Shown here piece by piece: positions 1-64,000 of a stretch of 64,000 nucleotides of DNA. Under the pieces are notes generated by a model, which ran no database searches, was not told the DNA's origin, and saw only the letters and a list, made by a program, of their open reading frames with translations. The translations under genes and the position numbers were made by a program. Every line of letters starts with the position of its first letter. The first letter of the stretch is position 1. Source of the stretch: Croceicoccus pelagius (GTDB lineage: Bacteria; Pseudomonadota; Alphaproteobacteria; Sphingomonadales; Sphingomonadaceae); contig NZ_LYWY01000006.1 of assembly GCF_001661915.1 (NCBI RefSeq), positions 1 to 64,000 of the forward strand, read 5' to 3'.

Positions 1-3000
1 TCATCTCGGCAACGCTGCTCTACGGCGCCGACGATGCGGCAGGCGCTCCGGCCTACACCCTTTCGCTGAGCGGTGACGGCACGACCTCGCTCATGACCTC
101 GGACGGCGATCTGGCGATCACGCTCGAGCAGACCAGCGACACGGTCATCTCCGGCACCTACAACAATGGTGCGGACACGGCCTTCACTGTCGAGATCCTC
201 GCTGACGGCTCGCTCAAGGTGACGCAGAACGTCGCGCTCGAGCATCTCGATCCCACCGACGACAACGACACGCTGGACCTGGCAGGGCTCATCACCGCCA
301 CCGTCACGATCACCGACAACGACGGCGACACCGACGAAGGCTCCACCGAAGTCGGCGGCGCGGTCACCTTCTACGACGATGGTCCGGCGGTCGCCGCAGC
401 GGCCGCGATCGATGCCGGTGTCGCGATCACCAGCGACTCGGCCCTGCCCGATCAGGACGCATCATCGCTCTCGCTCGCCGACATCTTCGGCTACGAAGGC
501 GCGCTTTACGGGGCGGACGGCGCTGGTTCGCTGACAGAAACCTACGGTCTTGCACTGCAGGTCGCCGAAGGCGGTGACAGCGGCCTAGACAGTGGCGGCG
601 ACGACATCCTGCTCTTCACCACCACCGACACGGCCGGATCCGTGGTCATCAGCGGCGCGACCGACAGCAACGACGTTGCCGGTTCCACCGTCTTCACGAT
701 CACCGTCGACAAGGCCACCGGTGCACTGACGCTCGACCAGTTCGGGGTGATCGATCACATCGAAGGCGGTTCTTTCGATGACCAGATCCCACTTGCCGAT
801 CTGAAGATCCAGGGCACGTATTCGGTTACGATCGTCGACGCGGATGGCGACAGCGAAACTGCGACGCAAACCGTCGATCTGGGCGGGAACATCGCGTTCA
901 ACGACGACAACCCGGACATCAATGCACAAGGTGACATCGGCACGCTGACCCTCGACGAATCCCCGCTGCCGGCTGATGGCGGTGACGGCGTCTATTTCGC
1001 CACCCAGAACCTCGCCGCGAACTTCACCTTCACCAATGCGGATGTGAACGCCGCCGGTTGGGGTGCGGACGGCCCGGGTACGGTGACCTACGCGCTGAAC
1101 CTTTCTGTGCAGGACGTGGAATCCGGCCTGTTCGTCCTTGACGACAGCGACACGGCAACACCGGGCAAGGGCGAGGCGATCAAGCTCTACCAGGACCCCT
1201 CGGGCATCGTCCTCGGCTACATCGGCGACAGTCCGTCTGATGTTAATGGCACACATGAAGTCCTGTTCTTCATCACCGCCGACACAAATAACGGTCAGCT
1301 GACCGTTACCTATAGCGATCAGACCGATCCGGCGAACATCTGGCATGGCGACACGACCAGCGACGACGACGCCTCGGCGATCCAGCTTGCCGCTGATGTC
1401 CTGACGATTGTCGCCACGGCGACCGACTATGACGGTGACACCGACACGGCATCGATCGATCTGGGCCAGAGCCACTTCGTCTTCGAAGACGACGGGCCGG
1501 CGATCACGACCCCGATCGAGGACAGCCAGTTCGCCGAAATCGCTTCGGTAACCTACCCCCTCGAAGCAACCGGCGCCTTTGCCTTCGACGTCGGCACCGA
1601 TGGCCTGCTGGACGGCAAGATCGACACCGCCATGACTTTCAATCTGACCGGCGGCACGGTTGCGGGCGTTGCGATCAGCAACATTTCCGACCCGACGTTC
1701 GATCCGATCACGGCTACGTGGACGTTCTCTTTCGATTATGTCGACAACGATGGCTCCACGCAGACCGCAAACGGCTTCATCGATTACGATCTGGGAACCG
1801 AGCAATATACCGTCGGTCTCGACACGAACTTCGAATTCACTTCGATCGTGCCGTTCTCCGACATCATCAGCCGCGATGGCTACAACCTCGCCGGCAGTTC
1901 GCCGAGCCAGTATGAAATCGTCGTCTCCGAGCTTAACGCGGACGAGCCGACTTTCGTGCAATTCCAGGCCTATGCCGGCAATCTCAGCGCGGGTGGCAAC
2001 ACCGTGCTTTCGGCCGGTGAGACCGCCTTTGGCGATCTCTCCTGGGCCTCGATCAGCAACGATGCAAACGGCGTCGCCGGCGATACGATCCAGCGTTACG
2101 AAGTGCTCGATTTCGACCTGTTCGACTACGATCCGGGCGGCATCTTTAGCGACTCCGGCAATCTCTTCGTAAACGGCCTGACCATCCAGATCGACGGTTT
2201 CGGCAATGAAGACCTGATCGTCGTGCTCAAGCTCGTCGATGCTGACGATCCGACCATCACGACGACCAAGATCATGATCGTCGGCACCGAAGATGTTTAC
2301 ACGGCGGGCGATGTCATCGGCAATTATAAGCCGACCCTCGACAACAATGACGGCTTCATCGTCATCGAAGAAAACGACTTCAACGGCGCGAACGAGAATT
2401 GGTTAATTTCGGGTGCCCAGTTGCTCTCGTCCTCGGCTGGCCTGTCCAGCTCGAGCACCGGGATCGAGCTTAACGGTGCAGTCGGAGCGAACGGTGGCAC
2501 CAACCAGGTCGAAGTAACCTTCGCCAGCGTTGGCAACACCGATGACACCGACGTCGTCAAGATCAGCGACATCGGCCTAATCCAGACGCGCACTGACGCT
2601 CAGGCCGTTTCGCTCGACTTCGACGTGACGGTCACCGATGCCGACGGCGATACGGAAACCGACAGCTTTACGATCAACCCGGTCGTGCCGCCCGTCGTGC
2701 TCGACCTCGATGGCGACGGGATCGAACTGGTCGGCATGGAAGCCGGCATGACCTACGACTACGGCAATGGCGAAGTCGCCACGGCCTGGGTCGGCGGAGA
2801 AGACGGCATCCTGTTCCACGACAACGACGGCAACGGCGTTGTTTCGGGCGCGGAAGAATTCGTTTTCGGCGGCGACGGTCTGACCGATCTCGAAGCGCTC
2901 GGAGCTAATTACGATGGTAATGGTGACGGCGTCCTTTCAGGCAGCGAGCTCGACGGCTTTGGTGTCTGGATGGCTGACGGTTCGGTGGCTACGGCCGAAG

Positions 3001-3872
3001 CTCTGGGAATCACCGAGATTTCGCTGAGCACCGAAGGTCAGGGCTATATGGCCGCAGGCGGCGATGCCACGGTCTTCGGCGAAGGCAGCTTCGTCATGGA
3101 CGGTGAAGAGCATGTCCTGGCCGACGTCGGCTTCGCCACTTCTTCGGATTACGAAGGTGAGCCGGCCGACAGCCAGCTTCGCCAAGCCGAAGCAGCCCTG
3201 CTCGCCGCGGCGGTTCCCGGCCTGCTGGTTTCGACCGCTCTCGATACCACCCCGCTTTTCGATGCCCCGGAAATGGTTAATTTCGAACCAACGGACATCG
3301 ATTTTGCGATGGCTGTGAACGCGATCACACCAGTCGACGTCGATCTGTCACATGTCTCGCCCATGGCGAACATGCCCGGTAACAGCGCAGCGATCTCGAT
3401 GGCCGATCACTCCAGCCACTTCTCCGACGAAACCTCCTCGGCTTCGCGCTCCACCTTCAATGCCGCGAATGACGCGCCGAAAATGGACGTTGCCGACCTT
3501 GGCCACTCGTCCGAGGCGGGTGCGGAATTCGTCGGCGCGAGCCACGCCGCAAACGGCGGCGTGAGCGGCGATGTCCTTGAGGCTCTGCTCTCCATCGGCG
3601 TGCCTGCCGGAGACGGTGCAGAGGGTGTCCAGGGCACCGGAGCGATGGATGCGGTACGCGTTGCACTGCAGGAAGTCACGGCGACCGATGACATCACTGC
3701 TCTGGTGAACCATGTTGTTGACAATGCACCGGAATCGGCTCAGCACGGTTCGGTAGGAACCGAGATCATGGAAGCGCTGCTGAACAGTGGGGTTGCAGGG
3801 CAGCACTTCCAGATGGCGGCACTGCCCGATGGCGCGGATGATGCCGCCCACCTCGCAGTCGCAGCAGCCTGA
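1..3872 (+). CDS. Giant type I-secreted repeat adhesin (3' part only)
   Basis: The reading frame is open from the left edge (first full codon at position 3), so the start lies outside the window; about 1,290 C-terminal residues are visible. They contain successive bacterial-Ig/cadherin-like modules of the T1SS-143/DUF5801 kind, recognisable by repeated D-x-D-G-D-T/S segments followed by 'F-x-DDGP' or 'FNDDNP' junctions near positions 310-390, 830-920, 1430-1500 and 2630-2670. The last third holds an acidic module with EF-hand-like loops (DLDGDGIE, DNDGNGVVS, DGNGDGVLS; about 2,700-2,950), then an Ala-rich tail. I see no glycine-rich RTX nonapeptides in the visible part. Such proteins are exported in one step by an ABC/HlyD/TolC machine and act as Ca-dependent surface or biofilm adhesins. 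The following genes on the same strand encode exactly that machine, which supports the call. Confidence 0.85.
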   Translation, partial: ISATLLYGADDAAGAPAYTLSLSGDGTTSLMTSDGDLAITLEQTSDTVISGTYNNGADTAFTVEILADGSLKVTQNVALEHLDPTDDNDTLDLAGLITATVTITDNDGDTDEGSTEVGGAVTFYDDGPAVAAAAAIDAGVAITSDSALPDQDASSLSLADIFGYEGALYGADGAGSLTETYGLALQVAEGGDSGLDSGGDDILLFTTTDTAGSVVISGATDSNDVAGSTVFTITVDKATGALTLDQFGVIDHIEGGSFDDQIPLADLKIQGTYSVTIVDADGDSETATQTVDLGGNIAFNDDNPDINAQGDIGTLTLDESPLPADGGDGVYFATQNLAANFTFTNADVNAAGWGADGPGTVTYALNLSVQDVESGLFVLDDSDTATPGKGEAIKLYQDPSGIVLGYIGDSPSDVNGTHEVLFFITADTNNGQLTVTYSDQTDPANIWHGDTTSDDDASAIQLAADVLTIVATATDYDGDTDTASIDLGQSHFVFEDDGPAITTPIEDSQFAEIASVTYPLEATGAFAFDVGTDGLLDGKIDTAMTFNLTGGTVAGVAISNISDPTFDPITATWTFSFDYVDNDGSTQTANGFIDYDLGTEQYTVGLDTNFEFTSIVPFSDIISRDGYNLAGSSPSQYEIVVSELNADEPTFVQFQAYAGNLSAGGNTVLSAGETAFGDLSWASISNDANGVAGDTIQRYEVLDFDLFDYDPGGIFSDSGNLFVNGLTIQIDGFGNEDLIVVLKLVDADDPTITTTKIMIVGTEDVYTAGDVIGNYKPTLDNNDGFIVIEENDFNGANENWLISGAQLLSSSAGLSSSSTGIELNGAVGANGGTNQVEVTFASVGNTDDTDVVKISDIGLIQTRTDAQAVSLDFDVTVTDADGDTETDSFTINPVVPPVVLDLDGDGIELVGMEAGMTYDYGNGEVATAWVGGEDGILFHDNDGNGVVSGAEEFVFGGDGLTDLEALGANYDGNGDGVLSGSELDGFGVWMADGSVATAEALGITEISLSTEGQGYMAAGGDATVFGEGSFVMDGEEHVLADVGFATSSDYEGEPADSQLRQAEAALLAAAVPGLLVSTALDTTPLFDAPEMVNFEPTDIDFAMAVNAITPVDVDLSHVSPMANMPGNSAAISMADHSSHFSDETSSASRSTFNAANDAPKMDVADLGHSSEAGAEFVGASHAANGGVSGDVLEALLSIGVPAGDGAEGVQGTGAMDAVRVALQEVTATDDITALVNHVVDNAPESAQHGSVGTEIMEALLNSGVAGQHFQMAALPDGADDAAHLAVAAA

Positions 3873-3905
3873 TTGAGTTCTTAAGGTAATAGGGGGCCTT
3901 AGAAA

Positions 3906-4601
3906 ATGAAAAGCTGGCAAGTCCTGGCGGGCGTATCCGTACTCGCGACGGTCGTAACCGTGCCTGCGTTCGCGCAGGAAGCTGTCGACCTCCAGTCGCT
4001 GGACGACGGTACACTCCGTTCGGAGCTGGAGATGCGGTATGAGGCATCGCTTGCTGCGACGCTTGATCCCGCGATCGTCAACGCGACCGACACCCGCTAC
4101 ATGTGGGCGTCGGAGGCGAAGGTGCAGTGCGCCATCGCCATCGGTTTCATGAAGAACGACCTGCGCGACGCGGATTCGATCCGTAAGTGCGATGCGGCCT
4201 ACCTGCGCTGGATGGCACCGCCGGCGCCGCCCACCCCGCCCCCGCCCCCGCCCCCGCCCGCCGTGTGCAACACCGGCAGTTTCCTCGTGTTCTTCGACTG
4301 GGATTCGGCCGAGATCACGCCTGAGGCGGCCAACACGCTCGACAGCGCGATCGCGGGCTTGGCAGATTGCTCGACCGTCACGGTCACGCTTGGTGGCTAT
4401 ACCGACACCTCGGGTTCGGACAACTACAACATGGGCCTTGCGGGACGTCGTAACGACTCCGTCACGTCCTACCTCACCTCGCGCGGTGTGATGGATTCAG
4501 CCATATCCAGCTCTGCATTCGGTGAAACGAACCTGCGCGTTCCGACCGCGGACGGCGTCCGCGAGCTGCAGAACCGCCGCGTCGAAATCAACGTCCAGTA
4601 A
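3906..4601 (+). CDS. OmpA-family outer-membrane/peptidoglycan-binding protein
   Basis: 231 aa. A Sec signal peptide (residues 1-23, cleaved at AFA-Q) is followed by a small Cys-containing N-terminal region, a run of prolines (about 103-119) and a C-terminal OmpA domain (about 122-231). The domain carries the typical peptidoglycan-binding signature around NMGLAGRRNDSV and ends in NRRVEI. Proteins of this shape tether the outer membrane to diaminopimelate in the wall. The gene starts 33 nt after the adhesin stop, with a purine-rich AGGGGG about 10 nt upstream, and is 12 nt from the TolC-like gene, so it is probably co-transcribed with the secretion genes. A role in positioning the secretion channel or adhesin at the wall is inference. 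Confidence 0.85.
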   Translation: MKSWQVLAGVSVLATVVTVPAFAQEAVDLQSLDDGTLRSELEMRYEASLAATLDPAIVNATDTRYMWASEAKVQCAIAIGFMKNDLRDADSIRKCDAAYLRWMAPPAPPTPPPPPPPPAVCNTGSFLVFFDWDSAEITPEAANTLDSAIAGLADCSTVTVTLGGYTDTSGSDNYNMGLAGRRNDSVTSYLTSRGVMDSAISSSAFGETNLRVPTADGVRELQNRRVEINVQ

Positions 4602-4613
4602 GGGGGGACGGAC

Positions 4614-6014
4614 ATGAAAACCTATCTCAAGTTCGCCGCCGTCGCCGCAGGCCTTCTCAGCGCCTCGGTGTCCGGCACTGCCCTTGCTCAGGGCGCACCG
4701 ATCTCGCTTGGCGAAGCGGTAGCAGTTGGCGTCGATTCCAATCCGCAGATCAGCCAGGCACAGATGAACAAGGAAGCCATCCAGTTCGAGCGTAAGCAGG
4801 CCCAGGGCCTTTATGCGCCGCGCGTGGACATCGAAGGCAACATCGGTGCCCGCAAGCTGGAAAATCCGACGCGCCGCTCTCTCGGCATCTCGGACGACTG
4901 GCTCTACCCGATGGAAGCGCAGGTGCGCGTCGATTGGACCGTGATCGACTTCGGTCGGCGCCGCGGTGAATTGCTGCGTCAGGCCTCACGCGTGGACGGT
5001 GCTTCGCTCCGTGTTCTCGAACGTTCGGAATTTGTCGCCCTCCAGATTGCGCGCCAATACCTCGACGTCATGCTTCAGCAGCGCGTCATGGCCGCTTCGA
5101 TGGACAACACCGGCTTCCATCGCGAACTGGTCGGCAGCCTGAACCAGGGCGTCGAACAAGGCTCGATCTCGATCGCCGACCGCCAGCAGGCAGAGGAACG
5201 CCTTCAGGCCGCTCTGATTCGTGAGGCGGAGGCCGCCGAAACGCTTCAGAACGCGAAGATCCGCCTGCAGTCGCTCACCGGCCTGTCGATCGACAATGTC
5301 ATGACCCCGCCCGATCTGTCAGCCATGCTGCCGCCGAGCGAAGCGGACGCCGTCGGTCTTGCGCGCACCCGCAATCCGCTCGTGCTCGAAGCGAAGGCTG
5401 ACGTCGACGCCGCGCGTGCTCTCGCCGACAGCGCGAAGGGTGATCTGTTTCCGACTGTGGGTGTCGAAGCCTATGCCCGCACCGGCGACGACATCGACGG
5501 TTTCCGTGGCACCACCAACGACTTGATGGCCCGCGCCTACCTGCGCTGGAACATCTTCGACGGCGGCATCAACCACGCCAAGTATCAGGAAATGGTCCGC
5601 CGTTCGAGCGAGGCCCGCTTCCGCCTCCACACGCGTGAGCGTGAGGCCGAGGAAGACGTCCGCATGGCATGGAACGGCCTCGAAACGCAGCGCCGCATCG
5701 TTGGCGAGCTTGCCACGCAGAGCACGGTCACCGACAATCTGCTGGACTCCTACCAGAGTCAGTTCAATGTCGGCCGCCGGTCGCTGCTCGACGTGCTCGA
5801 TGCGCAGAATACGCGCTACAACGTGCAGGTCCGTCTCGAGACCGCCCGTTTCTCGGAAATTTTCGCACAGTACCAAACTCTGGCAGCTACCAATCGCTTC
5901 CTTGAAGCGCTTTCGGTTCCGCCGCACTATGGTGCCGGTGAAAACGAACGCGAACGTTTCGACTACGGTCCGCACATCCCGGCCGAGCGCGAGAGCCGCG
6001 TCTATCCGAAGTAA
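4614..6014 (+). CDS. TolC-family outer-membrane channel of the type I secretion system
   Basis: 466 aa. The signal peptide runs over residues 1-25 (ALA-Q). Two long internally related alpha-helical segments follow, each typical of the outer-membrane-efflux (OEP) repeat that builds the TolC trimer. Recognisable stretches include VDWTVIDFGRR, GVEQGSISIADRQ, RWNIFDGG and FNVGRRSLLDVLDAQN, the last being a hallmark of T1SS outer-membrane proteins of the TolC/LapE type. A strong AAGGGG ribosome site precedes the ATG. It would complete the channel with the ABC protein and HlyD adaptor downstream. Confidence 0.93.
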   Translation: MKTYLKFAAVAAGLLSASVSGTALAQGAPISLGEAVAVGVDSNPQISQAQMNKEAIQFERKQAQGLYAPRVDIEGNIGARKLENPTRRSLGISDDWLYPMEAQVRVDWTVIDFGRRRGELLRQASRVDGASLRVLERSEFVALQIARQYLDVMLQQRVMAASMDNTGFHRELVGSLNQGVEQGSISIADRQQAEERLQAALIREAEAAETLQNAKIRLQSLTGLSIDNVMTPPDLSAMLPPSEADAVGLARTRNPLVLEAKADVDAARALADSAKGDLFPTVGVEAYARTGDDIDGFRGTTNDLMARAYLRWNIFDGGINHAKYQEMVRRSSEARFRLHTREREAEEDVRMAWNGLETQRRIVGELATQSTVTDNLLDSYQSQFNVGRRSLLDVLDAQNTRYNVQVRLETARFSEIFAQYQTLAATNRFLEALSVPPHYGAGENERERFDYGPHIPAERESRVYPK

Positions 6015-6053
6015 GGGGACTGCCGCGCGCAGTTCCCGGGATCGAGGTCTTCG

Positions 6054-8225
6054 ATGAATTCCGCTGCGCCGGAGAAGTTCGAACTCCCCCCGCAAACCGC
6101 AGGGGAACAGCAGGCCAGGCAGGTCGATCCGCTGATCGTCTGCCTGGCCCGTCTTGCCCGTCATTTCGACACGCCGTTCGCTCCGGCCACGCTGGCCTCA
6201 TCGCTGGCGTTTGCGGTCGATGGCACCCTGCCCTGGCACCAGGCCAAGCCCGCGCTCGACCTGCTCGGTCTCAATCATGACGAGAGCCCGGCCAAGCGCC
6301 TGCCGGTTGCGAAGTCGTATTACCCGCTGATTCTGCGCGACGCAGCTGGCGAACTCACCGTACTACTCGACCGTGAAAGTGACGACGTTCTCGCATGGCG
6401 TCCGGGTGACACCGGGGACACGTGGCAGCCTGTCGGCCAGTTCAACGGTAGCGGCCCGTTCACGATCCTGTCGGTCGAAGGCGATCCCGCCACGCTGCGC
6501 GATGCAGGACAGCCCTGGCACCAGCGTGCGCGAAGCCACTGGTTCTGGTCTGAAATCGCACGTCGCCGCCGTGAATTCTGGCCGGTCATCACCGCATCGG
6601 TGATCATTAACTTCCTCGCGGTCGCACTGCCGATCTTCACGATGAACGTTTATGACCGCGTCATTCCGAACCAGGCGACGGCCAGCCTGTGGGTCTTGGC
6701 CATCGGCGTGTTCATCGCCTTCTCGCTGGAATTCGCGCTACGCAAGGCGCGAACCAACGTGCTCGACGAGATCAGCCGCGATCTCGATATCAGCCTGTCG
6801 CAAAAGATCTATTCACGCGTCATGTCGATGCCGCTTGCCGCGAAGACCGGCCACACCGGCAACCTTGTTGCGCGGGTCAGCGAATACGCGGTTGTTCGAG
6901 ATTTCTTCGCGTCGACAACGATCGTCTTGCTGGTCGACGTGTTTTTCCTGTTCATCTTCATCGGTTTCATCGCGATCATCGCAGGCCCGCTGGCGTTGAT
7001 CCCGCTCATTATCATAAGCGGCATGATCCTTCTGGGGGTCCGCCTTCAGCGAAAGATCACCGACAGCGCCCGCGACGCGCAGGCCGACTACGGCCTTCAG
7101 CAGACGCAGCTTGTGGAATCGATCGCCGGGCTGGAAACGCTGAAGAGCATCGCTGGCGAAGGCGAGATGCTGGGCCGCTGGCGCCGCATTTCCGACATGG
7201 CCAGCCGGTCGCAAAAACGCCTGCGCGAAGTGAACGCCACTGCGATCGGTGCCGCTTCAACCTTCCAGCAGATCTCCACGATCTCGCTAGTGATCGGCGG
7301 ATATTACATGTTTGATGCCGGCATCATCTCGATGGGCGCTATCATCGCCATCGTCATGCTGGCCTCACGCGCGCTCGCCCCGGCAGGGCAGCTTGCCTAC
7401 CTTCTGACGCGCTGGAAACAGGCGAGCGAAACGCTCGATTCCATCGAACACCTTTGGGACGGCGAGGATGAGCGCAAGATGGGCAGCAGCGCCCTGCCCC
7501 CGCAGGTGCGCAGCGCGAACATCCGACTGCAGAACGTGAATTTCGCCTATCCGGGGTCGAGCGTGCCCTCGCTCAAGGACGTAAACCTCACCATCCGTCC
7601 GGGCGAACGCATTGCCATCATCGGGCGTGTCGCGGCGGGCAAATCGACGCTGGGCCGCGTGATCTGCGGCCTGTTCCAGCCCGACGAGGGTGCACTTCTG
7701 ATCGACGGCATCGATGCGCGCCAATACCGCCCGCACGACATTCGCCGCAACTTCCGCTTCGTAGCACAGGACTCCAGCCTGTTCTCCGGCACGATCAAGG
7801 ACAACCTTGCCCTCGCGGGAAACCGGGCAAGCGAACAGCAGCTGATCGCCGCCCTGCGCAAGGTCGGTGCAGACCGTTTCCTTTCGCGCGATGCCGGCGG
7901 TTTCGACCGCGCCGTTGGCGAAGGCGGACGTTCGCTTTCCGGCGGACAGCGCAACTTCCTCGCTCTTGCCCGCGCGTTCGTTTCGCCCAGCCAATTGCTG
8001 TTCATGGACGAACCGACGGGTGCGATGGATGCACAGACGGAAAAGCTGTTTATCGACTCACTGTCACAAAGCCTGACACCTTCACAGACGCTGGTTGTGG
8101 CGACTCATCGTCCCGCGCTATTTGCATTGTGCAACAGGGTCATAATCGTGAACGACGGCAAGATCGTTGCCGACGGCCAGAAAGACGAGGTTATCAAGAG
8201 TGCCGGTATCGACACCCGCAGCTAA
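6054..8225 (+). CDS. Type I secretion ABC transporter, permease-ATPase (LapB-like)
   Basis: 723 aa. Residues 1 to about 160 form a C39-peptidase-like domain with no catalytic Cys in the expected place, as in LapB/HlyB exporters of unprocessed substrates. Membrane segments span about 180-460 and the nucleotide-binding domain about 490-723. Visible motifs are the Walker [10 protein letters not shown] (near 524), the Q-loop VAQDSSLF (569), the signature SLSGGQ (626), the Walker B LLFMDEP (647) and the H-loop VATHRP (681). The Walker A fits G-x4-GK-S/T but has Ala-Ala where close relatives usually have Gly-Ser. A GAGG site lies upstream of the ATG. It powers export of the adhesin across the inner membrane. 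The 3' end overlaps the next gene. Confidence 0.93.
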
Positions 8226-9285
8226 GCCCGGCCCTGCCGAGGCAAACGCGCCGCGCCGCATCGGCGTTCGCGCGCTGCTGCTTGGCGTCCTTGCGGCAGC
8301 GCCCCTGCTCGTCCTGTCGAGCACAACCTTAATGCCCGGTGGGCTAACCGGAGAGGCCAAGGCCGTGCCGCTCAAGATCGACCGCGTGGCCGCACAGAAG
8401 CGCGCCGTTGCCGCGTTGACCGAAGGCAGCAAGAGCGAGCTGGTCGCAAAGGGCGACACCGCGATCGAGCGTAATGCCGAAATCCGCTTCTCGGACCTTC
8501 CCGTCGAAAAGATGCGCGGGTTCAAGCCCGCAGCGGTTCCGGCCAATGCCGAACGCTGCCTGACCCAGGCGATCTATTACGAAGCAGGTTTCGAACCCGA
8601 AGACGGCAAACGCGCGGTCGCGCAAGTCGTGCTGAACCGTGTGAGTCACCCGGCCTATCCGAATTCGGTCTGCGGCGTCGTCTACCAGGGCTCGGATCAG
8701 CGGGTCTGCCAATTCAGCTTCACTTGCGACGGATCGCTTGGTCGCCGCCCAGCCGCCGGCGCGTGGGCGCAGGCAGAACGTGTCGCACGCTCGGCGCTTG
8801 CTGGCCATGTCGAGGCGAGCGTCGGCTCGGCAACGCACTACCATGCAGACTACGTGGTACCGCGCTGGGCCTATTCGCTCGGCAAAGTGCGCCAGCTTGG
8901 CCGCCACATCTTCTACCGCTTCAACGGCTCGCTGGGACGCTCGCAGGCCTTCAGCGCCCGTTACAGCGCGCGCGAGATGATCCCGAGCGTTCGCATGGCC
9001 GAGCTTGAGGAAAGTTTCGACACATCGAGTGGCCTTTACGAGAACGGACTGACGATCGCGCCCGACGTCAAGGATCGCCATGCGCGGGCCGACATCGGCG
9101 GACGTCTCGACACCACGAAGGCCTGGCGGCTCGAACTACCCAAGGCGGGCAAGTATCGACAGCTTGTCGCCAAGCACGGTGATGCGCCCTCTGCCGCAGC
9201 GCCAGCAGGGACAGCCGATGCCGCCGCGGTAAAACCGGGTCTTGTCACCGACCACGATACAGAAAGCGCGGAACCGGGCGCATGA
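8200..9285 (+). CDS. SleB-type cell-wall hydrolase with membrane anchor
   Basis: 361 aa from a GTG at 8200, chosen because GAGG lies 9 nt upstream; a TTG at 8167 in the same frame would add 11 residues. Both starts lie inside the transporter gene, so translation is probably coupled. An N-terminal hydrophobic segment (about 20-45) anchors the protein. The Hydrolase_2/SleB lytic-transglycosylase-like domain follows at about 118-235, with the probable catalytic Glu in YYEAG and Cys-containing stretches SVCGVVYQ and [11 protein letters not shown]. Family members cut peptidoglycan glycan strands. Position between the ABC transporter and the HlyD adaptor, overlapping both, suggests a role in opening the wall for the secretion channel; that role is inference. 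Confidence 0.85.
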
Positions 9286-10553
9286 TCTCTAATCTGAAGG
9301 CACGCTGGGAACGGCTCGACGCGAGCCGAAGGCTGATCGTGGCGGCTGCCATTGGCGTTTTCCTTTTGCTGGTCTGGGCGGCCTTCGCACCGCTTGACGA
9401 CATCACGCGCGGTCAGGGCAAGGTCATCCCGAACAGCAAGGTTCAGGTTGTTCAGGCTGCCGATCCGGCGACCGTGGACGAGATTCTCGTCCAGAACGGC
9501 GAACAGGTGAAGCGCGGCCAGCTTCTCGTCCGCTTGAACGACAGCGAGAGCGCGAGCCAGCTTGGCCAGCTCCAGACCGAGACCGACCGGCTTTCCGCGC
9601 GCGCCGAACGCCTGCGGCAGGAGGCATCGGGCGAAGGTGCCGGATGCCAACCCGGCAGCGTCTGCGCCGAAGAACAGCGCTTGCAGCAAGTCCGCCTTGC
9701 CGCCGCGCGCAGTCGTCAGACGGCTCTGGCGGCCGCTGTCGAGCAGCGCCGCCGCGATCTTCGGGAGGGCGAAGCCACGGCGTCCTCGCTCGAAAGCAAC
9801 TTGAAGCTCGCGCAGCAACAGGTGAACATGCTGACCCCGCTGGCGAAGCAGGGCATTGTTCCGCAGACCGAACTACTCACCGCACAGCGCGACGTCGTCG
9901 ATATTCAGGGCCGTCTTGCCGCTGCCCGCCAAGGCGTACAGCGCGCCCGCGCCGCAGTCAGCGAAGCCCAGGCCGACCTCTCAGGCGCACAGCTCGATTT
10001 CCAGCAGCAGGCGCTGAACGAACGTAGCGAACTGGCAACCCGCATCGCGGTGAACGAGCAATCGATAAAGGGCGCCGAGGCCCGCGTATCGCGCAACGAA
10101 TTGCGCGCGCCTGTGGACGGCATCGTCAACGACTTGCAGGTTTCGACCGTCGGTGGCTTCGTTTCGCCGGGCGAGACGATCATGCAGGTCGTGCCGACCG
10201 GCGACCGGCTTCTGGTCGAGGCGAAGATCCGACCGTCGGATATCGCTTTCATCAAGGTCGGCGATCCGGCGAACGTGAAGGTCACCGCCTTTGATTTCTC
10301 GATCTACGGCGGTCTTCGTGGCAAGGTCCGTCAGGTGAGCGCGGACAGCGTCTATGACGAGGACCTGCGCGAGAGCTTCTACCTCGCCCAGATCGAAACC
10401 GACCGTGCCTATATTGCTCATGGCGGACAGAAGCTTGCGATCATGCCCGGCATGATCTGCGAGGTGGAGATCATCACCGGACGAAAGAGCGTGCTGCGTT
10501 ATCTTTTGAAGCCGATCACACGCGGGCTGGATACGGCGCTGACCGAGAAGTAA
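9282..10553 (+). CDS. HlyD-family type I secretion periplasmic adaptor
   Basis: 423 aa, starting in an ATGA overlap with the hydrolase stop. One inner-membrane helix (about 20-40) is followed by a lipoyl/biotinyl half-motif, a long coiled-coil hairpin (about 90-230, Gln/Arg/Ala rich), the second lipoyl half ([15 protein letters not shown]) and a beta-barrel plus C-terminal domain with [15 protein letters not shown]. This is the membrane-fusion protein architecture (HlyD/LapC) that bridges the ABC transporter to TolC. It closes the secretion operon, which runs 3906-10553 with very short gaps. Confidence 0.93.
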
Positions 10554-10579
10554 CCCGGCGCTGGATGCGACCTGCCTAC

Positions 10580-11557
10580 TCAGTAACCGTGCAGGTAGCT
10601 GGCGTTCTTCCTGAACGACATGATCGGGCGATAGTCGTTTGCGCGGTCGCCATCGAGCAACGCGTCGCTCGCGTTGTCGAGCATGATTGCACGGCCGTCC
10701 AACTTCACGATGAGCACGGCGTGGTCGTCACGCCGCACGAGGTCGCGTGCGATCGTCAGGTACATGTCGTCGCGCGAGACGCCCATCGCGGCCAGGATTT
10801 CCATCTTGGCGATGGCGTAATCCTCGCAGTCGCCCTTCCCCTTGCTCAGCGTTTCGCGGGCGCTGGCCCAATAGTCGGCCTTGCCATAGAGCTTGGCGTC
10901 CGAGACATAGGCGACCTTCCGGTTCACCCAACGGTTTACGCCCGCGATCCGGTCTTCCATTGAACCTGCACCGCTGTCGGCAGCGACGACCGATGCCGCT
11001 GCAACGCCCTTGCCTGCGACCCGGCTCCAGTCCGCATCGAAGCTCGTGGTCGAAATCGGCAGGATGCGGCTTTCGAGGAAGTCGAAGCTCTTGTGGCCGA
11101 TTCCCGGACGTGCGGCATCGAAGGTGGTGGCACAGCTGATGCCGAACTCGGCTGCCGGAACGGGCTTTGCCGCTTGGGTCGCCTGAGGCGCGGCGATGCC
11201 GCTGGCCTGCATGGCGATGGCGGGCATGTAGGCGGGGCGCTGGGCCACGGTGCCGGTCATGACGGCCGGCTGCGGGTTGGCCTGCTGCATCCGCATCTTT
11301 TCGAGCGCGGTCATCGCGCGCTGACGCGGACGGCTGACGAGAGCGGCGGTGCCGACGGTCTGCGCTGTGGTGAAGCTGGTCGCGCCGAAACGGTTGCACC
11401 CCGTGGCATGCGAGACATTGGCAACGGCGGTCGCGATGATCGCGGCCCCTGCCGAGCGCGCCTCTGCCTCACCGGGCGTGGCAAGGGCGAGAACGGCGGC
11501 ACCGGCGGCGAGAATGCCGAGGGTTTTCGAACCGTTGCAAGAGGGCGCATTGAACAT
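10580..11557 (-). CDS. LapG-like periplasmic transglutaminase-fold cysteine protease
   Basis: 325 aa with an N-terminal signal peptide (hydrophobic about 12-30) and a long Ala/Gln-rich linker up to about residue 145. The C-terminal bacterial transglutaminase-like cysteine proteinase (BTLCP/DUF920) domain has a clear catalytic triad: Cys244 in GKGDCEDYA, His279 in RRDDHAVL and Asp294 in IMLDN. Its spacing is close to that of characterised LapG. The D-C-E around the Cys resembles the LapG calcium-binding pair. LapG cleaves the N-terminal region of LapA-type adhesins, releasing them from the cell when c-di-GMP is low. Its convergent position immediately downstream of the T1SS genes supports the adhesin as substrate. 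No LapD-type receptor is in the window. Confidence 0.85.
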   Translation of the reverse strand: MFNAPSCNGSKTLGILAAGAAVLALATPGEAEARSAGAAIIATAVANVSHATGCNRFGATSFTTAQTVGTAALVSRPRQRAMTALEKMRMQQANPQPAVMTGTVAQRPAYMPAIAMQASGIAAPQATQAAKPVPAAEFGISCATTFDAARPGIGHKSFDFLESRILPISTTSFDADWSRVAGKGVAAASVVAADSGAGSMEDRIAGVNRWVNRKVAYVSDAKLYGKADYWASARETLSKGKGDCEDYAIAKMEILAAMGVSRDDMYLTIARDLVRRDDHAVLIVKLDGRAIMLDNASDALLDGDRANDYRPIMSFRKNASYLHGY

Positions 11558-11617
11558 GCTCCTCTTTTCGCCCGCGAGCGATCAAGGAATGCTTGCGCCT
11601 TATGCTTGCGGACATTG

Positions 11618-11761
11618 GTTAACGAATACAGGGCCGCAGGTCGCTCAGACTCCGCCTGTTACCAGCATGTTAACCACCACTTCGTACGGCTGCGCGGGCG
11701 GTATGGCACCCTACAGGCTCGTTAACTGCCACCCCCCGATATGGGAGGTTCAGTGGTTAAC
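11618..11761. repeat. Four GTTAAC palindromes upstream of the LapG-like gene
   Basis: The palindrome GTTAAC occurs at 11618-11623, 11669-11674, 11721-11726 and 11756-11761. Three copies read TTAACCA on one strand, the half-site associated with the response regulator CtrA in alphaproteobacteria. They lie in the 266-bp gene-free stretch between the protease start and the ferredoxin end. A regulatory role for the minus-strand protease gene is inference; nothing else is seen in this gap. Confidence 0.35.
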
Positions 11762-11823
11762 ACACGTTCGGAAAGCGCAAAATTTATCGCAGGGATTTGA
11801 GAAAGTAGCGCGATCGTGGCGCG

Positions 11824-12153
11824 TCAACGCTGAACGTTATGGACGTGGGCCGGAATCGCGACTTCGAGTCCATCGAGGCTTTCATCAAGCATGATCTGGC
11901 ACGCCAGCCTGCTCGTCCCCTGCACGCCAGCGGCAAGGTCCAGCATGTCTTCCTCGTCCTCAGACGCGGTTTCCAGCTTGCCGAACCATTCGGGCGCCAC
12001 CACGACATGACATGTCGAACAGGCCATTTGCCCTTCGCACGTCCCTTCGAGCGGCATGCCCGCAACCTGGGCGACCGTCAGCAGGCTTTCACCCGCATCG
12101 CCCTGTGCCGCGACCTTGTCGCCTTTTGCCGTCGTGAAGTTGACCCGAACCAT
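11824..12153 (-). CDS. fdx: 2Fe-2S ferredoxin (adrenodoxin type)
   Basis: 109 aa from the ATG at 12153, chosen over an upstream in-frame start because it gives the standard N-terminus (MVRVNF) and has AGGGA about 10 nt upstream. The [2Fe-2S] ligands Cys39, Cys45, Cys48 and Cys85 follow the C-x5-C-x2-C-xn-C pattern of Isc-type/adrenodoxin ferredoxins (CEGQMACSTC and RLACQ). An acidic helix (ETASEDEEDML) would face redox partners. The gene begins 4 nt after the desulfurase stop, so it forms an operon with the two cysteine desulfurases and probably supplies electrons for Fe-S cluster assembly. Confidence 0.93.
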   Translation of the reverse strand: MVRVNFTTAKGDKVAAQGDAGESLLTVAQVAGMPLEGTCEGQMACSTCHVVVAPEWFGKLETASEDEEDMLDLAAGVQGTSRLACQIMLDESLDGLEVAIPAHVHNVQR

Positions 12154-12157
12154 GCGT

Positions 12158-13246
12158 TCAAATTCCCTGCGCCGATGCCGCAGCGTTAATCGCCGCTGCT
12201 GCCTCTTCGAGGTCATCCAGTCCCGTGTAGCGTCCGAACCCTAGGCGGATCGAATTTTTCACATGTTTGTCACTCAATCCGATGGCCTGCAAGACCCGGC
12301 TGGGTTTGCCTGATCCCGAGGCACAGGCCGAACCTGCCGAAAAAGCGACGTTGCGGACATCGGACATTAGTCTTGCGACATCGAGCCCGTCGCGCCGCAC
12401 GTTGAGATTGCCGTGCCAGCGCGCATCGGCGCTGCCGTTGACAGTCCAGCCATCGAACAGGTCTAGCGCTTTGGCCCAGAGCGCCTCGATATGGTCCGCG
12501 TCCGCCTGCATCCGTTCCTGCGCAAGCTTTGCGGCGGCCCCGAAGCCGGCGCAAAGGGCCGGACTCAGAGTGCCGGACCGGATTCCACCTTCCTGCGCGC
12601 CGCCAGTGATGAGCGGGGCTAATTCGATCCCGTCACGCAGCCAAAGCGCGCCGATGCCTTTTGGTCCGTGCAGCTTGTGCGCGGAGATCGCGATGGCGTC
12701 GGCATGGGCGATCGGGATACGCCCCGCCGCCTGCACCGCATCACATAGGAACAGGGCACCCGCAGCTTTCGCAGCCCTTGCGATCTGCGCGACAGGCTGG
12801 ATCGTGCCGATCTCGTTGTTCACCTGCATAACCGCGACCAGGCCAACCCCTTCTGCGATCGCGGGCTCAGGGTCGACCAGACCCTCGGTATCCACCGCCA
12901 ACTCATGAAACGAATTCGATAGCGAGCGCGCCGTATCCCAGACTGCCGCATGCTCAATGGCAGAGACCGCGATGCCCGCACCTGCCCTCACCGGCTCGCA
13001 CCCCCGGATCACGGTATTGAGCGCTTCGGTCGCCGAGCCCGTGAAATAGATCTTCCCGCCTGAAGGGAACAGCGCCGCCACCCGCTCGCGAGCAAGATCG
13101 ACTGCTGCCGCGGCCTGCCGTCCTGGCCGGTGCGGACTATGCGGATTTGCGAACCCCATGCCATCCGGCCCCTCGAGCCAGCGCATCATGGCATCGCGTG
13201 CTTCGGGCGCGAGGGGGGTAGTGGCCTGATAATCGAGATAGATCAT
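12158..13246 (-). CDS. Cysteine desulfurase (class V aminotransferase, IscS/NifS type), second copy
   Basis: 362 aa. The PLP lysine is Lys191 in SAHKLHGPKG. The active-site Cys308 lies in SAGSACASGSGK, the short loop form of group I desulfurases, and VNNEIGT and the EHAAV histidine are also present. The enzyme takes sulfur from L-cysteine to a persulfide for Fe-S clusters or tRNA thiolation. It starts in an ATGA overlap with the upstream desulfurase and is 4 nt from the ferredoxin gene. It is clearly divergent from its neighbour, so the pair is an old duplication or two specialised enzymes. Confidence 0.9.
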   Translation of the reverse strand: MIYLDYQATTPLAPEARDAMMRWLEGPDGMGFANPHSPHRPGRQAAAAVDLARERVAALFPSGGKIYFTGSATEALNTVIRGCEPVRAGAGIAVSAIEHAAVWDTARSLSNSFHELAVDTEGLVDPEPAIAEGVGLVAVMQVNNEIGTIQPVAQIARAAKAAGALFLCDAVQAAGRIPIAHADAIAISAHKLHGPKGIGALWLRDGIELAPLITGGAQEGGIRSGTLSPALCAGFGAAAKLAQERMQADADHIEALWAKALDLFDGWTVNGSADARWHGNLNVRRDGLDVARLMSDVRNVAFSAGSACASGSGKPSRVLQAIGLSDKHVKNSIRLGFGRYTGLDDLEEAAAAINAAASAQGI

Positions 13247-14295
13247 GCGCTGGCCCGCACCTGCTGCGCCAACGCCGTCCAGACATCGAGGAATGCGTCA
13301 ATGTCGGCTTCGGTCGTGTCTGGTCCGACCGAGACGCGGATCACTTCAGCTGCAGCCTGTTCGTCCATGCCCATCGCGGTCAGGACCCGGCTGGCCTTGA
13401 GCGAGCCCGACGAGCAGGCACTGCCCGCCGAAACCGCGATCCCCGCGCCGTCGAGCCGGATGAGCTGAACCGCTGAACCGAGTCCAGGAATGCGGACCGA
13501 ACCGATGGTGGCGATGCGCGGACTGTCGGCAGCGACAATCTCGCCGCCTGCCTCGATCACGGCATCTTCAAGCTTTGCACGCAGGCGCAGTGCCTCTGCC
13601 ATCCACGCGTGGCCGGTTTCCATGGCGGCCGCCATGGCCATCGCGCCGGCGACATTCTCGGTCCCGCCACGATAACCACGCTCCTGTCCGCCTGTCGGCG
13701 CGAGCAGCGAGAAATCGCGAACCAACAGTGCGCCGATCCCCGGCGGTCCGCCGAACTTGTGAGCGCTGATCGCCGCCATGTCGCAATCGGGCAGCGGAAT
13801 CTTGCCCGCCCCTTGCGCGCAATCGGCGAGAAGCACTCCGCCCCCTGCCCGCACGGCATCGGCAATGGAGCCGAGTGGCTGCAACACACCGGTTTCGTTG
13901 TTCACCTGCTGCACGGCGACAAGCGTGTCGGAAACATCACCCAGAGCGTCTGGATCGACCAGCCCGCGCGCATCGACACGCAAAACCCGTGCACCGGTGG
14001 CGTGGCGCGTCACCGCCTCATGCTCCACTGCCGAAACCGCACGCCGTCCGGCGTGAGTCCGGGTCAGTGCCAGCATCAGCGCTTCACTCGCCCCGCTGGT
14101 GAAGACCAGTTCTCCGTTCCACTCAAGCGACGCTTTCACCCGCTCCCGCGCATTTTCCAGCGCACGGCGAGCGGCGCGGCCGGCGGCATGCGGGCTCGAC
14201 GGATTGGCGTCGAGCGCCAGCCCTGCCAACATCGCCTCGCGCGCTTCCGGCAGGATCGGCGCGGTGGCCGCATGGTCGAGATAAGTCCGCTTCAT
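13243..14295 (-). CDS. Cysteine desulfurase (class V aminotransferase), first copy
   Basis: 350 aa from the ATG at 14295, whose product begins MKRTYLDHAATAP as in the family; an in-frame TTG at 14367 would add an unrelated leader. The PLP lysine is Lys180 (SAHKFGGPPG), the His is in SAVEHEAV, and the catalytic Cys294 lies in SAGSACSSGSLK. It is the first gene of the desulfurase-desulfurase-ferredoxin operon. Both copies keep all catalytic residues, so neither looks like a dead paralogue. Confidence 0.9.
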   Translation of the reverse strand: MKRTYLDHAATAPILPEAREAMLAGLALDANPSSPHAAGRAARRALENARERVKASLEWNGELVFTSGASEALMLALTRTHAGRRAVSAVEHEAVTRHATGARVLRVDARGLVDPDALGDVSDTLVAVQQVNNETGVLQPLGSIADAVRAGGGVLLADCAQGAGKIPLPDCDMAAISAHKFGGPPGIGALLVRDFSLLAPTGGQERGYRGGTENVAGAMAMAAAMETGHAWMAEALRLRAKLEDAVIEAGGEIVAADSPRIATIGSVRIPGLGSAVQLIRLDGAGIAVSAGSACSSGSLKASRVLTAMGMDEQAAAEVIRVSVGPDTTEADIDAFLDVWTALAQQVRASA

Positions 14296-14360
14296 CGCTT
14301 GGAAAACTGCTCCGGGATCATACAGGACGCCACCTATTTCGGATGTGGTCGTCACCAAGA

Positions 14361-14388
14361 TTGTCAATAGGCGCGCAATTTCTATATA
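14361..14388 (+). promoter_or_regulatory. Candidate sigma-70 promoter for the alpha/beta hydrolase
   Basis: TTGTCA (14361-14366) and TATATA (14383-14388) are separated by 16 nt and sit about 70 nt before the hydrolase ATG, in the divergent gap with the desulfurase operon. Assigned by pattern only. Confidence 0.4.
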
Positions 14389-14409
14389 GGCACCATCAAA
14401 TTGTCACAC

Positions 14410-14430
14410 CCGGCCCTTCTTTCAGGCCGG
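14410..14430 (+). other. Hairpin in the leader of the alpha/beta hydrolase gene
   Basis: CCGGCC (14410-14415) and GGCCGG (14425-14430) form a perfect 6-bp stem with a 9-nt loop, between the candidate promoter and the ribosome site. There is no U-run, so it is not a terminator. Function unknown. Confidence 0.35.
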
Positions 14431-14456
14431 TGTTCGTCCCGAATTCACGAGGTTCC

Positions 14457-15113
14457 ATGCCCTCCGTCATTTTTCCCGGTCCCGAAGGTCGCCTCGAAGG
14501 CCGCTATCATCCCGCCCCGCGTCCGCGCGCTCCGCTCGCGCTGATCCTGCACCCGCACCCGCAAGGCGGCGGCACGATGAACGAGCGTATCACGCAGGCG
14601 CTCTACAAGGATTTCGCGGCGCGCGGCTTTGCTGTCCTGCGGTTCAACTTTCGCGGCGTCGGACGCAGCCAAGGCAGTTTCGACAACGGCATCGGCGAAT
14701 TGTCGGATTCGGCAGCGGCGCTCGACTGGGTGCAGACGGTTCATCCCGAGGCGCAGGTCACCTGGGTTGCAGGCGTCAGCTTCGGTGCGCTCATCGGCAT
14801 GCAGCTCCTGATGCGTCGTCCGGAAATCCGCGGCTTCATCTCGATCGCGCCGCCGGCGAACATGTACGACTTCTCGTTCCTCGCGCCCTGCCCCGCGTCG
14901 GGCATCATCATCCAGGGTGCGGCCGATACGGTCGTCACGCCGGGTGCGGTTCAGAAGCTGGTCGACAAGCTGCGGACGCAAAAGCACATCACTATCCACC
15001 ACGACGAGATCCCGCGCGCGAACCACTTCTTCGAGCACGAGTTCGACGATCTCATGCGCTCGGTCGACAATTACCTCAATTTCCGGCTCAACCCGGACTG
15101 CCCGATCCGCTGA
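14457..15113 (+). CDS. Alpha/beta hydrolase of the COG2945 type
   Basis: 218 aa from the ATG at 14457, which has GAGG just upstream; the longer frame from 14343 has no family match in its leader. The nucleophile is Ser108 in GVSFGA (G-x-S-x-G), with the acid Asp157 in QGAADTVV and His190 in RANHFF. The oxyanion HPHPQGGG motif is typical of this small-hydrolase family, which is widespread in proteobacteria and of unproven substrate. There is no signal peptide, so it is cytoplasmic. It is divergent from the cysteine desulfurase operon. Confidence 0.85.
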   Translation: MPSVIFPGPEGRLEGRYHPAPRPRAPLALILHPHPQGGGTMNERITQALYKDFAARGFAVLRFNFRGVGRSQGSFDNGIGELSDSAAALDWVQTVHPEAQVTWVAGVSFGALIGMQLLMRRPEIRGFISIAPPANMYDFSFLAPCPASGIIIQGAADTVVTPGAVQKLVDKLRTQKHITIHHDEIPRANHFFEHEFDDLMRSVDNYLNFRLNPDCPIR

Positions 15114-15117
15114 TCGA

Positions 15118-15468
15118 TCAAGGGGCGTGATCGCCCTCTGACACCTCTAGCCACTGCTGCGGGACCAGCTTCACGCGTCCCGCACAGTGCGCGACCAGCA
15201 GGTCCAGCTGCTCCGCATCGACTGCATCGACAAAGCGAAACCCCGCCATGATCCCGCGGGCGTGCCAGCGTACCTCAGCCTCGTGCGGGTCGAGCCCATC
15301 GACGAAGACAGTAACCCTGTCGCCGACGAAGAGGTTGCGCGACGGGTTCAGCACCCGGCAGCCGTATTCCGAAATGTCGGCTACCGAGACGAAGACGTCT
15401 GCGCCTGCAGGCGACCGGTATGCCCCGGCGACCCTGATGTCCCAACGCGGCTGACTACGCCTTCCCAC
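15118..15468 (-). CDS. PilZ-domain protein (probable c-di-GMP receptor)
   Basis: 116 aa from a GTG, with AAGGAG about 11 nt upstream. It is a single PilZ domain, with the R-x3-R motif at the N-terminus (RRSQPR, residues 3-8) and a D-x-S-x2-G motif in DISEYGCRV, the two elements that bind c-di-GMP, plus the family strand AGFRFV. No partner domain is present, so it would act by binding another protein. It ends 4 nt from the alpha/beta hydrolase (convergent). It may link to c-di-GMP control of the adhesin locus, but that is inference. Confidence 0.8.
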   Translation of the reverse strand: MGRRSQPRWDIRVAGAYRSPAGADVFVSVADISEYGCRVLNPSRNLFVGDRVTVFVDGLDPHEAEVRWHARGIMAGFRFVDAVDAEQLDLLVAHCAGRVKLVPQQWLEVSEGDHAP

Positions 15469-15489
15469 TGCTTGACCTTCTCCTTAAAG

Positions 15490-15511
15490 CGGCATGTCAA
15501 TCGACATGCCG
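15490..15511 (-). other. Perfect 9-bp hairpin in the PilZ gene leader
   Basis: CGGCATGTC (15490-15498) pairs with GACATGCCG (15503-15511) around a 4-nt loop, immediately upstream of the AAGGAG ribosome site of the PilZ gene. It could be an operator or an RNA structure affecting translation. Confidence 0.45.
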
Positions 15512-15578
15512 GTCGCAAAAATCGGTCTATGGCAGCCTAGGAATTCGTACTTAACGCCCTTAACGGCATACGTCGCAT

Positions 15579-16910
15579 TTACGACAGATAGGCGCCGCCC
15601 ACATCAATCGCGACGGTCGTGCCGGGTGAGTAGAGGTTCACGAAAAGCGTCCGTCCGTCGGGCGAGAAGCATGCCCCCGCCAGTTCGGTTTGCAAGCGCA
15701 GGCGCGCGAGAGGAATGGCCGTGCCGTCGGGCATGACGCAGCGCAAGTGATTGTCAACGAGGTCTGTGTACTGGTCTTCGCAGACGATCAGGCAGCCGTT
15801 GGGAGCGATCGTGAGATTGTCGCCGTAGTCGAACTGCGCCTGGCTGTCGCTTTCGAAGAAGAGCTGGATACGATCGGGCGCGCCACCCGCTCCCGGGAAA
15901 AGGCGAAAGATCTGACCAAGCTTCGCCGCGCCGCCCGAGGTGCAGCAGAAATAGAGCTCACCCTCGCCCATGTGAATCCCCTCACCCCGCGCGAAGATTG
16001 CGCCGCCGGCCGCTGCGGCGCGGAAGCGCAGGTCGTCTTCCGGCGCTTCGGGATTGTCGAGATCGATCCAAGTAACCTCGGCCCATCCACCCGGAGCAAA
16101 ACCCGTACCGTCCCAATTTCGCGTGTCGGCCATTTGGCCGGTCACTTGGGCTGCTTGAAGGCGCCCGCCTTCCGACAGATGGCCAGCACGGTTCGGAACG
16201 AAACGATAGAGCGCGCTCTCGTCGCGGTCCTCGGTCATGTAGATGATGCCCGTGCGCGGATCGACAGCGGCGGCTTCGTGCTTGAAGCGACCCATTGCGG
16301 TCAGCGGAACCGCATCTACCATGCCTGGCGCCGTGACGGGGACTTCAAAGACCCAGCCGTGGGGCTTCGTCGCTTCGTCGCCGGGGTTGGTTACGTCTTC
16401 CTCGCATGTCAGCCAGCTGCCCCAGGGCGTGATGCCGCCCGCACAGTTGCGGATCGTGCCCGCGAGCGAGCGGTGCTGGCTTTTCACTTCAAGCGTCGCC
16501 GCGTCGAGGATCAGTGTCGTCGTCCCGCCCGGCAGCACAGCCCCGCCCGGAGCCGTGTCGAAGCCTGAGGCGAGGTTGCCGCCCGGAGCATCTTGGACCT
16601 TTAGTTCGTGATTGCGAACCAGCGCCAGCGACCCGTCGGCAAGTTCGATGCACCCCATTCCGTCCGCCTTGTCGGGCACGGTGAGGCCATCGTCCATCAC
16701 GTCTCCAAGCTTCGAGATGATGCGGTAGGACATGCCCTCGGGCAGATCGAGAATGCCAGCCGGATCGGGCACCAGCGGCCCGAGCGCGGAAGGCGTGGCA
16801 GAAGCGGCGGACAGGCTGCGTGCCGTGCAGCCGCTGGCGAGCAGGGCCGCAAAGGCCCCCGCCGTCGACTGAAGGAAACGACGACGCGAAGCGGTATTTT
16901 CGTGAATCAT
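15579..16910 (-). CDS. phoX: PhoX-family (DUF839) alkaline phosphatase
   Basis: 443 aa. A twin-arginine leader (SRRRFLQS) ends in ASGC, so it is probably a Tat-exported lipoprotein. The body is a beta-propeller of the PhoX/DUF839 type with characteristic stretches LVRNHE, NCAGGITPWGSWLTCEED, EAAAVDPRTG, YMTEDRDES, ARGEGIHMGEG and VCEDQYTD, whose acidic residues bind the calcium and iron of PhoX. It hydrolyses phosphomonoesters in the periplasm. Its start overlaps the phytase stop (ATGA), placing it last in a TonB receptor - phytase - PhoX operon. Confidence 0.88.
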   Translation of the reverse strand: MIHENTASRRRFLQSTAGAFAALLASGCTARSLSAASATPSALGPLVPDPAGILDLPEGMSYRIISKLGDVMDDGLTVPDKADGMGCIELADGSLALVRNHELKVQDAPGGNLASGFDTAPGGAVLPGGTTTLILDAATLEVKSQHRSLAGTIRNCAGGITPWGSWLTCEEDVTNPGDEATKPHGWVFEVPVTAPGMVDAVPLTAMGRFKHEAAAVDPRTGIIYMTEDRDESALYRFVPNRAGHLSEGGRLQAAQVTGQMADTRNWDGTGFAPGGWAEVTWIDLDNPEAPEDDLRFRAAAAGGAIFARGEGIHMGEGELYFCCTSGGAAKLGQIFRLFPGAGGAPDRIQLFFESDSQAQFDYGDNLTIAPNGCLIVCEDQYTDLVDNHLRCVMPDGTAIPLARLRLQTELAGACFSPDGRTLFVNLYSPGTTVAIDVGGAYLS

Positions 16911-17914
16911 TTCAGTTCCAGCGCGGCGACGATTTCGTCCCAGCGGACCATCTTGAAATTCTGCGCACCGGCGGCGTTGATACCGTCCTGTGCAATGAAG
17001 ATTCCGGCAGGAAAGATCGGGCCGAAATTGCCGGCCTTAACCTCGATCCCGTCGGTTTCATCGGTTGCACCGTACTCGCCCGCGACGACACGAAACCGCC
17101 CCGCATAGCTCATGTCAGGAAGGCGATAGACCGCGTAGGCACTGTCACCCTGGCTCGATGCGACGAGCCAGCCTCCGCTGTCACCTTCGGGCACGAGGGC
17201 GAGCCCTTCGACGTCGGCAATCAGCTGCGCATTATCGATCGGAGCGACGATCTCGCCGCTGGTCGCGCCAGCTGCGAAACGCCAGATGCCAGCGTTTTCT
17301 TCACCCACGTAAAGCGTACCGTCGCGCGGATCGACGACGCAGCCCTCGGCCTGGCTTGGTACGCTGAGTGAACGGAGCGGGGTCGAAGCAGGCGTTGCGA
17401 GATCGAGCGCGAACTCGGCAATCGTGCCGTCCTTGAGGACCGAGAAAGCATGGAGAGCGTCAGCCGCCTTGTAGAGGCAGAAGCCATAGCCCTCGCCCGT
17501 CCCGCCCGGGACCTTGCCCAGCGCCGTCAGCTTGCCTTCGGGAGCGAGCCGGTAGAGCCGGATGGCAGCGTTCAATTCGTCGGTACGGTCGCTTGCCGCA
17601 ACGATGATGCCTGCATCGCCCATGTCGGTCAGATCGACATTGTTGAGCCGTCCGTCAGCGACGTAGTCCAACACCACCCCGTCCATCGAATAGACGTATA
17701 GCCCGGCCTTCTTGTCGGTTCCGACGATCAGGCTGGCTGTGGGGTCGGCGGGATTGCGCCAGATCGCCGGATCGTCGGCGGCATCGGCATTTGCCGTTCC
17801 GACCGGCGCAGTCTCGCCCCGCGCCACGACTTCTGCCGTGGCGAGAGGCGAAACGATCGGGGTGGTGGCGCAGCCGCTCAGGGCCGCTGCGCCGATCAGC
17901 GCGATGGCGCGCAT
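16907..17914 (-). CDS. Beta-propeller phytase (3-phytase family), lipoprotein
   Basis: 335 aa. A short signal peptide ends with the lipobox LSGC (Cys near residue 15). The six-bladed propeller shows the phytase signatures DDPAIWRNP, SLIVGTDKKAGLYVY, GRLNNVDL, EGYGFCLYK, EGCVVDPRDGTLYVGEE and DVEGLALV, which bind Ca and phosphate. It releases phosphate from myo-inositol hexakisphosphate outside the cytoplasm. It overlaps the TonB receptor gene by one base and PhoX by four, so the three are a translation-coupled unit. Confidence 0.92.
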   Translation of the reverse strand: MRAIALIGAAALSGCATTPIVSPLATAEVVARGETAPVGTANADAADDPAIWRNPADPTASLIVGTDKKAGLYVYSMDGVVLDYVADGRLNNVDLTDMGDAGIIVAASDRTDELNAAIRLYRLAPEGKLTALGKVPGGTGEGYGFCLYKAADALHAFSVLKDGTIAEFALDLATPASTPLRSLSVPSQAEGCVVDPRDGTLYVGEENAGIWRFAAGATSGEIVAPIDNAQLIADVEGLALVPEGDSGGWLVASSQGDSAYAVYRLPDMSYAGRFRVVAGEYGATDETDGIEVKAGNFGPIFPAGIFIAQDGINAAGAQNFKMVRWDEIVAALELK

Positions 17915-20772
17915 CAGAAGACCACCCGCGCGCCGAACTTGGCAGTCCAGTCGTACTCTTCGTACTGGTACAGGTTCCGCTGGTTACCGAGGTTGTTGTA
18001 AGCGACGTACTTGGCGTTGTTGATGTTGATCCACTCGCCGAACAGCTGGACCATGTCGGTCAGCTGATACTTCGCGCTGAAATCCAGCTGGAAGTGGTTG
18101 TCGACGTAGCGGTCCTCATCTGGCTCGTCGCCAAGCTCGTCGAGGTACTTGTCGCGATACGTGCCCGAAAGGCGCAGCGAGAGCGGGCCCTTCTCATAGC
18201 CGAGCACAGCGTTGAACGTGTGCTTGGATGTCGAAGGCAGCGTGATCTTGCGAAGATCGGTCGCGTCGCCATCGGTCGGGACCATGCCGGTCGCATCGGT
18301 GTAAGTATAGTTCGCCTGCACCAGCAATCCGTCCAGCGGGGCCGGAAGCATCGTCAGCGCCTGCGAGAAGCTGAGCTCCGCGCCGAAGACTTCAGCGCTG
18401 GGCCCGTTGATCGGGATCACCGCTTCGTCGGCGTAGATGCCGTTGAAGGTCACGCCTTCCTGCACCGTGTCGACGATGTAGTTCTTCACGTCCTTGTAGA
18501 AGACCGCGGCGCTGATGCCGCCCGTGCGCGACATGTACCATTCGAGCGAGGCGTCGAGGTTCCACGCCTCATACGGATCGAGGTCGGGGTTGCCGAACTC
18601 GCCCTCGATCTCGTCCTCGTCGTTTACCTCGACGGCAAAGCGCGGGGCGAGCTTCGAGAGCTTGGGACGGACAAGACTGCGATAACCGGCAAGGCGGACC
18701 AGCAGGTCCGGCTGAACCTCGTACCTCAGGTTCAGGCTCGGCAGCAGGTGGCCATAGTCCTTCTCGTACTGCACGGGCGCAAATACGACGATATCGTCGG
18801 TTGCGGTCGTGCCGTCGGGAAGCGTCGCGTCTTCCTCGTAAAGCGTGACCGTGTTGCCGAAAATGTCGTTCTTAGTGTGCTCGTACCGCACGCCGCCAAT
18901 CGCGCGCAGCGGGCCGTTGTCGTAAGTCGCCATGACGTATCCCGCCATGATGGCCTCATCGACACGGTAATCCTCGACACTTGAGTCGAACTCGCTGTCG
19001 ATTTCCTGCAGCTCGAACTGATCGAAATTGCCGTAGAAGTAGTCGGTCGGCGCGGTGAAATCGGGCAGAGGCGAGATGCCGATGATGTCGTAGGTCTGGT
19101 AACCCTGGACCATGTCGAGCGTGTAGTCGCCATCACCGTCCCACTCGTAGAACTCTACCGTCTTGTCGTAGGTCTTCTTGCGGAAACGGCCCTTGGCGCC
19201 GGCCTGGAGCGTCAGGCTCGCGTTGCCCATGAACATCTCGTACTCCGCGTCGAACTGGCCGGCGTACTCTTCGTCTTCCGCGCTCGAGAGCGCGGTAAGC
19301 TCGATGTCCTTCAGCTCGTAAGCGGCCGGATCGAAGAAGCCCGAGGTGTTGCCCGCTGCCTGGTAGAGCGGCACGCGCGGGTCGGAGTAGTCGACCGCGA
19401 TCAGCAGTTCGTCGCCGATCACATCACCGTCGCCTTCGAAGTCCTGTTCGAACTGCGTCGGGTCCAGCGAGCCGTTCTCTCGCTCGCTGGCCTTTGCGTA
19501 GCTGGCCGAGTATTCGGCGAAGAAGCCGCTATCGAGCTTGGTCTCGCCGCCCAGCACGATCGAGTAGATGCGCTGGCGTTCGAAACGATCCTTCACATCG
19601 CGTTCGACGGTAAATTCGGCCGTGTCGGAAGAGAACGTCGCCGTGCTGCCCACGAGGGTCGGCAGGTCCTCGTCTTCGAAGTCGCCGAAATCGAACGTCA
19701 GGCGGCGACGGTATTCCTGGTCGTCGAACTGGCTCCACGTGCCCTTGATGTAGAGCTCCGTCGTCTCGCCCGCGCGGAAATCCATACCCAGCGTCGCGCT
19801 GATGCGCTCGCGCTCGACATCGTAGTCGCGGTACTGGATTTCCTGCGCGTAAGGCGTGCCGCCATCATCGGTCCAGTCGTCGGCCTCGATGTTGTCGGTT
19901 TCGAACGTGCGCTGGTAGTAGGAGACGCCGCCCGAAATGCCGACGTTCTCGCCAAGCCGGCTGGCAAAGTCGAGGCTGGCCTTGGGGGTCAGCTCGTTGG
20001 CCTTCTCGTTGTAGCTGCCCTCGATCTTGGCGACGAGCAGGTCCTTCTCGCGGTCGAAGGCGCTGGTCGTCTTGATCTCTACGCTGGCGCCAATGGTGTC
20101 GGCATCCATGTCGGGCGTGAGAGACTTCTTCACTTCGATCGATTCGATGATATCCGAACTGATCACGTCGAGCGCGACCGAGCGAACATCGCTTTCCGGG
20201 GCCGGCAGACGAACGCCGTTAAGTGATGTCGAATTCAATTCGGGATCGAGACCGCGGACCGAGACGAAACGGCCCTCTCCCTGGTCGTTGAGGACGTTGA
20301 CGCCCGGCAGGCGGCGCAGCGATTCCGCGACGTTCTGATCGGGGAACTGGCCGATGGCATCACGCGTGATGACATCGCTGACGGTATCGGCGGCGCGCTT
20401 ACGCGAAAGGGCGCTACCAAGATTTGCACGCTGGCCGACGACGAGGATCTGGCCGTCGATACCGGCGAGCGTGAAATCCGCATCTACCGAACCCGTTGCC
20501 GGGACCGTCACGCTCACTTCCTGCGCCTGCGCGCCGATATAGTCTGCGCGGAGGGTATAAGTGCCCGCGGGAACGTCGACGAAGCGGAAGCTGCCGTCGC
20601 TGGCCGTGGCGACCTTGCGGTCCAGTTCTTCGATTTCGACCTCGACGGCGCGAAGGCCAGCCGTGCCGGTCGCGTCGATGACGTTACCTTCGATTTCCCC
20701 TGCGATGGCCGGCGCGCTGCCCAGCGCGATTGCCCCCATTGCGGCCCCGAGGAGCCAACGTGACGATCCCAT
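17914..20772 (-). CDS. TonB-dependent receptor, probably for phytate or its products
   Basis: 952 aa. Signal peptide (ends about AIA-G, residue 24), then an N-terminal carboxypeptidase-regulatory-like beta-sandwich (about 25-110), plug domain (VRGLDPELNSTSLNGVRL) and 22-strand barrel ending in the aromatic GARVVF. The plug follows the 'VVGQRANLGSALSRKRAADTVS' region, here cited only by position about 125-145. A GGAGG site lies 7 nt upstream of the ATG. It is the first gene of the phytase-PhoX operon, so organic phosphate is the likely ligand by context only; sequence alone does not fix the substrate. Confidence 0.9.
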   Translation of the reverse strand: MGSSRWLLGAAMGAIALGSAPAIAGEIEGNVIDATGTAGLRAVEVEIEELDRKVATASDGSFRFVDVPAGTYTLRADYIGAQAQEVSVTVPATGSVDADFTLAGIDGQILVVGQRANLGSALSRKRAADTVSDVITRDAIGQFPDQNVAESLRRLPGVNVLNDQGEGRFVSVRGLDPELNSTSLNGVRLPAPESDVRSVALDVISSDIIESIEVKKSLTPDMDADTIGASVEIKTTSAFDREKDLLVAKIEGSYNEKANELTPKASLDFASRLGENVGISGGVSYYQRTFETDNIEADDWTDDGGTPYAQEIQYRDYDVERERISATLGMDFRAGETTELYIKGTWSQFDDQEYRRRLTFDFGDFEDEDLPTLVGSTATFSSDTAEFTVERDVKDRFERQRIYSIVLGGETKLDSGFFAEYSASYAKASERENGSLDPTQFEQDFEGDGDVIGDELLIAVDYSDPRVPLYQAAGNTSGFFDPAAYELKDIELTALSSAEDEEYAGQFDAEYEMFMGNASLTLQAGAKGRFRKKTYDKTVEFYEWDGDGDYTLDMVQGYQTYDIIGISPLPDFTAPTDYFYGNFDQFELQEIDSEFDSSVEDYRVDEAIMAGYVMATYDNGPLRAIGGVRYEHTKNDIFGNTVTLYEEDATLPDGTTATDDIVVFAPVQYEKDYGHLLPSLNLRYEVQPDLLVRLAGYRSLVRPKLSKLAPRFAVEVNDEDEIEGEFGNPDLDPYEAWNLDASLEWYMSRTGGISAAVFYKDVKNYIVDTVQEGVTFNGIYADEAVIPINGPSAEVFGAELSFSQALTMLPAPLDGLLVQANYTYTDATGMVPTDGDATDLRKITLPSTSKHTFNAVLGYEKGPLSLRLSGTYRDKYLDELGDEPDEDRYVDNHFQLDFSAKYQLTDMVQLFGEWININNAKYVAYNNLGNQRNLYQYEEYDWTAKFGARVVF

Positions 20773-20849
20773 TACTCAACCTCCGTGATGTTGTCGGGAG
20801 GCCGGATAGGAGCATCATCTTACTGATTCGCGACGTTACGAAGACAGTC

Positions 20850-20878
20850 GCATGACGCACGTGCGAATGCTGTAACAG
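20850..20878 (-). promoter_or_regulatory. Inverted repeat and weak Pho-box-like repeat upstream of the phytase operon
   Basis: The palindrome CGCACGTGCG (20856-20865), flanked by GCAT and ATGC arms, lies about 85 nt before the TonB receptor ATG. Overlapping it on the minus strand is CTGTTAC, followed at an 11-nt period by TTCGCAC, a partial match to the CTGTCAC-N4-CTGTCAC Pho box. Phosphate control by PhoB would fit the operon's function but the second half-site is poor. Confidence 0.3.
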
Positions 20879-20930
20879 ACTGGAAATATTACAAATAAGA
20901 CACGCATGCTCGCACGCGCAGCTTATCAGG

Positions 20931-21164
20931 TCATGAAATGCAGATCGCGTCCTCCAGCGGCACGCTATCGACCAGCAGGCCCAGTTCATCCTCGATCAAA
21001 AGCAGCTGCGACAAGCGCAGGCGACCTTTGAGAATATCCTTGGCGGCAAGTTGTCTGGCGACATATTTCGCGGTCAGGTGCGCTGACGGGAGGTCGGGGC
21101 AATCCATCACGCAATCGCGCTTGTTTGGCGCGTTGTCCTCCAGTCGGAAACGGTACTCGGGCAT
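20931..21164 (-). CDS. Small DUF6894-like protein
   Basis: 77 aa from the ATG at 21164, which has GGAG 7 nt upstream; a longer frame from 21260 has no clear ribosome site. The start MPEYRFRLED and the following acidic-to-helical pattern resemble the short DUF6894 proteins that are common in alphaproteobacteria, usually annotated as hypothetical. No signal peptide or membrane segment. Function unknown. Confidence 0.6.
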   Translation of the reverse strand: MPEYRFRLEDNAPNKRDCVMDCPDLPSAHLTAKYVARQLAAKDILKGRLRLSQLLLIEDELGLLVDSVPLEDAICIS

Positions 21165-21502
21165 TGCAACTCCATCCGTAATTCCGCGATCGGGACGACC
21201 GGACTTTTGGCAGAATTGGTGCAAACCGGCAATGAGACTATCCTGACCGCAATATGACATTTGCGCTGCGGTTTCCCTTTTGGTGGACGACGTCGAAATT
21301 TTCTCCCGACCTCGGGAACAGACCTGCTGCTATTGTTTTACACCGTGGAAGACGGCGCTGCCTCCCTGGCTCCCAGACGTCAAAGAACGCACCGTCAAGG
21401 ACTCCCTTGTCATATTTGCTTTCGCCTCACGCCTGCTCTTGCGGCAACGTTTTGCGAATCGTTTGACCTTCCGACAAAGCTTTGCGAATTGGAGCCCGCC
21501 TC

Positions 21503-21540
21503 GCGGGTGTAGCTCAATGGTAGAGCAGCAGCTTCCCAAG
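21503..21540 (+). pseudogene. Orphan 5' half of tRNA-Gly(CCC): left attachment copy
   Basis: These 38 bp are identical to positions 1-38 of the intact tRNA-Gly gene at 23292, ending in the anticodon loop (CTTCCCAAG). The sequence then diverges completely. Together with the intact copy it brackets a 1.8-kb islet as a direct repeat. The 340 bp before it (21165-21502) hold no convincing gene; they are probably the ancestral upstream region of the tRNA. Confidence 0.85.
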
Positions 21541-21581
21541 ATTAGACTATCATTGAAAATAAACGATAAATTCCCGAATAG

Positions 21582-21621
21582 CCGTCCAACATTGACCACT
21601 TAGATCGATAATGTTGGACGG
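21582..21621. repeat. Left-end inverted pair of CCGTCCAACA sites
   Basis: CCGTCCAACAT (21582-21592) and its exact complement ATGTTGGACGG (21611-21621) form an inverted repeat with 18 nt between, starting 41 nt inside the left attachment repeat. The same 10-mer occurs twice near the right end. The layout resembles recombinase or excisionase arm sites. No U-run follows, so it is not an obvious terminator for the gene ending at 21643. Confidence 0.6.
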
Positions 21622-21642
21622 ATCGGTTTGATGGTTTGGCGT

Positions 21643-22443
21643 TTATCCAATGCCGAGAATTGCTGAGAAGGCACCGAGCGCATGGAGCAGACCTGGAGTC
21701 GCTACCCCTCCCGCAGCCCCGCCTACCGCACCCTCAATAATCGTACGAAGCGATTTACCGGCCTCCTGCAGGATTGTTGGATTTGGCTCTAGCTTTTGAA
21801 GTTGCGATTTGATGGTTTGGATATCCGGTTCAGCTTCTCTCCGGATTTCTTCGTTGGGGATGGAATTTTCCAGACGGTCAAGAGCGGCCGAAATCTCTTT
21901 TGAAGTCAACGTGACCACCGTCGATTGGGAAGCCTGCCCATTCCCTTGCTGAACTCCACCAATAATCGTGTCTGCATTCACGACGTAAATGGCACGATCT
22001 TCTCGTGACTTGCGGCTTCCTACTCCCAATGCAAATGCTCGGATCTGGACGCCAATGTTAGAACGCACTGTTCCTACCATCTGCTCCAGTGCCTCTCTTT
22101 GACTATCGTTAATCTTCGCACTGCCATGTCGAAATGCATAAGGCGGGATTGCGAGCTCATCGACCACTTGCTGAAGATGGGCGACGGCGATTTCGCGAGC
22201 TTCTGGCATCTGCAAATTTGCGCCTGACCAGTCAGCAGTAATTTCGATTATTTCGGCCACATGAGATCGGAGTACTTCCTCCAAATTTTGCACTCCACTC
22301 AGTATTGCCGCTCCGCTGTTGCTGAGACCTCTCTTGCCCATTGCAGCCAAGTTTTTTTCGCGTGCTTGCGCGGCGCTGACACTCAGCTCTTTGAAGCGAT
22401 GATTGAGAAAATCTTTGAAATCTTGAGGCGATGCGTCACTCAT
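21643..22443 (-). CDS. Unknown islet protein with helical body and hydrophobic Gly/Ala C-terminus
   Basis: 266 aa, not confidently assigned to a family. Residues 1-130 are mostly charged helices (DFLNHRFKELSVSA, LEEVLRSHVAEII). A short beta-rich stretch at 151-180 (YVVNADTIIGGVQQGNGQ) resembles the 'QTG/QQGN' parallel-beta motif seen in several accessory proteins. Another amphipathic helical region follows (182-232), then a C-terminal 34 residues rich in Gly, Ala and Leu that could insert in a membrane. It lies 19 nt downstream of the XRE regulator on the same strand. A role in phage defence, toxicity or element maintenance is possible but unproven. Confidence 0.75.
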   Translation of the reverse strand: MSDASPQDFKDFLNHRFKELSVSAAQAREKNLAAMGKRGLSNSGAAILSGVQNLEEVLRSHVAEIIEITADWSGANLQMPEAREIAVAHLQQVVDELAIPPYAFRHGSAKINDSQREALEQMVGTVRSNIGVQIRAFALGVGSRKSREDRAIYVVNADTIIGGVQQGNGQASQSTVVTLTSKEISAALDRLENSIPNEEIRREAEPDIQTIKSQLQKLEPNPTILQEAGKSLRTIIEGAVGGAAGGVATPGLLHALGAFSAILGIG

Positions 22444-22462
22444 CTGTGAAATCCAAAATCGT

Positions 22463-22819
22463 TTAGGACGTCATTCGATCATGGTCTAAGTTTTTCACAT
22501 CACCGCGGTGAGCAAGCAAACTTTTAAGTATCACAATCACCAATTTTTGGTCAGAATCGTTCAGTTGATTAAGCATCGAGAGGACCGTCCTCTGTATCTC
22601 ATTCGAGACATATGGATTATCTAACTCAGATAGAAAATCGACTGGATGTACCTCAAAAATCCTCGCAAATGTGCGCATGTAGTCAAGCGACAACGGCCGC
22701 GTGTTGTTCTCAATCTGGCTGATCGCAGGCTGCGAGATGCCTGCTGCAGCAGAGAGGTCGCTCTGAGAGAGCTTCGCCCTTTTTCGAATTTCTCGTAGAC
22801 GATTGTCCGCTTTGTTCAT
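22463..22819 (-). CDS. XRE-family helix-turn-helix regulator
   Basis: 118 aa. An HTH_3 domain occupies about residues 6-62 (LREIRKRAKLSQSDLSAAAG, then SQPAISQIENNTRPL), typical of Cro/CI/SinR-like repressors. The C-terminal half is a short helical region with no known ligand domain. It is the first gene of a two-gene unit with the 266-aa protein. An imperfect inverted repeat at about 22865-22907 upstream (TCACTCGTAAA ... TTTACGCGAAGTGA) is a plausible operator for autoregulation. Composition matches the AT-rich islet. Confidence 0.88.
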   Translation of the reverse strand: MNKADNRLREIRKRAKLSQSDLSAAAGISQPAISQIENNTRPLSLDYMRTFARIFEVHPVDFLSELDNPYVSNEIQRTVLSMLNQLNDSDQKLVIVILKSLLAHRGDVKNLDHDRMTS

Positions 22820-23004
22820 GATTGCGACCTTCCGCTTTTCACGGAGACCGCAGCAGGATCTAATTCACTCGTAAACTTCGGCCTATGCGATTTACGCGAA
22901 GTGATCTGAGATGACTGCCGAATCACCGTTTCGCGATCGTCATAAGCTTTTGAGGCTTACGATGGCTGCAAAAATTGCATTTTTTAGCAAAGGCTTGCGG
23001 CGAT

Positions 23005-23014
23005 CCGTCCAACA
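23005..23014 (+). repeat. CCGTCCAACA site, inner right
   Basis: Exact third copy of the islet 10-mer, 278 nt before the right attachment repeat. A related GTTGGACG lies at 23097-23104. The surrounding 22820-23291 stretch holds no convincing gene; it contains the XRE promoter region and these sites. Confidence 0.55.
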
Positions 23015-23222
23015 AACCTATCCAATCAGAGGTCTTTTCGATCAGCCAGAGACTTATGACGAGCCTGATAACGCATTAGTTTCAGAACGTTAGGCGGTTG
23101 GACGCTTCGGTCAGAAAAGAAATATAATTAATTTTCAGCAACTTATTCGAAAAAGAGCTGACGATCTAGACATGCCAAGTGCCTGAATTTAAAGGTTTGC
23201 GATCAAATCTTGGCCAAAATAT

Positions 23223-23232
23223 CCGTCCAACA
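23223..23232 (+). repeat. CCGTCCAACA site, outer right
   Basis: Exact fourth copy of the islet 10-mer, 60 nt before the intact tRNA-Gly. A degenerate inverted copy (GGTTGGATCG) lies at 23254-23263. A small hairpin, GTCATT (23271-23276) with AATGAC (23284-23289), lies just before the tRNA. Confidence 0.55.
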
Positions 23233-23291
23233 CGGTTTTTTTGAGGTCCGGAGGTTGGATCGCAAATAAAGTCATTATTCTTCAATGACTT

Positions 23292-23365
23292 GCGGGTGTA
23301 GCTCAATGGTAGAGCAGCAGCTTCCCAAGCTGACGACGGGGGTTCGATTCCCCTCACCCGCTCCA
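23292..23365 (+). tRNA. tRNA-Gly (anticodon CCC)
   Basis: 74 nt including an encoded CCA. Acceptor GCGGGTG pairs with CACCCGC, the anticodon loop is TTCCCAA (CCC at 34-36) and the T-loop is GGTTCGATTCC. It is the intact copy at the right end of the islet; its first 38 nt are the duplicated segment, so its upstream promoter region is islet-derived. Confidence 0.97.
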
Positions 23366-23426
23366 GCGCATATGTTACAGCAATGTCAGGAAATCCACGC
23401 CGCGCGATCATTCTCGCGCCGGGTGA

Positions 23427-23502
23427 TGGTGGGCGGTGAGGGGCTCGAACCCCCGACCCTCTCGGTGTAAACGAGACGCTCTACCAACTGAGCTAACCGC
23501 CC
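23427..23502 (-). tRNA. tRNA-Val (anticodon TAC)
   Basis: 76 nt including CCA on the minus strand. The acceptor stem GGGCGGT pairs with ACCGCCC, and the anticodon loop TTTACAC gives TAC. It faces tRNA-Gly convergently, about 60 nt away, and lies just upstream of the MscS gene. Confidence 0.97.
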
Positions 23503-23588
23503 TTGCCCGGGGGCGCTTAGCGCAAAGTAGTGCGCTGGGAAAGACGAGTTTTCGTGAACGAAACGGCGCGGTCCGCGTTCGATCATAC

Positions 23589-25307
23589 ATGATCGCAAAA
23601 ATTGCAGCTTTCCGCCGATCTTGGCTTATCGTCGTTTTTGCTCTCAGCTTCGTAATCTGTCTGGCGGCTCCGGATGTCTCATTCGCCCAATCGGCAAACT
23701 CGTCGTCCGAGCCTTACGTCTATGAAGTCGATGCCATCAATCCGGGGGCGGGCAACACCTTCTCCGGCTCTGATAACGACACGCCGCAGGCGTTGATGGA
23801 AGCGTTCATGGAGGCTGGACGGAACGAGGACTGGCGCAAGGCGTCGGGGGCTCTCGACCTGTCCTATCTTCCCGTCTCCGAACAGGCGGCCAAGGGGCCG
23901 GAGCACGCCCGCAAGCTGCATTCGGTCATCAAGCGGGCGATGACAACCGACTGGGCCGGCCTTCCCGACCGTCCCGACGCGGTCGATGTGACGAGTTCCG
24001 ACAAAAACCCGATGGCAGGCATACCTCGGCGAAACCTGATGCTGGCGCGGGTCTCGACCTCGGACCGCAGCGTTTCGATCCGGATGCACCGTCTTCAGGT
24101 CGATGGGGGCGAGCCAGTCTGGCTTTTCGCAAGCCAGACGGTTGAAAACGTGCCTGAACTCTACGAACGTTTCGGCCCCACCGAGTTCGAGCAGAAGATG
24201 CCGCCATGGCTACGCGCACCCGCGTTCTGGACGCTGGCGTGGTGGGAAGTCATCGCGATCCCGCTGGTCCTGCTGGTCGCTCTTCTCGCCGCCGCCGCGA
24301 CCTGGGCCGGTATCCGCGCCTTTTGCCGCAAATTTGGCAAGAAACTTCCCGGACGCATCCTGGCCGCCATGAAGGCGCCTGCCGCGATTCTGGCGTTTGC
24401 GGGGACATTCGCGGTTGTCAGGCGCATTGTTTTCACCTTTTCGGGCGCGATCAACACGCTGCTCGATCCGCTGCAAACGCTGCTGATCGTCATCGCTATT
24501 GCTGCGGTGTTCCTTGCCGTGATCGAGGCGATCCTCGACATGGTGGCCGACAGTCAGATCGACGATCTCGGCAAGCCGGAACACGAGAAGGATCGAAATT
24601 ACTACACCACGCTTTCGGCCATCCGCCGCATCGTCATCGTGCTCCTGATCCTTCTCGGGATCGGGATCGTGCTCATCCAGACCGACGTGACCGATACTCT
24701 CGGCTTCTCGCTTTTGGCAGGCGCGGGCATGTTCTCGCTCGTCCTTGCCTTCGCCGCACGCCGGATGCTCAGCGATATCATGGCCTCGATGCAGATCGCC
24801 TTTGCCAAGACCGCGCGGATCGGGGACGCCGTCGAGTTCAATGGAGAGTGGTGTTACGTCGAAAAGATCGGCTTTACCCACTTGCGCCTGCGCACATGGG
24901 ACGATCGCCGCATCATGGCGCCGGTCGCCTCGTTCGTGCAATCGAGCTTCGAGAACTGGACCAAGCAGGACGCGAGCCTTCTCAAGCTCGCCCACCTGAG
25001 GCTCGACCACCGCGCAGATGTCGACGCCCTGCGCAAGGAATTCGCCAGATTCGTGGATGACGAGGATGGCATCTGCGACAAGGAGAATGCCAAGATACAG
25101 GTGGTCGACCACGACGCGACCGGCATGTGGCTGCGCCTGATCGCGCGCGCCCCCGATCCGGCGACAGGTTGGGACATGCATTGCCGGATGCGCGAATACA
25201 TGCTGGCTGCCGCCGCACGGCTCGATGCAGCTGCCGGGAACGAGCCTGCCCCCGCCTACCTCCCGCGCGAGCGCGAGGTTCGGATCGATCTTGCGGACAA
25301 GGGCTGA
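23589..25307 (+). CDS. MscS-family mechanosensitive channel
   Basis: 572 aa from the ATG at 23589; the frame is open further upstream but that part overlaps tRNA-Val. A signal peptide (about 1-33, SFA-Q) precedes a periplasmic domain (about 35-210). Four to five membrane segments follow (about 218-445), including the pore helix region GFSLLAGAGMFSLVLAFAARRM. The cytoplasmic MscS beta domain contains GDAVEFNGEWCYVEKIGF and RTWDDRR. Such large YbdG/YnaI-type channels protect against hypo-osmotic shock. It is followed after 44 nt by the cyclophilin gene on the same strand. Confidence 0.88.
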   Translation: MIAKIAAFRRSWLIVVFALSFVICLAAPDVSFAQSANSSSEPYVYEVDAINPGAGNTFSGSDNDTPQALMEAFMEAGRNEDWRKASGALDLSYLPVSEQAAKGPEHARKLHSVIKRAMTTDWAGLPDRPDAVDVTSSDKNPMAGIPRRNLMLARVSTSDRSVSIRMHRLQVDGGEPVWLFASQTVENVPELYERFGPTEFEQKMPPWLRAPAFWTLAWWEVIAIPLVLLVALLAAAATWAGIRAFCRKFGKKLPGRILAAMKAPAAILAFAGTFAVVRRIVFTFSGAINTLLDPLQTLLIVIAIAAVFLAVIEAILDMVADSQIDDLGKPEHEKDRNYYTTLSAIRRIVIVLLILLGIGIVLIQTDVTDTLGFSLLAGAGMFSLVLAFAARRMLSDIMASMQIAFAKTARIGDAVEFNGEWCYVEKIGFTHLRLRTWDDRRIMAPVASFVQSSFENWTKQDASLLKLAHLRLDHRADVDALRKEFARFVDDEDGICDKENAKIQVVDHDATGMWLRLIARAPDPATGWDMHCRMREYMLAAAARLDAAAGNEPAPAYLPREREVRIDLADKG

Positions 25308-25351
25308 TCGAGGGCTTGCACGCCGGGCGCAGCGCGGCAAGTCTCGGGCCC

Positions 25352-26410
25352 ATGAAAATCAGGACCTTGCTCGGCACGCTTTTCGCTGCTTCCGCCCTCA
25401 CCGCCCCTCTCGCCGCGCAAGAGGTCGAGGACGTCGCGCTAACGCCCGGCGGCGTGGTGAAGGCTGCCGATCCGTCCGAGTGGCGCGACATTCCGGCCGA
25501 AGACCTGCTGGTCATGACACTTACGCCCGATGCCGCTGGAAAGACCCGCGAAGTCGTGATCCAGTTGATGCCGGAACCGGTCTCCAGCGCGTGGACCCAA
25601 AACATCCGCACGATGGCGCGGGCGCACTGGTGGGACGGGCTTTCGATCTATCGCTCGGTCGACAACTGGGTCGTGCAATGGGGTAACGGCGAGGACCCCG
25701 AAAACCCGGAGCCGAAGCCGCTTCCGGGCGGCATCGTGCCGACGAGCGAAGACGCCTACACGATCGCCTGGCAGGACGGCCCGATCCGGACGCTTTGGGG
25801 GGCCAGGGGTCGCCGCGAAGTCGAAGCGTCGAGCCAACTTGCCCCCGCGCGCAAGAGAGACAACTCGCCCGATTTCAGCGACCCTTATTCCGATGCATTC
25901 AGCTATGTCCGCGGACTTCCAGTGGCGGTCGAGCTCGGCTCTTACGAGGTAAGTGATGGCAAAGCCCCCGTGATGACCCGCCCGACCAGGGTGTGGCCTG
26001 TGCACTGCTACGCCTCTGTCGGCGTGGCGCGTGACCTCTCGCCCGATGCGGGCACCGGCGCGGAACTCTATGCCGTGATCGGGCACGGCCCGCGCCAGCT
26101 CGACCGCAACATCGCGGTCGTCGGCAAGGTGATCGAGGGGATTGAGCACATGGCGATCCTGCCGCGCGGCACGGGCGAATACGGCGTTTACGAAACCGAG
26201 GCCGAACATACACCTATCGTCTCGGTGCGGCTCGCCAGCGACTTGCCGGAGCAAGAACGCCCCCGCTTGCGCTATCTCGACACCGACAGCGCGAGTTTCG
26301 CGAAGTATGCCGATGTGATCGCCAACCGAAGCGATGATTTCTACAAGGTCGCGGCAGGCGGCGCAGACGTGTGCAATGTGCGTGTGCCGGTAAAGAGCGT
26401 CGAGGACTAG
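25352..26410 (+). CDS. Periplasmic cyclophilin-type peptidylprolyl isomerase-like protein
   Basis: 352 aa with a signal peptide (ends AAQ, about residue 22). The second half has the cyclophilin-related pattern YASVGVARDLSPDAGTG, AELYAVIGHGPRQLDRNIAVVGKVIEGIEHM and LPRGTGEYGVY, as in bacterial PPIases that assist folding of exported proteins. The first half carries paired Trp-rich segments (ARAHWWDGLSIYR, NWVVQWGNGE) as in the N-terminal part of sphingomonad homologues. The stop codon overlaps the rel stop by 4 nt in convergent orientation. Confidence 0.75.
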   Translation: MKIRTLLGTLFAASALTAPLAAQEVEDVALTPGGVVKAADPSEWRDIPAEDLLVMTLTPDAAGKTREVVIQLMPEPVSSAWTQNIRTMARAHWWDGLSIYRSVDNWVVQWGNGEDPENPEPKPLPGGIVPTSEDAYTIAWQDGPIRTLWGARGRREVEASSQLAPARKRDNSPDFSDPYSDAFSYVRGLPVAVELGSYEVSDGKAPVMTRPTRVWPVHCYASVGVARDLSPDAGTGAELYAVIGHGPRQLDRNIAVVGKVIEGIEHMAILPRGTGEYGVYETEAEHTPIVSVRLASDLPEQERPRLRYLDTDSASFAKYADVIANRSDDFYKVAAGGADVCNVRVPVKSVED

Positions 26411-28497
26411 ATCCGGTCCGCCTGCGCGACCGCGTCACTGGCGCGCAGGGCGCTGATGATGCGGGTCAGGTGCGCCAGATCGCGAACCTCGATCCCGACC
26501 TCGTAAGTGCCGAACAAGTCGTCGCGCGACTGGAGCCCCAAATGTGTGATGTTCGCGTGGTTCGCCGCGAACACGCCCGTCATTTCCGACAGGGTACCGA
26601 GCCGGTTGTAGAGCATGACGCGCAAGTTGCCTGTCGCCCCGTCGCTGCGCGGGTCCCATTGCAGGTCGATCCAGCGCTTTCCGTCCTCGTCGGCCAGCAT
26701 CATGCAGTCGATCGAGTGGACCTCGACCTTGCGGCCTTCCTTGATGCCGACGATACGGTCGCCGGGGACGGGATGGCAGCAGGTCGCCAGCGCGAACTCC
26801 GCGCTCTTTGGAAGGCCGCGCAGGCGAACCGAACGCGCCGGGGCGTGCCAGAAACTGTCGTCGGGAAGTTCTGCCGCGCTACCGGGGACGAGCGCCTCCA
26901 TCACCTGCTTCTCGGTCAGCTTGGCACTGCCAATCGCCAGCATCAGCGCGGTCTCGTCTTCGAGATCGAGCCGCTTGAGCGCACCGCTCAAAGCTTTTTT
27001 ACCGATCTTCATCGGCATTCGCGCGACGATGGAATCGTACAGCTCGTGCCCGATGCGCGCGGTTTCCTCGCGCTCTTTCAGGCGGACCGAACGACGTATC
27101 GCGGCGCGGGCCTTGGCGGTGACCACAAAAGAAAGCCACGCCAATTGCGGCTCGCTGTCCGGCCCCTTGATGATCTCGACGATATCGCCATTCGCCAGCG
27201 GCGTACGCAGCGGCATGTGGCGGCCGTTGATCTTGCAGCCCACCGCGCTGGCCCCAAGGTCGGTATGAACCGAAAACGCGAAGTCGACCGGCGTCGCTCC
27301 CTTGGGAAGCTGATAGAGCGCGCCCTTTGGCGTGAAGGCGAAGATGCGGTCCTGGTAGATTGCCAGCTTCGCATGTTCGAGCAGTTCTTCCGCATCAGCA
27401 GCGGTATCGAGAATCTCGATCAGGTCACGCAGCCAGCCTACCTGCCCGTCCGGCGTGCGCCCGCCCTGCTTGTAGGCCCAGTGCGCGGCAAGGCCGAACT
27501 CGTTGGTCCTGTGCATCTCCTGCGTGCGGATCTGCACTTCGACGCGCATCGAGTTTTCATAGACCAGCGAGGTGTGCAGCGATCGATAGCCGTTCGACTT
27601 GGGCGTCGAGATATAATCCTTGAACTTGCCTGGAATCATCGACCACGTCTGGTGCAACACGCCCAGCGCGCGATAGCAGTCTTCCGGCGTATCGGTAATC
27701 ACGCGGAAGGCCATGATGTCGGTGATCTGCTCGAAGTTCACATGGCGTTCCGCCATCTTCTTCCAGATCGAAAACGGGTGCTTTTCGCGGCCCGATACTT
27801 CGACATTCACACCGCCTGCGGCCAGCGCCTGCTTGATACGGAATGCAATGTCGTCGACCCGCCCGCCTTCCTGACTGCGGATCTGGGCAAGACGGCCCGT
27901 GATCGTTGCATAGGCAGCCGGCTCCAGCTGCTCGAAAGCGAGAAGCTGCATCTCGCGCATGTACTCGTACATGCCCACCCGCTCTGCCAGCGGAGCGTAG
28001 ATGTCCATCGTCTCACGCGCGATGCGGCGGCGCTTCTCCTCGTTCTTGATGAAGTGGAGCGTGCGCATATTGTGCAGCCGGTCGGCAAGCTTGACGAGCA
28101 GGACACGCAAGTCCTCGCTCATCGCAAGGAAAAGCTTTCGCAGGTTTTCTGCCGCACGCTCGTTCTCGGGCATCTGCTCGATCTTGGACAGCTTGGTTAC
28201 GCCGTCGACAAGCCGCGCCACTTCGGCCCCGAAATTGCGCTCGACATCGTCGATCGTGGCAAGCGTATCTTCCACCGTGTCGTGGAGCAGCGCGGTGATG
28301 ATCGTTTCCTGATCAAGCTTCAGGTCGGTCATCAGACCGGCGACTTCGACCGGATGGCTGAAATAGGGATCGCCCGATGCGCGCTTCTGCGTGCCGTGCT
28401 TCTGCACGGTATAGACATAGGCGCGATTGAGCAGCGCCTCATCCGCCTCCGGATCGTAGGCCTTTACACGTTCGACGAGTTCATATTGGCGCAGCAT
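26407..28497 (-). CDS. spoT: Bifunctional (p)ppGpp synthetase/hydrolase (Rel/SpoT)
   Basis: 696 aa, full length for the family. Domains in order: HD hydrolase (HPVEVAGL, TALLHDTVEDT; about 45-200), synthetase (RVITDTPEDCYRALG, GKFKDYISTPKSNGYRSLHT; about 230-345), TGS (AFTPKGALYQLPKG, about 390-450), helical/zinc-finger-like region (ATCCHPVPGD) and C-terminal ACT domain. It is the single long RSH enzyme of alphaproteobacteria, making and degrading the stringent-response alarmone. Both active sites look intact (HD and the YRSLH synthetase motif). A 10-bp inverted repeat lies just upstream. Confidence 0.95.
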   Translation of the reverse strand: MLRQYELVERVKAYDPEADEALLNRAYVYTVQKHGTQKRASGDPYFSHPVEVAGLMTDLKLDQETIITALLHDTVEDTLATIDDVERNFGAEVARLVDGVTKLSKIEQMPENERAAENLRKLFLAMSEDLRVLLVKLADRLHNMRTLHFIKNEEKRRRIARETMDIYAPLAERVGMYEYMREMQLLAFEQLEPAAYATITGRLAQIRSQEGGRVDDIAFRIKQALAAGGVNVEVSGREKHPFSIWKKMAERHVNFEQITDIMAFRVITDTPEDCYRALGVLHQTWSMIPGKFKDYISTPKSNGYRSLHTSLVYENSMRVEVQIRTQEMHRTNEFGLAAHWAYKQGGRTPDGQVGWLRDLIEILDTAADAEELLEHAKLAIYQDRIFAFTPKGALYQLPKGATPVDFAFSVHTDLGASAVGCKINGRHMPLRTPLANGDIVEIIKGPDSEPQLAWLSFVVTAKARAAIRRSVRLKEREETARIGHELYDSIVARMPMKIGKKALSGALKRLDLEDETALMLAIGSAKLTEKQVMEALVPGSAAELPDDSFWHAPARSVRLRGLPKSAEFALATCCHPVPGDRIVGIKEGRKVEVHSIDCMMLADEDGKRWIDLQWDPRSDGATGNLRVMLYNRLGTLSEMTGVFAANHANITHLGLQSRDDLFGTYEVGIEVRDLAHLTRIISALRASDAVAQADRI

Positions 28498-28511
28498 CGT
28501 GATCCTGATGT

Positions 28512-28556
28512 GCGCATTCGCAGTTGCGATGCAATGACAATTTTACGCGAATGCGC
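28512..28556. promoter_or_regulatory. 10-bp inverted repeat upstream of rel/spoT
   Basis: GCGCATTCGC (28512-28521) and GCGAATGCGC (28547-28556) are exact complements separated by 25 nt, 15-59 nt before the rel start. It may be an operator or leader structure; no U-run is present. Confidence 0.45.
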
Positions 28557-28647
28557 CGCAGATCTGACGGCGCGTGACGAATTGCCCCCGCGGGACGCAC
28601 TTATCGTCAGATTGGATCAGGTGAGATGAACTGATCGATACAGGCGT

Positions 28648-29832
28648 TCAGACGGCAAAGCCGGGCTGCGGAATGGCGCCAACACGATCAGCGTCCGAAA
28701 CTTCTTCCTCCATGATCGGCTCAGCCTCGGGCGAAGGTTCGATCTCCGGCTCCTCGACCGTTTCCTCGACCTGCACGGCGTCCTCGTCCTGGAGAAGCGT
28801 GGTCTGCCCCTCGACGAAGCTGTCACCGTCCTGCGGGACGACCCCGGTTTCGATCTCGATGTCGCAGTTGAACTCGAGGCGTTCCTGGATTTCGCCAAGG
28901 TCTGCGGTCACACGACCGCGCAGGCGGTCGATCTCGACCTTGCGCTGGATTAGATAAAGATCGCGCGTTGCCGCATAGGGATCGCCGCACTTCTCGCGGA
29001 TGGCGTCGATCTGGGAATCGGTCTCGATCCGCGATTCGAGCGAAGTCAGCGCGCCGACGGGGATCGCAAAATAGGGATCGTTGAAAGGCTTGCCCGCCAC
29101 CGCCGGAACGATCGACAGGTCGACAAGGCGGCCCGCAAGATCGCGCACCGTCGTCGAACCGATGAATGGCAGATAGAGGTAAGGCCCCGAGCCGACACCG
29201 TAGTAGCCGAGCGTGTTGGCAAGACCGTTGTACTCGTACTCGAGGTTGATCGGGTCTTTTGCCGCGATGTCGAAAAGGCCCGCAACGCCCAGCGTCGTAT
29301 TGATCGCGAAACGGCCCAGCGACTTCAGCGCCTTGCCCGGCTTCAATTGCAGCAGCGAGTTCAGGATGTTTATCGGCTCGCCCAGGTTGCGCAGGAAATT
29401 CCCAAGCCCCTGACGTATCGGTTTGGGCAGGGCTTCGTCGTACACTTCGGCGATCGGTTCGACCACCGCGGCGTCCACTGCCTGCGAGACCTTGAACGTG
29501 GCCGCGTTCAGCTGTTCGGCGGGATCGCCCTCAGGCGCGCCGCTCTGCCCCTCGACAATGATGACATTCTCGTCATCAGGCGCGTCGGCACCGACTTCGT
29601 CCTCGGGCTTGGCGTCAAGCGCGCCGGTGTCGAGATCGGCAATCGAATCCTCGGGCGCGTCCTGAAGCAAGAGCACGACAGGCTTCGGCATGGCCGCGAT
29701 ATCGCCGCGATACAGCGGCGTCGCCGCATCGGCGCGCGTCAGCGCCGGGTCTGCAACACAGTCGACGTCGCGCACGCACGCAGGATGCGGCGTCGCAAGC
29801 GAAACCGTCAGTGCAAGACCGGAAATTAGCAT
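28648..29832 (-). CDS. mlaA: MlaA/VacJ-family outer-membrane lipid-asymmetry protein
   Basis: 394 aa from the ATG at 29832, with GAGGG upstream. The central 150-330 region is MlaA: YDEALPKPIRQGLGNFLRNL, EPINILNSLLQLKPGKA, FAINTTLGVAGLFDIAA, TLGYYGVGSGPYLYLPF and STTVRDLAGRLVD. It removes misplaced phospholipids from the outer leaflet. It has long acidic N- and C-terminal extensions (about 60-110 and the last 60 residues, EEP-rich) and no canonical lipobox: the N-terminus ends PHPAC rather than LxGC. The usual Mla ABC genes are not in this window. Confidence 0.85.
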   Translation of the reverse strand: MLISGLALTVSLATPHPACVRDVDCVADPALTRADAATPLYRGDIAAMPKPVVLLLQDAPEDSIADLDTGALDAKPEDEVGADAPDDENVIIVEGQSGAPEGDPAEQLNAATFKVSQAVDAAVVEPIAEVYDEALPKPIRQGLGNFLRNLGEPINILNSLLQLKPGKALKSLGRFAINTTLGVAGLFDIAAKDPINLEYEYNGLANTLGYYGVGSGPYLYLPFIGSTTVRDLAGRLVDLSIVPAVAGKPFNDPYFAIPVGALTSLESRIETDSQIDAIREKCGDPYAATRDLYLIQRKVEIDRLRGRVTADLGEIQERLEFNCDIEIETGVVPQDGDSFVEGQTTLLQDEDAVQVEETVEEPEIEPSPEAEPIMEEEVSDADRVGAIPQPGFAV

Positions 29833-30006
29833 AGAACCCTCACGATACCCTGCCGCCACGACTCTTTGTGGGCGGGCAGGTTCCCCGAAAATGTCAGGCA
29901 ACTTTCTCGCACGCGACAACGCGCGCAAGTGGCGACCACCCCGCTTACAGCAGATTAGGACCCGATGGTTAAGACCGCGTTGTCACAAATCCGGTCGAAA
30001 CTTTGC

Positions 30007-30864
30007 TCAGGTCCAGGTCGCTTCGGGCGGAAGGCTCATCAGGATCGCGTCGATATTGCCGCCGGTCTTCAATCCGAACAGCGTGCCGCGATCATAGACG
30101 AGATTGAATTCTGCATAACGCCCGCGCCATTCGAGCTGGCGCTGCTTGTCCGCCCGGTCCCACTCCATGCCCATGCGCCGGCGGACCAGTTTTGGAAACA
30201 CGTCGAGAAACGCCTCGCCCACATCGCGGGTGAACGCGAAGTTGCGCTCCCACGCCGGCAGGTCCGCACATTCGAGGTGATCATAAAAGATGCCGCCTAC
30301 CCCGCGCGCCACATTACGGTGCGGAATAAAGAAGTACTCGTCCGCCCACTTGGAAAAACGCTCGTAATAGGTCGGGTTGTGCTTTGCGCAGGCAGCCCGG
30401 AACGCGGCGTGGAATTCCTCGGTGTCTTCCTCGTAGGGGATCGGCGGATTGAGATCGGCACCGCCCCCGAACCACGCCGCCTGCGTCGTCAAAAACCGCG
30501 TGTTCATGTGAACCGCGGGAACGTGCGGGTTCGCCATGTGCGCGACAAGGCTAATGCCGGTCGCGGTGAATTCAGGGCTTTCCTCGCTCGCGCCGTTGAT
30601 CGACCCGGCAAACTGCGGCGCGAACGAGCCGTGGACGGTCGAAACGTTGACGCCGACTTTCTCGAATACCTCGCCCTTCATGACGCCGCGCACGCCGCCG
30701 CCCGGGTTCTCGTTGCCTTCTTCCTCGCGGCTCCAAGGAGTATATTCGAACGACGCCTCGCTTCCGGCTTCGCGCTCGATCGCCTCGAAGGCGGCGCAGA
30801 TACGGTCGCGCAGGGTTTCGAACCACTCTTTCGCGGCGGCGGTCTGTTCTGTCCACTCGGTCAT
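30007..30864 (-). CDS. hemF: Oxygen-dependent coproporphyrinogen-III oxidase
   Basis: 285 aa from the ATG at 30864 (MTEWTEQ); an in-frame ATG at 30912 would add 16 residues and overlap the divergent PdeM start in a CATG. Family signatures are plain: GGGVRGVMKGEVFEK, VHMNTRFL, WFGGGADLNP, PTYYERFSKWADEYFFIPHR, GVGGIFYD and EFNLVYDRGTLFGLKTGGN. It converts coproporphyrinogen III to protoporphyrinogen IX using O2, the aerobic step of haem synthesis. It stands alone, with PdeM divergent. Confidence 0.95.
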   Translation of the reverse strand: MTEWTEQTAAAKEWFETLRDRICAAFEAIEREAGSEASFEYTPWSREEEGNENPGGGVRGVMKGEVFEKVGVNVSTVHGSFAPQFAGSINGASEESPEFTATGISLVAHMANPHVPAVHMNTRFLTTQAAWFGGGADLNPPIPYEEDTEEFHAAFRAACAKHNPTYYERFSKWADEYFFIPHRNVARGVGGIFYDHLECADLPAWERNFAFTRDVGEAFLDVFPKLVRRRMGMEWDRADKQRQLEWRGRYAEFNLVYDRGTLFGLKTGGNIDAILMSLPPEATWT

Positions 30865-30910
30865 GCAGCAGCGCTTGCCAAACCACGGGCGCTGCGGCAA
30901 TAGCGCTCTC

Positions 30911-31609
30911 ATGGTTCCCGTTTCGTTCGCATCCTTTTCCTTCGCTAGTGAGGAGTGGCACATGGTCGATGGCCGTGCCCTCTTTTGGCCGCGCGAAAAC
31001 GCGCTGCTGGTTGCCGACCTGCACCTCGAAAAGGCAAGCTGGTACGCGAAGGCGGGGCAGCCCCTGCCCCCGTATGATAGCCGCGAAACGCTCGAAAGGC
31101 TGGCCAATGCGATCAAGGCGACAGGCGCGAGGCGGGTTTTCACGCTGGGCGACAATTTCCACGACGGCGAAGGACCGGACCGGCTCGAACCGCACGCAAA
31201 GGGGATGCTCGACGCGCTGACTCGCGTAGTGGACTGGGTCTGGATCACCGGCAATCACGACGAGAAACACGGGCTGCGCCGGGCGCCGGGCGGGACGCAA
31301 GTGACCGAGATGGAAGCAGGCGGTCTGCTGCTGCGCCACCAGGCGAAACCGGGCGAGACGCGGCCCGAACTGTCGGGGCATTTCCACCCTCGCCTGCAAG
31401 TCTCGATTCGTGGCCGCCGCATCGTGCGCCCCTGCGCCGTCGCGAGTGAGAGCCGCATGGTCCTGCCCGCATTCGGCGCGCTGACCGCAGGAATGGACGC
31501 CGCCGACCCCGTGATCCGCGCCGCGTTGCAGCCTGCCAGTAGCGGCGATGCCATCGTGCCTGCGGCCGGAAAACTCCTGCGTTTTCCGCTCTGGTCTACC
31601 GCCGCATAG
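30911..31609 (+). CDS. pdeM: PdeM: ligase-associated DNA-damage metallophosphoesterase
   Basis: 232 aa from the ATG at 30911. Metallophosphoesterase motifs appear in order: LLVADLHLEKASW (D-x-H), TLGDNFHDGEG (GDx2H), ITGNHDEKHG (GNHD) and LSGHFHPRLQV (GHxH). The sequence fits the PdeM family that is usually linked with a DNA ligase and Lhr-like helicase in DNA repair; those partners are not adjacent here. Reading starts immediately beside hemF, in a head-to-head arrangement. Confidence 0.85.
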   Translation: MVPVSFASFSFASEEWHMVDGRALFWPRENALLVADLHLEKASWYAKAGQPLPPYDSRETLERLANAIKATGARRVFTLGDNFHDGEGPDRLEPHAKGMLDALTRVVDWVWITGNHDEKHGLRRAPGGTQVTEMEAGGLLLRHQAKPGETRPELSGHFHPRLQVSIRGRRIVRPCAVASESRMVLPAFGALTAGMDAADPVIRAALQPASSGDAIVPAAGKLLRFPLWSTAA

Positions 31610-31630
31610 CGACCAATCGGCTACACCGCG

Positions 31631-31666
31631 GGGGCATCTGCGCAATTAGCGGCGGGTTGCCCCTTT
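31631..31666 (+). terminator. Possible terminator after pdeM
   Basis: GGGGCA (31631-31636) can pair with TGCCCC (31658-31663), enclosing a smaller CG-rich stem, followed by TTTAAAT. The U-tract is short, so the call is weak; it could equally be part of the infC leader. Confidence 0.3.
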
Positions 31667-31781
31667 AAATACTTTCGTTTTGGCTCTAAACCGCGCGCGA
31701 CGAGGGGGGAGCCGTTTGCAAAGCCGCACTGCGGACCCCACCTATCATTAGTAGTATTCAGCCGCCTGAGGAGAAGGCCCC

Positions 31782-32324
31782 ATATCACGTCCACCCCGCC
31801 GCTCAATTCAACCGCCGGTCAAGAGCGGGCCGCGATTCAACAATTTCATTCAGGTCGACAAAGTCCGCGTCATCGATGACGAGGGCGAAAACCTTGGGGT
31901 GATGTACACGCGCGAAGCGATCGACCGCGCCGCCGAGGTTGGCCTCGACCTGGTCGAAGTGTCGCCGAACGCAGATCCGCCGGTCTGCAAGTTCCTGGAC
32001 GTGGGCAAGTTCCGCTACGAGGCGCAGAAGAAGGCGAACCTCGCGCGCAAGACGCAGAAGACGCAGGAACTCAAAGAGATCAAGATGCGTCCGAACATCG
32101 ACGACCACGATTACGATGTGAAGATGAAGAACATCGTCAAGTTCCTCGAACATGGGGACAAGGTGAAGTGCACGCTGCGCTTCCGTGGCCGCGAAATGGC
32201 GCACCAGGAGCTTGGCCTCGACCTGCTCAACCGCGTTCGCGCCGACGTCGAAGAGATCGCGAAGGTCGAAGCCTTCCCGCGCCTCGAAGGCCGCCAGATG
32301 GTGATGGTGCTGGCGCCCAAGTAA
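31782..32324 (+). CDS. infC: Translation initiation factor IF-3 with apparent ATA start codon
   Basis: 180 aa. The conserved IF-3 N-terminus ([20 protein letters not shown]) extends upstream of the first ATG (31899), and the frame is closed by a TGA at 31767. The only codon with a well-placed ribosome site (AGGAG at 31769-31773, 8 nt away) is ATA at 31782; the next alternative is an ATT at 31806. Non-ATG starts are a known feature of infC, which IF-3 represses by rejecting them. Body motifs: [35 protein letters not shown] and [15 protein letters not shown]-3 binds the 30S subunit and checks start codons. Confidence 0.9.
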
Positions 32325-32354
32325 GGCGCCGCACCAATATCCGCCCGTCAGCCT

Positions 32355-32747
32355 TCAGGTGGCGGGCGGCTCCCACAATTCGATAGCGTTGCCGTCCGGA
32401 TCATGGATCCGGACGAAACGTCCTGTCTCTGGCGAATCCCATTCGTCGCACCGCTCCGTCTCGATACCGCTCTGGCCGAGACGGGCAACGAGCGCATCCA
32501 GGCCCGACACACGCAGATTGATCATGAAGCCCTTGTCGGCAGCGAAATAGTCGCTGTCGGCCTTGAACGGCTGAAACACCATCGGACCTGCTTCGGGAAA
32601 CCAGAACCAGTCGGCAGCAGGGTGACCTTCCGCGTCTCCGCAACCCGGCCCGATGCCGAGATGCTGCTTGTACCACGCCGAAAGCGCATCGGGGTTGCTG
32701 CTCCGGAAAAACAGCCCGCCCATGCCGAGCACCCGTCCCTCGCTCAT
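32355..32747 (-). CDS. VOC-superfamily (glyoxalase/bleomycin-resistance fold) protein
   Basis: 130 aa from the ATG at 32747, with AAAGGAG 7 nt upstream. Two beta-alpha-beta-beta-beta modules are recognisable: GGLFFRSSNPDALSAWYKQH at the start and FVRIHDPDGNAIELWEP at the end. The Glu of AIELWEP and the first-module residues probably bind a metal. The substrate is unknown. It is convergent with infC and divergent from the SLC13 transporter. Confidence 0.85.
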   Translation of the reverse strand: MSEGRVLGMGGLFFRSSNPDALSAWYKQHLGIGPGCGDAEGHPAADWFWFPEAGPMVFQPFKADSDYFAADKGFMINLRVSGLDALVARLGQSGIETERCDEWDSPETGRFVRIHDPDGNAIELWEPPAT

Positions 32748-32818
32748 TACCCACTCCTTTCTTGCCCTCATCGGAAGCGAGGCTAGAACCGCGAAGGGAC
32801 GAGCGGAAGGGGAATTGC

Positions 32819-34234
32819 GTGTCGGGGGCAAGGATCGGGTTCTGGTTAGGGCTGGCGCTAATGGCGATCACAGTCCTCTTCCCGCCGCTCGCCGGGATGG
32901 CAGCTGCCGCGTGGCACACCGCAGGGCTCGTACTGTGGATGGCGACGTGGTGGATGACGCAGGCCATCCCGCTTTCCGCCACGGCGATGCTTCCTTTCGT
33001 CGTCCTGCCGATGGCGGGTGTATCTCCGGCCAAGACCGTTGCTTCGTCCTACTATTCGCCGATCATCTTCCTGATCCTCGGCGGCGCCATGCTGGCGCTG
33101 GCCATCGAGCGGACGGGACTGCACCGCAGGCTTGCCCGCGGCCTTGTCCGGCTCGGCGGGCATAGCGCGTTCTCGATGTTGCTCGCCTTCATGGTGGCAA
33201 CGGCGCTTCTCTCGATGCTGATCAGCAATACCTCGTCGGCGCTGATCATGATCCCGATGGCGCTTGCCGTCATCGCGGGCGGAGCAGCGCAGGAAAGCGG
33301 GGAGCCGGTCCAGACCGGCATCGCGGGCGCTTTGCCGATAGGCATCGCTTTTGCAGCTACGATCGGCGGGTTCGGCACGATCGTCGGCACGCCGACCAAT
33401 GCCATCGCGGTTGCACTGCTGGACGAAATGTTGGGCGTGAAAATCAGTTTTGCCCGCTGGATGGCGTTCGGTCTGCCGCTGGTCGCAATTTCTCTGCCGG
33501 TCGCCGCGGTTCTCATCGCGCGGGTTCAGCGCCTGACCGAGGACCGCTTCGACGTCGACGCGGCCCGCGCCTCTCTCGCCTGCACAGATCACTGGACTCA
33601 GCCTCAAAAGCGGATGAGCGTGATCGTCGCCCTCGCCTTCGTCGGGTGGCTCGTCGCGCCTTTCCTCACCGATAGCCTGCCCGATGGCGCGTTGACCGAC
33701 GGTAGCGTCGCAATCATCGCCGCACTGATCCTCTTTGTCCTGCCCGATGGGACGGGGCGCCCCATGCTGACGTGGAAAGAGGCAAACCGCGCCCCTTGGG
33801 ATGTTCTGTTACTTTTCGGCGGCGGGCTGGCGCTGGCGGGCGGCATGGGGGCATCAGGACTGGCCGACTGGCTGGGCCAGATGCTCCTGCCGTTGCAAGC
33901 CGTGCCGCTTTTCGTCGTCGCAATGGCGATCTGCGCCCTGGTTATCGTGATCACCGAGTTCGCCAGCAACGTCGCAACTGGCAGCGCCATCATTCCAGTC
34001 GTCGCCGGGCTTATAGCAGCGCTTGGCGTCGATCCCATCCTGCTCGCCATGCCCGCCGCCATCGCGGCTTCGTGGGGTTTCATGCTTCCGGCCGGCACGG
34101 GGCCGAACGCGATCGCGTGGTCTTCGGGGCACATCGCCCTGCCCGCGATGATCCGTTCAGGCTTCATGCTCGATCTGGCAGGCGTGATCCTGTTGCCCGG
34201 CGTGATCTGGATCGTGGCGTTCTTGCTCGCCTAG
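32819..34234 (+). CDS. SLC13/DASS-family anion (dicarboxylate/sulfate) transporter
   Basis: 471 aa from a GTG at 32819 (AGGGG 6 nt upstream); a TTG at 32762 would only add a hydrophilic leader. About 11-12 membrane segments. Family motifs: WWMTQAIPLSATAMLPFVVLP (shown over its length at about 45-65), SNTSSALIMIPMALA with the S-N-T sodium-site motif, GFGTIVGTPTNAIA, and a second repeat with EFASNVATGSAIIPV and MLPAGTGPNAIAWSSG. It imports C4-dicarboxylates, citrate or similar anions with Na+; the exact substrate cannot be told. Its stop overlaps the mltG stop by 4 nt. Confidence 0.88.
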   Translation: MSGARIGFWLGLALMAITVLFPPLAGMAAAAWHTAGLVLWMATWWMTQAIPLSATAMLPFVVLPMAGVSPAKTVASSYYSPIIFLILGGAMLALAIERTGLHRRLARGLVRLGGHSAFSMLLAFMVATALLSMLISNTSSALIMIPMALAVIAGGAAQESGEPVQTGIAGALPIGIAFAATIGGFGTIVGTPTNAIAVALLDEMLGVKISFARWMAFGLPLVAISLPVAAVLIARVQRLTEDRFDVDAARASLACTDHWTQPQKRMSVIVALAFVGWLVAPFLTDSLPDGALTDGSVAIIAALILFVLPDGTGRPMLTWKEANRAPWDVLLLFGGGLALAGGMGASGLADWLGQMLLPLQAVPLFVVAMAICALVIVITEFASNVATGSAIIPVVAGLIAALGVDPILLAMPAAIAASWGFMLPAGTGPNAIAWSSGHIALPAMIRSGFMLDLAGVILLPGVIWIVAFLLA

Positions 34235-35205
34235 GGGATTTCGCCCCGCTCACGCCTGATCCTGCGCCACTTCACGACGTTGTCGTTGTGGTCCGAAAGA
34301 CTATCCGCAAAGGCATGTCCGCCCGAACCGTCTGCTACCATGTAGAGCGCCTTGGTATCGGCAGGATGCAGCACCGCCAGGATCGATTCGCGACCCGGAT
34401 TGGTGATCGGCCCGCGCGGCAACCCGTCCATCGAGTAAGTGTTGTAACCGTTCACCGCGTCGATCTCGGACCGCTTGATACGCCGCCCCAGGGGCTTGCC
34501 CTTGGTGATCGGGTAGATGATCGTCGGATCGGCCTGCAACCGCATGCCGACCTTGAGGCGGTTCGAATAGAGCCCTGCCACCATGCGTCGTTCACTCGGC
34601 ACGCCGGTTTCCTTTTCGACGATGGCAGCAAGGCTCAGCGCCTCATTCATCGTTTTCACCGGAATGCCCGGATCGCGCTTGGGCCATTCCGCGGCGAGGA
34701 AATCGGTCATCGCCTGCTGCATGCGGGCCAGCACGGCAGCGCGGGTATCCCCGCGTTCGAAATCGTAACTGTCGGGCATGACCGAGCCTTCGGCAGGCAC
34801 CTCGACCTCGCCGGTCAGCAGCGGTTCTGCCATCAGGCGTTCGTGCACCATGATCGAGGGTAGACCCTCTGGCACGGTGACCATGCGGCGGATCACTTCG
34901 CCGTGCTGCAAGGTATCGAGAATGTTTGCCGGGCTGGCGCCCGCGGGCAACATGAATTCGCCCGCCTTTACCGGATCGCCGCTGCCAAGGATCTTGGCGC
35001 GCAGGAGGAAGGCATCGGACGAGGCGATCAGCCCTTGTTCTTCCAGCTTGGCCGCAGTCGAGGTCAGCGACGCGCCCGACGGCACGATGAACGCAGTGTC
35101 CTCTTCGATGGCGGAGGCCGCGTACCAACCGGATGCGAACCAGCCCGCAATGCCCGCGATGGCGACGACCGCCACCGCGAACAGCACGAGAATTCCGCGT
35201 TTCAT
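34231..35205 (-). CDS. mltG: Endolytic murein transglycosylase MltG (YceG)
   Basis: 324 aa. One N-terminal membrane helix (about 5-25) is followed by a LysM-like part and the YceG domain. Its hallmarks are EALSLAAIVEKETG (containing the catalytic Glu), RRMVAGLYSNRLKVGMRLQA, DPTIIYPITKG, YNTYSMDGLPRGPITNPG and ALYMVADGSGGHAFADSLSDH. It cuts nascent glycan strands and sets peptidoglycan chain length. It starts 5 nt after the fabF stop, in the common acpP-fabF-mltG operon. Confidence 0.95.
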   Translation of the reverse strand: MKRGILVLFAVAVVAIAGIAGWFASGWYAASAIEEDTAFIVPSGASLTSTAAKLEEQGLIASSDAFLLRAKILGSGDPVKAGEFMLPAGASPANILDTLQHGEVIRRMVTVPEGLPSIMVHERLMAEPLLTGEVEVPAEGSVMPDSYDFERGDTRAAVLARMQQAMTDFLAAEWPKRDPGIPVKTMNEALSLAAIVEKETGVPSERRMVAGLYSNRLKVGMRLQADPTIIYPITKGKPLGRRIKRSEIDAVNGYNTYSMDGLPRGPITNPGRESILAVLHPADTKALYMVADGSGGHAFADSLSDHNDNVVKWRRIRRERGEIP

Positions 35206-35210
35206 GACGC

Positions 35211-36470
35211 TTAGTCGACCGCCTTCATGATCAGCGAGGCGTTCGTACCGCCAAAGCCGAACGAATTGTTCAGCACGGCCTTCACTTCACGCTTCTTCGC
35301 GACCTTGGGGACAAGGTCGACACCTTCAGTGCCTTCGTCCGGATCGTCGAGGTTGAGCGTCGGCGGAACGATCTGGTCGCGGATGGCAAGAATGCAGAAG
35401 ATCGCCTCAACCGCGCCCGCACCGCCCAGAAGGTGGCCGATGGCCGACTTGGTCGAGCTCATCGATGCGCCGCCAAGGTCGTCGCCCAGCACGCGCTTAA
35501 CCGCGGCCAGTTCGATCGTGTCGGCCATCGTCGAGGTGCCGTGCGCGTTGACGTAGTCGATGTCGCCTTCGCCAAGCCCCGCCTTCTTGAACGCCATACG
35601 CATCGCGTTTTCCGCGCCCTTACCTTCGGGGTGCGGCGCAGTGACGTGGTAAGCATCGCCCGACAGGCCATAACCGACGACTTCGGCATAGATCGTCGCG
35701 CCGCGTGCCTTGGCGTGCTCGTACTCTTCGAGCACGACGACGCCCGCGCCCTCGCCCATGACGAAGCCGTCACGGCCCTTGTCATAGGGGCGGCTGGCCT
35801 TTTCCGGCGCGTCGTTGGACGAGCAGTTGAGAGCCTTAGCCTGCGCGAAGCCTGCAATGCCGATCGGGCATATCGTGCTTTCCGCGCCGCCTGCCAGCAT
35901 GATGTCGGCATCGCCGTCCTTGATCATGCGCGCCGCGTCACCGATCGAGTGCGCGCCGGTCGAGCAGGCCGTAACCACCGCGTGGTTCGGACCCATGAGG
36001 CCGTACTTGATCGAGACCTGCCCCGAGATCAGGTTGATCAGACGTCCGTGGACGAAGTGCGGGCTGACGCGGCCCGGTCCCTTGTTGGCCAGAACCAGCG
36101 ATTCGCTTTCGATACCCGGCAGACCGCCGATGCCCGAACCGATCGAGCAACCGGCGCGCAGTTTGGTTTCCTCGTCCATGTCGAGCAGGCCTGCGTCTTC
36201 CAGTGCCTGACCGGCAGCGTCGATGCCATAGACGATGAACGGATCGACCTGACGGCGGATCTTGAAATCGACGCGCTTGTCGGGATCGAAACCGTATTCG
36301 TGATCGGCGGGCTTCACTTCGCAGGCGATCGTGCACTTCTGGTCGGAAGTGTCAAAGCGAGTGATCTGTCCCGCGCCGCTCTTCCCGGCGATCAGGTTGT
36401 TCCAAGTCGTTTCGACATCGCCACCAAGCGGGGTGACGAGGCCAAGTCCGGTTACGACGACACGGCGCAT
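35211..36470 (-). CDS. fabF: Beta-ketoacyl-ACP synthase II
   Basis: 419 aa, the standard KAS II length. The catalytic Cys is in VTACSTGAHSIG, the two histidines in NAHGTSTMADTIE and SAIGHLLGGAGAVE, and GFGGTNASL is at the C-terminus. It elongates fatty acids, condensing acyl groups with malonyl-ACP. It is downstream of acpP (about 120 nt) and followed closely by mltG. Confidence 0.97.
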   Translation of the reverse strand: MRRVVVTGLGLVTPLGGDVETTWNNLIAGKSGAGQITRFDTSDQKCTIACEVKPADHEYGFDPDKRVDFKIRRQVDPFIVYGIDAAGQALEDAGLLDMDEETKLRAGCSIGSGIGGLPGIESESLVLANKGPGRVSPHFVHGRLINLISGQVSIKYGLMGPNHAVVTACSTGAHSIGDAARMIKDGDADIMLAGGAESTICPIGIAGFAQAKALNCSSNDAPEKASRPYDKGRDGFVMGEGAGVVVLEEYEHAKARGATIYAEVVGYGLSGDAYHVTAPHPEGKGAENAMRMAFKKAGLGEGDIDYVNAHGTSTMADTIELAAVKRVLGDDLGGASMSSTKSAIGHLLGGAGAVEAIFCILAIRDQIVPPTLNLDDPDEGTEGVDLVPKVAKKREVKAVLNNSFGFGGTNASLIMKAVD

Positions 36471-36593
36471 CTTAGTATCTCCGGGAAACTCTTCGCGGCA
36501 AATCCGCTACAAACGCAACAGGCCCAGCCCAGCGGGCCGAGCCTGTCGTTGAAGGCCCGATCCGCTATTGCGGCGGGCAGAACAAACGGGTGA

Positions 36594-36830
36594 TTAGCCC
36601 TTGTGCTCTTCGATGTACTTCACGGCGTCGCCGACAGTCGTGATCTTTTCGGCAGCGTCGTCCGGGATTTCGACCCCGAATTCTTCTTCGAAAGCCATGA
36701 CCAGCTCGACGATGTCGAGGCTGTCCGCGCCCAGATCGTCAATGAAGCTCGCATCCATAGTCACCTTGTCGGCTTCAACGCCCAGGTGTTCGACGACGAT
36801 CTTCTTAACGCGTTCCTCGGTGTCGCTCAT
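36594..36830 (-). CDS. acpP: Acyl carrier protein
   Basis: 78 aa, acidic. The phosphopantetheine site is Ser in [10 protein letters not shown], with FIDDLGADS upstream and helix [10 protein letters not shown] as in AcpP. A GAGGG site precedes the ATG. It carries growing acyl chains in fatty-acid synthesis. The downstream 123-bp gap to fabF has only a small GC-rich inverted repeat (GGCCCAGCCCAGCGGGCC). Confidence 0.98.
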
Positions 36831-36979
36831 TGATAACCCTCTCGGTAAAAGCGGTATGTTGAAACTCGCCGCTTGCCCTAGTCAAGCGGCACAGGCGTTG
36901 CAAGGGGAATGAAAACGTAATGATCCCTTCTTCACAACCCTGCTCGCGCGGCGGTAGCGTCAGGTGCGCTTCCCCGGCG

Positions 36980-37006
36980 GAAAACGCCGACAGACGAAAG
37001 GTCGGC
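36980..37006 (-). terminator. Probable Rho-independent terminator of aspS
   Basis: On the minus strand, GCCGAC and GTCGGC (37001-37006 and 36986-36991) form a stem with a 9-nt loop, followed by GTTTTCC. It lies 15 nt beyond the aspS stop. Confidence 0.5.
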
Positions 37007-37020
37007 CACGCGGGATGCGA

Positions 37021-38838
37021 TCAGTCCCCGATCTGGTCGACGCGGACCTTTTCGGCTTCAGTCGCCTTGGGCGGCTCGATCGTGCGGATGTGCAGTTCGC
37101 GCAGCTGCTTGGGGCTGACCACGGTCGGGGCCTGCATCATCAGGTCTTCGCCCTTCTGGTTCATGGGGAAGGCGATGACTTCGCGGATGGCCTGTTCGCC
37201 GGCCAGCAGCATGACGATGCGATCGATGCCCGGTGCCGAACCGCCGTGCGGCGGCGCGCCGAACTTGAAGGCATTGATCATGCCCGAGAAATTCGCGTCG
37301 ACTTCTTCCTGCGAATAGCCGGCGATTTCGAACGCCTTGTACATGATGTCCGGACGATGGTTCCGGATCGCACCCGAGGACAGCTCGTAGCCGTTGCAGA
37401 CGATGTCGTACTGCCACGCCAGGATGTCGAGCGGGTCCTTGGTCTCCAGCGCCTCCATCTCGCCCTGCGGCATCGAGAAGGGGTTGTGGCTGAAGTCGAT
37501 CTTCTTGAGGTCCTCGTCGTACTCGAACATCGGGAAGTCGACGATCCAGCAGAACTTGAAGCAGCCCTGTTCGATCAGACCCAGTTCCTCAGCCACGCGG
37601 GTGCGAGCGGCGCCGGCCAGCTTGGCGGCGTCCTTTTCCTTGCCGGCGGCGAAGAACAGGCCGTCATCGGGGCCAAGTCCAAGCTCGTTATAGAGCTCTT
37701 CCATGCGCTCGGGACCGTGGTTCTTGGCGATCGGGCCGCCGAACTCGCCGCCCTTGCGGGTAACGTAACCGAGCCCTGCGAAGCCTTCGCCGCGAGCCCA
37801 GTTGTTCATGTCGTCGAAGAACTTGCGGCTCTTGTCCGCCGTGTTCGGTGCCGGAATCACGCGGACCTTGCCGCCCGAACCGACGATCTTCTCGAACAGT
37901 CCGAAGCCTGACTGTTCGAAATGGCTCGAAACGTCCGAAATGATCAGCGGGTTGCGCAGATCAGGCTTGTCGCTGCCATACTTCAGCATGGCCTCGGCAT
38001 AAGGAATGCGCGGGAATTCACCGGCAGGCGTGACGGTGAAACCGCCTGAGAATTCCTCGAACACGCCGGCAAGAACGGGTTCCAGCGCCTGGAACACGTC
38101 TTCCTGCGTGACGTAGCTCATTTCGAAGTCGAGCTGGTAGAATTCGAGACTGCGATCGGCGCGAAGGTCTTCGTCGCGGAAGCAGGGCGCGATCTGGAAG
38201 TAGCGGTCGAAGCCCGACACCATCAGCATCTGCTTGAACATCTGCGGTGCCTGGGGAAGCGCGTAGAACTTGCCCGCATGGAGGCGGCTGGGCACGAGGA
38301 AATCGCGCGCGCCTTCGGGGCTCGATGCCGTGAGGATCGGGGTCTGGTATTCGAGGAAACCCTGATCCGTCATGCGGCGGCGCAGCGAGGAGATCACTTG
38401 CGAACGCAGGACGATGTTCTTGTGCATCGTCTCGCGGCGAAGGTCGAGGAAGCGGTACTTGAGGCGGATCTCCTCCGGATATTCCTGCTCACCGGCCACC
38501 GGCAGCGGCAATTCGTCGGCGCGGCTCTGCACCGTGATCGCGCGGGCGAACACCTCGATCTCGCCCGTCGGCAGGTTCTTGTTAATCGTCGATTCGGCGC
38601 GGCTCTTCACTTCGCCGTCGATGGTCACGACCGATTCCACGCGAAGCTTGTCTAGCACTTCCAGGGCCGGGCTGTCTTCGTCGGCGACGATCTGGGTCAT
38701 GCCGTAGTGGTCGCGAAGGTCGATGAACAGGACGCCGCCGTGGTCGCGCTTGCGATGGACCCAGCCCGAGAGGCGTACAGTGGAACCGACGTCGGCCGCC
38801 GTCAGCGCGGCGCAGGTGTGAGTGCGATAGGGGTGCAT
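37021..38838 (-). CDS. aspS: Aspartyl-tRNA synthetase
   Basis: 605 aa from the ATG at 38838 ([12 protein letters not shown]), chosen over an in-frame TTG seven codons upstream. It has an N-terminal OB-fold anticodon domain ([23 protein letters not shown], given here by position about 22-44), class II motif 2 ([18 protein letters not shown]), a bacterial insertion domain and motif 3 ([15 protein letters not shown]). It charges tRNA-Asp, and in many alphaproteobacteria also tRNA-Asn. It is divergent from the 321-aa paralogue pair. Confidence 0.97.
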
Positions 38839-38973
38839 GATGCTTTTACGCTCGAACAATCGAAAATGAATGGATTGGCGCCGCCCCTAGGCCATGCCGA
38901 GGGGGATTTCCAGAGGCGGTTTCATGCTCGCCACATGGTAAACGGCATTTCAAGCCTGTGACTAAAACTCTTC

Positions 38974-38981
38974 TTAACCAT
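38974..38981. promoter_or_regulatory. TTAACCAT half-site upstream of the 321-aa paralogue pair
   Basis: TTAACCAT matches the CtrA half-site known in sphingomonads and lies 42 nt before the ATG at 39024. It is a single site, assigned by pattern only. Confidence 0.25.
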
Positions 38982-39023
38982 CGCCCCGTTAGAACCATGC
39001 TCAGATGACTTAAGGGGCCATGC

Positions 39024-39989
39024 ATGTTTGCGAGCAACATTTTCGGCAGCGAGGACGAGCTTTTCGCCTTCCTCAGTGACGTGGAGGCGCTGCTGCGTCG
39101 CGGTCAGCCGGACGTTGCGGCGGGCATTCTGGAAAGCCAGCTTGGCGACCTTGCCGACGAAGGCAACGAACTTGCCAAGCTGTGCATCAAGGTCCCGGTA
39201 AGCGCGGTTCGCATCGTCGGCTGGGAACAGCTGGCAACGAAACTTGAAAAGCTCGACCGCCCGAACCGCCCCATCACTGCCGTCAGCGTCGATATCTCAG
39301 CCCCGTTCGAAATGCCGCAGTTGGAACAAAAGCACGGCAATTTCTACGAACCGGACATCGACACGGTCTATTACACCGACAGCCTCTACAAGTTCACCGG
39401 CTCAGATCGTGACACGATGCTCGATGCCTATACCCCGCAGGGCGCACCTTGGCACGGCCACTTCGAAAACGTCGATTCCACAATCGGCGTGCGCGGCCTT
39501 GGCGGAATCTACGGCGAAGTCCTGATCGCGCAGAAGGCCTGCCGCGCCGACGATCACGACGACGCGATGGAACAGGACGCAGCCGCGATCGCATCGGCCT
39601 TCATCGCCGTCCGCCTGCACCAGGCCATCAAGGCCACCGCCGAGGGACGCGGAATGCCCCGTCCGATGACGCTTCTGGTCGGCAACAATGAAAGTTTTCC
39701 GTTCTTCGATGCCCCCGTCGTCACGCGCCTTGCGTATGAAGACATGCTGGATGCCGAGGGTGAAGAGGACGATTGCGGCAATTACGACGCCATGTTCGCC
39801 CCGCTGCAACTGGCGCCGATGCCCGACGACTACGATCCCTTCGCAAGTGTGCCCGGAGAGGAACAGGTCTCCGGCGCCTCGCTGCGCAAGCGGCTGCGCG
39901 AAGCGGAACCTGAGCAGGAAGCGGCCAACGACCAGTCGCCGGGCGGCTTCGGCGGCTTCCTCAACAAGCTCTTGAAGCGCAGCGCCTGA
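39024..39989 (+). CDS. Unknown 321-aa protein, tandem paralogue A
   Basis: 321 aa, no recognised family. No signal peptide; cytoplasmic by sequence. It is clearly related to the next gene, which has identical length. Shared blocks include an N-terminal FAS-x-LF and VExxLRxGxPDxA helix, a GW-x2-LAT segment, an IGV-x-GL-x2-IYG block near the middle and a late block LVG-N-x3-PxFDAPVVTR. Both end in a short basic amphipathic helix finishing RSA (LNKLLKRSA here). The C-terminal region is acidic and low complexity before that helix. The RSA helix may be a membrane or partner contact. It lies after divergent aspS and is followed by the paralogue after 10 nt containing GGAG. Confidence 0.8.
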   Translation: MFASNIFGSEDELFAFLSDVEALLRRGQPDVAAGILESQLGDLADEGNELAKLCIKVPVSAVRIVGWEQLATKLEKLDRPNRPITAVSVDISAPFEMPQLEQKHGNFYEPDIDTVYYTDSLYKFTGSDRDTMLDAYTPQGAPWHGHFENVDSTIGVRGLGGIYGEVLIAQKACRADDHDDAMEQDAAAIASAFIAVRLHQAIKATAEGRGMPRPMTLLVGNNESFPFFDAPVVTRLAYEDMLDAEGEEDDCGNYDAMFAPLQLAPMPDDYDPFASVPGEEQVSGASLRKRLREAEPEQEAANDQSPGGFGGFLNKLLKRSA

Positions 39990-39999
39990 GGAGAACCGC

Positions 40000-40965
40000 A
40001 TGGTCTTTGCCAGTCAGCTTTTCGCCACCGAGGAAGAGGAACGCCGCTTCCGCCTGAAGGTCGAGATGATGCTGCGCGAAGGCAAGCCTGACGCGGCCCT
40101 TGCCGCCGTCGACGCACGACTTGGCGAGATTGCCGAGCGGCCCTTTGCCAGGCTCGCCCTTTCGGCCGAGCCCGAAAATGTCACGATCACCGGCTGGGAC
40201 AAGCTGGCGACGACTATCGATTCGCTTGATGTGCACGGACAACCGATCAGCGCTTTCGGGATCGATTTCTGCAATCCGGCCCAGTTCGGTAACAAGCCCG
40301 ACGACGCGATGAACCTTCGGCCCGTTCTGGAAACCGCGTTCTATTGCGACGACGTTTTTCCGTTCACGACCAGCGACCGGCAGGCGCTTGTCGCAGGATA
40401 CGGGCGCGCCGGACCTCGCTGGCAAGGCGGGTTCGATCATAACGACAACGAGATCGGCGTGACCGGCCTCGACGCGATCTACGGCCGCTATCACGCGGTT
40501 CTGCCGCACATGGAAGCGGGAGAACTGACCGAGCTTGCCGATTACGATGCCCCGCGTCTTACCGCGATGCGCACGGCAGTCCTGCTGCACATTGCCGTGG
40601 CCCGTGCCATTGAGGAACAGGGGCTGCCCCGCGCGATGGCCGTGCTGGTGGGCAGCAACGACGATTATCCGTGGTTCGACGCGCCCGTCATCACGCGCGA
40701 CGAATATGACGAGGCTACCGACGCGCAGGCCGAATCGGGCGATACCGACGAAACGCTGTTCACCTCGCTCGCCACGCTCGCGCCGGTTCGCCAAAACTCG
40801 ACCTATCGTTTCACGCCAGAAACCGAGCATGTTTCGGGCCGATCCTTGCGTCACAAGCTGGTGCGCGACGCGCAGGAAGCGAGCGCCGGGGTGGATACCG
40901 TCGTCGCGGGCGAAGCGAACGAGCGCACGGGACTTTTCGGCCGCCTCTTCCGCCGCTCTGCCTGA
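40000..40965 (+). CDS. Unknown 321-aa protein, tandem paralogue B
   Basis: 321 aa, same length and domain order as the preceding gene but well diverged (roughly a third of residues look shared by eye). It conserves GWDKLATTIDSLD, IGVTGLDAIYG, LPRAMAVLVGSNDDYPWFDA and VSGRSLRHKL, and ends GLFGRLFRRSA. Tight spacing implies co-transcription, so A and B may form a heterodimer. No catalytic motif is visible. It is followed 85 nt later by rnd. Confidence 0.8.
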   Translation: MVFASQLFATEEEERRFRLKVEMMLREGKPDAALAAVDARLGEIAERPFARLALSAEPENVTITGWDKLATTIDSLDVHGQPISAFGIDFCNPAQFGNKPDDAMNLRPVLETAFYCDDVFPFTTSDRQALVAGYGRAGPRWQGGFDHNDNEIGVTGLDAIYGRYHAVLPHMEAGELTELADYDAPRLTAMRTAVLLHIAVARAIEEQGLPRAMAVLVGSNDDYPWFDAPVITRDEYDEATDAQAESGDTDETLFTSLATLAPVRQNSTYRFTPETEHVSGRSLRHKLVRDAQEASAGVDTVVAGEANERTGLFGRLFRRSA

Positions 40966-41050
40966 AACGGGCACAAAATCCCTGAAATCGGGGCACGACG
41001 GCGCATGCGCCGTTGAATGAGACCGGCCGGTGGACTAATGCGCCGTTTCG

Positions 41051-42253
41051 ATGAAAATACACGATCTGATCACGTCTACCGATGAGCTTCGCGGCATCTG
41101 CGACCGCTTTGCCACTGCGGATTTCGTCGCCGTCGACACCGAATTCATGCGCGAGTCCACGTATTGGCCGCTGCTCTGCCTCGTCCAGATTTCCGACGGC
41201 AAGGAAGCGGCCGCGGTCGATCCGCTGGCCGAAGGCATCGATCTCAAGCCCCTGCTCGACCTGCTGACCGAGAATGAGGACGTACTGAAGGTCTTCCACG
41301 CGGGCGGACAGGACGTGGAGATCATCTACAACCTGACCGGCAAGACCCCGCATCCGATCTTCGACACGCAGATCGCGATGATGGCGATCAGTCAGTCGGA
41401 ACAGATCGGCTATTCCAACCTCGTCGAATCGTGGCTCGGCACTGCGATCGACAAGGGCGCGCGTTTTACCGACTGGTCGCGCCGCCCGCTGACCGAACGC
41501 CAGCTGGAATACGCCGTCGGCGACGTCACCTACCTGTCGAAGATATTCCCCAAGATCCTCAAGAAACTGGTGAAAACCGGACGCGGCGCATGGCTGAACC
41601 AGGAGATGGAGCGGCTAGCCGATCCGTCGAACTACGCGACCGATCCCGGCACGCTCTGGCACCGCGTGCGCGCATCGGGCCGCAATCCGCAGATGCTGGG
41701 CCGCCTCAAGGCGCTGGCCGCCTGGCGCGAGAACGAGGCGCAGGACAAGAACATCCCGCGCGGCCGCATCATGCGTGACGAGACGCTGGCCGACCTTGCC
41801 AGCCATCCGCCGAAGAAGCAGGCCGACCTTGCCAAGGTCCGCGGGCTGTCGAACGGCTGGAAGGACAACGACATCGGCAAGCGTCTGATGAAAGTACTCG
41901 ACAACGCCGAACCCTTGCCTGCCGACGAAATGCCCGAACGCAAGCGCGGCGCACCGCTGGGCAAGGAAGGCGCGCTGGTCGCCGACCTGCTGAAGCTGTT
42001 GCTCAAGATCCGCGCGCGCGAGATCGACGTTGCCGCACGCCTGATCGCACGGTCTGACGACATGGAACAGCTCGCCGCGGGCGTACGCAAGGGCCTGCCG
42101 ATGCTGGAAGGTTGGCGGTTTGAGGAATTCGGGCGCGACGCGCTTGAGCTCGTCGAAGGAAAGCTCGGCTTCGGGGTCGAGAATGGCCGCCTCAAGATCG
42201 CCCGTATCGGCGAAGGCCCCCTCGCCCCCGTGCCGGAGAACCAGGAAGCGTGA
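41051..42253 (+). CDS. rnd: Ribonuclease D
   Basis: 400 aa. The DEDDy exonuclease domain (about 20-190) shows VAVDTEFMRE (motif I), HAGGQDVEI and DTQIAMMAIS (motif II) and YAVGDVTYLSKI (motif III with Tyr). An HRDC domain (about 210-290: LKALAAWRENEAQDKNIPRG) follows and a second HRDC-like region ends the protein. It trims tRNA and other RNA 3' ends. The stop overlaps the start of the next gene in GTGA. Confidence 0.95.
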   Translation: MKIHDLITSTDELRGICDRFATADFVAVDTEFMRESTYWPLLCLVQISDGKEAAAVDPLAEGIDLKPLLDLLTENEDVLKVFHAGGQDVEIIYNLTGKTPHPIFDTQIAMMAISQSEQIGYSNLVESWLGTAIDKGARFTDWSRRPLTERQLEYAVGDVTYLSKIFPKILKKLVKTGRGAWLNQEMERLADPSNYATDPGTLWHRVRASGRNPQMLGRLKALAAWRENEAQDKNIPRGRIMRDETLADLASHPPKKQADLAKVRGLSNGWKDNDIGKRLMKVLDNAEPLPADEMPERKRGAPLGKEGALVADLLKLLLKIRAREIDVAARLIARSDDMEQLAAGVRKGLPMLEGWRFEEFGRDALELVEGKLGFGVENGRLKIARIGEGPLAPVPENQEA

Positions 42254-43149
42254 GCGCGACCTACCTGCCGACGCTCAAGCAGTTGCAGTACCTGATCGCG
42301 CTGCATGAGCATGGGCATTTCGGTCGTGCCGCCGAATCGTGTTTCGTTTCGCAATCGACCCTTTCGGCGGGCATCCGCGAACTCGAATCGCTGCTGGGCG
42401 TCACGCTGGTGGAACGCACGCGCCGCGTCGTGCGCTTCACGCCGCTGGGCGAGCAGGTCGTCGCCAAGGCGCACCGCCTGCTGCGCGAGGCCGAAGAGCT
42501 TTCCGATCTCGTCCAGTCCGCTGGACAGCCCTTGTGCGGCGAATTGCGGATGAGCGTGATCCCGACGATCGCTCCGTTTCTGCTGCCGCGCATCCTCCCG
42601 CGTCTTCGCAAGGAACGGCCGAAGCTGAAGCTGTTCCTGCGCGAAGAGCCGAGCGCCGATGCGATCGAATCGCTGCATCACGGACGGGCCGACTGCGTGT
42701 TGCTCGCCCTCCCCTTCCCTACCGGCGAAGTCGAATCGGAAAAGATCTGCGACGATCCGCTCTACGTCGCTTTCCCCAAGGACGATCCGCGCGATCCGCC
42801 CAAGGAAGTGCCGCCGTCGATGATTGACGAGGCACGGCTCATGCTGCTGGAAGACGGGCACTGCTTGAAAGAGCACGCACTCGCGGCCTGCAACCGACCG
42901 GAAATGCGGGCGAGCGCGACAATGATCGGCACGTCGCTCCACACGCTCGTTCAGATGGTCGACAATGGCCTTGGTCTGACGATGCTGCCCAAAATGGCGC
43001 TCGACGCAGGCATCCTGCATGACACGCAAGTCGTAGCGCGCCCGCTGAAGTCCGACAACGCGAGCCGCGAGATCGCTCTCGTCTGGCGCAAGGGCAGCCC
43101 GCGTGCAGACGAGTTCATACTTCTCGCTAACGAGCTGCGCGAAGGCTGA
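42250..43149 (+). CDS. oxyR: OxyR-type LysR regulator of the peroxide response
   Basis: 299 aa, GTG start overlapping the rnd stop. LysR HTH at residues about 8-66 (FGRAAESCFVSQSTLSAGIR). The effector domain has the OxyR redox pair: Cys205 and Cys214 in EDGHCLKEHALAAC, the same 9-residue spacing as E. coli Cys199/Cys208. This pair forms a disulfide with H2O2 and activates catalase and peroxidase genes. No target gene is adjacent; translational coupling to RNase D is unusual for it. Confidence 0.9.
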   Translation: MSATYLPTLKQLQYLIALHEHGHFGRAAESCFVSQSTLSAGIRELESLLGVTLVERTRRVVRFTPLGEQVVAKAHRLLREAEELSDLVQSAGQPLCGELRMSVIPTIAPFLLPRILPRLRKERPKLKLFLREEPSADAIESLHHGRADCVLLALPFPTGEVESEKICDDPLYVAFPKDDPRDPPKEVPPSMIDEARLMLLEDGHCLKEHALAACNRPEMRASATMIGTSLHTLVQMVDNGLGLTMLPKMALDAGILHDTQVVARPLKSDNASREIALVWRKGSPRADEFILLANELREG

Positions 43150-43152
43150 GCG

Positions 43153-44694
43153 CTACTTCGGCCTGCGGATCCGGCGGAAAAGTCCCTTCCTCTCGCTGAT
43201 CGGCTCGAACATGTCTTCCGCGCTTTCCGGGTCGAGCAGTTCCTCGTCCGCCAGTGCTTTCTCGATGCCGTTCAGTTTAGGAATCTTGTAGATACGAAGC
43301 GCCCGTCCCGGTTGCGGGTGGTTCTGGATGAGCGCGTGCATCGATCCGTACTTCTCCAGCAGCGGACCGACTTCGTCCGGCTCCAGCCCGCAATGCTCTG
43401 CCAGCAGCGAACAACGCAGGCGGCGTATTTTCTCGACCTCGTCCTCGTTCCCGAAGCGCGTGGCATCGAGCAGCAGATCGCATTCCGAATCGAGACCAAG
43501 CGACCGATTATTCATATTGGCAGAGCCAAGTTTCAGGATTTCATCGTCGACAATCATCAACTTGGCATGGACGTAGATCGGGTTGTCGCCCGCCGTGCGC
43601 GGCATATAGACGCGGAAGCGCTTCTTGGTGTCGACCTTGCCGATAGCCTTCAGAAGCCGCGCGCGGGCGGTGTCCATCGCCTGCTGTTCCAGCCAGCCGT
43701 CGGCCTCTTGCGGATTGACCAGGACGATTTCGGGCGGATCCTCCTCCGCCATGCGCTCGGCGATCGCTTCGCCGATCTTGCGTGACGCGAAATACTGGCT
43801 TTCGGCGTAGATGAACTTCTTTGCCCGCTTTATCAGCGAGACGAACAGCGTCTCGATCTCGCGGATTTCGTCATAACCGTCGAAAGCGGCGCGGGTCCGC
43901 GAAATGCCGAGCATGATGTTGTCGAAGCTGGGCTCCAGGTCCTCAGGCCAGACGCTATGCGGCTGTTCTGGCACGGGATCGAGATCGCTGCCGCTGGCAA
44001 TGTTCCAGCGCTTGCGGCCCAGATCGTCCAAGGCACGTGCGACGTCGCCTTCGACCAGCATCGTCATGTCGTGCCACGGCATATAAGTGCCGCCACCCGG
44101 TTCGCGGCGAAGCCGGTTGCCGTCGAGATGCTCGCGCGTGTCCCACCGATCGGCCGTCATGTCGATGCCGCCGCATACGGCAAAGCGGTCATCGACAATC
44201 ACGATTTTCTGGTGGTGGCTGCAGCCGACGGGATGGGCCGCGTCGAATTTGAAGTGGATGCGCTTGTGCTTGTACCAGCGCCAGATGTCGGCAAGCATCC
44301 GCCCGCGGAAGAACATCTTCACCGCGCCGAAATTCCATTTCAGTACGTAGATCTCAAGATCGGGCCTGCGATTGGCGAGCCAGACGATGAAGCGCCCCAG
44401 ACGACGCGGCGGACGGTGGCGCGGCAGGAACTGCCACCAGCGTCGTCCACGGCCCAGCGCGATGCGCGTGTCGAAGTCCCAACCGATAAGGAAGATGCGC
44501 TTTTCGGCGCGCATCATCACGTCCTGCATGACTGTAAAGTAATCGGCCGCATCGACGATGACGCGCGCTTTGTCGGCGTGCTCGAATCGCCAGACCCCGG
44601 GCTCGACGCTCTTGGCGAAGTCTGACCCGGGGCCCTCGTTCTCGATTTCGGCCGGGACGCCCGGCTGGTCCGGACGAACCGTGTTGTCCGTCAT
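43153..44694 (-). CDS. Phospholipase D/cardiolipin-synthase-like enzyme (two HKD motifs)
   Basis: 513 aa. Two PLD active-site motifs, HHQKIVIVDDRFAVCGG (about 175-190) and VHAKLMIVDDEILKLGSAN (about 375-390). The N-terminal region KRIFLIGWDFDTRIALGR suits the family that hydrolyses or transfers phosphatidyl groups. There is no signal peptide or N-terminal membrane helix, unlike classical ClsA, so it is probably a cytoplasmic or peripheral phospholipase D. A GGAG site precedes the ATG. It lies convergent with oxyR, 3 nt away. Confidence 0.88.
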   Translation of the reverse strand: MTDNTVRPDQPGVPAEIENEGPGSDFAKSVEPGVWRFEHADKARVIVDAADYFTVMQDVMMRAEKRIFLIGWDFDTRIALGRGRRWWQFLPRHRPPRRLGRFIVWLANRRPDLEIYVLKWNFGAVKMFFRGRMLADIWRWYKHKRIHFKFDAAHPVGCSHHQKIVIVDDRFAVCGGIDMTADRWDTREHLDGNRLRREPGGGTYMPWHDMTMLVEGDVARALDDLGRKRWNIASGSDLDPVPEQPHSVWPEDLEPSFDNIMLGISRTRAAFDGYDEIREIETLFVSLIKRAKKFIYAESQYFASRKIGEAIAERMAEEDPPEIVLVNPQEADGWLEQQAMDTARARLLKAIGKVDTKKRFRVYMPRTAGDNPIYVHAKLMIVDDEILKLGSANMNNRSLGLDSECDLLLDATRFGNEDEVEKIRRLRCSLLAEHCGLEPDEVGPLLEKYGSMHALIQNHPQPGRALRIYKIPKLNGIEKALADEELLDPESAEDMFEPISERKGLFRRIRRPK

Positions 44695-44740
44695 GCTAAC
44701 TCCTGGCGATGCGACCCGGCCTGCACTCTATAGATACGCC

Positions 44741-45232
44741 TTATTCCTTGGCGTCTTCCATCTTTTCCGGCGTGACTTCCTGCTCGCTGCATTCCGCTTC
44801 CTTGCGGTGCTTGAAAACCGAACGCATGTGCGCAAGATCGGCGTCAGTCAGATACTTCTCGAAGTCGGGGAAATGATCTTCCTCTTCCTCGTCGATGTGA
44901 TGCTCATAACGATGGCGAAGGTCCTTGAACTTGGCCAGCCAAGCGCTCGAGCTCATATCGGTAGCAGCGAGATCATTGAGCATTTCCTCGATCTCATGGT
45001 GTTCAGCGACCGAGTGGCGGGTCTCACCCGTGGTCTCGGGCTTCCGCAGCATCGTGGAATAGAGCGCCTGCTCCTCGGCGGCGGCGTGGCTTTTCACTTC
45101 GACGGTAAACTGTTCGAGCAGGCTGGAGCGTTCGTCGCTCGCGCCTTCGGTCTCTGCCATCTGCTTCAACAGCTCACGATGCTTGTCGTGATCTTCTTTT
45201 AGGCGATCGAAAATGCCGGTCGTGTCGGCCAT
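44741..45232 (-). CDS. Hemerythrin HHE-domain protein
   Basis: 163 aa from the ATG at 45232, with AGGAG 7 nt upstream. The HHE cation-binding pattern is clear: KEDHDKHRELL (about 10-20), KSHAAAEEQALY (about 53-64), AEHHEIEEML (about 80-90) and YEHHIDEEEEDHFPD (about 112-126), giving His/Glu ligands for a di-iron centre. Such proteins bind O2 or sense oxygen and iron. It is alone, followed by the PLD gene 46 nt away in the same direction. Confidence 0.88.
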   Translation of the reverse strand: MADTTGIFDRLKEDHDKHRELLKQMAETEGASDERSSLLEQFTVEVKSHAAAEEQALYSTMLRKPETTGETRHSVAEHHEIEEMLNDLAATDMSSSAWLAKFKDLRHRYEHHIDEEEEDHFPDFEKYLTDADLAHMRSVFKHRKEAECSEQEVTPEKMEDAKE

Positions 45233-45335
45233 GGGATACTCCTGCGATTGAATGTGCGTTTGCAGGAATAACCGGATTTGGCAGGTGCGGTTCCGGGGAA
45301 AGGCGAATCGTCGCGCCTCGCCAAGTTCGGACCCC

Positions 45336-45381
45336 AAAAAGCACTTCGCCCCGCTCGCCGGGTGGCAAGCGGGGCGAAGTG
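45336..45381 (-). terminator. Rho-independent terminator of tRNA-Arg
   Basis: A 14-bp stem, CACTTCGCCCCGCT (45342-45355) with AGCGGGGCGAAGTG (45368-45381), followed on the minus strand by five T residues (complement of 45336-45340). It starts 2 nt beyond the tRNA 3' end. Confidence 0.85.
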
Positions 45382-45382
45382 T

Positions 45383-45459
45383 TGGCGCGCCCGAAAGGAT
45401 TCGAACCTCTGACCCCCAGATTCGTAGTCTGGTGCTCTATCCAGCTGAGCTACGGGCGC
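45383..45459 (-). tRNA. tRNA-Arg (anticodon ACG)
   Basis: 77 nt including CCA. The acceptor GCGCCCG pairs with CGGGCGC, the anticodon loop CTACGAA gives ACG and the T-arm is GGTTCGAATCC. A strong hairpin terminator follows directly. Confidence 0.97.
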
Positions 45460-45515
45460 GCTGTGGAGCCGGCATTTAGGCGGGGGGTCAGAGCTTGGCA
45501 AGCCCCCCACGCAGG

Positions 45516-45935
45516 TTATTTTTCACAAGCCTGAAATAATCTCTCACTCTGCGACTGCGACAGCAGGATACGGTCCAGCGGAGCAAGGTCCAGAACCTCG
45601 CATGCGCCCCGGTCGCACCACGCAATGCCCTCGCCCTCGAGCGCGCGTGGCTCTCCTGACCAGTGCCGACATATGTAAAGAAGGATTACAAGTTCGCCGC
45701 TCGCTCCGGGCGGCGGCGGTCCGTTCACGAAGGATAACGGCTCAAGCCACGCCGGATCGACCGCGATTCCCAGTTCTTCGCGCAATTCTCGGGCAAGCGC
45801 GGCATCAGGCGATTCGCCTTTATCAACCTTTCCGCCCGGAAACTCCCACAAGCCACCATGATGCTTGCTCAAGGGACGCTGGTGCAGAAGCGTACGGCCC
45901 GCCCCATCTAATAGCGCTGCTGCAACGACTAACAT
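45516..45935 (-). CDS. MutT-like Nudix hydrolase
   Basis: 139 aa with a complete Nudix box (residues about 37-59: GGKVDKGESPDAALARELRE then ELGI), preceded by LWEFPGGK as in MutT. It probably cleans 8-oxo-dGTP or a similar nucleotide; the substrate is inferred. Its start lies 125 nt from the first Flp pilin, divergent. Confidence 0.88.
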   Translation of the reverse strand: MLVVAAALLDGAGRTLLHQRPLSKHHGGLWEFPGGKVDKGESPDAALARELREELGIAVDPAWLEPLSFVNGPPPPGASGELVILLYICRHWSGEPRALEGEGIAWCDRGACEVLDLAPLDRILLSQSQSERLFQACEK

Positions 45936-46060
45936 GGTTTCACGCCTGTTTACCCGGAGAAGGTGTCGGAAAGTTTTTCAATGGGGTGGCTGCTCTAAAC
46001 CAAAATTTAAGAACTGACCGCCATTCTCGGTGACGGACCACAGGAAGAGGCCCGGAACCA

Positions 46061-46246
46061 ATGTTGACCACCATCGCAAAATTTCGCGACGACGAGAACG
46101 GGGCGACCGCCATTGAATATGGCCTGATCGTCGCGCTCATCGGCATCGCAATGATGGTGGGTCTCAACGGCGTTGCGGGCGCTACCAACAACATGTGGAC
46201 CTATGTTGCTGACAGCACAACTGAAGCAATGCAAAAATCTGGATAG
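46061..46246 (+). CDS. Flp/Fap-type IVb pilin 1
   Basis: 61 aa. The prepilin motif is DENG-ATAIEYGLIVALIG, with cleavage after Gly and Glu at +5 followed by Tyr, as in Flp pilins. One hydrophobic helix (about 16-45) is followed by a short polar tail. It is assembled by Tad machinery, none of which is present in this window. Confidence 0.9.
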   Translation: MLTTIAKFRDDENGATAIEYGLIVALIGIAMMVGLNGVAGATNNMWTYVADSTTEAMQKSG

Positions 46247-46310
46247 GTTTACGCATTATTCAGAATTTGTGTCTAGGCAAGTAAACGCTCGAAACATGAA
46301 CTGGGGGCAC

Positions 46311-46324
46311 CGAAGTTAACTTCG
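46311..46324. promoter_or_regulatory. 14-bp palindrome between the two pilin genes
   Basis: CGAAGTTAACTTCG is perfectly self-complementary and lies 57 nt before the second pilin ATG. A candidate operator. The core GTTAAC is the same as in the cluster upstream of the LapG-like gene. Confidence 0.45.
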
Positions 46325-46380
46325 CCAGTACTTGATTAGGGCCGGGTGAACATAAGTAAATTTGAACCAGGAGACCTACC

Positions 46381-46557
46381 ATGCAGTTTTTCAAGAACCT
46401 TCTCGCTGACGAATCCGGCGCGACCGCAATCGAATACGGCCTGATCGCCGCTCTCATCGCAGTCGCCTGCATCGCGACCCTGACCGCTGTCGGTTCGGAA
46501 CTGAACGAAACGTTCGGCACCGTCGAAACGGCTCTGACGACCGCGAACGGCAACTAA
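46381..46557 (+). CDS. Flp/Fap-type IVb pilin 2
   Basis: 58 aa. The prepilin site is DESG-ATAIEYGLIAALIA, followed by the hydrophobic helix and a Thr/Glu-rich C-terminus ending TANGN. AGGAG lies 9 nt before the ATG. It is separate from pilin 1 by 134 nt and followed by a strong terminator, so it may be transcribed on its own. Confidence 0.9.
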   Translation: MQFFKNLLADESGATAIEYGLIAALIAVACIATLTAVGSELNETFGTVETALTTANGN

Positions 46558-46582
46558 TAGACGGTACTACCGTTCTTGAGCG

Positions 46583-46618
46583 AGCGGGCGGCAGGAAACT
46601 GCCGCCCGCTTTGCGTTT
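46583..46618 (+). terminator. Rho-independent terminator of the pilin 2 gene
   Basis: AGCGGGCGGCAG (46583-46594) and CTGCCGCCCGCT (46599-46610) pair perfectly around a GAAA tetraloop, followed by TTGCGTTT. Confidence 0.85.
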
Positions 46619-46647
46619 GGGGCCTGCAATTTAACCAGGTCACGACG

Positions 46648-46686
46648 AAAAAAAGGGCGCGGCGGCATTTGCCATCGCGCCCTTTT
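46648..46686 (-). terminator. Terminator of the M48 peptidase gene, possibly bidirectional
   Basis: On the minus strand AAAAGGGCGCG pairs with CGCGCCCTTTT around a 14-nt loop and runs into T7 (complement of 46648-46654). It is 16 nt past the peptidase stop. Confidence 0.85.
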
Positions 46687-46701
46687 GGTGTCTGGAATAG
46701 A

Positions 46702-48207
46702 TCAGTAGGTAACGATCTTGACCTTCTGCCCGACCTGGAGCGAACTGTTGCTGTCCAGCGAGTTGAGGACCAGGAAGCGCTCCATCTTGTAATTGTCGTA
46801 AGCCATTCGGCTTGCCAGAGACGAGAGGGTGTCGCCAGACCTGACAGTGACGACATCGATCTTGCGTGCCTTCACGGCGGCCGCCTGCGTTGCGTCGATC
46901 CGCTGCATGCTCGAATACATCGAATTGAACACACCCGCGTTGCCCGCCTGCGTGATCGTCACGAAGTGGAAAGCCTGCGAGTTCGAGAATTCGTAGGCGA
47001 AGACGGTGACGTCCACCGCACCATTACCCGAATCGACACGCGCGGTACCGTAGGCGGCGGGAATGCCGTTCACGGTCGTGCGCTGGATCGAGGACGGCGT
47101 GATCTGCTGCTGTCCGTTGGTCAGCCCGTTGAACGCGTTCTGGATGTACGTGTTCATGTCGCCGTTGTAGGAACCGGCGGTAAGCTGGCCCTTGCCCGAC
47201 TGGCCGCTGATCGACACGGCCTGCGTGCCATTGACCATGAAGTAGCCGCTTGGAACGCTGAACTTGAAGCGATAGACTGGGTGGATGAACGTATTGCCTT
47301 CAACCACGCCCTGCTTCGGATCATCACCATACATCATGCCGTCGATGCGGGTCAGGAAGGTGTCCTTGTTGGTCACGTTGCCCGGCATGCCCTGAGCCTC
47401 GGTCAGGGCGCGGCTGACGCGGCTGGCGGGATCCGGGTGGGTCGATGCCCATTCCGGCACCTGGTTCGAAGACCCCATGCGCTGCGCATCGAGTGCGTTC
47501 TGCGCGGCGAGGCTCTGCAGCACGGTCGCCATCGCCCGCGGGTCGTACCCGGCATTCGACAGATAGGCGATGCCCAGATCGTCGGCCTGAATTTCCTGGC
47601 TACGCGAATACTTGAGCGTCAGAAGCTGCGAACCCTGCATGGCAAGCTGCTGGCCCAGCTGGCCGATCTGGCTGTTGCCGAACAGGACACCCGACAGGAT
47701 CGCGCCGACAGCGCCAAGGATCGAGTTCTGTTGCGCCGCCTGCTGGCGCTGCTGCGCATGACGGGCGGCGACGTGGCCGACTTCGTGACCCAGCACGCCG
47801 GCCAGTTCGGCCTCGTTGTCCATCAGGGCGACGAGTTCACGCGTGGTGTAGATATAGCCGCCCGGAATCGCGAAGGCGTTGTTTACCGGCGAATTGAGGA
47901 GCGTGACGGTAAACGCGGTACGCGCATCGCCAAGGCCCGACTGGACCGCGATATTCTTGCCGACCTGTTCGACGTAGGCTGCCTGCGGGCCGGTATAGGC
48001 GCCGCCGAATTCGGCGAGAAGCTGCGGATGCGCCTCTGCGCCCAGCTGGCGTTCCTGTGCGGTCATCACGGCGGCCTGGCCGGGTGTGACCGGCGCGGTG
48101 GACGTCGCTGCACAGCCGCCCAGGGCAAGCGCAAGCGCGCCCGCAGAGGCGAGCGCGGCGAACCGGCTGGTTCTGGAAGAATTTTTCTTGGCAGACGGGA
48201 TCGGCAT
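46702..48207 (-). CDS. Lipoprotein M48 metalloprotease with C-terminal LysM domain (BepA-like)
   Basis: 501 aa from the ATG at 48207 (GAGGAG 6 nt upstream). It has a lipoprotein signal ending LGGC (about residue 32). The M48 peptidase motif HEVGHVAARH (H-E-x2-H) sits in the first half, followed by the metal-binding AELAG-type region and EIQADDLGIAYLSNAGYDP, where the third ligand Glu is. A LysM domain ends the protein (VRSGDTLSSLASRMAYDNY, KVKIVTY), binding peptidoglycan. It is a probable quality-control protease of outer-membrane proteins. The LysM fusion differs from the TPR-bearing BepA of gammaproteobacteria. Confidence 0.9.
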   Translation of the reverse strand: MPIPSAKKNSSRTSRFAALASAGALALALGGCAATSTAPVTPGQAAVMTAQERQLGAEAHPQLLAEFGGAYTGPQAAYVEQVGKNIAVQSGLGDARTAFTVTLLNSPVNNAFAIPGGYIYTTRELVALMDNEAELAGVLGHEVGHVAARHAQQRQQAAQQNSILGAVGAILSGVLFGNSQIGQLGQQLAMQGSQLLTLKYSRSQEIQADDLGIAYLSNAGYDPRAMATVLQSLAAQNALDAQRMGSSNQVPEWASTHPDPASRVSRALTEAQGMPGNVTNKDTFLTRIDGMMYGDDPKQGVVEGNTFIHPVYRFKFSVPSGYFMVNGTQAVSISGQSGKGQLTAGSYNGDMNTYIQNAFNGLTNGQQQITPSSIQRTTVNGIPAAYGTARVDSGNGAVDVTVFAYEFSNSQAFHFVTITQAGNAGVFNSMYSSMQRIDATQAAAVKARKIDVVTVRSGDTLSSLASRMAYDNYKMERFLVLNSLDSNSSLQVGQKVKIVTY

Positions 48208-48333
48208 CTTCGGCTCCTCGATCATATAGCTAAAGAGGAGCCTCCACCCTGCGACGGATGGCGAACGTCCCCTCGTTCGAGGATAAAAACCGGAGATGCC
48301 GGGGGTTTGTTCCCGACACCTACCCAAAAGGTA

Positions 48334-49302
48334 TCAGGCGAGAGATCCGATCTGGAGAAAGCGCCTGGCCCGCGCGTCGCGCAAATTGTCTGCGCTCTTG
48401 CCCGAAAGCCCGCCCAGTTCCTTGGCAATCGCCATGCCAAGCGACTTGGCAGCAGCCACCGGATCGCGGTGCGCACCGCCAAGCGGTTCGGGCACAATCG
48501 AATCGATCACGCCAAGCTGCTTCAGGTCCTGCGCGGTCACACGCATCGCCTCTGCCGCGTCGGGGGCACGATCGGCGGTGCGCCACAGGATCGAGGCGCA
48601 GCCTTCAGGGCTGATCACCGAATAGACCGCGTTTTCCATCATCAACACGCGTTCGGCGCTGGCAAGGGCAACCGCACCGCCCGAACCGCCCTCGCCCACG
48701 ATGGCGGCGACCATCGGTACCGGCAGGTTGAGGCACGCCTCGGTCGCGCGGGCGATGGCTTCGGCTTGTCCGCGTTCTTCGGCTTCGACACCGGGGAATG
48801 CGCCAGAAGTGTCAACGAGCGTGACGACCGGAAGGCCGAATTTGCCCGCCATTTCCATCAGGCGGATCGCCTTGCGATAGCCTTCGGGCTTGCCCATGCC
48901 GAAATTGTGCCTGATCCGCGACTGCGTGTCGTTGCCCTTTTCGTGGCCGATCACCATGACCTTGATACCGCCTTCGGGCGTGTCGAGCGTGGCGAAACCG
49001 CCAAGGATCGCCTGATCGTCGGCAAAGGCGCGGTCACCGCCCAGCGGCACGAAATCGGTAAAGGCGTGTTCGATGTAGTCGCCGAAATGCGGACGCGACG
49101 GATGACGCGCGACTTGCGTCTTCTGCCAAGGCGTCAGCGACTTGTAAATCGAGGCAAGCTGCCCCTGCGCCTTCTTTTCAAGGCGCTCCACTTCCGCGTC
49201 GATATCGACGGCGACATCGTCCTGATCGGCGGCGGTACGCAGCTCAGCAATGCGGCGCTCCAGCTCGGCCAGCGGCTTTTCGAATTCGAGATAACTGGTC
49301 AT
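48334..49302 (-). CDS. accA: Acetyl-CoA carboxylase carboxyltransferase subunit alpha
   Basis: 322 aa from the ATG at 49302 (MTSYLEFEK). Family motifs: [88 protein letters not shown] and [11 protein letters not shown]. It transfers carboxyl to acetyl-CoA in the first step of fatty-acid synthesis. It starts 10 nt after xerD. Confidence 0.95.
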
Positions 49303-49312
49303 CGCACTTGCG

Positions 49313-50218
49313 CTAGTCGTCCTTCGCGGGCGGGGCAAGTGGGATAGGCGCACCTCTGCCCAGAGGATGCCGCGCGTTCACCAGTTCGACGAGCCGCGCC
49401 GAATCGACATGGGTGTAGATCTGTGTGGTGGCGATATCGGCATGACCGAGCAGGGTCTGGAGAACGCGCAAGTCCGCCCCGCCCTCCAGCAGATGGGTCG
49501 CAAAGGCATGGCGCAGGACGTGCGGGCTGACCGATTCGGGGGCAAGCCCTGCCCTGCCCGCCAGTTCGCGGAGCATCTGGAAGAGCCGGATGCGGCTGAT
49601 ATGCTTGCCGCGCGAGGGGAAGACATAGCGCCCGCCCTTTGGTCGCACCTCAAGCCAGCGCGACATCGCGGCGCGGGCGCGGCTCGACATCGGGACCATA
49701 CGCTGCTGTCCGCCTTTGCCGACGATCGTCAGCAGCGGCGCATCGCGCGGGACGGTGTCCATCGTGAGCGAAACCAGTTCCGTCGCGCGCAGGCCCGAGC
49801 CGTAGAGCATTTCGAGCAGGGCCAGCATACGGATCGCATGGGGTTGACCGGTCGCCGCCTCTTCCTCTGCCAGCGTCAGCATAGCCAACACCTGCTCCTT
49901 GCTGAGGAGGCGTGGCAACGGGCGGCGGATGCGAGGGCGCGGCAAGGCGTCGGACGGATCGTCGTCGCGATAGCCTTCATCGATCAGGAAGCCGAAATAC
50001 TGACGAATGGCGGAACAACGCCGCGCAAGGCTGGACGGCGCGAGCTCCGCCCACGCTTTGCCCAACCCCGACAGGTCAGACGGCTGCGCATCGGCGAGAA
50101 TCGGCACTTCCTGCTCTGCCGCCTCCAGGTCGCGGCGATAGGCGGCAAGAGTGTTCGCCGCCGCCCCGCGTTCGGCGGCCAGCATTTGCAGAAAATCGTC
50201 TATGCCCGGCGTTTTCAT
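49313..50218 (-). CDS. xerD: Tyrosine recombinase XerD
   Basis: 301 aa. An N-terminal core-binding domain (about 1-95) is followed by the catalytic domain with the Arg in [12 protein letters not shown], the His-x-x-Arg in [15 protein letters not shown], a His in [11 protein letters not shown] and the Tyr in QIYTHVD. It resolves chromosome dimers at dif together with XerC, which is not in the window. It lies between the large unknown exported protein and accA, all on the minus strand. It is a housekeeping recombinase and is not part of the tRNA-Gly islet. Confidence 0.93.
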
Positions 50219-50232
50219 CCGAGCCGTTCCCG

Positions 50233-52149
50233 TCAGGCGCGAGTGACCGCTTCGGCCGCGATCATCCTCGCTTCTGCACCAAGGCCAACTTCATTGAGCG
50301 CCTTGACGATGTGGTAGAGGTGCACCGGCGTCATCTGCGACCAGCTGTCCCCCTGCATCCCGAGCGCCATGAGGTATGTCACGAGCACCTGGTTCTTGCG
50401 CGAGGCAGCGAGGTCGATCGCGCGGGTCCAGCGGGTTTCGCGACCGAGATCGAAACCCAGCACGCCCGAAAGCTCGTTCGATTTGTCAGGAGCCATGCGG
50501 CCGAGCCCAGCGAGCGAGGCCACGAGGAACTGCGAACGCCGCTGCGAGGTACTCTCGTCCTCGTCCATGAAGGTTCGAACCGCGCTTTCGCTGACGGTTT
50601 CGCTCAGCGCCGGGCTGCCGACCATCAGCACACCCCAACCGAGGCTGCCGGTCTGTACCGTGCTGCCCCAGCGGACCGCGTTCGCGTCGAGCCCCGCCGC
50701 CATCATCGCGCCGATCAGCAGGCCCGCATCGGCCTCGAACGCGGGATCGATCGGCAGCCGAGCCGCAGCATAGGCGGTCATCACGAGGCGCGTGTAGAAC
50801 CGCTTGGACAAGTCCTTCTCGCCCCAGATGTCGCGCATGGCGGCGAGGCGTTCTTCAGGCTCACCCACATAGGCTTCACGCAGCAGCGACGCGCGTGAAG
50901 CTTCTTCGCCGTCGATCTCCGGGTCGGAATAGATCTGCGAATAGAGGTCGACCAGTGCAGTGCTGGACAGAACGCCCTCACCCGCTGCCATGTCCGCGGC
51001 CCGCGCACGCTGCACCAGCGGGACCGCGGGCAAGATCGCGGCAAGACGTTGATACGTGGCGCCGCCCGCATCAACGAGGCTCGCCGGAACTTCGGCGCCG
51101 GTCGCCGTTGCAAGTGCATAACGCCAGACGGTCAGCTCATCGACATCGTCCCATTCCAGCGTCACCGCACGGCGCGTGCTGCCGACCGAGCCGGCATACT
51201 TCTGGGCCAGCAGCGAATCGATCTGCGTGCCTTCGCTGCGGCGACGCTGCTGTTCGATCCGGTCCATGCCGCTGCTCTCGCCCGAAAACGAGCTGCAGAT
51301 ACCGCGCAGCAATTCCCACTCGCGATCCTCTCGCGCTCGTCCGTGGAGGCGGACCATCGGGCAAGCGCCCGTGAAATCGCCGGTCGAGACGTAGGAATCG
51401 AACGCGCTGGCGATCAGCGCGGGCGAATAGTCGGCACTGTCGACTTCCTGTACCACGGCGCGCGCGATCGGCGCTTCGCCCATCCGGTTCAAAAGGCCTG
51501 CCCGCAGTGCGGCAAATTCGACGCCTTCCATCCCCTCGGGCGCGGCAAGCCTGCTGGCGAGCGCGCGGCGGGCAAGGATATGGCCCCAGCGCGAGACCAG
51601 CGCACCTTTCGTCCCCTCAAGGATGCGGCGCACGAACAGCGCCTTGTAATTGCCGAGTGAATTTTCGCGCATCCCGCCCTCGGACGGGGCGAGAATGCCG
51701 ACCACGTCGGTCGAGCGGCGCGCGGCGTCGGGAATGTCGAAAGTCGGTTTCAGGCCGAGGATCTCGTCAATCTCGTCCGTGTCCATGTCTTCAAGCTCGT
51801 CGAGGCTGGGAAGCCTTTCGAGCAGTCGGCGCGCTGCATCGGCGCGCGAGGACGATGCCGTTGTGGGCGTGGCAGACGAATTGTCGGGCACTTGCTGGAC
51901 CACCGGCTGCGATACGCTGGGCGCTGACTGTCCGCCGCCTTGCGTCGAAGTCGGCGTCGGACGCGGCGCGGGCGCGGGCGTCGGGGCCGGTGCTGGGTCG
52001 TCAAAGCCCGGCGGCAAAAGCGATTCAGGACCGTCCTGCGCGGAAAGCGCAACTACGGGAGCAGCCGCCAGCAGCGCGGCCACGAACATCGTACGCCGGG
52101 AAAAAGGACGGCGCGAAAAAGGACTGGGGTAATTTGCGGGGCGCTTCAC
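50233..52149 (-). CDS. Large exported protein of unknown function
   Basis: 638 aa from a GTG that overlaps the stop of the 51-aa gene (GTGA), with GGAG upstream, so translation is coupled. It has a twin basic start and hydrophobic segment (about 20-37, signal or anchor), a Pro/Ala-rich linker (about 50-95) and a long alpha-helical body without recognised motifs, possibly helical repeats (RWGHILARRALASRL, YSPALIASAFDSYVSTG, LGWGVLMVGSPALSE). It lies beside xerD and shares an operon with the small membrane protein. Function unknown; seen in this neighbourhood it is probably an envelope or cell-division-related scaffold, but this is a guess. Confidence 0.75.
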   Translation of the reverse strand: MKRPANYPSPFSRRPFSRRTMFVAALLAAAPVVALSAQDGPESLLPPGFDDPAPAPTPAPAPRPTPTSTQGGGQSAPSVSQPVVQQVPDNSSATPTTASSSRADAARRLLERLPSLDELEDMDTDEIDEILGLKPTFDIPDAARRSTDVVGILAPSEGGMRENSLGNYKALFVRRILEGTKGALVSRWGHILARRALASRLAAPEGMEGVEFAALRAGLLNRMGEAPIARAVVQEVDSADYSPALIASAFDSYVSTGDFTGACPMVRLHGRAREDREWELLRGICSSFSGESSGMDRIEQQRRRSEGTQIDSLLAQKYAGSVGSTRRAVTLEWDDVDELTVWRYALATATGAEVPASLVDAGGATYQRLAAILPAVPLVQRARAADMAAGEGVLSSTALVDLYSQIYSDPEIDGEEASRASLLREAYVGEPEERLAAMRDIWGEKDLSKRFYTRLVMTAYAAARLPIDPAFEADAGLLIGAMMAAGLDANAVRWGSTVQTGSLGWGVLMVGSPALSETVSESAVRTFMDEDESTSQRRSQFLVASLAGLGRMAPDKSNELSGVLGFDLGRETRWTRAIDLAASRKNQVLVTYLMALGMQGDSWSQMTPVHLYHIVKALNEVGLGAEARMIAAEAVTRA

Positions 52150-52301
52150 TGGCCGTTCTCCGACCCGCCCGGTCCTTGCTGCACCGGCAATTCCTCCTCG
52201 ATCCAGCGGGGCTCCTCGCGACCGCCGTCGATATAGGCGTAGACGAGCAGGATCAGGATTGCGAGAGCAAGGATAAGCAATACGCCCTTGGTTCCGCGCA
52301 T
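52146..52301 (-). CDS. 51-aa single-pass membrane protein
   Basis: 51 aa. A hydrophobic helix at residues about 7-22 (VLLILALAILILLVYAY) follows a basic MRGTKG start, then an acidic, Pro/Gln-rich tail (about 30-51: EEPRWIEEELPVQQG). The ATG has GGAATTTC nearby rather than a strong site. The stop overlaps the GTG of the 638-aa gene. The position and coupling suggest the two form a complex. Too short to assign to a family. Confidence 0.65.
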   Translation of the reverse strand: MRGTKGVLLILALAILILLVYAYIDGGREEPRWIEEELPVQQGPGGSENGQ

Positions 52302-52411
52302 GAAATTCCTTCTCGACCTGATCAGCTGCTCAACTTTATCGCCAATTGCGCATCGGTGACACGGGCATGGCGCTTGCGCGACCGCCTAGCGCAACTATAG
52401 GCGGGGCTGCA

Positions 52412-53047
52412 ATGGACCAGAGTGACCCCATGCCCGGCAATTCGACCGGGAATGACAACGCATCGGCGCATGACGGTGCAGCACTGCCCGATGCGCGCGC
52501 GCTGGCAGAGCTTTCGCGCAAGCTGGATCGCCCGGTCGTGCTGGTAGGCCTCATGGGGGTCGGCAAGTCGACCATCGGGCGCAAGCTGGCGCAGGCGCTG
52601 GGCACGCGGTTCGTCGATGCCGACGACGCCATCGTCGAAGCGGCACAGATGTCGATCCCCGAGATTTTCGAAAAATTCGGCGAAGCCTATTTTCGCGACG
52701 GAGAGCGTCGCGTGATCGCCCGCATCATCGAGGACATGCATGGCCACCCCGCCGTAATCGCGACCGGCGGCGGAGCCTTCGTCGATGCCGAGACCCGCGC
52801 GATGATCCTCGACAAGGCGATCGCGGTCTGGCTCGACGGCGATCTCGACGTTCTGGTCGAACGGGTGAGCCGCAAGAGCACGCGCCCCTTGTTGATCGGC
52901 AAGGACCCGCACGAAGTGCTGTCGCGGCTGATGGAAGAGCGCCGCCCGGCCTATTGCCAGGCGCATATCCGCGCTGTCAGCGATGCAGGGCCGCAGGCGG
53001 CAAGCGTGGCGCGCATCCTTGCCGCGCTGGAGGAGTACGAGGGATGA
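52412..53047 (+). CDS. aroK: Shikimate kinase
   Basis: 211 aa from the ATG at 52412; other in-frame ATGs at 52367 and 52430 are possible because there is no strong ribosome site. Walker A is GLMGVGKST, then shikimate-binding DADDAIVEAA, FRDGERRVIARI and GGGAFVDA, and the lid Arg in RPLL. It phosphorylates shikimate in the aromatic amino-acid pathway. It overlaps aroB, the usual partner. Confidence 0.93.
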   Translation: MDQSDPMPGNSTGNDNASAHDGAALPDARALAELSRKLDRPVVLVGLMGVGKSTIGRKLAQALGTRFVDADDAIVEAAQMSIPEIFEKFGEAYFRDGERRVIARIIEDMHGHPAVIATGGGAFVDAETRAMILDKAIAVWLDGDLDVLVERVSRKSTRPLLIGKDPHEVLSRLMEERRPAYCQAHIRAVSDAGPQAASVARILAALEEYEG

Positions 53048-54174
53048 GCGACATGCGCACGATCGAAGTCGAACTCGCCGGGCGCCCATACGAAGTGCGC
53101 GTCGGGCCGGGCCTGCTGGAGCGGCTTGGCGCGGAATGTGCAGGCATGCTCCGCAAGGCTACCGTTCCCGTCATCACCGATGCCCATGTCGCCTCGCTCT
53201 ATCGCGGCAAGGTCGATGCGGCGCTGAACGCCGTTGGCAAGGAAGCGCGCTGGCTGGTCCTGCCCGCGGGTGAACAGACCAAGAGCTGGGCGCACTTGGC
53301 CCACGTCATCGACTTTTTGCTGGCCGAAGGGGTCGACCGGAACGACCGGATCGTCGCGCTTGGAGGCGGGGTCATCGGTGACCTTACCGGCTTTGCAGCC
53401 GCGATCCTGAAGCGCGGCTGCGGGTTCGTGCAGGTGCCGACGACGCTTCTGGCACAAGTCGATTCCAGTGTCGGCGGCAAGACCGCGATCAACGTACCGA
53501 TGGGCAAGAACCTCGTCGGCGCGTTCCATCAGCCTGCTCTGGTGCTGGCCGACACCAATGTCCTGTCGACCCTACCGCCGCGCGAACTGCGTGCAGGTTA
53601 TGCCGAAGTCGTGAAATACGGCCTGATCGACGATGCGGACTTCTTCGACTGGTGCGAACAGCACGGCCCCGCCCTGCTGGACGGCGATGCCGACGCACGG
53701 ATCGAGGCTGTAAGCCGCTCTGTCGCAGCAAAGGCCCGCGTCGTCGCCGCTGACGAGCGGGAAACCACCGGCACCCGGGCCCTGCTCAACCTCGGTCACA
53801 CGTTCGGCCACGCGTTGGAGGCGGAGACCGGCTATTCGAGCGATCTCCTGCACGGCGAAGCCGTAGCCATCGGCATGGTCCTCGCCGCCCGCTATTCGGT
53901 GCAGCGCGGGTTGATGGAACAGCTTGAGGCAGACCGAATCGCGGCGCACTTCAAGGCTTGCGACATGAAGGCCGAGGTCTCGGAACTCGGTCTCGAATGC
54001 GGCGGTCAGAAGCTGGCCGACCACATGCTGCACGACAAGAAGATGGACGCCGGCACCCTGCCCTTCCTGCTGATGCGCGGGATCGGGCAGACCTTCCTCG
54101 CCAGGGATGTCGAAATCGGCGACGTCGCCGACTTCCTCGATGGCGAACTCAGGTCTCGCCACCCGGCTGATTGA
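53044..54174 (+). CDS. aroB: 3-Dehydroquinate synthase
   Basis: 376 aa; ATGA overlap with the aroK stop. Conserved NAD-binding and active-site blocks: GGGVIGDLTGFAAAILKRGC, VPTTLLAQVDSSVGGKTA, INVPMGKNLVGAFHQP, ELRAGYAEVVKYG, NLGHTFGHALEAE, LHGEAVAIGMV and MLHDKKMDAGTLPF. It makes 3-dehydroquinate, the second step of the shikimate pathway. Its 3' end overlaps the YetF-like gene by 26 nt (convergent). Confidence 0.96.
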   Translation: MSDMRTIEVELAGRPYEVRVGPGLLERLGAECAGMLRKATVPVITDAHVASLYRGKVDAALNAVGKEARWLVLPAGEQTKSWAHLAHVIDFLLAEGVDRNDRIVALGGGVIGDLTGFAAAILKRGCGFVQVPTTLLAQVDSSVGGKTAINVPMGKNLVGAFHQPALVLADTNVLSTLPPRELRAGYAEVVKYGLIDDADFFDWCEQHGPALLDGDADARIEAVSRSVAAKARVVAADERETTGTRALLNLGHTFGHALEAETGYSSDLLHGEAVAIGMVLAARYSVQRGLMEQLEADRIAAHFKACDMKAEVSELGLECGGQKLADHMLHDKKMDAGTLPFLLMRGIGQTFLARDVEIGDVADFLDGELRSRHPAD

Positions 54175-54670
54175 CGGGGCCGAGCACGGTCAGGCTGTCG
54201 CACGGTCCGTCGGCAAGGACCGACAGGCTCCCATCCGATTCGAGCACCACAGCGGCAATGTCCTCGTAGCGCCCGTGCCCTTCCTTGCGAATTTCCGCGA
54301 TCACCTCGTCGCGGGTAAAACGCTCGTTCAACAGGGCCTCGTCGAGGAATTCGCCGTCGCGTAGCAGTAGCTTCGGCTCGCTGCGCACTAACTTGGCGAA
54401 CCGCTGCCAATGGGCGGACGCCTTCGAGACGATGAACTGCATTGCCAGCAGCGCCGCAAAAGCGAGAATGCCTTCAACGAGCTTGGCGCTCTTCGACAGG
54501 ATCGTGCTGGCTAAGGTTGAGCCCAAGGCGATGGTCACGATGAAGTCGAAAGCATTGAGCTTCGACAGCGAACGCTTGCCGTTGATGCGAAGGATCATGA
54601 TGACGGCGGCATAGGCGATTGCCGTCGCCGCGAGGATGCGCAGGAATGCGTCTGGCGAACCGATGAACAT
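54149..54670 (-). CDS. DUF421/YetF-like membrane protein
   Basis: 173 aa from the ATG at 54670, with AGGTGG upstream. Three membrane segments in the first 90 residues (FLRILAATAIAYAAVIMIL, FDFIVTIALGSTLAS, ILAFAALLAMQFIV) are followed by a soluble domain with RSEPKLLLRDGEFLDEALLN and LESDGSLSVL. YetF-family proteins are of unclear function in the inner membrane. Convergent overlap with aroB. Confidence 0.85.
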   Translation of the reverse strand: MFIGSPDAFLRILAATAIAYAAVIMILRINGKRSLSKLNAFDFIVTIALGSTLASTILSKSAKLVEGILAFAALLAMQFIVSKASAHWQRFAKLVRSEPKLLLRDGEFLDEALLNERFTRDEVIAEIRKEGHGRYEDIAAVVLESDGSLSVLADGPCDSLTVLGPVNQPGGET

Positions 54671-54705
54671 GTACCACCTACGCTCGGGCGGGGTGATGGG
54701 TCCGG

Positions 54706-55146
54706 TCAGCTTACAGGTGAGAGGTGGACGGCTTCGAAATCCCCGAGCATGGCGTCGTGGAGCAAAGATCGGTGACACTTGGCCGCATCGCCGCAAAAGC
54801 AGAGAAGCGCGACCCGTTTGCGCGATGCCAGATCGCGAAGCTCTCCTCCGGCGGCCAGCGCTTCGGGCAGTTCGAGCTGGCCTGAATAGACCCGCTCCAG
54901 CCCCTTGCGGTCGCCCTTGCGCGCAGCCTCGCGCCCATCCTTCGGCGTGCCCAAGGCCTTGAAATGGCGATATTCAAGCCCCGCTTCCTGCGCCGCACCG
55001 GCAAGGGCCGTCTTGGAAAAGCCGGGACGCCGCGATAACGGCAGGGCGCGGACATCGGCCAGAACTTCAACCCCGGCCCCGACAAGAGCATCGATCACTG
55101 CCGGAACCGTTGCCTGTTCATAGCCGATGGTCCAGACGCACTTCAT
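54706..55146 (-). CDS. DUF488-family protein
   Basis: 146 aa. Matches the DUF488 pattern: TIGYEQATVPAVIDAL, LADVRALPLSRRPGFSK, EYRHFKALGTPKDGR and ALLCFCGDAAKCHRSLL, the conserved Cys/His block. Function unknown. It starts in a TGATG overlap with the CsaA-like stop. Confidence 0.85.
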   Translation of the reverse strand: MKCVWTIGYEQATVPAVIDALVGAGVEVLADVRALPLSRRPGFSKTALAGAAQEAGLEYRHFKALGTPKDGREAARKGDRKGLERVYSGQLELPEALAAGGELRDLASRKRVALLCFCGDAAKCHRSLLHDAMLGDFEAVHLSPVS

Positions 55147-55517
55147 CAGAACAGGCGCGATCCGTTCGGCACGGACTTGTCCGGCGCGAACAGCGTGACC
55201 TCACCCGCCTCGTCGGCAAAGCCCAGCGTCAGGACTTCGGACTTGATCGGGCCGATCTGACGCGGCGGGAAGTTCACGACCGCCGCAACCTGCCGCCCGA
55301 CGAGTTCCTCGCAAGCGTAGTTGGCGACGATCTGCGCGCTCGATTTCTTCCTGCCGATGGTCTGGCCGAAATCGATTTGCAGAATGTAGGCAGGCTTACG
55401 CGCCTTCTCGAAAGGCTCTGCGGCAACCACAGTGCCGACCCGGATGTCGATCTTCAGAAACGTGTCGAAGTCGGTCGGGTCGGCAGCGGGGGCCGTGTGA
55501 TCGTGGAGTAAGTGCAT
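55146..55517 (-). CDS. csaA: CsaA-like tRNA-binding (EMAP-type) protein
   Basis: 123 aa. An OB-fold tRNA-binding domain: FLKIDIRVGTVVAAEPF, KPAYILQIDFGQTIGRKKSS, AQIVANYACEELVGRQV, VVNFPPRQIGPIKSEVLTLG and ending DKSVPNGSRLF. CsaA binds RNA and has chaperone-like activity. It begins directly after the pccA TAA with GGAG spanning the junction, so it is probably read through from the propionate operon. Confidence 0.88.
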   Translation of the reverse strand: MHLLHDHTAPAADPTDFDTFLKIDIRVGTVVAAEPFEKARKPAYILQIDFGQTIGRKKSSAQIVANYACEELVGRQVAAVVNFPPRQIGPIKSEVLTLGFADEAGEVTLFAPDKSVPNGSRLF

Positions 55518-57557
55518 TTACTCCAGTTCGAGGATAATCGCGTCGACCGCAAGGCTGTCGCCTGCCTTGGCGTTGACCTTGGCGACCACGCCCGCCTTCT
55601 CGGCACGCAGGATGTTTTCCATCTTCATCGCTTCGATCACGGCAAGCGGCTGCCCCGGCTGAACCTCGTCGCCCTCGCCCACGTTCAGCGAAACGAGCAG
55701 GCCCGGCATCGGACAGACGAGGAACTTGCTCATATCCGGCGGGATTTTTTCGATCATGTGCTTGTCGAACTTCGCCATGCTGGTGGGCAGAACCCGAAGG
55801 GCATGCTTTGCACCGCGCGTAGTGAATTCGAAACCGGCGGGCACGGGCTTGATCTGGACGATCAGCTGTTCGCCGCCTTCGCCATTTTCATCACTGTCGA
55901 ACACGGCGGCGAGCGTGCGCTGCCCAGGCGTATATTCAAGCGCCATGTCAACCGCTTCGCCGTCGACCGAAATCGCGTCGCCGGAAAGTTCGGCATTGTG
56001 GAACTCGCCGTCGATCTTGACGCTCCACTTTGCCGGCGGGCGCAGGCGGTTGCCCAGTTGCCCGTCGACCCGGCGGGCGCGATCGGCATAGGCCGCCGCG
56101 ACGAATGCGCCGATCGCGGCAAGCCGGGTGCGCAGAACGCGGCCCGCAGGTGCGCCTTCAAAGCCTTCGGGATATTCCTCGGCGATGAAGCCGGTGGTCA
56201 GTTCGCCCGAACGGAAGCGTGGATGCTGCATGATCGCCGAGAGGAAGTCGATATTGTGGCCCAGCCCCTCGATCTCGAACGCGTCGAGCGCCTTGATCTG
56301 CAGGTCCGCGGCCTCGTCACGCGTAGGCGCCCAGGTCACCAGCTTTGCGATCATCGGGTCGTAGAACATGGATACCTCGCCGCCTTCCATGACGCCGTCG
56401 TCGACGCGGATACCGCCAGGGCCTTCCTCGACGCCGCGAATGCCGCCCGTCCAGCCCGGCACCGGCGGATCGTAGCGTACCAGACGGCCCGTCGAGGGCA
56501 GGAACCCGCGATAGGGATCTTCGGCATAGACGCGGTTTTCGATCGCCCAGCCGTCGATCTTCACGTCGTCCTGCTTCAAGGCAAGCTCGCCGCCGGCGGC
56601 CACCTTGATCATCTGCTCGACAAGGTCGACGCCAGTGATCGCCTCGGTCACCGGATGCTCCACCTGAAGGCGGGTGTTCATTTCGAGGAAGTAGAACGAC
56701 TGCCCGGTCTTGTCCGCGCCCGACACGATCAGTTCGACGGTGCCCGCGCTGTAGTAACCGACCGCCTTGGCAAGAGCGACGCACTGCTCGCCCATCGCCT
56801 TACGCATTTCGGGCGTAACGAAGGGCGACGGAGCTTCTTCCACGACCTTCTGGTGGCGACGCTGGATCGAGCATTCGCGCTCGTTCAGGTAGATCGTGTT
56901 GCCGTGCTTGTCGCCAAGGATCTGGATCTCGATGTGGCGCGGGTTCTCGATGAACTTCTCGATGAAAACGCGGTCGTCGCCGAAGGAGTTGAGCCCTTCG
57001 CGCTTGGTCGCTTCAAAACCTTCGCGCACGTCCTTTTCGCTATAGGCAAGGCGCATGCCCTTGCCGCCGCCACCGGCGCTGGCCTTCATCATGACCGGAT
57101 AGCCGATGTCGTTCGAAATCTCGACCGCGTGGTCGGTGTCGCGGATTTCGCCGACGAAGCCGGGGACGACGTTCACGCCCGCTTCCTTCGCGAGCTTCTT
57201 GGATTCGATCTTGTCGCCCATCGCGGCGATCGCCTTCACCGGGGGGCCGATGAATTCGATACCCGCTTCGGCCAGCGCCTCTGCGAACGAGGTGCGTTCG
57301 GAGAGGAAGCCGTAACCGGGGTGAACCGCTTCGGCGCCGGTCTGCTTGCAGGCGTCGATGATCTTGTCCGCGATCAGGTAGGATTCGGCGGCAGGTGCCG
57401 GACCGATGTGGACGGCTTCGTCAGCCATCTGCACGAAAGGCGCGCGGGCGTCGGCGTCCGAATAGACGGCGACCGTCTGTATTCCCATACGGCGCGCGGT
57501 CTTGATGACGCGGCAGGCGATTTCGCCGCGGTTGGCGATCAGGATCTTCTTGAACAT
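55518..57557 (-). CDS. pccA: Propionyl-CoA carboxylase alpha subunit (biotin carboxylase/biotin carrier)
   Basis: 679 aa from the ATG at 57557 (MFKKILIANRGEIA), in TGATG overlap with the DUF3445 stop. Biotin carboxylase domain: GGGGKGMRLAY (ATP loop), ERECSIQRRHQK, LEMNTRLQVEHPVTE and ENRVYAEDP. A BT-type central domain follows, and the biotinyl domain has the modified Lys645 in EAMKM. It carboxylates biotin and, with PccB, turns propionyl-CoA into methylmalonyl-CoA. Confidence 0.95.
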   Translation of the reverse strand: MFKKILIANRGEIACRVIKTARRMGIQTVAVYSDADARAPFVQMADEAVHIGPAPAAESYLIADKIIDACKQTGAEAVHPGYGFLSERTSFAEALAEAGIEFIGPPVKAIAAMGDKIESKKLAKEAGVNVVPGFVGEIRDTDHAVEISNDIGYPVMMKASAGGGGKGMRLAYSEKDVREGFEATKREGLNSFGDDRVFIEKFIENPRHIEIQILGDKHGNTIYLNERECSIQRRHQKVVEEAPSPFVTPEMRKAMGEQCVALAKAVGYYSAGTVELIVSGADKTGQSFYFLEMNTRLQVEHPVTEAITGVDLVEQMIKVAAGGELALKQDDVKIDGWAIENRVYAEDPYRGFLPSTGRLVRYDPPVPGWTGGIRGVEEGPGGIRVDDGVMEGGEVSMFYDPMIAKLVTWAPTRDEAADLQIKALDAFEIEGLGHNIDFLSAIMQHPRFRSGELTTGFIAEEYPEGFEGAPAGRVLRTRLAAIGAFVAAAYADRARRVDGQLGNRLRPPAKWSVKIDGEFHNAELSGDAISVDGEAVDMALEYTPGQRTLAAVFDSDENGEGGEQLIVQIKPVPAGFEFTTRGAKHALRVLPTSMAKFDKHMIEKIPPDMSKFLVCPMPGLLVSLNVGEGDEVQPGQPLAVIEAMKMENILRAEKAGVVAKVNAKAGDSLAVDAIILELE

Positions 57558-58390
57558 CAGGCTGCTTCTTCCCTGGATCCGGGGTTTGATTGATCGAGGC
57601 GGCGGTCGGCATAGCCGGCCAGCGCCGCTGCGTAGTGGGGAGCGGCGCGGCGGTCGCCCTCGCCCTCCATGAAACCTTCGATGGACTGCGCGATCCGGGC
57701 GACACCGGCATCGGACAGCGTGCCGAGCGGCGCCACGTGGACGCCGATGGTGAAGACGATCGCGCCCGATTTCGGCAACTTGCGTAGCGTTTCGCGTTCG
57801 CACCGAACAAACAGGCGTTCACCCGCGTTGTCGGCGGTGACGGCCGCGAACCGCTGTTCGGGCGTGTCGGTCGGCAGGTAGCGCCAGTCGCCGTTCGCCA
57901 TGACAAAGGCGTTAGTGCGCCCGAAGACATGCGGTGCGCGCAGACCATCCATGAACTTGTCGACCGTGGTGGCGAGTTGGTCGGCGTACCCGCCGATCGG
58001 GGCATGCACGGCGAGCATGGGCTTGCCGATCTTCTCCGCCAGATGCCAATCGGTCGGAAAGGCGACAGCCGCTCCGGTCAGCACCCAGCGCCCCGCATTG
58101 TCGCGCGTCAAAAGGCAGAAATCTTCCCAATGCGTGCGGGCGATCTGTTCCAGACCCCCTTCGATGCCGAGCATGGCGGCAAGTTCGGCCTCCGCCTCTC
58201 GTGCCTCTTCCATGACGATCACGGCATCTGGATTGGCGCCGAATGCCTCGCCGCGAGGGGCGAGATCCGGCGCATCGGCCAGCCACTCGCTTTCCGGCAG
58301 ACGCACGAGGCCCATGCGCAGCGGGCCGGAAACCCGTGCAGCTGGCAGCAGCGTCTCTACCGAAAAGCCTAAAGTGGGCGCGGGCGTCAT
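57557..58390 (-). CDS. DUF3445 / heme-dependent oxidative N-demethylase alpha-subunit-like protein
   Basis: 277 aa from the ATG at 58390. The DUF3445 pattern is visible: DWHLAEKIGKPMLAVHAPI, VDKFMDGLRAPHVFGRTNAF, NGDWRYLPTDTPEQRF and VRCERETLRKLPKSGAIVFT. It resembles the haem-binding subunit of dimethylamine monooxygenase-type enzymes. It is embedded in the propionate operon, between scpA (10 nt) and pccA (overlap), with no partner subunits nearby. Its substrate here is unknown. Confidence 0.75.
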   Translation of the reverse strand: MTPAPTLGFSVETLLPAARVSGPLRMGLVRLPESEWLADAPDLAPRGEAFGANPDAVIVMEEAREAEAELAAMLGIEGGLEQIARTHWEDFCLLTRDNAGRWVLTGAAVAFPTDWHLAEKIGKPMLAVHAPIGGYADQLATTVDKFMDGLRAPHVFGRTNAFVMANGDWRYLPTDTPEQRFAAVTADNAGERLFVRCERETLRKLPKSGAIVFTIGVHVAPLGTLSDAGVARIAQSIEGFMEGEGDRRAAPHYAAALAGYADRRLDQSNPGSREEAA

Positions 58391-58400
58391 GGGGCCGGCC

Positions 58401-60545
58401 TTACTCCGCCGCCTCGTCCAGATCGGCAGGCGGCATGTTGTGGCCAAGCAGGCGCAGCACGTCGGCAGCAGCCTCGACCACGTTGGAACCCGGACCATAG
58501 ATGCCCTGAACCCCCGCATCGCGCAGGAACTGGTAATCGCTGGGCGGAATGACGCCGCCTGCGGTCACCTTGATATCCGCGCGGCCTGCTTCCTTCAGCA
58601 GGTTGATCAGTTCGGGGATCAACGTCTTGTGCCCTGCGGCGAGCGACGATGCGCCGATCAGGTCCACGCCGTTCTCAAGCGCCATATCCCGCGTTTCGGC
58701 AGGGGTCTGGAACAGCGGGCCGGAAACGACTTCGAAGCCCATGTCGGCAAAGGCCGAGGCGATGACGTTCGCGCCGCGGTCGTGGCCGTCCTGACCCATC
58801 TTGGCGATCATCACCTTGGGCTTGCGGCCAAGGCGGCGACCGACGGCTTCGACACCGTCGACGACTGCCTGATAGCGATCGTCACCGGCATACGCTGCGC
58901 CGTAAACGCCCTTAACCGGACGCGGCATCGTGTCGTAGCGGCCAAATGCGGATTCCATCGCGTCCGAAATCTCGCCAAGGCTGGCGCGTTCGCGGGCGGC
59001 ATCGACGGCCAGCGCAAGCAGGTTGCCGTTGCCCGCCGCACCTTCGCGCAGGGCTTTCAGCGCAGCCTGGCACTTCGCCTCGTCGCGATTGGCGCGCATC
59101 TTTTCAAGGCGGGCGATCTGCGACTGGCGGACAGCGGTGTTATCGATGTCCAGCGTCTCGATCGGGTCCTCGTCCTTCAGACGGAACTTGTTGACGCCGA
59201 CGATCACGTCATCGCCTTTGTCGACACGGGCCTGACGACCGGCGGCGGCTTCCTCGATCATCGCCTTGGGCCAACCGGCGGCGACCGCCTTGGCCATGCC
59301 GCCTTCATTTTCGACACGCTCGATGATCGACCACGCCTCGTCGACCAGCGCCTTGGTCAGTGCCTCGACGTAGTAGGAGCCGCCAAGCGGGTCGACCACG
59401 TTGGTCATGCCCGTTTCTTCCTGGATCACGATCTGCGTGTTGCGCGCAATTCGGGCGGAAAAATCGGTGGGAAGCGCGATGGCTTCGTCCAGCGCGTTGG
59501 TGTGCAGCGACTGCGTACCGCCCAGCATCGCGGCCATCGCCTCGATCGTGGTGCGCATGACGTTGTTGTAGGGGTCTTGCTCGGTCAGCGAGACACCGCT
59601 GGTCTGGCAGTGCGTGCGCAGCATCTTGGACCGTTCGGACTGCGCGCCAAGCTGCGTCATCGCGCGGTGCCACAGCGTGCGGGCGGCACGCAGCTTCGCG
59701 ATCTCCATGAAAAAGTTCATGCCGATGGCGAAGAAGAACGACAGGCGGCCCGCAAACTTGTCGATGTCGAGGCCGCTAGCCACGCCGTATTTCACATATT
59801 CCATGCCGTCGGCGATGGTGAAGGCCAGTTCCTGCACCTGCGTCGCACCGGCTTCCTGCATATGGTATCCGGAAATCGAAATGCTGTTGAATTTCGGCAT
59901 GTTGTCCGCGGTATATGCGAAAATGTCCGAAATGATCCGCATGCTGGGTTCGGGCGGATAGATGTAGGTATTGCGGACCATGAACTCCTTCAGAATGTCG
60001 TTCTGAATGGTGCCGGTCAGCTGGTCGGGTGACACGCCCTGTTCCTCTGCCGCGATGATGTAGAAGGCAAGGCACGGGATAACCGCGCCGTTCATCGTCA
60101 TCGATACGCTCATCTGGTCGAGCGGAATCTGGTCGAAGAGGATCTTCATGTCCTCGACGCTGTCAATCGCCACGCCCGCCTTGCCGACATCGCCGACGAC
60201 GCGGGGGTGGTCACTGTCGTAACCGCGGTGCGTCGCAAGGTCGAAGGCGACCGACAGGCCTTTCTGGCCCGCGGCAAGGTTGCGACGGTAGAAGGCGTTG
60301 GATTCTTCAGCCGTCGAGAAGCCCGCGTACTGGCGGATCGTCCAGGGACGGCCCGCGTACATCGACGCCTTGACGCCGCGCGTGAACGGCGCGAATCCGG
60401 GAAGGCCCGGATCCCACCCCTCGACGTCAGCCTCGGTATAGAGCGGCTTTACGTCGATGCCTTCAGGGGTGTGCCAGGTAAGGTCACGGCCCTTCACTTC
60501 CTTGTCGGCAAGGGCTTCCCAGTCTTTGACGGTCTTGTCGGTCAT
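58401..60545 (-). CDS. scpA: Methylmalonyl-CoA mutase
   Basis: 714 aa, the fused single-chain form. Substrate-binding barrel: [54 protein letters not shown] and [20 protein letters not shown]. The C-terminal cobalamin domain has D-x-H-x-x-G in [15 protein letters not shown] and a Ser-Leu pair in [10 protein letters not shown]. It isomerises (R)-methylmalonyl-CoA to succinyl-CoA with adenosylcobalamin. A GAGGAG site lies upstream. Confidence 0.97.
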
Positions 60546-60563
60546 GTCGGCTCCTCGGTGGCC

Positions 60564-61352
60564 TCAACGGCCCTTGAATTGGGGTTTGCGCTTCTCGCCG
60601 AAGGCGGCGATCGCTTCCTTGAAATCTTCGGTGAAACCAGCAGTGCGCTGGTTGTCGCGCTCGTTTTCGAGCGTTTGGGTCAGGCTTTCCTCCACGGCAG
60701 AATTCACCTGCTTGCGGATCAGCCCGATGGCCTTCGACGGCCCCTTGGCGAGCCGGGCGGCGATTTCCTGCGCGCGGGCAAGCGTCTGATCATCATCGGC
60801 GAGTTCGGCGACCAGCCCCATGGCCAGCGCATCGTCGGCAGAAACCTTCTCGCCCATCAGCGCCATCTTCATCGCGCGCTGGCGACCGATGCTGGAGGCA
60901 ACGAGCCACGTCGCGCCGGCATCGGGCACGAGCCCGATGTTGACGAAAGCCAGCAGAAGGTAAGCGCTTTTCGCCATGACCGCGATATCGCCGGTCAGCG
61001 CCAGGCTGAGCCCTGCGCCGACAGCCGGGCCGTTGATCGCGGTGACGAGCGGGACCGGAAGGTCCATCAGCTTGCGCGTAAAGGGATTGTAGTGATCTTC
61101 AACGATCTGGCCGAGATCTTCGGGCAGGCCCTCATAGCCCGCGCCGTCGGGCATCAGGTCCGCGCCCGAACAGAACGCCCGTCCCTCTCCCGACAGTACG
61201 AACGCGCGTGCGCCGTTGGCGAGCGCGGTGTCGATCGCATCGTTGAGTTCTGCAAAGACGTTCGGTGTGATCGCATTGAGCTTGTCGGGACGCGCCAGCT
61301 TGAGCGTCGTGACGTCGTCTGCCGTTTCGGCCGTTATGAACTGGTAGGCCAT
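60564..61352 (-). CDS. Enoyl-CoA hydratase/isomerase (PaaG-like)
   Basis: 262 aa crotonase-fold protein. RPDKLNAITP, SGEGRAFCSGADLM (first oxyanion hole) and AINGPAVGAGLSLALTGDIA (second), with FVNIGLVPDAGATWL as in PaaG-type 1,2-epoxyphenylacetyl-CoA isomerases. Start in TGATG overlap with mce. It probably handles an unsaturated or branched acyl-CoA feeding propionyl-CoA formation; exact substrate inferred. Confidence 0.85.
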   Translation of the reverse strand: MAYQFITAETADDVTTLKLARPDKLNAITPNVFAELNDAIDTALANGARAFVLSGEGRAFCSGADLMPDGAGYEGLPEDLGQIVEDHYNPFTRKLMDLPVPLVTAINGPAVGAGLSLALTGDIAVMAKSAYLLLAFVNIGLVPDAGATWLVASSIGRQRAMKMALMGEKVSADDALAMGLVAELADDDQTLARAQEIAARLAKGPSKAIGLIRKQVNSAVEESLTQTLENERDNQRTAGFTEDFKEAIAAFGEKRKPQFKGR

Positions 61353-61795
61353 CAGTGCGCCGGTCCGTTCTTGGGGGTTTCCATGATCTCGGTCAGCATG
61401 CCCAACATGTCCTTGGGGTGGACGAAGAAGATCGGCGTGCCATGCGCGCCAATGCGCGTGGGGCCCAGGATGCGCTTGCCCACGCCTTCGAAATATTCGC
61501 GGGCGGCGCCAATGTCGGGCACCTCGAAGCAGACGTGATGCTGCCCGCCCAACGGGTTCTTCGCGATGAAGCCCGCGACGGGCGAATTCTCGTCCAGCGG
61601 CGAGAGCAGTTCGACCTGTGTACCTTCGGTTCCGTCATGGCCGGGGGTGTTGACGAAGCAGACTTTAACGCCCTGTTCGGGCAAGTCGAAAGGCTCGGTG
61701 ATCACTTCTGCCCCCATGACATCACGATAGTGGGCAATGGCGGTATCCATATCGGGCACAGCGTACCCGAGGTGGTTCATTCGTCCCAATTTCAT
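61352..61795 (-). CDS. mce: Methylmalonyl-CoA epimerase
   Basis: 147 aa, VOC fold: MNHLGYAVPDMDTAIAHYRD, LPEQGVKVCFVNTPG, TQVELLSPLDENSPVAGFI, GGQHHVCFEVPDIGAA and PIFFVHPKDMLGMLTEI. The His and Glu ligands (NHLG, ELLSPL, HHVCFEV, LTEI) fit the metal site. It interconverts (S)- and (R)-methylmalonyl-CoA, linking PCC to the mutase. ATGA overlap with the OsmC gene. Confidence 0.92.
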   Translation of the reverse strand: MKLGRMNHLGYAVPDMDTAIAHYRDVMGAEVITEPFDLPEQGVKVCFVNTPGHDGTEGTQVELLSPLDENSPVAGFIAKNPLGGQHHVCFEVPDIGAAREYFEGVGKRILGPTRIGAHGTPIFFVHPKDMLGMLTEIMETPKNGPAH

Positions 61796-62271
61796 GCAGC
61801 CTCTCCGAATACGGGCTCGATCGTCATCTCGCTTTTTAGCGAGTTCGCGATGATGCAGGACTTGTGCGCCCTGTGATGAAGGTCGTCCAGTTCCTCGCGC
61901 GTCGGGACCTTGTCGCCAACGAACGTCGCACGAGGGCGCATGACGATTGTGGAAACCCACGGATCGCCCTCCCCGTTCTTTTCGACATGACCGACGGGGT
62001 TGTCCTCGTAGGCGTCGATCGAAAATCCTTCCTTTGCCGCAAAGGCGAGGAAATAAAGCATGTGGCAGCTTGCCGCAGAGGCCAGAAGCGCCTCTTCCGG
62101 ATCGACCGCGCTCTCGTCGATCAAAGCGGCGGGCAGGTAGCCCGGTGCCGCGCACCCGGGCACGACCGCGCCGCCGTCGAAATGCCACTCGTGACGACGG
62201 TTGTAGCGATTGGTCGTGAAGACCTCGCCCTCGCCGATTTCCCAGCGGACAGTTGCCTTGTAATCACCCAT
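61792..62271 (-). CDS. OsmC/Ohr-family protein
   Basis: 159 aa. LLASAASCHMLYFLAFAAKEG carries the first conserved Cys and DLHHRAHKSCIIANSL the second, the peroxidase pair of the family. It probably reduces organic hydroperoxides. Embedded in the propionate operon between pccB (10 nt) and mce. GAGGAC precedes the ATG. Confidence 0.88.
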   Translation of the reverse strand: MGDYKATVRWEIGEGEVFTTNRYNRRHEWHFDGGAVVPGCAAPGYLPAALIDESAVDPEEALLASAASCHMLYFLAFAAKEGFSIDAYEDNPVGHVEKNGEGDPWVSTIVMRPRATFVGDKVPTREELDDLHHRAHKSCIIANSLKSEMTIEPVFGEAA

Positions 62272-62281
62272 CGGGATGTCC

Positions 62282-63814
62282 TCAGAGCGGGATGTTGTCG
62301 TGCTTTTTCCACGGGTTGGCCAGCTCCTTGTTGCGGAGCTTGCGCAGGCCGAGCGCGATGCGCTTGCGGGTTGAGTGCGGCATGATGACCTCGTCGATGA
62401 AGCCCTTGCTCGCCGCCACGAACGGGTTGGCGAAGCGGTCTTCGTACTCCTTGGTCTTTTCCGCGATCTTCTCGGGGTTGTCGCGGTCCTGACGGAAGAT
62501 GATCTCCACCGCGCCCTTCGCGCCCATCACGGCGATTTCGGCGGTCGGCCACGCGTAGTTGAGGTCGCCGCGAAGGTGCTTGGAGGCCATGACGTCGTAG
62601 GCACCGCCATAGGCCTTGCGGGTGATGACGGTAATCTTCGGAACGGTCGCCTCGGCATAAGCGAAGAGCAGCTTGGCGCCGTGCTTGATGATGCCGTTAT
62701 GCTCCTGCGCGGTGCCCGGGAGGAAGCCGGGCACGTCGACCAGCGTGACGATCGGAATATTGAAGGCGTCGCAGAAACGTACAAAGCGCGCGGCCTTCTT
62801 CGAACTGTCGATGTCGAGCACGCCAGCCAGCACCATGGGCTGGTTCGCGACAACGCCGACAGTACGCCCTTCGACACGGCCGAAACCACAGATGATGTTC
62901 GCCGCGTGCCTGGGCTGGATTTCGAAGAACTCGCCCTCGTCCACCGTCTTACGGATGACTTCGTGCATGTCGTAAGGCTGATTGGCCGAAGCCGGGATGA
63001 TCGTATCGAGGCTTTCCTCAAGACGGTCCCACGGGTCGTTCGTCGGACGCTCGGGCACGTCTTCGCGGTTTGACGCGGGCAGGAAGTCTATGAAATCGCG
63101 CGCCTGAAGCAGGGCGACGATGTCGTTTTCGCAGGCAAGATCGGCAACACCGGACTTCACGGTGTGCGTCGATGCACCGCCGAGTTCTTCCTGAGTGACA
63201 ACCTCGTTCGTGACGGTCTTCACGACCTCGGGGCCGGTGACGAACATGTACGAGCTGTCTTCGACCATGAAGATGAAGTCGGTCATGGAGGGCGAATAGA
63301 CCGCGCCGCCAGCACACGGCCCCATGATGAGCGAAAGCTGCGGAATCACGCCAGAGGCGAGCACGTTGCGTTGAAACACTTCAGCATAGCCGCCAAGCGA
63401 AGCAACGCCTTCCTGGATACGGGCACCGCCCGAATCGTTAAGACCGATGACCGGTGCGCCAACCTTCATCGCAGCGTCCATCACCTTGCAGATCTTCTCC
63501 GCGTGACGTTCCGACAGCGATCCGCCGAACACGGTGAAGTCCTGGCTGAAGACGTAGACGAGACGGCCATTGATCGTGCCCGAACCGGTGACGACGCCAT
63601 CGCCCGGTATATGCTGTTCCGCCATGCCGAAATCGACGCAGTTGTGTTCGACGTACATGTCGATTTCTTCGAAGCTGTCTTCGTCGAGCAGCACTTCAAG
63701 GCGTTCGCGCGCGGTCAAACGACCCTTGACGTGCTGGGCATCGATACGCTTTTGACCGCCGCCCAGCTTGGCTGCGGCGCGGCGACGTTCGACTTCGGCG
63801 ATATTGGCGGACAT
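62282..63814 (-). CDS. pccB: Propionyl-CoA carboxylase beta subunit (carboxyltransferase)
   Basis: 510 aa. Carboxyltransferase hallmarks: [77 protein letters not shown] and [20 protein letters not shown], ending [16 protein letters not shown]. It moves the carboxyl from biotin to propionyl-CoA. First gene of the minus-strand operon, with GGGAG upstream and palindromic TTTGCAAA sites further up. Confidence 0.96.
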
Positions 63815-63892
63815 CCGGTCGGCTCCCTTCGGGCCGCGCTTGCGGCCTAACGTGACGAATTGCGCCTATCCTGTCCTTGGGCGGGCAAGTCC

Positions 63893-63940
63893 AATGCAAA
63901 TTTGCAAAATCAGGCGAAGTGGTTTTGCAAAACTTCGCAA
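63893..63940. promoter_or_regulatory. Palindromic TTTGCAAA sites between pccB and the divergent gene
   Basis: TGCAAATTTGCA is a perfect 12-bp palindrome (63895-63906), overlapping TTTGCAAA at 63901-63908. TTTTGCAAAA follows at 63923-63932 and a degenerate TTCGCAA at 63934-63940. TTTGCAAA repeats are the known operator of the ScfR/PccR/RamB regulators of propionyl-CoA carboxylase genes, so this is probably the control site of the operon. Confidence 0.7.
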
Positions 63941-63961
63941 GACCGGTAAGACGTTCCGGTC

Positions 63962-64000
63962 ATGAGCAAACCACAACGGATCTTCGCTGGCCAGTCCGTC
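63962..64000 (+). CDS. Start of a divergent gene cut by the window edge, probably ScfR/PccR regulator
   Basis: Only 13 codons are visible (product begins MSKPQRIFAGQSV). The short FAG-x-x-V motif fits the N-terminus of XRE/short-chain fatty acyl-CoA regulators, which commonly sit divergent from pcc genes; the adjacent TTTGCAAA sites agree. This is inference from context; the length is too small to prove it. Confidence 0.5.
   Translation, partial: MSKPQRIFAGQSV

Follow-up and report, generated by a model that had tools for sequence, protein, structure and literature searches.

The tRNA-Gly(CCC) gene of Croceicoccus pelagius harbours a 1,789-bp islet (21503–23291 of the window, the 64,000-nucleotide stretch of contig NZ_LYWY01000006.1 analysed here) that encodes no recombinase of its own and whose ends resemble the attachment sites of a family of phages and prophages, defined below by its integrase and referred to as A1. 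We tentatively interpret the islet as a non-autonomous, phage-satellite-like element that was inserted by an A1-type integrase acting in trans and that carries a repressor-plus-exclusion operon.

The boundaries of the islet are sharp. Two direct repeats, 21503–21540 and 23292–23329, are identical at 38 of 38 positions, and extending the pair from 21500 and 23289 gives 41 bp at 98% identity. The left copy, the attL core, is an orphan 5′ half of tRNA-Gly(CCC) on the forward strand that aligns with the start of the gene in a genome of the same genus (G002). The right copy, the attR core, is the first 38 bp of the single intact tRNA-Gly(CCC) gene that both ARAGORN and Rfam place at this locus (23292–23365, forward strand), and repeat identity stops at the anticodon loop. 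Between the cores lies an interior of 1,751 bp (21541–23291) with a GC content of 0.473, compared to 0.623 across the window. The initial annotation had described exact 38-bp repeats around an AT-richer segment and a duplicated 5′ half reaching to the anticodon loop, and both descriptions hold. Its prediction that joining the ends would recreate the tRNA gene, to be sought as an empty site in related genomes, is borne out by G002: the tRNA gene is uninterrupted there, the matches to query positions 1–603 and 2352–2623 overlap by one 41-bp copy, and the islet flanks joined through a single repeat copy align across the junction. The interior has no match among the matches listed for 13 same-genus relatives; both flanks could be aligned in only one of them, G002, so the empty site is known from one genome. 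As a separate observation, the T stem (23337–23353) differs between the host and G002 (locus L003) by a paired change, GGGGG/CCCCT versus GAGGG/CCCTT.

The insertion rearranges what lies upstream of the gene: the upstream flank of the original gene now runs into the orphan half, and islet DNA precedes the intact tRNA-Gly(CCC). The suggestion that the intact gene thereby gained an element-derived promoter is compatible with this geometry, but a promoter scan of the 2.3-kb stretch returned 2 sites against 2.1 expected by chance.

Two clear genes occupy the islet, both leftward and 19 bp apart. The first encodes a 118-aa XRE regulator (22463–22819, reverse strand; HTH_3, E-value 6.8e-14) related to a regulator of A1 prophages, and the second a 266-aa protein (21643–22443, reverse strand). 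A possible third ORF of 60 aa (22911–23093, forward strand, with a shorter start possible at 22965) has no Pfam match, and its coding status is doubtful. Of the four ORFs scanned against Pfam, two gave significant matches, the XRE regulator and, outside the islet, an ORF with a DUF6894 match; the other two gave none. The DUF6894 ORF (26.9 bits, cut-off 24.1) is small and lies just left of the islet at 20931–21260 on the reverse strand. For the 266-aa protein, PADLOC reports a weak match to PDC-M14B (E-value 3.8e-5, residues 165–242), and the three best PDC-M14 models all match weakly (E-values 3.8e-5 to 8.2e-5) over residues 102–243 or less. The PDC-M14 candidate as defined by PADLOC includes a partner gene, and none of the PDC-M14 models matches the XRE protein. 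A search of open-licence papers returned no paper on PDC-M14 among its top matches. Across 396 genomes of the order, the host alone gave a match to the 266-aa protein; no relative was found in plasmids, phages or viral contigs, nor at any of the 75 pattern matches in genome_contigs. An AlphaFold2 model built from the single sequence (mean pLDDT 49.8) was too poor for fold comparison. Neither clear gene matches a primase, another replication gene or an AlpA-type activator at E ≤ 1, and the islet interior DNA matches nothing in the phages and plasmids searched.

The ends of the islet carry a second kind of signal. Of the five copies of the motif CCGTCCAACA in the 3.3-Mb genome, four are inside the islet, where a Markov model predicts 0.001 per interior; the pattern read backwards occurs 18 times genome-wide. 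Counting left offsets from GTGTAG of the core and right offsets from the right core, the copies place TCCAACA at +78 (21582–21591, forward), inverted at +105 (21612–21621, reverse), at −288 (23005–23014, forward) and at −70 (23223–23232, forward). We regard the copies at the islet ends as putative arm-type sites, which an A1-type integrase would be expected to bind.

Phage sequences with the same arrangement point to that integrase. Searching viral contigs with the left- or right-end pattern of the islet gave nine loci, of which seven lacked a tRNA half and were taken as chance. The remaining two (L097 and L098) are phage contigs with identical sequence in this region; they carry virion genes and an attP consisting of a tRNA-Gly(TCC) 5′ half with TCCAACA sites on both sides, and they are also the only viral contigs matched by the strict left-end pattern, which among 397 genomes was found in the host genome alone. 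Near the attP of L097 is a 440-aa integrase that matches a PHROG integrase family (5.8e-14) and no Pfam family at 1e-3. Relatives of this protein, seven of which were aligned, constitute the A1 family. The family is common in Sphingomonadales: of its 31 genome_contigs loci, 16 belong to named members of the order (Sphingomonas, Novosphingobium, Erythrobacter and Aurantiacibacter). An intact tRNA-Gly is found no more than 600 bp away at five of the 31, and some further loci adjoin other tRNAs. At E ≤ 1e-10 an A1 integrase is encoded by 16 of 397 family genomes, the host not among them.

Four A1 prophages duplicate the same tRNA-Gly 5′ half as the islet (G628, 40.8 kb; G630, 40.9 kb; G464, 42.3 kb; G561, 41.6 kb). 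At their left ends the +105 site is found at +104 to +106 with zero or one mismatch, and the +78 site with one or two. The least biased comparison is with MT835534.1 (L106), since this faecal phage scaffold was retrieved by integrase homology, independently of its arm sites. It has an intact attP, with a tRNA-Gly(TCC) 5′ half, arm-type sites on both sides and an adjoining A1 integrase; its −79, −56, +78 and +105 sites are exact and its −70 site has one mismatch. The left pair of the islet, +78(+)/+105(−), is exactly that of MT835534.1, and a further locus (L099) has +80/+106. The islet therefore has the tRNA-Gly 5′-half core and the left arms near +78(+)/+105(−) by which we recognise A1-type attachment. 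Its right end is less complete. Right arms of A1 elements comprise −79(−), −70(+) and −56(−) and vary among elements, being fewer or more diverged than in the others at L174, L114 and L177; in the islet −70 is exact, and −79 and −56 are absent. Also missing from the left core of the islet is a CT after CCCAAG, which the other 5′-type A1 elements have, with the exception of G561. Members of the A1 family occur with either tRNA half duplicated: in a same-genus genome (G005), the same tRNA gene is occupied by an A1 prophage of roughly 41 kb (C21:80051–121258) that duplicates the 3′ half, with the full gene at 80051 and the 3′ half at 121211, and that shows no islet-type arm offsets.

The CCGTCCAACA copies could instead be operators of the islet XRE protein, in which case insertion would have been the work of another recombinase or of homologous recombination. 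The copy at 23005 is away from both ends and upstream of the XRE gene, and inverted repeats are frequent targets of XRE proteins. The 180 bp upstream of the XRE start (22819), however, contain none of the four sites, and the left pair equals phage attP sites in both offset and polarity; we consider this explanation very improbable.

Contrary to what the initial annotation had implied, duplication of the 5′ half is not peculiar to the islet; apart from the four A1 prophages, a second class of elements uses it, and the layout has been published. Elements that integrate into a tRNA 5′ half have been described before, and tRNA 5′ regions recombine considerably less often than 3′ regions, according to the relevant part of PMC6563490, which cites Zhao and Williams (2002). 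Like the tRNA-5′-region elements treated there, the islet has its recombination site in the 5′ part of the gene, but it has no integrase. A pattern search for the 5′ half matched 260 of 397 family genomes and, among the matches listed, revealed same-strand pairs 12–27 kb apart in several of them. We compared nine such stretches (L063–L074, in G038, G113, G187, G175, G153, G426, G477, G508 and G159). Seven encode an integrase of another type, P0001 (355–393 aa), which in six of the seven directly precedes the restored tRNA, and in seven of the nine stretches one core or both have TGTAAA nearby; the stretches in G113 and G508 encode neither a P0001 nor an A1 integrase. Further same-half pairs are spaced 9.6 kb (G150), 7.3 kb (G287), and 5.3 and 13.2 kb (G164).

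Several long ORFs in the nine stretches resemble, by eye, restriction-modification genes. In G113 (C30:162848–182400, L065–L066), 19.5 kb separate two 5′ halves, and the DNA just before the first resembles the right end of other islands, a hint of tandem accretion. In G164, three same-strand 5′ halves (C1, 336673, 342003 and 355250; L158, L168 and L171) apparently delimit two tandem elements, and the sequences upstream of the first two copies are similar.

That a P0001-type integrase placed the islet is suggested by the shared core and the shared half, but TGTAAA is absent near the islet cores, and the ten PF00589 proteins of the host include no P0001-type integrase, the closest being 28% identical over 142 aa. 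Because its flanking motifs are wrong and the genome search detected no P0001-type integrase, the islet was rejected as a member of this family, and we hold such an origin to be extremely unlikely. The statement that the islet encodes no recombinase is corroborated: Pfam identifies none among the islet ORFs, and seven A1 integrases searched against the islet leave no trace (best E-value 0.60). The proposed search of the host for an integrase with the same tRNA target came back empty, as neither the A1 profile nor its first member detects an A1 integrase in the genome and none of the ten PF00589 proteins is near the P0001 type. One PF00589 match is in the window itself (E-value 3.3e-42; 49400–49906, reverse strand, in a 325-aa open frame), far from the islet; it is presumably a XerC/XerD-type recombinase of the host.

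The regulator provides a further connection to the A1 phages. Of 50,697 phage records, two match the islet XRE protein at E ≤ 1e-5, MT835930.1 and MT835534.1, and the A1 integrase matches the same two. An XRE relative (E ≤ 1e-3) is present at 14 of the 31 A1 loci, its best match always on the integrase strand, whereas four other HTH proteins match none of the 31. In the family, seven of 373 genomes besides the host encode a relative at E ≤ 1e-8, and in five of the seven (G005, G441, G444, G519 and G561) it is 5.1–7.1 kb from an A1 integrase; in G437, the sixth neighbourhood compared, there is no A1 integrase within about 10 kb, which speaks against a strict tie of the XRE protein to A1 phages. 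The seventh relative is in G471. Viral contigs contain two relatives, L188 and L189. L189 and the G005 prophage have their integrase-end sequence in common, and L188 is labelled an A1 phage in our tree though its 13 kb contain no A1 integrase. At four A1 loci (L107, L110, L119 and L125) a small divergent HTH ORF faces the gene for the XRE relative, an organisation that fits a repressor/Cro arrangement. In the tree the islet protein forms a long branch (1.92) beside L188, with support of 94/84; given this branch and the diverged C-terminal half, it is a distant relative and not a recent copy. Most of the best relatives of the islet XRE protein belong to A1 phages.

Taken as a group, the A1 phages and prophages (among them IMGVR_UViG_3300037420_001055, MT835534.1 and the prophages of Sphingomonas sp. 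Leaf32 and S. jatrophae) are like the islet in their tRNA-Gly 5′-half core, left arm offsets and related XRE regulator. They differ in being 41–42 kb long where both ends were located, in encoding an integrase and, where examined, virion genes, and in a GC content of 0.55–0.70; the islet has two genes, no integrase or virion genes, and a GC content of 0.47.

How such a small element came to have phage ends can be explained in two ways, and under both the islet is non-autonomous and uses a phage attachment site. The first is the satellite-like origin that we tentatively favour. The second, a close rival that we judge only somewhat less probable, is a relic: a complete A1-type prophage with its own integrase would have been deleted down to its ends and the repressor-plus-exclusion operon, and kept for immunity in the manner of a cis-mobilizable element (CIME). 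Such a relic would not be an independent traveller, yet a related phage could excise it. Decay to attL and attR without an integrase is the accepted origin of CIMEs in the account given in PMC5704250. Also in favour of a relic, the islet is a singleton in all collections searched, and only one of the three A1 right-arm positions is present. An argument from gene orientation was tried against the relic and discarded: at the 14 A1 loci the best XRE match shares the strand of the integrase, which is opposite to the islet orientation in 5′-type elements whose integrase sits at the tRNA end. In G561, however, both regulator and integrase point toward the 5′-half end, as the islet XRE gene does, so a simple deletion could yield the islet order.

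What speaks against the relic is partly content and partly composition. No phage structural or integrase remnants were found in the islet, and relatives of the 266-aa protein are absent from the A1 loci searched. All parts of the islet are AT-rich (GC 0.39–0.51), whereas tested A1 elements have 0.57–0.69 in their end regions; within the islet, the XRE gene, the gaps and the two ends are at 0.39–0.49, compared to 0.50–0.69 in 15 related XRE genes. That the low GC extends to every part, including the ends, argues against a recent deletion product of an A1 phage, although AT-biased decay could be another source of it. This composition, together with the compactness of the islet and the lack of phage remnants, favours the satellite-like reading. 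Against it stand the single occurrence of the islet, the failure to find a helper in the host genome, the incomplete right arms, the CT missing from the left core, the divergence of the XRE protein, the G437 relative with no A1 integrase nearby and the 3′-type duplication in G005.

The initial annotation had proposed a minimal satellite that uses a recombinase in trans. The ends of the islet are of the type found with known phage integrases, which makes recombination in trans plausible; no helper, however, was found in the host genome, and a search for the same islet elsewhere, covering order genomes, plasmids, phages, viral contigs and genome_contigs, found no second copy. Since the islet was found only once, the satellite reading is put forward as a hypothesis, in which movement is something we infer. 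In its strongest form, the islet would be a live, transmissible satellite of a new, minimal type, with two genes and no integrase, that borrows the integrase of a helper through its own version of the helper attachment site and gives the host a repressor/exclusion operon against that same phage family; we regard this form as rather unlikely.

Under the satellite-like reading, a temperate phage in the same cell would supply the A1-type integrase, which would catalyse exchange between the 38-bp core of a circular islet and the tRNA gene, within the stretch reaching to the anticodon loop. The 5′ half of the old gene would then lie at the far end, and the gene would be rebuilt with the copy brought by the islet. 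After insertion, the islet would express its leftward gene pair as a single operon, and the repressor-like XRE protein and the 266-aa protein would probably act together as a repressor-plus-exclusion pair against related phages. A phage of the same attachment specificity could then excise the islet again in trans.

Among known systems, several resemble the islet in part. CIMEs, as described in the portion of PMC5704250 that concerns them, keep attL and attR and have no integration or transfer genes, and both hold for the islet; they derive, however, from ICEs and IMEs moved by conjugation, while the ends and the regulator of the islet are of phage type. Phage satellites (PICI, P4-like and PICMI) are likewise small integrated elements tied to a phage family and carrying a candidate defence gene, but in the part of PMC10803314 that describes them they have their own integrase and excision factors, and the islet has neither. 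With regard to packaging by a helper phage, neither islet DNA nor a relative of the 266-aa protein was found in the phage and viral collections. MITEs and CALINs also keep their recombination sites and receive the enzyme in trans (as presented in part of PMC11389934), but they depend on other enzymes and have no tRNA target.

RS1, the satellite of CTXphi, is likewise a small element with a phage repressor and without its own integrase. RS1 relies on host Xer recombination and a filamentous helper; the islet instead has a tRNA core and arm-type sites, and its XRE protein scores 43.2 bits against RstR, below the cut-off of 80. Among the top matches in open-licence papers, judged by title and the start of the abstract, none described an integrase-less tRNA satellite of tailed phages, which is weak evidence for novelty.

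If the islet is mobile, it would be a very small, integrated phage satellite without its own integrase, contrary to the description of satellites in the relevant part of PMC10803314, and an attachment site alone would suffice for phage-driven mobility, comparable to what is seen in MITEs and integrase-less integron arrays. Surveys that begin with a tRNA-adjacent integrase would overlook such elements, so that further islets of 1–3 kb could be hidden, and the arm offsets (+78/+105 on the left; −79/−70/−56 on the right) offer a direct handle for finding them. Even if the islet is a relic, it would indicate that a prophage can be reduced to its attachment sites and an immunity operon.
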